Virus record (IMG/VR): IMGVR_UViG_3300047457_000845
Span: 1-21,329 of that record
Source: a virus
Strand: one strand, 5' to 3'
Length of the DNA stretch: 21,329 nt
Numbering within the stretch: position 1 is the first letter of the stretch; every line of letters begins with the position of its first letter. The notes beneath the pieces were generated by a model. The model was not told the origin of the DNA. It saw only the letters and a program-made list of their open reading frames with translations, and made no database searches. Shown here piece by piece: positions 1 to 21,329 of this stretch. Both the position numbers and the translations under genes were made by a program.

Positions 1-217
1 CTGTAGAGCCTACCGGACCCGTTGCTCCAGTTGCCCCGATAGGTCCAGTTGGACCTTCTACTCCAGTTGGCCCGATAGGGCCGGTAACTCCTTGTGGCCC
101 CTGAACTCCAGTCGCACCGGTTGCACCTTGAGGACCAGTAGCGCCTACAGAACCAGTGACGCCAGTTGGGCCAGTTGGTCCTTCAATTCCTTGTGGGCCA
201 GTAGCCCCAACTTGACC
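1..217 (-). repeat. Collagen-like Gly-X-Y triplet repeat
   Basis: Twenty-four consecutive codon triplets begin with glycine. The Y position is mostly Thr or Gln and the X position mostly Pro or Ala. The underlying DNA is a degenerate 9-base repeat rich in ggnccnact on the coding strand and continues past the window edge. Confidence 0.85.
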
Positions 218-499
218 CCGAACGTTACCGGCATCAAAGACAACACCATCGTTACGTTCTATGTAAAGGTCATCGCCTTGCACATAAGCATCTTGAAGCC
301 CTGTCTCCAAAGCAAGAGCGGCAGAGGCGGCGGCTTGTTCAGCATACACTTTGGCGGCAAGAGCGCCACCTAGGTCATCAGCGGCAACAACGACGACTGG
401 AAGTGCCCCATCACCGTACAATGGAACAATCGAGACCGTGTAAAGTGGCGCTACCTCGATTTTAAACTCCTCAGGATAAAGAGGAGTAATCTCAATCAT
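1..499 (-). CDS. Collagen-like tail fibre/appendage protein, N-terminal part (runs off left edge)
   Basis: This reading frame is open from an ATG at 499 to the left edge, giving about 166 residues with no stop seen. Residues 1-94 form a non-repetitive head that includes an Ala-rich helix-like stretch (about 46-65) and ends in [20 protein letters not shown]. From residue 95 onward there are 24 uninterrupted Gly-X-Y triplets dominated by GPT, GAT, GPQ and GPI. Such repeats form trimeric collagen-like shafts in many phage tail fibres; the fibre role is inferred from that and from its place after the connector genes. The ATG overlaps the TGA of the upstream gene by 8 bases (ATGATTGA), and a GGGGA lies just before it. 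The receptor-binding end is outside the window, so the target cannot be judged. Confidence 0.8.
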
Positions 500-851
500 G
501 AGTTTCCCCAGTTTCTACAGGAAGTAAAACAGTCTGCGAACTGACAATTTGTTCACCCAGATAGAATTTGATGTCCATGTGGCAAAACTCAGATGGCCAC
601 AAAGCGGTGTCTATCGGTTCGGCTGTCAGCGTAAAAACTCCGGGGCTTGAAGTTTGATTAGCGACTGTCGGTACTAATTCAGCAATAAATTCTCCGGCCG
701 CAGAACGCACCATTGATCGAATAGTGATACCCGTCAAATTTTCCGGTGTTCCAGCAGAATCTTTTTTGATACAAGAGATGAGGAACGTATCCCCAATCTT
801 GAACGGTGGAAGTTCCGGATAATTATCGGTACCTAGGTACTCTTGACGCAT
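492..851 (-). CDS. Putative phage structural protein, BppU N-terminal-like fold
   Basis: A 119-residue protein starting [10 protein letters not shown]. It has the layout I associate with BppU_N-like and related phage beta-sandwich domains: an early IGDTFLISC strand, a [12 protein letters not shown] stretch, a GVFTLTAE strand and a late MDIKFYLG segment ending in hydrophobic strands. In siphophages such domains sit at the base of receptor-binding or baseplate proteins, and the next gene is a collagen-like fibre, so a fibre-attachment or adaptor role is plausible but inferred. I chose the ATG at 851, which has AGGA six bases upstream and overlaps the previous gene by 29 bases. A longer start at 887 also has a strong GGAGAAGGA but would overlap by 65 bases. 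Product identity is moderate confidence; the gene itself is firm. Confidence 0.65.
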
Positions 852-1221
852 TGTCGTTCCTATCCATACTTTCACAAACGGCTTCATAGAATCCTTCTCC
901 GAATCGCGGGTAAGGATCTAAATGCCGGACGAGGAAATGATTCCCGTTTAAAACGACTACATCCGGCTTATAGCCCGGAACTTGAACGTGCAACGGGAAT
1001 TTTGTAATAAACGAAATCGTGCTGGTCGTTACTTCGAAATCGGTTTGCCGTTCAAGGTCGTTCGGATGGTCTCTGGTTTGGACCCCGATAACGTTGTGGT
1101 AAACGGTTTCTTCGACTTGTGAGCGCCCATGCTCATCGATGATTTCTTTGCGGCGAATGACTTTGAGACGTAGAGCAAAGTCTGGATCAGTAAGGACTTC
1201 GGCTACGTTCAATAAAGGCAT
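823..1221 (-). CDS. Putative head-completion/neck protein
   Basis: A 132-residue protein starting MPLLNVAEVLTDPDF. The pattern (N-terminal 'VL.DPDFA', central 'VIGVQ', 'DLERQTDFEVTTSTISF', late 'VPGYKPDVVVLNGNHFLV') resembles small phage proteins encoded between gp10-like genes and tail genes and usually annotated as head-tail stopper or neck proteins. I rely on position and general pattern rather than a diagnostic motif. The ATG is fused to the upstream stop as TGATG, with AGGA seven bases ahead, so translation is probably coupled to the gp10-like gene. The C-terminal 20 residues overlap the next gene. Confidence 0.6.
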   Translation of the reverse strand: MPLLNVAEVLTDPDFALRLKVIRRKEIIDEHGRSQVEETVYHNVIGVQTRDHPNDLERQTDFEVTTSTISFITKFPLHVQVPGYKPDVVVLNGNHFLVRHLDPYPRFGEGFYEAVCESMDRNDNASRVPRYR

Positions 1222-1772
1222 CAGCGTTTCCTGATAACATAGTTAATGCTGTTTCTGAGCTGGCCGGTCTGAACCAAAGGCTTTGCAGTCACCGTTGATG
1301 GCTCATTACCCTGTGCCCGGCTTTCGAGTTCAGCCTTTGCACCCTTCGCCGCTTTTCCAGAACGAATTCTGGCTTTTAAAGTAGATTCGGCAAGTGGTGG
1401 TGGTATTCCTTGGTTAATTATAGCTCGGATGCTTCGCTGGGCAACAAGTCCGGCTTCGTGGAGCGCGATATCCAAGGCATCCCGGTTACCGTCTAAAGCT
1501 CTCAGAGCCCCACGGAGAAAAGCTTTCGCCACGGAAGCCTTGGCCGCCTGAATGCCCGGTCTCATGAATGGTCGGGCGGGGATATTGGCCGCTGGAGACC
1601 CATTGTCATGAATATAGGCCAGAGTAGCGTTGTTCATTTCTTGAGCGCGGGCTTCTTTGCGGTCGGCTGTTTCTTGCGGAACCCCAACTAAAACATCAGC
1701 CGATGTCAGCTCCTTAAGCTGTTTCATCAGCTGAGGTAAGTTATCCGTCACCTTCTCGAGTGACGTAGCCAT
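1221..1772 (-). CDS. HK97 gp10-like tail-completion/virion morphogenesis protein
   Basis: A 183-residue protein starting MATSLEKVTDNLPQ. Family-like elements in order are VLVGVP near the start, NNATLAYIHDNGSPAANIPARPFMRPGI in the centre, a long helical middle, then PPPLAESTLKARI and KPLVQTGQLRNSINYVIRKR at the end. The 'G-P-x-x-IPxRPFMRPG' and 'PLxxTGQLxxSI' signatures are typical of gp10-like or phage virion morphogenesis proteins that cap the tail tube or join it to the head. The ATG at 1772 lies one base after the stop of the DUF4054 gene. A longer start at 1856 would overlap that gene by more than 80 bases, so I rejected it. Confidence 0.75.
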   Translation of the reverse strand: MATSLEKVTDNLPQLMKQLKELTSADVLVGVPQETADRKEARAQEMNNATLAYIHDNGSPAANIPARPFMRPGIQAAKASVAKAFLRGALRALDGNRDALDIALHEAGLVAQRSIRAIINQGIPPPLAESTLKARIRSGKAAKGAKAELESRAQGNEPSTVTAKPLVQTGQLRNSINYVIRKR

Positions 1773-1773
1773 A

Positions 1774-2247
1774 TTAGTTACCGAAAGTCGTAAATCCGGG
1801 CATGGTATCGGGGCCGGGCCAAGCAGGTCCGTTGAGGGGAGGTGTGTACCCTGCACCGAGCTGAATAGGGCCGGTCCCGAAAATGTTAACCATCCAAATG
1901 AAACGAGTCCCGTAATTGGTCAAGTTCCAATGGCCAGCTCCCGGTTCCGTTCCAGCACCGGTGTCATAGCTGATAGATACTTTGTCCACAGACTTACTGG
2001 AGACGGGTCCGCCGACTCCCATGCCGGGAATACCACCGGAACTAGACTCCAGAAGACTTCGGGCTTCGAGTGCGATGAAGTGAGCGGTGAACAGGCAAGC
2101 GCCAATATCAATCTCATTCATCCAGCGGCCGGGATTAAGCATCCGATAAGCAAAACTAAGCCAGAACTGAATCCCGTCATTCGGATACGTTAGGGTATTC
2201 GAAAACTCGGGAAAAGCGACTCTGAACTGTTGTACTGTAAAAGCCAT
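1774..2247 (-). CDS. DUF4054-like head-tail connector (gp6-like adaptor)
   Basis: A 157-residue protein starting MAFTVQQFRVAFPEFSN. The opening 'FR..FPEF....YPN..I.FWL..A..ML' followed by 'ACLFTAHFIALEAR' and then 'VDKVSISYD', 'LTNYGTRFIWMVN' is the pattern of DUF4054 proteins, which are gp6-like adaptors that dock on the portal. The C-terminus is Gly/Pro-rich (GAGYTPPLNGPAWPGP). AGGAG lies six bases before the ATG. It is followed directly by the gp10-like gene, the normal order of connector genes. Confidence 0.8.
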   Translation of the reverse strand: MAFTVQQFRVAFPEFSNTLTYPNDGIQFWLSFAYRMLNPGRWMNEIDIGACLFTAHFIALEARSLLESSSGGIPGMGVGGPVSSKSVDKVSISYDTGAGTEPGAGHWNLTNYGTRFIWMVNIFGTGPIQLGAGYTPPLNGPAWPGPDTMPGFTTFGN

Positions 2248-2260
2248 CGGATGCTCCTGA

Positions 2261-3097
2261 TTAGGACATACGTCTCGTGTGTTCTTCGGACAAACGTGAG
2301 TGCTCTTGGGCCTTCTTCGCCGCTTCAGCCCCCTCTACATTTTTCCACACATGGGCTGCGGTGTAATGGGCTTTCGCTGCCTCGTTGTGAAGGCGCGCCA
2401 ATCCAAACCGGTTAGCCTGTGCAGATGCCGAAGCCGCTTTACGAGACAGATTCTCGGCTACCTTCGGGTCTGAACCGGCATCGGTCGTTCCTGAAACAGC
2501 ATCACCGGCGTTGGCCATAGCCTGTTCGAAACTTTCGAACGCTGGGGAGAGACTCTTCAGAGCGGCTTTGAGCTTCTCGTCGGTAAGCTTACCCTCAAGG
2601 CTTTCTGCGGCGTGCTCCAGTTCTTCGAACTGAATCTGGAGGTGGGCCAAAAGAGTTCGGAAGGTAGACACTTCTGAATCAGCGTCCTTGCTTTTGTGGT
2701 CCGGGAAAGGATCTACAAAAGTCTTGATTGCAGAACGGCCAATACGTTGAGTGTTCCCGTCCGGGAATTCTACGTTGTATAAACCGGACCCCGCAAAAGT
2801 CTTGACCTTAATCCTTGTCCCAGCCGGATATGAACCACCCCCGACTTTAGGAACGGTGCGGATAAGCATTGCCACAGCGTCAGCATCTTTCACGCCAAGG
2901 CTTTTCAATTCCCCGCGAAGCTGTTTCAGCTTTTCAGCCGTCTTTGCTTTTTCCTGAAGTGGAGCGCTACCGGTGTAAGCGTTCATCCGGCTTTCGAGGC
3001 GTTTGATTTCTGCTTTGACTTGAGCGATGCGGTTCTCGGATGAAGTAGCATCCCGTGCTTTACGCGGACGAAGATGAATGTGGACATGCTTAGTCAT
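2261..3097 (-). CDS. Head-associated protein with HVHIHL/KARDA N-terminus, coiled-coil
   Basis: A 278-residue protein of unknown function. It begins MTKHVHIHLRPRKARDATSS, the longest member of a set of neighbours sharing this N-terminal signature. Residues 22-70 are charged and helical. Residues 85-130 form a small beta-rich module (PAGTRIKVKTF, GLYNVEFPDGNTQRIGRSAI) resembling an SH3/KOW-like barrel. Residues 143 to the end are Ala/Glu/Lys-rich helix, probably coiled coil. The [KR]DA tripeptide occurs three times (residues 15-17, 70-72, 137-139), each near a domain boundary. AGGAG precedes the ATG by six bases. Position between capsid and connector genes suggests a head or internal virion protein; that is inference. 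Confidence 0.65.
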   Translation of the reverse strand: MTKHVHIHLRPRKARDATSSENRIAQVKAEIKRLESRMNAYTGSAPLQEKAKTAEKLKQLRGELKSLGVKDADAVAMLIRTVPKVGGGSYPAGTRIKVKTFAGSGLYNVEFPDGNTQRIGRSAIKTFVDPFPDHKSKDADSEVSTFRTLLAHLQIQFEELEHAAESLEGKLTDEKLKAALKSLSPAFESFEQAMANAGDAVSGTTDAGSDPKVAENLSRKAASASAQANRFGLARLHNEAAKAHYTAAHVWKNVEGAEAAKKAQEHSRLSEEHTRRMS

Positions 3098-3105
3098 ACG
3101 AACTC

Positions 3106-3306
3106 CTACTTCAACCAGTTATTTGCGGCACGCAAAGCTTTTATGGCTTCGACCATGTCCCCTTGCAACATCTTCGGTAGTTTACTGGTAGATCCAGAAA
3201 TAGATGCGATCAGGCGTTTAGCTTCATCAATCTGCGCGGGGGTAGCCAGTTCCCCGGCATCCTTGGCTTTGGTTTTTCCAAGGTGGATGTGGATGTGTTC
3301 CGCCAT
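3106..3306 (-). CDS. Small HIHIHL/KAKDA-motif head-region protein
   Basis: A 66-residue protein starting MAEHIHIHLGKTKAKDAGEL. The first 17 residues match the N-termini of both flanking genes; the rest is two predicted helices (TPAQIDEAKRLIASI and MVEAIKALRAANNWLK). AAGG lies upstream of the ATG. I do not recognise a characterised family. Shared N-termini among three consecutive genes suggest duplication of a leader segment or a common sorting or processing signal. Confidence 0.65.
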   Translation of the reverse strand: MAEHIHIHLGKTKAKDAGELATPAQIDEAKRLIASISGSTSKLPKMLQGDMVEAIKALRAANNWLK

Positions 3307-3308
3307 GA

Positions 3309-3527
3309 TTAAACCTTTTTAGAAAGAACTTGCATCATACGCGTGTAAATGCCCGGGCCGCGGAAATCTCCGCCAATCTTGTAAGCTTCCTGCTTCACCT
3401 TGCGAGCAAAAGCTTCGCATTCAGATTTGAGCTGAGCTTCTCGAGTCTTTTCATCTGGGCTGTAGGTACCATCGGGATTCGCATCCTTTCCCCGGCCTTT
3501 TAGATAAAAGTGGATATGCTTGGCCAT
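3309..3527 (-). CDS. Small HIHFYL/GKDA-motif head-region protein
   Basis: A 72-residue protein starting [20 protein letters not shown]. It carries the same alternating His-hydrophobic opening and K-D-A motif as its two downstream neighbours, followed by a Lys/Glu-rich helical body (EKTREAQLKSECEAFARKV). The ATG at 3527 is fused to the upstream stop as TAATG, so I prefer it over a longer start at 3545 inside the previous gene. Function unknown. The residues GDFRGPGIYTRMMQVLSKKV form a basic C-terminus. Confidence 0.65.
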   Translation of the reverse strand: MAKHIHFYLKGRGKDANPDGTYSPDEKTREAQLKSECEAFARKVKQEAYKIGGDFRGPGIYTRMMQVLSKKV

Positions 3528-3748
3528 TATTCGTCCCCGTAACAATGAGAGTTAGCCTCAAGCTCAGCCTGACTTACCTGAGACGGTAGGGTATCCAGTT
3601 TCCCCATTTCATACTCAGGGATAGCATCGTTTGCTCGCTGGGTAGCGTAACCAATAGCCGCCGCCTGCTTCGGGTCCTTCCCGTGCTCAATTTCGGTGGC
3701 GATGTTCTTTTGCAGGGCTTCTTCCGAAGCAGACTGAATTAGCGGCAT
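3527..3748 (-). CDS. Conserved phage protein, 'MPLIQSxSEEALxKNIATE' family
   Basis: A 73-residue protein. The first 40 residues ([20 protein letters not shown], then [17 protein letters not shown]) match a short motif widespread in phage structural clusters, usually seen as 'MPLxKS.S..A...NI.TE...GKP.KQAlAIAYs'. Its biochemical role is not known to me. The C-terminal 30 residues are acidic. The start codon shares its first base with the stop of the upstream gene (TAATG), so translation is coupled. Confidence 0.7.
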
Positions 3749-4263
3749 TAAAAACTCCCGAGCTGTTCTGAAGCGTTTTTAAGAGCATCCCGGGCCTTGG
3801 TCAAGGCGGCGGTCTGTTCCTTGGTTAAATCACCGAGCTTTTCCAGCAAAGCGCCAAGCTCCAGCTGAGCGGAACTAGCCTTCGCCTTGATAGAGTCGAG
3901 AGCCTGCTTAGCCGGGAAACCGGTTACAGAAGTCGTATCCGGAACACCGACAATCACGGTACCGCAAGCCTTGCTGTACCAGCTCTCGGCGTGAGCTCTT
4001 GGCATAACTACATTGCCCGGCATATAAGTAACCCGACGATGATGGTCAAGACTAATAGTATAACGCTGAGTGACTTTCGCCACCACTAAATCTTCGGCCG
4101 GACTTTCGGTGGTATCTTCAGAAACGGTATCGTCAGCTTCGGTCTCTGGTACAACCGGTTCTTCTACGGCCGGAGCAGGGGATTCTTCCACGCTCGGTTC
4201 TGAGGTGGCTTCTACGACAGGCGCTTTTTCTGGAGCCTGCCACGGGGCGTCTTTCTTAGCCAT
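3748..4263 (-). CDS. Head-region protein with acidic Pro/Glu-rich N-terminus
   Basis: A 171-residue protein of unknown function starting [15 protein letters not shown]. Residues 15-60 are a low-complexity, strongly acidic stretch rich in Glu, Pro, Val and Ser/Thr. Residues 63-115 form a compact region ([25 protein letters not shown]) followed by a C-terminal helical segment ([19 protein letters not shown]). KDA at residues 4-6 echoes the motif in neighbouring genes. AGAGG is placed seven bases before the ATG. It lies immediately downstream of the hairpin-rich gap after the major capsid gene. A minor head or decoration protein is possible; I see no diagnostic domain. Confidence 0.6.
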
Positions 4264-4287
4264 GTGTTTCCTCTATTTTGAATTGGG

Positions 4288-4337
4288 GAACCCCGAACCT
4301 AAGTCCGGGGTTCGAAAAGCTACCGTCGAAGTAGCTT
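4288..4337 (-). terminator. Tandem hairpins after the major capsid gene (terminator or attenuator)
   Basis: On the coding strand the capsid stop codon runs into AAGCTAC-ttcgacg-GTAGCTT, a 7-bp stem followed by a short T run (GCTTTTCG). Next comes GAACCCCG-10 bases-CGGGGTTC, an 8-bp GC-rich stem. The T tract after the second stem is weak. Position directly after the most highly expressed virion gene fits partial termination or mRNA 3'-end protection. Confidence 0.5.
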
Positions 4338-5442
4338 AGAGTCCGTCGAAATATCCGAGTAACTCTGGATATACGATTTCCACAGCGCCGAGCTTACAGA
4401 AGTAAGTGGTCTTGTGGAAAATGGAGTCATACTGTACCGGGGTGCGGTTCAGCAGGGTCATCGGGAAGCGAACGCGATCCCGTTCCTGCTTGTAAACCAC
4501 AGCTCGGTCAACAGTACCGGCTACGCCCAACGTACCGCCTGCACCTGCACCAACGAGCCACTTGACCGGCTTGATGTCCAGTTCCTTACCTTCAGAACGG
4601 GTAAAGAGGTTGTTCTCAAGGATGTACTTGAGGATGGACACGTTACCAGCGTTCGAGACTTTCTGGGTAGCGATGTAACCGTACTGAGCCGGCGGAAGCA
4701 GGATCTTGTCGGAGATGACTGACCAACCTGAAGCCGTCCAAGTGCTAACAAGCATCTCGTTAACGTCTGCAAGGATTTCGTCCGGGGTCTTCTTGGTCCA
4801 CTCGGAGAAACCGCTGATGCCATCGGGCAGGCTGGTCTGCGTACCGTACTGGGTGACCAGCGGGTTATTGACCAGACCATACAGGCCGAGGCTGGAGTCG
4901 CCAACGTAAACCTGTTCGTCGATGTCCATCTGATGCTTGAGCTGGAGAGCTTCAAACTTCTGCTGGTCGATCGGACGGCCAAGCTTTGCAGCTGATTCCA
5001 GTTCGAAGAGGGTGTAAGCCAGCTCATTACCCCAAGGGGTGAGCGGATTTGCAATCTTTGCGATGTCGATAGAAGTGCCGGGAACCTGATTTGATTTACG
5101 GCCGATCCATGACTTACCGTTACCCACAGCCTGACCGTCACCGAGGCCACCGGCTGAAGCAAAGCTTGAAACGGTGAAGCTGGAAACGTCGTCAGCGATG
5201 GTCACATCGTCACGGAGGTCGATATCGCGGCCCCAAGTGACAGCCGCAAGCGGCTTGTGAAGGGTAAGGTCCAAACGCTCCAATTCGCCGACGAGGAATG
5301 CACCCGTTGAGTCAACAGTGCGACCATCGTGGGTCTGGAAATTGGTGCCAAGCAGTCGGCCCCGTTCGGTGCCGGCCTGATCGATAACCTGCTTGCCAGC
5401 GGCATCGAAGGTCATCATATCACGAGTCTTCATTCTTTTCAT
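4336..5442 (-). CDS. Major capsid protein, DUF2184-type (HK97 fold)
   Basis: A 368-residue protein starting MKRMKTRDMM. The pattern 'NPLTPWGNELAYTLFELESAAKLGRPID', 'KHQMDIDEQVYVGDSSLGLYGLVNNP', 'LLPPAQYGYIATQKVS', 'ILKYILENN' and the closing 'TTYFCKLGAVEIVYPELLGYFDGL' is characteristic of DUF2184 major capsid proteins, which adopt the HK97 fold. Length agrees with that family. AGAGGT precedes the ATG at 5442 by nine bases. It follows the cement protein and protease/scaffold genes, the expected assembly order. Whether the N-terminus is trimmed cannot be decided; a K-T-R-D motif at residues 5-8 resembles the putative cleavage motif of this genome. The gene ends in a hairpin-rich gap. Confidence 0.88.
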   Translation of the reverse strand: MKRMKTRDMMTFDAAGKQVIDQAGTERGRLLGTNFQTHDGRTVDSTGAFLVGELERLDLTLHKPLAAVTWGRDIDLRDDVTIADDVSSFTVSSFASAGGLGDGQAVGNGKSWIGRKSNQVPGTSIDIAKIANPLTPWGNELAYTLFELESAAKLGRPIDQQKFEALQLKHQMDIDEQVYVGDSSLGLYGLVNNPLVTQYGTQTSLPDGISGFSEWTKKTPDEILADVNEMLVSTWTASGWSVISDKILLPPAQYGYIATQKVSNAGNVSILKYILENNLFTRSEGKELDIKPVKWLVGAGAGGTLGVAGTVDRAVVYKQERDRVRFPMTLLNRTPVQYDSIFHKTTYFCKLGAVEIVYPELLGYFDGL

Positions 5443-5456
5443 CTGTTGATTACCTC

Positions 5457-5996
5457 TTAGATGTTGAACGCAATTTCAGCGTAGCCGTTGGCGTCAGCGC
5501 TGCTGTTCCAGTAAGCGTTGAGCACTTCGATTGTGTTGCCAGCACTAGCCTGTGCTTCAAAGCCACCCTGTACATGAGAACCCGTTGAGGCTTCATACCA
5601 TACGTAAACTGGGTTGCCTTTCAGCGGGGTCTGGCCTGTGGGAACAGCGACGATCATGAAACCACGGCACATGACATCCACTTCGCCAGAGACCGGAAGA
5701 CCAGAAGCACCGATGCCAACAGCACCGAAATTCTGATTGGTCTGAGCCTGCTGGAACGGATACGGGCGAACCGTAATACCGTAGAGTGCGGTGTCAGCCG
5801 TATCCGTATCGATAATTTTACGGATAGCGTGTGACGTTGCATCGATGACCACAGCCTGACCGAAAGCGGTCGGAGGATTCGTGGTATCCATCAGTGAAGG
5901 AAGAATGTCTACCGGATGGGTACGGTTGACATCACCGGGATAGCCAGCACCCATACGGTACTTGAAGGCTACGTCCTTGAACTTTGCTCTTTTCAT
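5457..5996 (-). CDS. Capsid cement/decoration protein (phage cement gp24-like)
   Basis: A 179-residue protein starting MKRAKFKDVAFKYRMGAGYP. The middle and end ('ALYGITVRPYPFQQ', 'VDVMCRGFMIVAVPTGQTPLKGNPVYVWYEASTG', 'GGFEAQA', final 'ANGYAEIAFNI') match the pattern of structural cement proteins that trimerise on the capsid surface and stabilise it. The ATG at 5996 is preceded by AAGGTG. A longer frame to 6044 overlaps the protease gene and lacks family sequence, so I rejected it. It sits between protease and major capsid genes, the usual site of a decoration protein. Its N-terminus (MKRAKFKD) is similar to that of the major capsid protein (MKRMKTRD). Confidence 0.72.
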   Translation of the reverse strand: MKRAKFKDVAFKYRMGAGYPGDVNRTHPVDILPSLMDTTNPPTAFGQAVVIDATSHAIRKIIDTDTADTALYGITVRPYPFQQAQTNQNFGAVGIGASGLPVSGEVDVMCRGFMIVAVPTGQTPLKGNPVYVWYEASTGSHVQGGFEAQASAGNTIEVLNAYWNSSADANGYAEIAFNI

Positions 5997-6006
5997 GTGT
6001 TTCACC

Positions 6007-6861
6007 TTATTTCTTGGAAGAGTAAGACTGCTTGTTAAGCTCATTCAGCTCCGCAAGAGTCATAACAGGCTTCTTTGCCCGATGACCCATGTCAGGAATT
6101 GAATCCCGAACCTGCCCGTTTGAGTTACGGCTACGCTTGACAGCGGCCGCAGAACGGAACAGGACTCGAGCTGCATCACAAGTCATACGACTGGTATCGA
6201 GGACCTTACCATTGATCAGGTCTTCAATAATCGGACGAGTTGCGGCGGTGCCGTAAGCCATATCCAGAGCCTGCTTGCGCAGTTTGCAGATACGCTTTGC
6301 GGTAACCACGGGAGCTGCAGCCGAATCAAAAGTAGGAATGCGAATGCCCGGAGAAAGAATCTCAGCCAGTGCAATCGTATCCTTAAAGCTATCCTTCAGG
6401 TAGCGTGAATCGCGAGCCTTGGTGACTTCTTCCTCTGAAACACCTTCAGGGGCTTCATCCTTGAGGAATTCTTCAAGCTTCTCGCCTTCTTCACCTTCCT
6501 CGTCGAGAGTCTCCGCTGCAGGCGGGGTATCCCCAGCAAGCTTAGCTTCAAGAGCTTCAAGACGCGAACGGAATTCATCATGGTCAGAATCATTGCGCGC
6601 AATAAACTCATTGATGTCGTCATCGGTGAAAGCCGTGCGGCCCCCGAAATCGTCATCATCCTGTGAGCCAGCGTGGATGTGGATATGAGAGCCGCCAAGC
6701 TCTTCGTCCAGCATACCAACTCGTTCTTCTTCGGTCAGGGCTTCATCCTGAGCCATCTCTTCAGCGATTTCGCTGATTTCTTCGGCATCCTTTGCCTTAT
6801 GAGCCCGGAACAGATAGTCATAGAATCTGCCCAGACCCTTCGTCTTCTTACTTTTCGCCAT
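6007..6861 (-). CDS. Possible nested in-frame scaffold protein inside the protease gene
   Basis: Inside the protease/scaffold gene an ATG at 6861 (MAKSKKTKGLGRFYDYLFRA) is preceded by AGAGG with an 8-base spacer, as good a ribosome binding site as those of the neighbouring genes. It lies just after the end of the DUF2213 protease domain, so translation from here would give a 284-residue protein consisting only of the scaffold part. The same layout is known for lambda C/Nu3. The MAK start and the KAKDA motif 20 residues later also resemble the N-termini of the small head genes downstream. Expression is inferred only. Confidence 0.45.
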   Translation of the reverse strand: MAKSKKTKGLGRFYDYLFRAHKAKDAEEISEIAEEMAQDEALTEEERVGMLDEELGGSHIHIHAGSQDDDDFGGRTAFTDDDINEFIARNDSDHDEFRSRLEALEAKLAGDTPPAAETLDEEGEEGEKLEEFLKDEAPEGVSEEEVTKARDSRYLKDSFKDTIALAEILSPGIRIPTFDSAAAPVVTAKRICKLRKQALDMAYGTAATRPIIEDLINGKVLDTSRMTCDAARVLFRSAAAVKRSRNSNGQVRDSIPDMGHRAKKPVMTLAELNELNKQSYSSKK

Positions 6862-7419
6862 TGGTGTAGCCTCTAAGTTAGGTTTCTGGTCTTTGATTGC
6901 ACATCTTGAACCACAGCGCCCTTGTTCCACAAGAGCAATATGGTTGATGATGATATTAGACTGTTTTCCCATGCCATCGCCGGTGATTTCGTAATCTGCA
7001 TCGTATCCGAGGCTGATTTCTCTTTTACCGCTCTGAACAGCTTCAATGCCTTCCGTTGTGGTAATCATCAGATCCATCAACAAAAGATCGTCCATAGCTC
7101 CTTCACCGCGCCGGACATTAAGGGCTACACCGTGGGCTTCACCTTTCCAATTCGCGGGAGTGACGTCTTCTTCGGGATGGTCATTTGTGACAGGCTTACC
7201 TATCGCGCTAGCGATAGTCGCCGAAGAGAAAACATCTTCCTCATTACGGAAGATTTTGACAACACCGTCTGGACCCGGCTCGATAGGTGTTTCATCAGGA
7301 CCATAAATCATCATACCTGTTCTGGCCACAGGAACGTCCCGGCACAGCAAAAAGCCTTCGGGGGTGAGTTCCTGATTCGGACCAATTTTTTCGACAGTAT
7401 AGACGCTAGCCCTGATCAT
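6007..7419 (-). CDS. Prohead protease with C-terminal scaffold region (DUF2213)
   Basis: A 470-residue protein. Residues 1-180 are the DUF2213 domain, with GKPVTNDHPEEDVTPANWKG (His about 81), REISLGYDADYEI (Ser about 136) and NHIALVEQGRCGSRC (His about 160). A His/Ser/His arrangement fits a herpesvirus-assemblin-like serine protease; the residue roles are inferred. Residues 187-470 are acidic, helical and low-complexity, as in scaffolding regions, and include SHIHIHA (244-250) and K/R-D-A/S motifs at about 210-212, 336-338 and 438-440. The C-terminus TLAELNELNKQSYSSKK is basic. I chose the ATG at 7419 (GGAAC upstream) over a GTG at 7440. Expected role: co-assembly with capsid and portal, then proteolytic maturation and scaffold removal. 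Confidence 0.78.
   Translation of the reverse strand: MIRASVYTVEKIGPNQELTPEGFLLCRDVPVARTGMMIYGPDETPIEPGPDGVVKIFRNEEDVFSSATIASAIGKPVTNDHPEEDVTPANWKGEAHGVALNVRRGEGAMDDLLLMDLMITTTEGIEAVQSGKREISLGYDADYEITGDGMGKQSNIIINHIALVEQGRCGSRCAIKDQKPNLEATPMAKSKKTKGLGRFYDYLFRAHKAKDAEEISEIAEEMAQDEALTEEERVGMLDEELGGSHIHIHAGSQDDDDFGGRTAFTDDDINEFIARNDSDHDEFRSRLEALEAKLAGDTPPAAETLDEEGEEGEKLEEFLKDEAPEGVSEEEVTKARDSRYLKDSFKDTIALAEILSPGIRIPTFDSAAAPVVTAKRICKLRKQALDMAYGTAATRPIIEDLINGKVLDTSRMTCDAARVLFRSAAAVKRSRNSNGQVRDSIPDMGHRAKKPVMTLAELNELNKQSYSSKK
6870..6874 (-). promoter_or_regulatory. Internal Shine-Dalgarno for the nested scaffold start
   Basis: AGAGG on the coding strand, eight bases upstream of the in-frame ATG at 6861, at the protease/scaffold boundary. 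Confidence 0.45.
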
Positions 7420-7508
7420 ACTTATCGTTCCAGAATTCACTTGAAAACAAAATAAACAATCAACACGGTAAATTTAAAGCTAAGAGCAACTGTCAGTCAC
7501 TAGATTTT

Positions 7509-7934
7509 TTAAGAAATCTTTGCAAGCTCAAAATGCATTCCGTCAGGACGTCTCCAATTACCGCCCCATTCAAATCCTGCGTCCGTAAAACACTTGACAA
7601 ATTTAGCAGACAAAACAGGTGGTCTGTCGAATCCATTCCAAGCAGCATTTACGTCGACAGCAAGACCCCATGAATGCAGACTGGGTGTCGCTCCGGCTTT
7701 CTTTTTGCGGATATTGAAGCATCCATCCCACGTTTTCAGTTCGTGGACACATCCGGTCGAAATGAGATTTTTGAAAGCCATCTCCAACGGCCCGTTCATA
7801 AGCCTGTTGCAATAAATCTTTTTCGGAATTACGCCAATCTCTAAATTTTCAGGGACATCCCACAGACCCATGAACTTGGCTTCGTTAGCCTTAGGGTCAC
7901 CCCATTTCGCCTGACACTCTTTCCAAGTAGTCAT
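7509..7934 (-). CDS. Endolysin, M15-family D-Ala peptidase (VanY/L-Ala-D-Glu endopeptidase-like)
   Basis: A 141-residue single-domain peptidoglycan peptidase. The M15 zinc motif is clear: SLHSWGLAVDVN gives His 87 and Asp 94, and PDGMHFELA gives His 134 with Glu 136 nearby, the SxHxxGxAxD...HxE layout of this family. Length is typical of phage M15 endolysins without a separate cell-wall-binding domain, and there is no signal peptide, so release would depend on a holin. The ATG at 7934 overlaps the TGA of the XhlA-like gene (ATGA) and has AAGGGTGG upstream; a GTG at 7943 is the alternative. It acts on peptide cross-links or stem peptides in the cell wall at lysis. Confidence 0.87.
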   Translation of the reverse strand: MTTWKECQAKWGDPKANEAKFMGLWDVPENLEIGVIPKKIYCNRLMNGPLEMAFKNLISTGCVHELKTWDGCFNIRKKKAGATPSLHSWGLAVDVNAAWNGFDRPPVLSAKFVKCFTDAGFEWGGNWRRPDGMHFELAKIS

Positions 7935-8122
7935 CTGAACCACCCTTTGTCGAAAGCCATCGTAAGGATTGAAGCCAAGGCACCCACTGTAAAAGTGACC
8001 CCGGCTATAAAACCTCTTTGCTTCGATTGATTCTCGAGTATTTGATCTACTTTGCCGGCGAGATCCCCCATGTGCTCGACTTTTTCTTCAAGGCGCGCTA
8101 AACGACACGAAAGATCCGGCAT
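7931..8122 (-). CDS. XhlA/holin-accessory-like small membrane protein
   Basis: A 63-residue protein starting MPDLSCRLARLEEKVEHMGD. Residues 5-35 are an amphipathic coiled-coil-like helix (LARLEEKVEHMGDLAGKVDQ) and residues 39-58 one membrane segment (GFIAGVTFTVGALASILTMA), followed by a short basic tail. This order, helix then a single membrane span, is that of haemolysin XhlA-like or class-III holin-like phage proteins. The start at 8122 has a near-perfect AGAGGTGAT; a longer frame to 8191 overlaps the upstream gene. Context between a hydrophobic holin candidate and an M15 endolysin supports a lysis function. Confidence 0.7.
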   Translation of the reverse strand: MPDLSCRLARLEEKVEHMGDLAGKVDQILENQSKQRGFIAGVTFTVGALASILTMAFDKGWFR

Positions 8123-8126
8123 CGTA

Positions 8127-8405
8127 TCACCTCTTTTTGATTCCGGCATCTTTATTAGACGCCGTTTGAATAGCCTGTCCAAGAGCAACACCGATTACTG
8201 CAACGGCGTTAGCCACCGTTTGGACATCCGTAGCGCCTACGCCAATGTAAATGCCTTGGCTTTCAAGAATAGAGACAATCAATGCGGCCAACGGGCCAAG
8301 AATTGAAATAGCGCTAGCGCGCGAACTCCAAGTGCCTGAATTAGATAATTGCTTACCATACTCAAGCGCTCGAGAAAAAGAGGTGACTGCATCAAAAATA
8401 TTCAT
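8127..8405 (-). CDS. Holin-like membrane protein
   Basis: A 92-residue protein starting MNIFDAVTSFSRALEYGKQL. Two hydrophobic segments are visible, about residues 32-50 (ISILGPLAALIVSILESQG) and 60-82 (VQTVANAVAVIGVALGQAI), then a basic tail ending KDAGIKKR. Size, two hydrophobic spans and charged C-terminus agree with phage holins, and the two following genes complete a lysis cassette. No single sequence motif proves holin identity. Confidence 0.62.
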   Translation of the reverse strand: MNIFDAVTSFSRALEYGKQLSNSGTWSSRASAISILGPLAALIVSILESQGIYIGVGATDVQTVANAVAVIGVALGQAIQTASNKDAGIKKR

Positions 8406-8417
8406 GGTGTGCTCCGG

Positions 8418-9185
8418 TTAAAGTTCTTCCTCGAGGATAGGTTGAGGGTAGCACCGGCAGTTTGGGAACATCCCCGCGTGGTACCGATAACCCGGATCTA
8501 CCTCAGGGGGATCATCCCAAGCAATTATCCTGCCGTTAAATTTCTTATGGCTCGCCCTGACATCCCCGTCTCCGGAAGTCCGCCAGTAATAATGCGTTGC
8601 TCCAACGTGTTTTGATCGCGCCATGGTAAGACCGGAAGCGGTTCGAGCCACCTCAGTCCTTGCAATCAGCTGGGCACGACTTTTAGTAACAGAACCTGTT
8701 TCGAGGATTTTGGCGGCTATGCTCGAAGCCCTTTCCCCAGTCGTGATACCTTCGAGGGTCATCCTGTGGACCCGTTCAGCCGCTTCTGTGGGAAGGCTTT
8801 TGATGAGGACCACTTGTTCAGCCATGAAACCTCTAAGGGTTTCTCCCACCGGGGCATCCTGTAGTTCTTTACGCAGAGACCGATTGATTTGTTTGCCTAG
8901 ACGGGTCCAATTGTTTTCGTCGATGGATTCAACGCGCTTGACCATTTTCTCTGCCGCGCTTTCAGCCCACGGGGTAATAGTCTCACTATACTGGCGTAAC
9001 ATGCTTTGAAGGCTAGCTTGCGCTCGCTCCAATTCAGCCGGGGACATCCGGATGTTAATCATACCCTTGACCATGTGGTCAATCTGGGTAGTCAGTTTAC
9101 GAATGTTCCTGAGGTAGTCCCGCTCGACCCGGGAGGCTACGGCATACCGTTCTCTGGCCTGACGTTTTAGCTGTCTTTCGTTCAC
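8418..9185 (-). CDS. Phage Mu F-like head morphogenesis protein
   Basis: A 255-residue protein. The C-terminal third carries the Mu F-like core: AQLIARTEVARTASG (about 171-185), HYYWRTSGDGDVRASHKKFN (198-217), GRIIAWDDPPEVDPGYRYHAG and PNCRCYPQPIL (241-251). The N-terminal 160 residues are helical. In Mu and SPP1 relatives this minor head protein associates with the portal and is needed for head assembly or DNA delivery. The start is GTG, overlapping the portal stop as GTGA at 9182-9185, so it is translationally coupled to the portal. No toxin or ADP-ribosyltransferase extension is present. Adjacency to portal and terminase is the standard order. Confidence 0.85.
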   Translation of the reverse strand: MNERQLKRQARERYAVASRVERDYLRNIRKLTTQIDHMVKGMINIRMSPAELERAQASLQSMLRQYSETITPWAESAAEKMVKRVESIDENNWTRLGKQINRSLRKELQDAPVGETLRGFMAEQVVLIKSLPTEAAERVHRMTLEGITTGERASSIAAKILETGSVTKSRAQLIARTEVARTASGLTMARSKHVGATHYYWRTSGDGDVRASHKKFNGRIIAWDDPPEVDPGYRYHAGMFPNCRCYPQPILEEEL

Positions 9186-11083
9186 AGCTTGTCCGCAAGA
9201 CCTTTGAGCCTATCTGCAAACCCCGGATACATTTCATATGGGAGCTCGTTCGGACTGACCCATAGATGGTCGTAATGCTCGTCACTTAGAACGGGCTCAA
9301 ATGGCAATACACCCTTGACCAAGAACAGCGTAAATCCATCCTTTGTATCAAGATACTCAATGGGCGCCTTTGGATCGAGGGTGTATCCGGTCTCTTCACT
9401 GAACTCCCGGCGAGCCCCAGCCCGCAAGTCTTCACCGGCTTCGACCCACCCACCCGGACAAGACCAAGTAAATGGACCGGTCGAAGCTTCGGCTGAACGG
9501 CGAAGAAGAAGTAGTTTACCGTCTTTGTCCACATAAACGATTCCCGCCGCTTGCTGGGCACTATCCCTAGCCGGGCGGTTGAATTCTGTCATGTCTTCCG
9601 GAGCATGCCCTACCGGTTCTTCAGGCATTGGAGGTTCTTCGTTTTCAGCTTCCGTGATGAATTCGTCTGTCACATTGCTGAAAATGCCGGTGATCCGAGA
9701 CTGCTGTTTCAGTTCCTTGAGCGCGGTAGCCCTGTCAATCAGGCCTGACTCTTCGGTGCTACTTATTGTGCGAGCAGTAGTTTCTGCAATTGTGGCTTTT
9801 TCGGTTTCACTTAACTGCCACAGACTGTTGAATTCGATACGGAAGCCTTCAGGGAGCTCAATACCTTCGGAGGCTGCGATAGCGCGGTAGACCTTAGTAA
9901 CAGATGAGCGGAGATCCTTTTCCTGCTGTTGTTTGATAGTGTCATAGTAATTGCGCAAGTCAGTTTCCCCGGTGCTGAATCCGGATGGGGACTGTCCAAA
10001 CAAACGCACCAGCGGAATCTGAAGCGAGCCAGACAATTGCTGTGCGAATTGAGTCAATGCTTCGGACAGACCACCAAAAGCGGCATGGGTATCGGCGCTG
10101 ACTTCATCTTCGGCATCAAGCAATGTCATGCCTTCAATGCCTTGGAACCTACGCATCATTTCGACATACTTGGTGAGGCCGTTTAGGGCATCACCGCCAG
10201 CCGCTACCACTTGCCGCAGGTTTTTGATTTTGTAATTACGGATGTAGGACTTGTAGACTAATTGGGCGGCACCTGTGGTCGCGGAGTCGAATGCAATCAT
10301 CCTATCGTAAAGGCGTTCGAGAACACTGAGCCCCCACAGGTTCTCCATAACGCGTTGCCAATAGGGAAGGCGGATACCTTCTAAACGAATGCATCGACTG
10401 TAATGAATCTTTTGATTCATTAGCGCAGGTGCCATAGCGGTGACCCTGTAGTACTTCGGGTTACCCATGTTTGGTCCCATTTCCTGTACAAGGTCATAAA
10501 GAGTGGGCTCTACCATCCAACGATCCAACGGTAGAATGCCTTTGAATTGATCTTTGCGAATGGTATTGAGGCGAAGCGGGGTCGAAAGATCCTGCCCCTC
10601 AACTAGTAATACCCCGATAGCCCCACCATACAGGCGTGCCCATTTAATTGTTTCATTCAGGGACTTCCAGATACCTAGTGTCACGGCGGCTTCTTCCATC
10701 GCGAGCACTTGGCCGGGCTCCATTTCCCCTGTCAGGGATACCCCGGCTCGGGTCATATCGTCGGCGACGACATCGACAGCCACCCCGCCAAGCCAACTGC
10801 CCCTGTGAATCCATTCCAGCAAGACACGAATGCGGGTGACGGGGTTAAACCCGTAGGTACTGGATGACATCGCATTGTCACTACCAATACCGAGATTGTG
10901 AGCAAAGTTGACAAAGCTATCCAATGTTTTGTCATTGGTTACTTCGGGAACGTCTTCCCCAGTAATAGCTTGAGAGATTTTCTTGGCCGCCGCATCTGCG
11001 ACTTCTGCTCGAATACGCTGGTCTTCCTCAAGCTGCTTGTCGACTACGCTTTGGATACCGACTCGTTTGTTTCTTCGTGACAT
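9182..11083 (-). CDS. Portal protein (DUF1073 type) fused to a C-terminal NUDIX hydrolase
   Basis: A 633-residue fusion. Residues about 55-470 are a DUF1073-type portal: SSSTYGFNPVTRIRVLLEW, LEWIHRGSWLGGVAVDVVADDMTR, ARLYGGAIGVLL, GLSVLERLYDRM, LSGSLQIPLVRLFGQSPSGFSTGETDLRNYYD and the helical IKQQQEKDLRS. Residues 477-509 are an acidic/Pro linker (EPPMPEEP, then NRPARDSAQ). Residues 511-633 are a complete NUDIX fold with the canonical box from Gly 545 to Tyr 567 (G-x5-E551-x7-R559-E560-F-S-E563-E564-T-G-Y), so the catalytic Glu residues are intact. Portals form the dodecameric DNA gate and motor dock; NUDIX enzymes cleave nucleoside diphosphates linked to other groups. The substrate here is unknown. 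ATG at 11083 with GAGG upstream. Confidence 0.88.
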   Translation of the reverse strand: MSRRNKRVGIQSVVDKQLEEDQRIRAEVADAAAKKISQAITGEDVPEVTNDKTLDSFVNFAHNLGIGSDNAMSSSTYGFNPVTRIRVLLEWIHRGSWLGGVAVDVVADDMTRAGVSLTGEMEPGQVLAMEEAAVTLGIWKSLNETIKWARLYGGAIGVLLVEGQDLSTPLRLNTIRKDQFKGILPLDRWMVEPTLYDLVQEMGPNMGNPKYYRVTAMAPALMNQKIHYSRCIRLEGIRLPYWQRVMENLWGLSVLERLYDRMIAFDSATTGAAQLVYKSYIRNYKIKNLRQVVAAGGDALNGLTKYVEMMRRFQGIEGMTLLDAEDEVSADTHAAFGGLSEALTQFAQQLSGSLQIPLVRLFGQSPSGFSTGETDLRNYYDTIKQQQEKDLRSSVTKVYRAIAASEGIELPEGFRIEFNSLWQLSETEKATIAETTARTISSTEESGLIDRATALKELKQQSRITGIFSNVTDEFITEAENEEPPMPEEPVGHAPEDMTEFNRPARDSAQQAAGIVYVDKDGKLLLLRRSAEASTGPFTWSCPGGWVEAGEDLRAGARREFSEETGYTLDPKAPIEYLDTKDGFTLFLVKGVLPFEPVLSDEHYDHLWVSPNELPYEMYPGFADRLKGLADKL

Positions 11084-11132
11084 AGGACCCTCGAGAGTGT
11101 GCCGTAATTATCCGGGCCATAACCAATCGTTT

Positions 11133-12530
11133 TCAACTACGCCCCAAACGCTGCCAAGTCATAAGGCTGTCTTGAGCCAGTTCGTTGAAAGCATCTGCCG
11201 AGGCGTCTACCTGATCGTCGTGTGCCGTGCTTGGGAAAGCCTCGAGCTCATCGAAGTAAGCCTCGTTCCAAGCCCCTCTAACCACATCTATATTCCCGTG
11301 CTGCCATTGAGCGGCGAACGGTTCTGCGCGGGTCACCTTGTCACCGGTTACGCGGTTTGTCCGAACAGCAAAGCCTGCAAGGTCTTGAACATAACTTTCG
11401 ACTTGGTCTTTACCCGCTTGTCCGGGATCTTGTGCTAGCCCGACAAGACAAGAATAACCATCGATAAGAGCGGTGTTCTTGACGAGTTCTCTAATCTTAC
11501 CGGATCTTTCCCGGGCACGAATAACGTGGAGAACCACATAGCGCCCATTCTTGCGAAGCCCGATTTTGACACCAGCTGTCCAGTCTGGGTTCGGGGAAGT
11601 ATCGGAGACTTCGGTTGCAGCCAAGTCCCAGTATCGGATGAAGCCCGTAATATCACTCGGCACTTCTTCGAGAATGGTGATTTCGGTGCGTTTGAAATAC
11701 ATCCCGGCGACTGGCCTGATTTTCCAGTTACCCCCGAGGAGGCGTTCGCGTTCGACGCGGCTTAGCGCCAACAGGTTAGCCCGGTAGCCCGGGTCATTGC
11801 GCATCAGAATCTGGTTGTCTTCAAGTCGTGCTGGAATGAAGGTAAAGGATTTCGGTTCAACCTCCTTTCCGTATTCAGCGATAAGCTGTTTGCGGCTATC
11901 CCCCCAGACAATGGTATCTTGAAGACGAATAAACCAACGGACTACTCCAGACCGTTCCGGAATTGGGTAACCAGTCTTTTCATCGATCCACCATTCGATG
12001 AAATCTGCTACCCAGCTGTCAGCATCCGGATTTGTGGTAGCCCGGACATAGGGCCGCACTCCGCAAAGAGAGCGGTTACGAGAGAGCATGTAGAAAAACT
12101 GGTTCTTCGAAAAGTGAGTCAGCTCATCGAACATGATAAGAGGGACCTGAGCTCCCTGCCAATCGAGGACAGTGTTCTCATTCTCAAGGTGGGCCATTTT
12201 AACTTTGCCACCATCTTTCCAACGCCATTCCAGCTGATGGCTTACAGCCCGAGCCCCGGAGAAAGGGAACAGCTTAAAAGCTTCGTCCCATAGACCGCCC
12301 GGGTTCCTAACCTGCGTTGAGTTCCGTCGAAAGATGACGGCTGAGAATTCTGAATTTGTCGGGGTATGCCTTAGGCATTCCATGAGAATGGCGAAGCTTT
12401 TACCGCCTCCGGCCGCTCCACCGAACAAGACGATGTCGGCAGAGCTACCTAAGAATTGTTCTTGAGGACCGGGCTGGGGGCGGAATTCATTCTTCGCTAG
12501 TCGTTTCTTCTTCGGTTTGGTCTCTTCCAT
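11133..12530 (-). CDS. Terminase large subunit (ATPase-nuclease)
   Basis: A 465-residue packaging motor protein. The ATPase domain has Walker A FGGAAGGGKS (36-45), Walker B LIMFDE (131-136) and the coupling motif ATTNPD (164-169). The nuclease domain has RYWDLAA (Asp 302), AQDPGQAG (Asp 368) and AHDDQVDASADAF (Asp 438/439/442), giving the acidic cluster of the RNase H-like fold. It resembles the Terminase_6/6C type. It docks on the portal, drives DNA in with ATP and cuts concatemers. I chose ATG at 12530, which overlaps TerS by 44 bases but has no clear Shine-Dalgarno; a GTG at 12569 and a TTG between are alternatives, so the start is uncertain. Confidence 0.9.
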   Translation of the reverse strand: MEETKPKKKRLAKNEFRPQPGPQEQFLGSSADIVLFGGAAGGGKSFAILMECLRHTPTNSEFSAVIFRRNSTQVRNPGGLWDEAFKLFPFSGARAVSHQLEWRWKDGGKVKMAHLENENTVLDWQGAQVPLIMFDELTHFSKNQFFYMLSRNRSLCGVRPYVRATTNPDADSWVADFIEWWIDEKTGYPIPERSGVVRWFIRLQDTIVWGDSRKQLIAEYGKEVEPKSFTFIPARLEDNQILMRNDPGYRANLLALSRVERERLLGGNWKIRPVAGMYFKRTEITILEEVPSDITGFIRYWDLAATEVSDTSPNPDWTAGVKIGLRKNGRYVVLHVIRARERSGKIRELVKNTALIDGYSCLVGLAQDPGQAGKDQVESYVQDLAGFAVRTNRVTGDKVTRAEPFAAQWQHGNIDVVRGAWNEAYFDELEAFPSTAHDDQVDASADAFNELAQDSLMTWQRLGRS

Positions 12531-13056
12531 TGTGGGGGATATAGAATTGAACAAATGATTCTTTCTCACCAGACGGATCTGTGAGGGCTGTTTTTGTGGG
12601 CATATCTAAGCCCAGTAAGCGAGCTCTGCGCTCGGATACTTTGACCACACGGTCAATGGCTTGGAGCAGTGGGCCTTGGTCGCGGAGCCGGACAGTCTTC
12701 GGCTCTCCGGTTTCTTCGTCAATAATAATTCTGCCTTCGGCGTCTTCGATTACGTCCCGGACAACAGCTCCAGAGTTAACCATGGGGTGAAAGGCTTCAA
12801 GCACTTCCATGGCTTTGCGGTGGAGATGATCGAGTCTTGCCAATTCGATTTTGCGATGCGTCTCGACATCATCGACGATGATGGCCTTGAGCGCCTGCTT
12901 ATACATTTTACGGACGTAAGTCTCGCTAAATCCAAGATCCCGGGCAATCTGGTTAAGGTTCGGATTGTCCCGATACATTTCGAGGATTTTTCGCTGGACC
13001 AGTTTACCAGCCTCTGTGGGCCGGCAGTCTTTACGGGAGCGGGGTAGCTGCGACAT
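12487..13056 (-). CDS. Terminase small subunit (TerS-like)
   Basis: A 189-residue protein starting MSQLPRSRKDCRPTEAG. Residues 35-57 form a helix-turn-helix (NLNQIARDLGFSETYVRKMY), followed by a helical oligomerisation region (about 70-160, with THRKIELARLDHLHRKAMEV and DRVVKVSERRARLLGLD) and an acidic tail (TEEETTSEE). This layout, N-terminal DNA-binding HTH plus helical core directly upstream of TerL, is that of small terminases, which recognise the packaging site and activate the motor. No convincing Shine-Dalgarno precedes the ATG at 13056. Confidence 0.78.
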   Translation of the reverse strand: MSQLPRSRKDCRPTEAGKLVQRKILEMYRDNPNLNQIARDLGFSETYVRKMYKQALKAIIVDDVETHRKIELARLDHLHRKAMEVLEAFHPMVNSGAVVRDVIEDAEGRIIIDEETGEPKTVRLRDQGPLLQAIDRVVKVSERRARLLGLDMPTKTALTDPSGEKESFVQFYIPHNGRDQTEEETTSEE

Positions 13057-13109
13057 ATGCGTGCGATAATTTGTTTCAATGGCTGGATATTACCGCACGC
13101 CAATAGTCT

Positions 13110-13262
13110 TTACCAGAGCTCTTCAAACCTCTTGGCTCGAATAAGGGAAGCTCGTCTCCGGCGTTCTTTGCGGTTAAGCTGACAATCCACAATCGTCGGG
13201 TTGCCGAACCGGTCTCGGACTGGAAATTTCCTTGGCAGTGTTTTCGGCGGCTTGTTCTTCAT
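13110..13262 (-). CDS. Small basic protein (50 aa) overlapping the upstream gene
   Basis: An ATG at 13262 with GAGGA five to six bases upstream opens a 50-residue frame starting MKNKPPKTLPRKFPVRDRFG and ending in a very basic KERRRRASLIRAKRFEELW. The first 89 bases overlap the 3' part of the preceding gene in another frame. The composition (Arg/Lys-rich, ordered helix at the end), the ribosome binding site and the otherwise empty gap before TerS argue for a real gene. Role unknown; nucleic-acid binding is only suggested by charge. Confidence 0.5.
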   Translation of the reverse strand: MKNKPPKTLPRKFPVRDRFGNPTIVDCQLNRKERRRRASLIRAKRFEELW

Positions 13263-13476
13263 GGGTATCCTCAGCAATCATTTGTTTCCAGCGCGTGAGC
13301 GTGGCTATGGTTTCATCGATGTCTTGTTCCAGTGATTTAACAGAACGCCCGGCCCGAAGCAGTTTTTTGATTGCGTGCTGTTGCGCTGGGTCTGTAATCT
13401 GGTAAATCCTGAAAATGCGGTAGGGATCGATTCGAATCCCTTTGTAATCGAAGCTATAGTGGTTTCTTGAAGCCAT
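13174..13476 (-). CDS. Small conserved phage protein of unknown function (helical, 'AIKKLLRAGRSxKSLxQDI')
   Basis: A 100-residue protein starting MASRNHYSFDYKGIRIDPYR. The segment DPAQQHAIKKLLRAGRSVKS followed by LEQDIDETIATLTRWKQM recalls phage proteins with an 'AI.KLLRAG.K...L.QDI.EAI..L.RW' signature, and distantly the DUF3310 pattern; I cannot assign a function. The ATG at 13476 is fused to the upstream stop as TGATG. The last 29 residues (Pro/Arg-rich, low order) overlap the 50-aa gene and may not be under strong constraint. Confidence 0.6.
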   Translation of the reverse strand: MASRNHYSFDYKGIRIDPYRIFRIYQITDPAQQHAIKKLLRAGRSVKSLEQDIDETIATLTRWKQMIAEDTHEEQAAENTAKEISSPRPVRQPDDCGLSA

Positions 13477-13826
13477 CAATGTTCTCCTATCCCGTGATGC
13501 TTTTCTGCGAAACGGACGCCAGTTAAAAACCCGGCCTTAAATTCCTCTCTCGTAAACGGACAAAGCTCTATAGCTTCCTCCTCCGTCATTGGCTTTTTTG
13601 CTGGCTCGGGTCTGGTGTATTTGCAATACTGTGAGCCTCCTTCGTCACCCCAAGGGCCTCCTTCGGTGCATTGCCCTGCCGCCAGCAAAGAATTTTCAGC
13701 AATGAGCGTTTCAATGGTTTCCGCTTCTGGCTCATTGAGGAAAGCATTGACTTCTTGACGCAGTAACACGTTCTCTTCTGGAATAAACCTAAGCGCCCAT
13801 CTCAGCAGTTCGGGTGCGGTACTCAT
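13476..13826 (-). CDS. Conserved phage hypothetical protein ('FLTGVRFAEKHHGI')
   Basis: A 116-residue protein starting MSTAPELLRWALRFIPEENV. The first half is helical and Leu/Glu-rich; a Cys/Gly-rich loop follows (CTEGGPWGDEGGSQYC, two Cys 15 apart), then EEAIELCPFTREEFKAGFLT and a final GVRFAEKHHGIGEH. The 'Fx.GVRxAExHHGI' ending occurs in small accessory proteins of several phages; no function is known to me. The ATG overlaps the upstream stop (ATGA). Confidence 0.6.
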   Translation of the reverse strand: MSTAPELLRWALRFIPEENVLLRQEVNAFLNEPEAETIETLIAENSLLAAGQCTEGGPWGDEGGSQYCKYTRPEPAKKPMTEEEAIELCPFTREEFKAGFLTGVRFAEKHHGIGEH

Positions 13827-13986
13827 GCTTCCTCCTCACGTAGATTAAGCGCAACATAAAGCCGCTTTCTACATTCAATTTCGTTTACGTCTTCATGGAA
13901 ACTGTTTCTTCCGAATGCCTCTTCAATCTTACGTCTATAGTTGCCTTGATCCAAACCATCAAGGCCAGTAATTGTTCTTCGCTCAT
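13823..13986 (-). CDS. Small accessory gene that appears to change reading frame (-1 shift or disruption)
   Basis: An ATG at 13986 overlaps the upstream TGA as ATGA and opens a 33-residue frame (MSEEQLLALMVWIKATIDVR, then LKRHSEETVSMKT) that stops at 13885-13887. The protein-like sequence then continues in the -1 frame (HEDVNEIECRKRLYVALNLR then EEEA) to a TGA at 13823-13825, which itself overlaps the next start as ATGA. Both ends thus have the coupling seen throughout this operon, but in different frames. Options: one gene broken by a 1-base indel (real or a sequence error), a programmed -1 frameshift, or two overlapping short genes. An all-one-frame reading needs a start about 55-60 bases inside the previous gene. 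Function unknown. Confidence 0.4.
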
Positions 13987-14297
13987 TCCATCCCCCTGCC
14001 AATCTCAGCGGCGGTTTCAATAGGTCTAACCCTGACACACGCATGTGCTATGTTTTCTCTTTGTGTGGTCGTCATAAATTGCCTTGCCGCGTGGTCAATC
14101 ACCAAACCAGAAAGGCTTCGACCAATCCAGCCATTCTCAAGCCATTGAGGGCCGACAATTTCAAGATCCGTTCTTCCAATACGCGCCGCCAGTTTGTTGG
14201 CGTATAACAATTCGCGATTGCCACAAACAAATACTGAGCCCTCTCGCGCGGATACCATCTGCCGAGTGGTTTGCCCTGAGCCTCTTGCTTCGCTCAT
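13983..14297 (-). CDS. Small phage protein with GSGQTTR phosphate-binding-like loop
   Basis: A 104-residue protein starting MSEARGSGQTTRQM. RGSGQTTRQM resembles the 'GxGxTTRM' loop seen at the N-terminus of short phage proteins related to P-loop folds, followed by SVFVCGNRELLYANKLAARI and DLEIVGPQWLENGWIGRSLS, consistent with alternating strands and helices. It lacks a Walker lysine in the usual place and a visible Walker B, so nucleotide binding is unproven. The ATG overlaps the upstream TGA (ATGA). Confidence 0.6.
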   Translation of the reverse strand: MSEARGSGQTTRQMVSAREGSVFVCGNRELLYANKLAARIGRTDLEIVGPQWLENGWIGRSLSGLVIDHAARQFMTTTQRENIAHACVRVRPIETAAEIGRGME

Positions 14298-14497
14298 TCT
14301 TCCTCCAACGCTTTCAGCGCGGCTCGGGCTTTATCAATTCTTGCGGTTCCTATACCCAAGTCACATAACTCCTGCAGCGCCTCAACCAACCCATCCACTA
14401 GGTCGGCACGGACATAACGGACATCGTCATCAGATTGTTTTTCAACGTCATCCCAGTCCATGTGCCGGGATAACCAAATTCTTTTCGGCGCTTTCAT
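14294..14497 (-). CDS. Small conserved phage protein ('RYVRADLVDxLVEAL')
   Basis: A 67-residue protein starting MKAPKRIWLSRHMDWDDVEK. The pattern 'IWL.....W......DDVRYVRADLVDGLVEALQ' matches short proteins frequent in phage accessory regions, with an N-terminal strand-rich part and a C-terminal helix (ARIDKARAALKALEEE). Function unknown. The start overlaps the upstream stop as ATGA. Confidence 0.62.
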   Translation of the reverse strand: MKAPKRIWLSRHMDWDDVEKQSDDDVRYVRADLVDGLVEALQELCDLGIGTARIDKARAALKALEEE

Positions 14498-14676
14498 TTT
14501 CCCTCCAGCTTGTCAGTGTGGTAAATGATTGTACACTCAACCTGTTTAGCCTGAGCAGTCTTTTCTTGATGCCACCATTCACCCATTTGCTTAATCCCCC
14601 AGATGAAAAAGACGACGAAGGCTATCCACATAAGCATAAGGATCGCGCCGATTACAATGTCACCGAGCGTTTGCAT
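14494..14676 (-). CDS. Small single-pass membrane protein
   Basis: A 60-residue protein starting MQTLGDIVIGAILMLMWIAF; residues 6-28 are a strongly hydrophobic membrane segment. The remaining part is polar (KQMGEWWHQEKTAQAKQVEC, then TIIYHTDKLEGK). The ATG at 14676 is fused to the upstream stop as TGATG, preferable to a longer frame starting inside the HAD gene. Function unknown; there is no lysis-gene context. Confidence 0.6.
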   Translation of the reverse strand: MQTLGDIVIGAILMLMWIAFVVFFIWGIKQMGEWWHQEKTAQAKQVECTIIYHTDKLEGK

Positions 14677-15122
14677 CAGAAGTCTCCGGGAGCCACTTGA
14701 AGGCAAGTTAGGCCGAGGCCCCGCCACATGTCTACCACACGCTTTCGATCTTCAAAGACACAAAAGATTCGGTCCTTGTCAATGTAGCCTTCATTGAGCC
14801 ATTTCAGTTTGAGAGCATCATCCGGGGTGTGATCCCCTTCCTTACGCATAAACAATTCGAAGTCCTGACCAATGGGAGCCCAAGCGTTTAGCCATTCCAT
14901 CGTTTCGTCTAAAACAGCATCGCTACGGCCGGTCATAATGACGATGCGGTATTCCCCAGCAGCCATCTCTTGGAGAATACCTATGATGGTGTTGATTGGT
15001 TCATCGTGTACGCAGGCCTTAAAGAATGCATCCCAATCTTTGTCCGGGCCTTCGATGTAATGAAGCCGGTGTGAGATATCCGCCAGAGTCCCATCCAAGT
15101 CAAAAATGACGGTGTCTTTCAT
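14676..15122 (-). CDS. HAD-family phosphatase, like the PNKP 3'-phosphatase domain
   Basis: A 148-residue protein. HAD motif I is VIFDLDGTLAD (Asp 8, Asp 10), followed by ISHRLHYI; motif II is VIMTGRSD (Thr 64); Lys 105 in LKLKWLNE fits motif III and CVFEDRKRVVDMWR (Glu 124, Asp 125) motif IV. The text 'MTGRSD...ETMEWL', 'LFMRKEGDHTPD' is what I associate with the phosphatase domain of T4-type polynucleotide kinase found alone in many phages. Likely activity is removal of 3'-phosphates from nucleic acid ends or nucleotides; no kinase domain is present, so the repair role is inferred. ATGA overlap with the upstream gene. Confidence 0.8.
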   Translation of the reverse strand: MKDTVIFDLDGTLADISHRLHYIEGPDKDWDAFFKACVHDEPINTIIGILQEMAAGEYRIVIMTGRSDAVLDETMEWLNAWAPIGQDFELFMRKEGDHTPDDALKLKWLNEGYIDKDRIFCVFEDRKRVVDMWRGLGLTCLQVAPGDF

Positions 15123-15298
15123 TTTAGTTTGTCCTCAAATTCTTGCAATTTCTCGATAAGCTCTTTAGACGAAAGCATTTCACTTTCAAAGACTGTCTTC
15201 CAAAGCTTGTTTAGCTGGGCTAGTACGAAATCTTCGCGGACATAAGCAGAAGGCCCAAATGGTGTGGCTACTTGAATCCGGTGGGGTACTCCGCTCAT
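15119..15298 (-). CDS. Small coiled-coil-like protein (59 aa)
   Basis: A 59-residue frame starting MSGVPHRIQVATPFGPSAYV and ending in a charged helix (SSKELIEKLQEFEDKLK). Both ends overlap neighbours as ATGA: its ATG with the stop of the Cys-rich gene, and its stop with the start of the HAD gene. It fills an otherwise empty gap. This double coupling and the amphipathic composition make it convincing despite its size. Function unknown. Confidence 0.62.
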   Translation of the reverse strand: MSGVPHRIQVATPFGPSAYVREDFVLAQLNKLWKTVFESEMLSSKELIEKLQEFEDKLK

Positions 15299-15522
15299 TC
15301 ATCACCTCGTTGAATTTTGATTTCCGGTGGGCGGCTGGGGTATTTGATGTAGTGACCACATTCGGTAGCATTCGTGGCGCGGGGCATAGCATCCCAGTCA
15401 AAGAATGGAGTCCGGTAACCCGTATCCGCCCGGGCTATGTAACGCAGGCAAGACTCCCGGTCGACGCAGGCTTCGTTGGTGCACCGGCAACAATCCCAAG
15501 GCATGTAGACGTAGCCGCTCAT
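15295..15522 (-). CDS. Cys-rich small protein, putative zinc-binding
   Basis: A 75-residue protein starting MSGYVYMPWDCCRCTNEACV. Cysteines at 11, 12, 14, 19 and 25 (WDCCRCTNEACVDRESCLRY) and a later ECGHYI give a 'C.C.N..C..R..C.RY...Y.....F' layout found in short phage proteins of unknown function. A metal site is plausible. The ATG at 15522 overlaps the TGA of the previous gene; I rejected a TTG two codons earlier. Confidence 0.65.
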   Translation of the reverse strand: MSGYVYMPWDCCRCTNEACVDRESCLRYIARADTGYRTPFFDWDAMPRATNATECGHYIKYPSRPPEIKIQRGDE

Positions 15523-15923
15523 GGACAAACCACCTGTCCAACATGAGGTACGTTACGCCATTCTTCTTTCCCTTCGCAGATCCATTTCTGCTGGAGATTC
15601 TTGACTAACACCTCTTTTGATTCAACTGGACCACTTTCATATTCTTCGACGATTACACGCTCGAACTGAGCAACAGTGCGTAGCTCCATAGTGGGCTCCC
15701 AGACTTCCGGTTTTGCCTCAAACATGAACAAGTTATATGAGGTCTCCGTTCCATCTGGACGAAACACCCCGTTGGAATCCCACCGGTAAACGTTGTTTTC
15801 AATAACACCATAAAGCGGCTCTCTTCCTTTCAGTTCAAACAACTTCAATTGGGTCACTTCTCTACCATCTCGGGTCACCACCGGGGCGCCGGCTAATGCG
15901 GCTTCTAAGTTAAACAGTTTCAT
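15519..15923 (-). CDS. Conserved phage protein, 'ALAGxPVVTRDGREV' family
   Basis: A 134-residue protein starting MKLFNLEAALAGAPVVTRDG. The run 'A.AGxPVVTRDGRxVTxLKxF......LYGVI.NxVYxWDSNGVF' is a recurring small beta-rich module in phage accessory proteins. Beyond it are NLFMFEAKPEVWEP and a C-terminal part with ESKEVLVKNLQQKWICEGKE. Role not established. The ATG at 15923 overlaps the upstream TGA (ATGA). Confidence 0.68.
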   Translation of the reverse strand: MKLFNLEAALAGAPVVTRDGREVTQLKLFELKGREPLYGVIENNVYRWDSNGVFRPDGTETSYNLFMFEAKPEVWEPTMELRTVAQFERVIVEEYESGPVESKEVLVKNLQQKWICEGKEEWRNVPHVGQVVCP

Positions 15924-16210
15924 TCTTCTTCCTCCCATTCGATGCGGATGTAAACAATTGCGTTAGGGCATTTGGCCATGCATTCAGCTCTTGTTTGATG
16001 GATTCTTTCGCTGGTGAAATCCCCGCCATATACGGCAACCCACCCCTCTTTCTTCACGCGCTTGGGTTTGATGCGGTAGTTGGTGTGATAATGAAATCCG
16101 GGAGGACGAGGACATGTCCAATCAGTCCACCCATTAACTGACTCATACTGAATCTCTTCCCCGTTCGCCCAAGCGATGATTACGTCACGGTGTATGTGGG
16201 GTTTACCCAT
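15920..16210 (-). CDS. Conserved phage hypothetical protein ('IIAWANGEEIQY')
   Basis: A 96-residue protein starting MGKPHIHRDVIIAWANGEEI. The pattern 'H.DVI.AWANGxEIQY.....GW.D...P.......YRIKP' is common in small phage proteins. The C-terminus is acidic (IEWEEEE). A strong GGAGGTAATC precedes the ATG, so this gene can be started independently, unlike most neighbours. Function unknown. Confidence 0.66.
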   Translation of the reverse strand: MGKPHIHRDVIIAWANGEEIQYESVNGWTDWTCPRPPGFHYHTNYRIKPKRVKKEGWVAVYGGDFTSERIHQTRAECMAKCPNAIVYIRIEWEEEE

Positions 16211-16212
16211 GA

Positions 16213-16413
16213 TTACCTCCAGGAGTAATAACGGATGTGGTCGTGAGTGAAATACTTGACAAAGCCCATACGGACCAAGACTTCAAGTTCTTTCCGGACC
16301 GTCTTGTAGACTGTCTCTTGAAAAGACTTTTTCATCACTTCGTCCACGGTGAACGATTGGTTTGGATGGGAATGCAAAAAATGAGCAATAGACTCGAACG
16401 TTTTCTTAGCCAT
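16213..16413 (-). CDS. Winged-helix-like small DNA-binding protein
   Basis: A 66-residue protein starting MAKKTFESIAHFLHSHPNQS. The order helix (FESIAHFLHSHP), strand (SFTVDEVM), helix-turn-helix (KKSFQETVYKTVRKELEVLV) and wing (MGFVKYFTHDHIRYYSW) is that of a minimal winged-helix domain. It may regulate this operon, but no operator can be identified. It overlaps the end of the dCMP-deaminase gene by eight bases. Confidence 0.55.
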   Translation of the reverse strand: MAKKTFESIAHFLHSHPNQSFTVDEVMKKSFQETVYKTVRKELEVLVRMGFVKYFTHDHIRYYSWR

Positions 16414-16861
16414 AGTCTTCCTCGCAATAGCGAACTACGTTAACACCGCCTTCCCTGAGAATGAGGACGGCCCATCTGTGGTCTCTAAGCCAGTAATCAT
16501 TGACTTCGACTTCTCGCATGTTGGGAGCAAATACTTGTCTAATCCCGGCTTGAACAATTAGTTTAGAACACTCAGAACACGGAAATCTAGCTGTTAAAAT
16601 GAGATTTGAACCAAAAAGTTTGATCCCTTTCCGGGCCGCTTGTGCCACGACATTAGCCTCAGCGTGGCTGGTCAATTTAAGCTTTACGTCTCGGTCTCGA
16701 TATCGAGAGACACCATCGTCAAGGCCTCGCGGGAAGCCGTTGTAGCCTCCCGCAAGAATGGTGCCGTCATCCGCTACCGCCAAGGCACCGACTTGGACGC
16801 TGGGGTCTTTGGATAGTCTGGCTATCTCTCTGGTTACCCCGACAAACTTGAGCGGGTTCAC
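16406..16861 (-). CDS. dCMP deaminase
   Basis: A 151-residue cytidine-deaminase-fold enzyme that converts dCMP to dUMP. The zinc site is complete: SHAEANVV (His 66, Glu 68) and FPCSECSKLI (Cys 95, Cys 98). VGVTREIARLSKDPSVQVGA and GGYNGFPRGLDD are the usual N-terminal elements. The start is GTG, overlapping the dUTPase stop as GTGA at 16858-16861; a longer frame to 16924 only runs through dUTPase sequence. With the dUTPase just upstream it supplies dUMP, the precursor for dTTP, in the cytoplasm of the infected cell. No thymidylate synthase is seen in the window. Confidence 0.87.
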   Translation of the reverse strand: MNPLKFVGVTREIARLSKDPSVQVGALAVADDGTILAGGYNGFPRGLDDGVSRYRDRDVKLKLTSHAEANVVAQAARKGIKLFGSNLILTARFPCSECSKLIVQAGIRQVFAPNMREVEVNDYWLRDHRWAVLILREGGVNVVRYCEEDYG

Positions 16862-17268
16862 AGCCCGGAGCTCCCGAAGCCATCCCCTCGAGAGGTCACG
16901 TCCAAGTCGTCGACATAAGTCCATTTAACATACTCATGCTTAACAACCATCAGCTGCGCTATGCGCATGCCGGGATTGACTACGAAGTGCTCTTTTCCAA
17001 AGTTCATAAGAATAACACCAATGTCTCCGGTGTATTCAGGATCAATAAGCCCCGGCGCATTTAAGACAGTAATACCATACGTTGCGGCAAGCCCACTTCT
17101 GGGGATAACCAAGCCGGCGTGTCCATCCGGTAGGGCGATTTTTAAGCCGGTGAGGATGATAGCCCTCTCCATCGGTAAAATAGTATGACACCCCTTTGAC
17201 ACGAGGTCGAATGCGGCGTCGTGGCGGTGGGCCTTGGCCGGCTCTGGGCCGTTATATGCAATTTCCAT
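16858..17268 (-). CDS. dut: dUTP diphosphatase (trimeric dUTPase)
   Basis: A 136-residue enzyme that hydrolyses dUTP to dUMP and pyrophosphate. The five trimeric dUTPase motifs are present: HDAAFDL (16-22), IPRSGLA (55-61), APGLIDPEYTGDI (71-83), PGMRIAQLMV (99-108) and the glycine-rich tail RGDGFGSSG (127-135). The tail is one glycine shorter than the usual RGxGGFGSTG, and motif II has PRSG. AAGGAG precedes the ATG. It is directly followed by the dCMP deaminase with a GTGA overlap. It keeps uracil out of phage DNA and feeds dTTP synthesis. Confidence 0.9.
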   Translation of the reverse strand: MEIAYNGPEPAKAHRHDAAFDLVSKGCHTILPMERAIILTGLKIALPDGHAGLVIPRSGLAATYGITVLNAPGLIDPEYTGDIGVILMNFGKEHFVVNPGMRIAQLMVVKHEYVKWTYVDDLDVTSRGDGFGSSGL

Positions 17269-17278
17269 GGTTGTCTCC

Positions 17279-17533
17279 TTAGTTTAGATATCCAGACTCG
17301 GTTGAATTTAAGCCCTGCTGCAATTCAGGGCATCTGTCATAATGCAGGTTGAGAAGCTTAACTCCGACACTAAATGGTGGTTCTGTTAAATGCCTTTTCT
17401 TGAGCTCGTTAAGGGTATGCGCCGGCGTCATGGTGTAGTTAGCCACATCTCGGATACCCATGTTTCGTTCCGCCAAGTTGTCAAGCAGGCGCCGCCAGTC
17501 AATTTCAATGTTCACGTATCGGGTAGGTGTCAT
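17279..17533 (-). CDS. Cro/CI-like helix-turn-helix protein
   Basis: An 84-residue protein starting MTPTRYVNIEIDWRRLLDNL. The order 'W..LL..L...NMGIRDVANYT...AHTLNELKKRHLTEPPFSVGVKLLNLHYD' matches small phage HTH proteins in which the recognition helix is followed by '...P....G..LL.LH'. This suggests a DNA-binding regulator of the accessory operon. GGAGAAG precedes the ATG. The recognition part (TPAHTLNELKK) is degenerate, so the call is moderate. Confidence 0.58.
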   Translation of the reverse strand: MTPTRYVNIEIDWRRLLDNLAERNMGIRDVANYTMTPAHTLNELKKRHLTEPPFSVGVKLLNLHYDRCPELQQGLNSTESGYLN

Positions 17534-17705
17534 TTTTCTTCTCCGAGTCGCATTCAGCCAAACTGGTGGCCGTTATCTCATGGCGCTTGACTTGTTCGCA
17601 GCGGCTTGGAACCTCAAGTGCTGGTCTTGTGTAAATGCCGGCATCTGCATCATGATACACTTGAAGCCCGGCCCCCACTACCAAAGACAGGATTTCAATC
17701 ACCAT
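17505..17705 (-). CDS. Small protein with hydrophobic N-terminus, unknown function
   Basis: A 66-residue frame starting MVIEILSLVVGAGLQVYHDA. The first 16 residues are hydrophobic and may be a signal peptide or membrane anchor; there is no lipobox. The rest is polar (GIYTRPALEVPSRCEQVKRH, then EITATSLAEC). The ATG lies inside the last codons of the upstream gene, with AGGA nine bases ahead. No known family. Its 3' end overlaps the next gene by 29 bases. Confidence 0.5.
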   Translation of the reverse strand: MVIEILSLVVGAGLQVYHDADAGIYTRPALEVPSRCEQVKRHEITATSLAECDSEKKNDTYPIREH

Positions 17706-17895
17706 CTTCAATTATCCTCAAAAGCTGAAATTTTAGAGTCTCCAAAACACCAACAGCGGTCACGATAGTCACCATCCCATCGAATGAGTTGAGGACCTCC
17801 CGCAATTGGTCAAGCATTTCGTTCGCGTCATCAATAGACTCGCCCAATAGTTCATCTTTTTGCCGTTCTTTCAGACGCTCTTCAAAAGTGGTCAT
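17695..17895 (-). CDS. Small helical acidic protein, unknown function
   Basis: A 66-residue protein starting MTTFEERLKERQKDELLGES, nearly all helix with a Leu/Glu/Asp-rich centre (DDANEMLDQLREVLNSFDGM) and a hydrophobic C-terminal helix (LETLKFQLLRIIEDGD). I chose the third of three in-frame ATGs (17907, 17901, 17895) because AGGA is then five bases away. Nothing identifies a function. Confidence 0.55.
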   Translation of the reverse strand: MTTFEERLKERQKDELLGESIDDANEMLDQLREVLNSFDGMVTIVTAVGVLETLKFQLLRIIEDGD

Positions 17896-18001
17896 GGTCA
17901 TCCTCATCTACATCGTAAACAATGATTGCAATACAAAACTCGATGAAGCATCCGCACAAGATTAACCCCAACAGGATTGCAACAACATCAAGCCAGCTCA
18001 T
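17882..18001 (-). CDS. Very small membrane protein with acidic/His tail (39 aa)
   Basis: A 39-residue frame starting MSWLDVVAILLGLILCGCFI. Residues 5-28 form one hydrophobic segment with three cysteines (15, 17, 23); the tail is VYDVDEDDHDHF. The ATG overlaps the upstream TGA as ATGA and the stop lies within the first codons of the next gene, filling a gap of about 90 bases. The clear membrane segment and coupling support a real gene. Function unknown. Confidence 0.55.
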   Translation of the reverse strand: MSWLDVVAILLGLILCGCFIEFCIAIIVYDVDEDDHDHF

Positions 18002-18288
18002 ACCGGGGTCCTCACCGCGTCGATTAAAAGCCGCGTAATACTTTCGGCAATGTCTCGGCTACGCTTTGCTTTTTCGTCATCACCAACTAACAAATGCGCC
18101 TCTCCGTAAGCCACAAACAGTTTGCGTAGCTCGTGCAATGCATCGAACATCACCGGGGCGTGATTCATCATTTGCTTTTCTAAAGCCCCAGCCGGGATTC
18201 CCGGACGAACCATCAACTGGCGTTCCCCATCCATGCCGGTGGCCCAATGCATCTGCCACGGTTTCGTCTTGTTTAAAAAATTACTCAT
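17998..18288 (-). CDS. Hypothetical accessory protein
   Basis: A 96-residue protein starting MSNFLNKTKPWQMHWATGMD. Helical in the second half (MFDALHELRKLFVAYGEAHL and KAKRSRDIAESITRLLIDAV). AGGAGATAAGACG precedes the ATG. I do not recognise a family. It is the first gene of the densely coupled small-gene run after the nuclease. Confidence 0.55.
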   Translation of the reverse strand: MSNFLNKTKPWQMHWATGMDGERQLMVRPGIPAGALEKQMMNHAPVMFDALHELRKLFVAYGEAHLLVGDDEKAKRSRDIAESITRLLIDAVRTPV

Positions 18289-18314
18289 CGTCTTATCTCC
18301 TCCTCAAAATTAGA

Positions 18315-18761
18315 TTATACAAATTCTACGTTCTTTAAGTCTAGCTCCCAGATGATTCGTCTCTCAAAATAGCATAGGAAATCCTCGAGCGTGATGTCCA
18401 CCGGAGCGCGCACCCTTCCCCCGACTCCATTCGGTCCAATCATCAAACTACCGACCAGCATAACACGCCATTTCACTCTACTCTGCTTATACATCAAAAC
18501 AGGCACTCTAGTCTCACCAGCCTGCCTCAATGTCTGACTCCACCACGCATTGATATGCAACGTCTCTTGAAACTTAATCTCAAGGGCCAACCAATCCAAT
18601 CCCACGATGTCATGCCCGCCTTTCATCGTCTGCATCAAATTCCTCTCCAGCTTAGGCACCTCCAGCCCTCTCTCCTCATACACTTTGGTAACCACAGGTT
18701 GAAGCACACTAATCGCCAACCGTTCTCCCCGTTGACCCTTGTCTCGTCCGAACTTACTCAT
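18315..18761 (-). CDS. PD-(D/E)XK-type nuclease, resolvase-like
   Basis: A 148-residue protein starting MSKFGRDKGQRGERLAISVL. KGQRGER near the start (Glu 13), GGHDIVGLD (Asp 51) and LALEIKFQE (Glu 61, Lys 63) form the E...D...ExK arrangement of PD-(D/E)XK nucleases; NAWWSQTLRQA (Gln 76) and VPVLMYKQSRVKWRVML complete a pattern seen in phage Holliday-junction-resolvase-like or VRR-related proteins. Likely a DNA-processing nuclease in recombination or packaging, inferred. I chose the ATG at 18761 with GGAG six bases upstream; the longer frame to 18806 is weaker. Confidence 0.68.
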   Translation of the reverse strand: MSKFGRDKGQRGERLAISVLQPVVTKVYEERGLEVPKLERNLMQTMKGGHDIVGLDWLALEIKFQETLHINAWWSQTLRQAGETRVPVLMYKQSRVKWRVMLVGSLMIGPNGVGGRVRAPVDITLEDFLCYFERRIIWELDLKNVEFV

Positions 18762-18999
18762 TTGTTCTCCGTTTAAAGGACTTAATCCCATCATAAATCC
18801 CCACAAGCCCCGATTCTTATAGGAATTCTATATATAGTTTAAAGTTTAATAAGTTTAATAAATATATAAATACCTATTATTATGACTCTATTTGTTCTAC
18901 TTTTCTGCCTTAAAGCATTAAACCCTTAAACTTTCGCTAACCGTTTGAAATTAAAAAAGAAATTCAGTTTATTGACCATTAAGCTTTATTAAACGTGTT
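18762..18999 (-). other. AT-rich intergenic spacer with repeated GTTTAA words
   Basis: This 238-base gap between the nuclease and the replication gene has no gene. From 18821 to 19000 it is about 77% A+T by my count, far above its surroundings. GTTTAA or its complement occurs at 18837, 18844, 18853 (three in tandem, the last two GTTTAATA), 18919, 18926 and about 18988, with near matches at 18943 and 18966. No clear hairpin terminator or strong -35/-10 pair is visible; TATAAG near 18817 is a weak -10 candidate for the nuclease operon. Possible origin, operator or promoter region. Confidence 0.5.
18837..18860 (+). repeat. Tandem GTTTAA(TA) repeats
   Basis: Three GTTTAA units in the same direction at 18837, 18844 and 18853, spaced 7 and 9 bases, inside the AT-rich spacer. 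Confidence 0.5.
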
Positions 19000-21225
19000 T
19001 TATACAAAATTGGTTCCGAGTGCATACGCAACCCCACCAAATGAGTGATTCTTAATCATGTCACTCTTAGAAAACTCGATTAACTCACCTGTTGCGACTG
19101 CCGAATCTAACGCTCTCTTGAGTGCTGCGGTGGCCCCCAGTCTATCCTGTCTGTATGAAGCAAGGCTGGCTGTGGCTTGCAACAAATAGGCATACGGGAT
19201 GATTCCTTTCTTTTGGAGAATCTTGAATCTTTCACGGGCTGTCTTAGATGGGCTGTGCAAATAGTTCTTGATGGCTCGCATCAAATCGGAAGTCTGTTTA
19301 TCATCCCCATACCCCACCTGACCATCGGCAAAGCGCCCGGCAAGAGTGGTGATTTCTTCCTCCACGAACCGGATTGCCCAGACTGCTGTGTGGCCATCAA
19401 TGACGGGGTTGTAGGGGTTCAAACCGACCGCGATCACTGCGGCTATCTTCAGCGCTTTCAAATGACCACGATTCCACAACTGGATAACCGTTTCCTGACT
19501 GGATTCGTTGATAACCAAATCCACGTAGCGATCGAAGCTATTCAAGGCCTCGAGGGCTTCTTGGGAATAGGTGACCGGGGTGCTTAGATTGGAGGTCAAA
19601 GCGGTGACAGCGGCCGCGGTTAGGTCTGCCAGTTTCTGCACTAGCCCTTCGGTGGGCGGGTGGCCGAAACGAGGATTTTTTGCAGGCCTTTTGGCGCCGC
19701 GATACTCCACAATGGAGAACCGGGGCAGAAGACCGCTGGCGATGTGACTGGCGTCTAACCCTTCGAAAAAGCTGTCTGGAGTGGAATCCCCAATCATGGT
19801 AAAGCAGGGAGACCGGATGGTTTTAGTGTTCTTTGTCTTGTCGCTGTAGGCCATCGGGTGAAGATACTGGTCCGGCCCGGACTTACTCCACGCATCCAGT
19901 AACACCTGCCTTTTAATAAGATCCACGGGATTAGCCCTTGGATGACAAATGGCTTGCAAGGTCAATCCGAATTCACCAAATAAACTGAGCACGCATGGAT
20001 TGTCTTCCAACACCTTGATGAGCCCTTGTCCAGAGCCTAGTTGACTGGGGCCGCGGAACATGATGGCAGAGGGGCATTTGTTGTAAACGTGAGCGAAGAG
20101 CTTGTCGATACTAGAGGCCATGGCTTCCTTACCCGTCCCGGACCCGGCCAGTAACACCAAATACAAATTCAAACCGGTTCCGCTGATGTTAAAAGCTCGG
20201 GCGGAGATCCCGGCGACAAGCCCCAGCGCCCCGACAATGGCGGCAGCCTTCGTGGGCCGGATGGAAGAGCTGTAGATGTATTCGGCCACTTCCCCCACTA
20301 GTCCTGCCGGAAAGGTTAAGTCTTCGTCTTTGGCTATGGGCTCTTGTTTCATCTTCTCCATAACCTCTTTCGTCTTCTGTTCGATGGCTTGAAAGTCAAT
20401 CGGCGGAACGTAATAAAACTTCCGGGCCTTGGGAATGGAGTGCTTATAGATATAGTTGTGTAACGTCCGGCCAACTCGATGGTTGCGTTTACCGCGGGGC
20501 GAGTTAAGAAAGAACCGGGCTACCTGTTCATCGCATTGGCTGTGGAAGCAGAGCATAGTAATCAAAGCGAAGTCGACGGTGGATTCGTCGTTCCCGTAAT
20601 CAGCCTTGTCCACAGTATTGTTCCAAAGCGCCAAGAATTTTTCGGCGTTCTCTGCCTGCGTTGCCCTTGACCAGACTTCTTCATCCTCGATGGATTGTTC
20701 TTTCGATTCATAAGCGGGAGGCGGAGCGCCAACAGCTTTGATGATGGCATCCAAATGAGCTTGCCCGTCTCGGATAGGCTTTTCGATTTCACAATCGCCG
20801 GTCAGGATATAGTAGTGTTCCTTTCCGCTGATTTGAATATGGGTAGAGACAAGGGCTTGTGGGATTTGCCCAGTCACAATGATGTGTATTCCCCGGCCAG
20901 AGCGGGAGATTTCCGTATAGCTGTCGAAAGCTAATTTCATCTCTTCGAACTGGGCTAATACTTCCGGGGAGGCAGGGCGTTCCGGTTTGTTGTCAAGGTC
21001 GATAATGACGAACGGGTCGTCTGCATCCAACATAAACCCAATATGCATAGCATGGTCGATGGCGTAATGCACCGCCTCCATGAAAGTGCATCCTGCTTTT
21101 GCCTTTGTTGGGTCGATAGGGTAGTTGGTTCCCATCCTAGGATCGTAGGGGCGTCCTTGGTCATCCGCCACAAGCCACTGGGATCTATCCCTTAGCTCTT
21201 GGGGAATCTTATGCCACTGATTCAT
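19000..21225 (-). CDS. Primase-polymerase/helicase-like replication protein (AEP + DUF3987-like ATPase)
   Basis: A 741-residue two-part replication protein. Residues 1-165 resemble an archaeo-eukaryotic primase/NrS-1-type polymerase domain: SQWLVADDQGRPYDP, then FVIIDLDNK (Asp 76, Asp 78), SRSGRGIHIIV (His 114) and EHYYILTG. Residues 180-270 link the parts. Residues 305-640 are a DUF3987/SF3-like ATPase: Walker A LLAGSGTGKE (358-367), an acidic strand CVLSLFGEFG (Glu 418), CFTMIGDSTPDSF and the sensor/arginine-finger-like SGLLPRFSIVE (Arg 502). The C-terminal 100 residues resemble a winged-helix region. Walker A ends GKE rather than GKS/T, a variant I have seen in phage relatives. Likely primes and unwinds phage DNA. 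GAGG precedes the ATG. Confidence 0.78.
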   Translation of the reverse strand: MNQWHKIPQELRDRSQWLVADDQGRPYDPRMGTNYPIDPTKAKAGCTFMEAVHYAIDHAMHIGFMLDADDPFVIIDLDNKPERPASPEVLAQFEEMKLAFDSYTEISRSGRGIHIIVTGQIPQALVSTHIQISGKEHYYILTGDCEIEKPIRDGQAHLDAIIKAVGAPPPAYESKEQSIEDEEVWSRATQAENAEKFLALWNNTVDKADYGNDESTVDFALITMLCFHSQCDEQVARFFLNSPRGKRNHRVGRTLHNYIYKHSIPKARKFYYVPPIDFQAIEQKTKEVMEKMKQEPIAKDEDLTFPAGLVGEVAEYIYSSSIRPTKAAAIVGALGLVAGISARAFNISGTGLNLYLVLLAGSGTGKEAMASSIDKLFAHVYNKCPSAIMFRGPSQLGSGQGLIKVLEDNPCVLSLFGEFGLTLQAICHPRANPVDLIKRQVLLDAWSKSGPDQYLHPMAYSDKTKNTKTIRSPCFTMIGDSTPDSFFEGLDASHIASGLLPRFSIVEYRGAKRPAKNPRFGHPPTEGLVQKLADLTAAAVTALTSNLSTPVTYSQEALEALNSFDRYVDLVINESSQETVIQLWNRGHLKALKIAAVIAVGLNPYNPVIDGHTAVWAIRFVEEEITTLAGRFADGQVGYGDDKQTSDLMRAIKNYLHSPSKTARERFKILQKKGIIPYAYLLQATASLASYRQDRLGATAALKRALDSAVATGELIEFSKSDMIKNHSFGGVAYALGTNFV

Positions 21226-21232
21226 GCAAACC

Positions 21233-21329
21233 TCAGAAATTGAGTTTGGTGCCGGTCAAGTGTTCGTATAGAAATTGAATACGATTGACAGAGGGGCTTT
21301 TGGTTTTGCCGGAAGCCACCGTCTTGAGC
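21233..21329 (-). CDS. 3' end of an upstream gene (partial)
   Basis: The coding strand is open from the right edge to a TGA at 21233-21235, giving a 31-residue C-terminus ending VNRIQFLYEHLTGTKLNF. It ends seven bases before the ATG of the replication gene, as expected for an operon neighbour. Too little is present to name it. Confidence 0.5.
   Translation of the reverse strand, partial: LKTVASGKTKSPSVNRIQFLYEHLTGTKLNF

Follow-up and report, generated by a model that had tools for sequence, protein, structure and literature searches.

Organization of the portal-NUDIX locus

The window, by which we mean the whole 21,329-nt stretch of viral DNA analysed here (IMG/VR record IMGVR_UViG_3300047457_000845), carries on its minus strand a single uninterrupted ORF of 633 aa (9182-11083) in which a phage portal protein is continued at its C-terminus by a NUDIX domain. 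The portal core (residues 55-476; 9656-10921, minus strand) matches the Pfam family Phage_portal_3 (PF06381, DUF1073) at residues 92-440 (E = 3e-97; 325.9 bits against a cut-off of 33.8), and the solved chain nearest to it by sequence is the Pam3 portal (8hds_A). It is followed by an acidic, Pro-rich linker (residues 477-507; 9563-9655, minus strand) and then by the NUDIX domain (residues 508-633; 9182-9562 including the stop codon, minus strand), which is recognized by Pfam, AlphaFold and Foldseek, the Pfam match covering residues 511-618 (E = 5e-16; score 59.3 bits, cut-off 21.1). That is, both Pfam matches exceed their cut-offs within one 633-aa ORF, which bears out the claim of an earlier note on this DNA that an intact NUDIX domain is joined to the C-terminus of a DUF1073 portal.

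The DUF1073 portal gene is flanked by the genes for the terminase large subunit (11133-12569, minus strand; Pfam) and for a Mu F-like head morphogenesis protein (MuF; PF04233; 8418-9185, minus strand; Pfam), the latter overlapping the portal stop codon. Beyond these lie an M15 peptidase, a DUF2213 head maturation protease/scaffold (6007-7440, minus strand; Pfam), presumed to be the cutting enzyme in the scheme described below, a cement protein and the major capsid protein. The M15-type peptidase (7509-7943) is endolysin-like. It is thus placed within the head module, as is the gene for a small protein containing a hydrophobic stretch (7931-8191), and both have MuF on one side and the protease on the other.

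NUDIX box, predicted fold and possible substrates

Read from the sequence, the NUDIX box (residues 545-567; 9383-9451, minus strand) is complete from Gly 545 to Tyr 567 (G-x5-E-x7-R-E-F-S-E-E-T-G-Y), with the catalytic Glu cluster present, exactly where the earlier note had placed an undamaged box. The last position of the NUDIX box consensus is an aliphatic residue; the window has Tyr there. When the domain was modelled alone by AlphaFold with 72 aligned domains, a NUDIX fold was predicted (pLDDT 93.9), the feature whose absence from a predicted structure would, according to the same note, have spoken against its idea, and a Foldseek search with this model retrieved 601 PDB chains at E ≤ 0.001, headed by MutT-type, Ap4A-hydrolase and Dcp2 folds. 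The superfamily box and the predicted fold together mark the domain as a putative hydrolase. In the full-length AlphaFold model, residues 488-508 have a pLDDT below 50 and the NUDIX part starts at residue 512; since the pTM of this model is 0.49, the arrangement of the portal and NUDIX parts relative to each other is unsure.

Two routes to a substrate were tried and given up. Thirteen NCBIfam models match the window domain and none of them reaches its cut-off, so that no substrate is indicated by the family models, and many Nudix types match the predicted fold about equally well. The sole PADLOC match of the portal-NUDIX protein was PDC-S07 (E = 4e-08), over the NUDIX part. Across the aligned domains, the NCBIfam MutT model matched 72 of 72 and the RNA pyrophosphohydrolase model 70 of 72 at E ≤ 0.001, matches that can stem from the common NUDIX box alone. 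These matches, and the nearest folds (MutT, Ap4A hydrolases and Dcp2), would suit a role after injection in cleaning up oxidized nucleotides or in decapping NAD- or triphosphate-capped RNA, and not in the destruction of a defence signal, whereas the failure of all 13 matching models to reach cut-off for the window domain, and the shared box as a sufficient source of the matches, argue against such a role, which we consider unlikely. In the reading that we prefer, the enzyme would hydrolyse a nucleoside-diphosphate-linked compound in the host, for which an ADP-ribose- or NAD-derived signal or a related dinucleotide would be the likeliest candidate; action on an ADP-ribose/NAD-type signal, and with it a role in counter-defence, is put forward tentatively, as a possible function of the domain.

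Recurrence of the fusion and diversity of portal tails

The same fusion is present on two other IMG/VR contigs (L002 and L003), where linker and NUDIX are 91% identical to those of the window. It is also found in diverged phages, one of them the isolate Burkholderia phage Bcep781 (gp17); NUDIX matches also lie inside the portal-named genes of Bcep43, Bcep1 and BcepNY3. The search for further portal-NUDIX fusions that the earlier note had called for was thus successful, and these independent fusions rule out an assembly artefact absent from relatives; that the two domains were joined by an assembly or frameshift error is extremely improbable. One NUDIX match per record (PF00293, E ≤ 0.001) was found in six of the six fused relatives searched, the records of which may be fragments.

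A set of 83 unique portals (the window included) was compiled, from which portals incomplete at the 3′ end and duplicate tails had been removed. Of these, 10 carried a NUDIX tail and 12 an InPase tail; 5 had a long tail of another kind, and in 56 the tail was short. Pfam agreed for every NUDIX tail and, among the 12 InPase tails, for 8 (nine NUDIX tails and L071 by way of the family counts), the InPase tails of L037, L038, L073 and L238 being assigned by our own profile alone. L081 (3767-6745), not counted in this set since the contig ends within its ORF, encodes a portal, then InPase, then an ADP-ribosyltransferase domain in one ORF (Pfam). The only families found by Pfam on the 37 portals of our alignment A3 (E ≤ 0.001) were the portal, NUDIX and InPase families, and an Acb1/2H family was found neither on these 37 nor on nine further portals (L046, L081, L082, L173, L217, L231, L241, L253 and L254, of which L081 and L173 are truncated), with a Pfam copy that may be without an Acb1 model. 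Fusion of DUF1073 portals to Acb1, an anti-CBASS phosphoesterase, accordingly remains a lead. The suggestion of the earlier note that the portal C-terminus is a docking site for enzymes is therefore upheld by the NUDIX, InPase and ADP-ribosyltransferase tails, but not by an Acb1 tail among the Pfam-scanned portals; the window tail itself is NUDIX and not Acb1 (Pfam).

A scan with a profile of the portal-fused NUDIX domains gave at least 80 loci. Among the 80 loci listed, 4 had NUDIX joined to the portal, 22 to the N-terminus of the protease and 2 to MuF; the other 52 were without a second domain recognized by our profiles, many of them being NUDIX-led ORFs downstream of the portal. A head or packaging gene was present in 74 of these 80 loci and in 6 there was none. 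The occurrence of NUDIX on the protease and on MuF would be in keeping with a domain that remains attached to the portal of the virion, is not ejected, and works in assembly or packaging, e.g. by removing nucleotides around the motor or within the prohead. The same can be said of InPase, the commonest other portal domain, which is named a pyrophosphatase, so that both enzymes would act on phosphoanhydrides. However, the prevalence of portals with short tails only (56/83) indicates that assembly generally needs no such domain, and the ADP-ribosyltransferase of L081 suits delivery to the host better than packaging. A tethered role appears improbable to us, and the NUDIX domain is very probably a cargo of the head.

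In a portal-core tree (82 rows, quick method) the NUDIX tails require three label changes, of which supported branches force one, and the InPase tails require nine; in the NUDIX-domain tree there are six changes, two of them forced by supported branches. As few supported branches force changes, a single origin of portal-NUDIX inside the portal branch of the window remains compatible with the trees, and the Bcep781-type fusion looks to be of separate origin. Moreover, PHROG 15528, a family named portal protein, matches stand-alone NUDIX at profile positions 516-633, and therefore portal-NUDIX proteins appear to be included in that family already. Two very long ORFs were also seen, one of 3627 aa in which NUDIX is met at residue 1909 (L129, 2277-13157) and one encoding a 1531-aa portal (L102, 552-5144).

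Asp-ended leaders of the capsid and cement proteins

In the window, the major capsid protein starts with the leader MKRMKTRD|M (5419-5442, minus strand) and the cement protein, read from its first ATG, with a leader ending in KRAKFKD|V (5973-6044, minus strand), both delimited by sequence comparison. Across phages, the leaders of these two unrelated proteins vary in length and often share an Asp-site end with the consensus R-x-[K/R]-T-x-D. Both genes were present in 97 loci, from which anchorless loci and repeated capsid starts were dropped, leaving 58 phages with distinct capsid proteins: the Asp site was found in both proteins in 41, in the cement protein only in 11, in the capsid protein only in 2 and in neither in 4, counts that derive from scripted anchors, which misplaced, at the least, the capsid site of L231 and the cement sites of L055 and L246. 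A strict coupling of capsid and cement leaders was rejected, given these exceptions in both directions. The five residues before the Asp were nevertheless more similar within a phage than expected, with 3.37 of 5 positions alike versus 2.55 after permutation (0 of 10,000 permutations as high, in a sample where kinship makes phages non-independent). MKTRD was part of one of the six patterns used to search for capsid proteins; the cement proteins were not selected by that motif. The three mis-anchored sites were retained in the permutation test and excluded from the site profile, in which, over 92 leader sites, R occupied position -5 in 81, K or R position -3 in 85 and T position -2 in 80. Furthermore, leaderless versions of either protein often begin with Met at or just past the position of the Asp, which points to a cut after this residue. 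The cement leaders of L050, L062, L075 and L040 resemble hydrophobic signal peptides ahead of the Asp site.

A predicted protease site at the portal-NUDIX junction

At the junction between linker and NUDIX domain lies RPARD507|S508 (9560-9577, minus strand), which we infer to be a site for the prohead protease, its match to the capsid/cement profile being poor. The interval 9182-9560, in which the earlier note had located its fusion, starts only one or two residues from this predicted cut (between bases 9563 and 9562). Two similar sequences occur in the protease itself, AKDA at residues 216-219 (6784-6795, minus strand) and ARDS at residues 342-345 (6406-6417, minus strand), the latter with the same four letters as the portal junction. 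In 33 chosen ORFs of the window, [AT][KR]D[AS] occurred five times versus 1.0 expected, one of these being the portal-NUDIX junction, two lying within the protease and two in further late proteins.

The junction Asp is present in every portal-NUDIX fusion examined. In all 12 it stands 3-7 residues ahead of the AAG motif with which the NUDIX domain starts; the 12 include the near-copy pairs window/L002 and Bcep781/L165. An Asp in this position is less regular elsewhere, at 10/22 for protease fusions, 1/2 for MuF fusions and 17/53 for the others. A loose form of the motif, picked after the sequences had been inspected, was found at 17 of 24 portal-enzyme junctions versus 3.3 ± 1.6 in shuffled sequences; of the 56 short portal tails, 4 have it. 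These 17 comprised 10 of the 12 NUDIX junctions and 7 of the 12 junctions of the InPase-portal fusions (PF18823), which use the same portal slot as the window and, unlike it, fill it with an enzyme domain unrelated to NUDIX.

The strict capsid/cement profile, with a self-set threshold of 6, was passed by 7 of the 27 long tails and by none of the 56 short tails. It failed on the window and on 20 of the 27 long tails, and the looser pattern was adopted afterwards; the window junction, NRPARD|S, scores below the best place of its own tail, which itself scores only 0.0. Portal cores hold 18 strict-profile matches in 35,757 aa (0.50 per 1000) versus 0.78 per 1000 in the tails, so that the density in tails is little above that in cores. 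This weakness of the motif evidence in the window itself speaks for the tethered role considered above. Three cases agree with the idea of release: the InPase portals of L238 and L241 are without the junction motif and both their capsid and cement proteins are leaderless, and L217, with a leaderless capsid protein and a cement protein that has a leader, carries an InPase portal with the motif. The proteases of the leaderless L238 and L241 retain KARD|A or KTTD|A internally, so that no tight coupling exists between leaders and the sites in the protease. With the common-motif counts for it and the strict profile against it, we regard the junction as a putative prohead-protease substrate site.

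The Asp motif might instead be a conserved feature of N-terminal arms and linkers that is never cut, in which case NUDIX would enter as an appendage of the portal. Leaders could indeed be structural arms, as is the arm of the E217 cement protein (PMC10329688). This distant relative is described there from residue 1 and so shows no trimming; the first 65 residues of the E217 capsid protein are unseen and, in the wording of that paper, 'could be cleaved' (PMC10329688). Against the uncut arm speaks, on the other hand, a motif that is common to unrelated proteins and more alike within a phage than between phages, that recurs in looser form twice in the window protease, and whose preceding stretch is absent in some phages, the proteins there starting at or just past the motif. 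We consider it rather doubtful, and release of the NUDIX domain by the protease, as far as it can be judged from these sequence patterns, slightly on the probable side.

An HIHIH tag as a second candidate signal for head entry

A 278-aa protein of the window (2261-3097) starts with an HIHIH-type tag, MTKHVHIHLRPRKARD|A (3050-3097, minus strand), of a kind also seen in relatives, and HIHIH is found again at residues 252-256 of the protease/scaffold (6673-6687, minus strand). Small late-region proteins starting M-x(1-6)-[IVLT]-H-[IVL]-H amounted to 62 unique ORFs. Every one of them is on the strand of the head genes, against a background of 10,767 of 20,258 examined ORFs on the other strand (overlapping loci included). 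A site of the basic-D-[AS] type lay within the first 45 residues in 40 of these 62 versus 15.6 ± 3.3 after shuffling, and a matching H-x-H-x-H was present in 55 of 75 proteases/scaffolds. Stand-alone NUDIX genes in L012 and L088 start with a degenerate form of the tag. Peptide strings of the HIHIH kind were met, in the literature of one open library, in a single unrelated paper, with no described role. The tag looks like a capsid-targeting tag of the T4 style and is thus a candidate signal. Further loci with tagged ORFs, besides 2261-3097 of the window, are for example L009, L033, L040, L059, L088 and L176. A motif H-P-R-x-x-x-G-x-F recurs in long portal tails and in HIHIH-tagged proteins (L082, 3887-6862; L053, L040, L059, L194 and L237).

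Proposed route of the NUDIX enzyme into the host

We propose that the portal C-terminus bears the intact NUDIX hydrolase as head cargo, and that assembly of the portal would put the domain inside the prohead; in phage E217, the C-terminal barrel of the portal points into the head (PMC10329688). An enzyme that is to be injected has to come off the portal, which is left behind in the head, and the DUF2213 protease, which we infer would also trim the capsid and cement leaders, may release it by cutting after Asp507 in the linker, predicted to be disordered. The resulting 126-residue NUDIX enzyme would then exit with the DNA into the host and act there on its nucleotide target. For this reading as a whole, from portal-borne cargo to host target, we see an even chance of its being correct.

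The chances are likewise evenly balanced for a joint code, in which proteins would enter the head either on a portal tail or through the HIHIH tag and its pairing with the HIHIH of the protease, and would then be cut after Asp by the DUF2213 protease. The portal-tail cargo of such a code would be NUDIX, InPase and ADP-ribosyltransferase, and cutting at sites that resemble [K/R]-x-[K/R]-[T/A]-x-D|[A/S] would release the cargo as well as the capsid proteins. All pieces of the code would be present in the window, i.e. a tagged protein, a tagged scaffold, the leaders and the portal-borne NUDIX. The common Asp site offers a concrete and cheap test of how portal-fused enzymes get free, and if the code is true, cargo proteins would be predictable from sequence alone across a large phage group, and the presence in the host of early-acting enzymes ahead of any phage gene expression would be explained.

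Comparison with known systems

Nudix domains fused to MuF, portal and head serine peptidase have been described, with the proposals that they may be packaged and injected (PMC9503650, section 3.5.2) and that their role is directed at ADP-ribose; 2H-portal fusions are reported as well (PMC9503650). The window fusion is therefore a member of a known architecture, and as the packaging and injection idea is also in print, what we add is the predicted release step. Like the window, the published head-fused Nudix set includes Nudix on the portal. In contrast to the present analysis, no release site was found in that account of head-fused domains, and its domains are T4 NudE-like, whereas the window domain is only distant to T4 NudE (24 of 61 residues identical, pairwise E = 7e-09). 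The T4 NudE clade is a candidate placement for the window domain: T4 NudE forms the longest branch of the NUDIX tree, which has few columns and poor resolution.

In T4, short capsid targeting propeptides carry proteins into the head and are then cut off after an acidic residue (PMC9026906); gp21 recognizes L/I-X-E, and the phiKZ and SPN3US proteases cleave after Glu (PMC9026906). The portal of SPN3US is itself processed, on its N-terminal side (PMC10052503). A head-entry propeptide and an acidic cut site are thus likenesses to T4, predicted here from sequence, while the residue is Glu there and Asp here, and portal-borne cargo and a DUF2213-type predicted protease are added. In a literature search on cleavage by DUF2213 proteins, within one open library, the term DUF2213 was absent from the papers listed.

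The closest comparison with an isolate is Bcep781 gp17, which, like the window protein, has a C-terminal NUDIX domain on the portal and an Asp at the junction (GAQD|AAM). Its gene is followed by those for MuF, the protease and the minor and major head proteins, with a resolvase gene on the opposite strand between them. It differs from the window in its diverged portal and in the context of the Asp, which is A-[MQ]-D-[AS].
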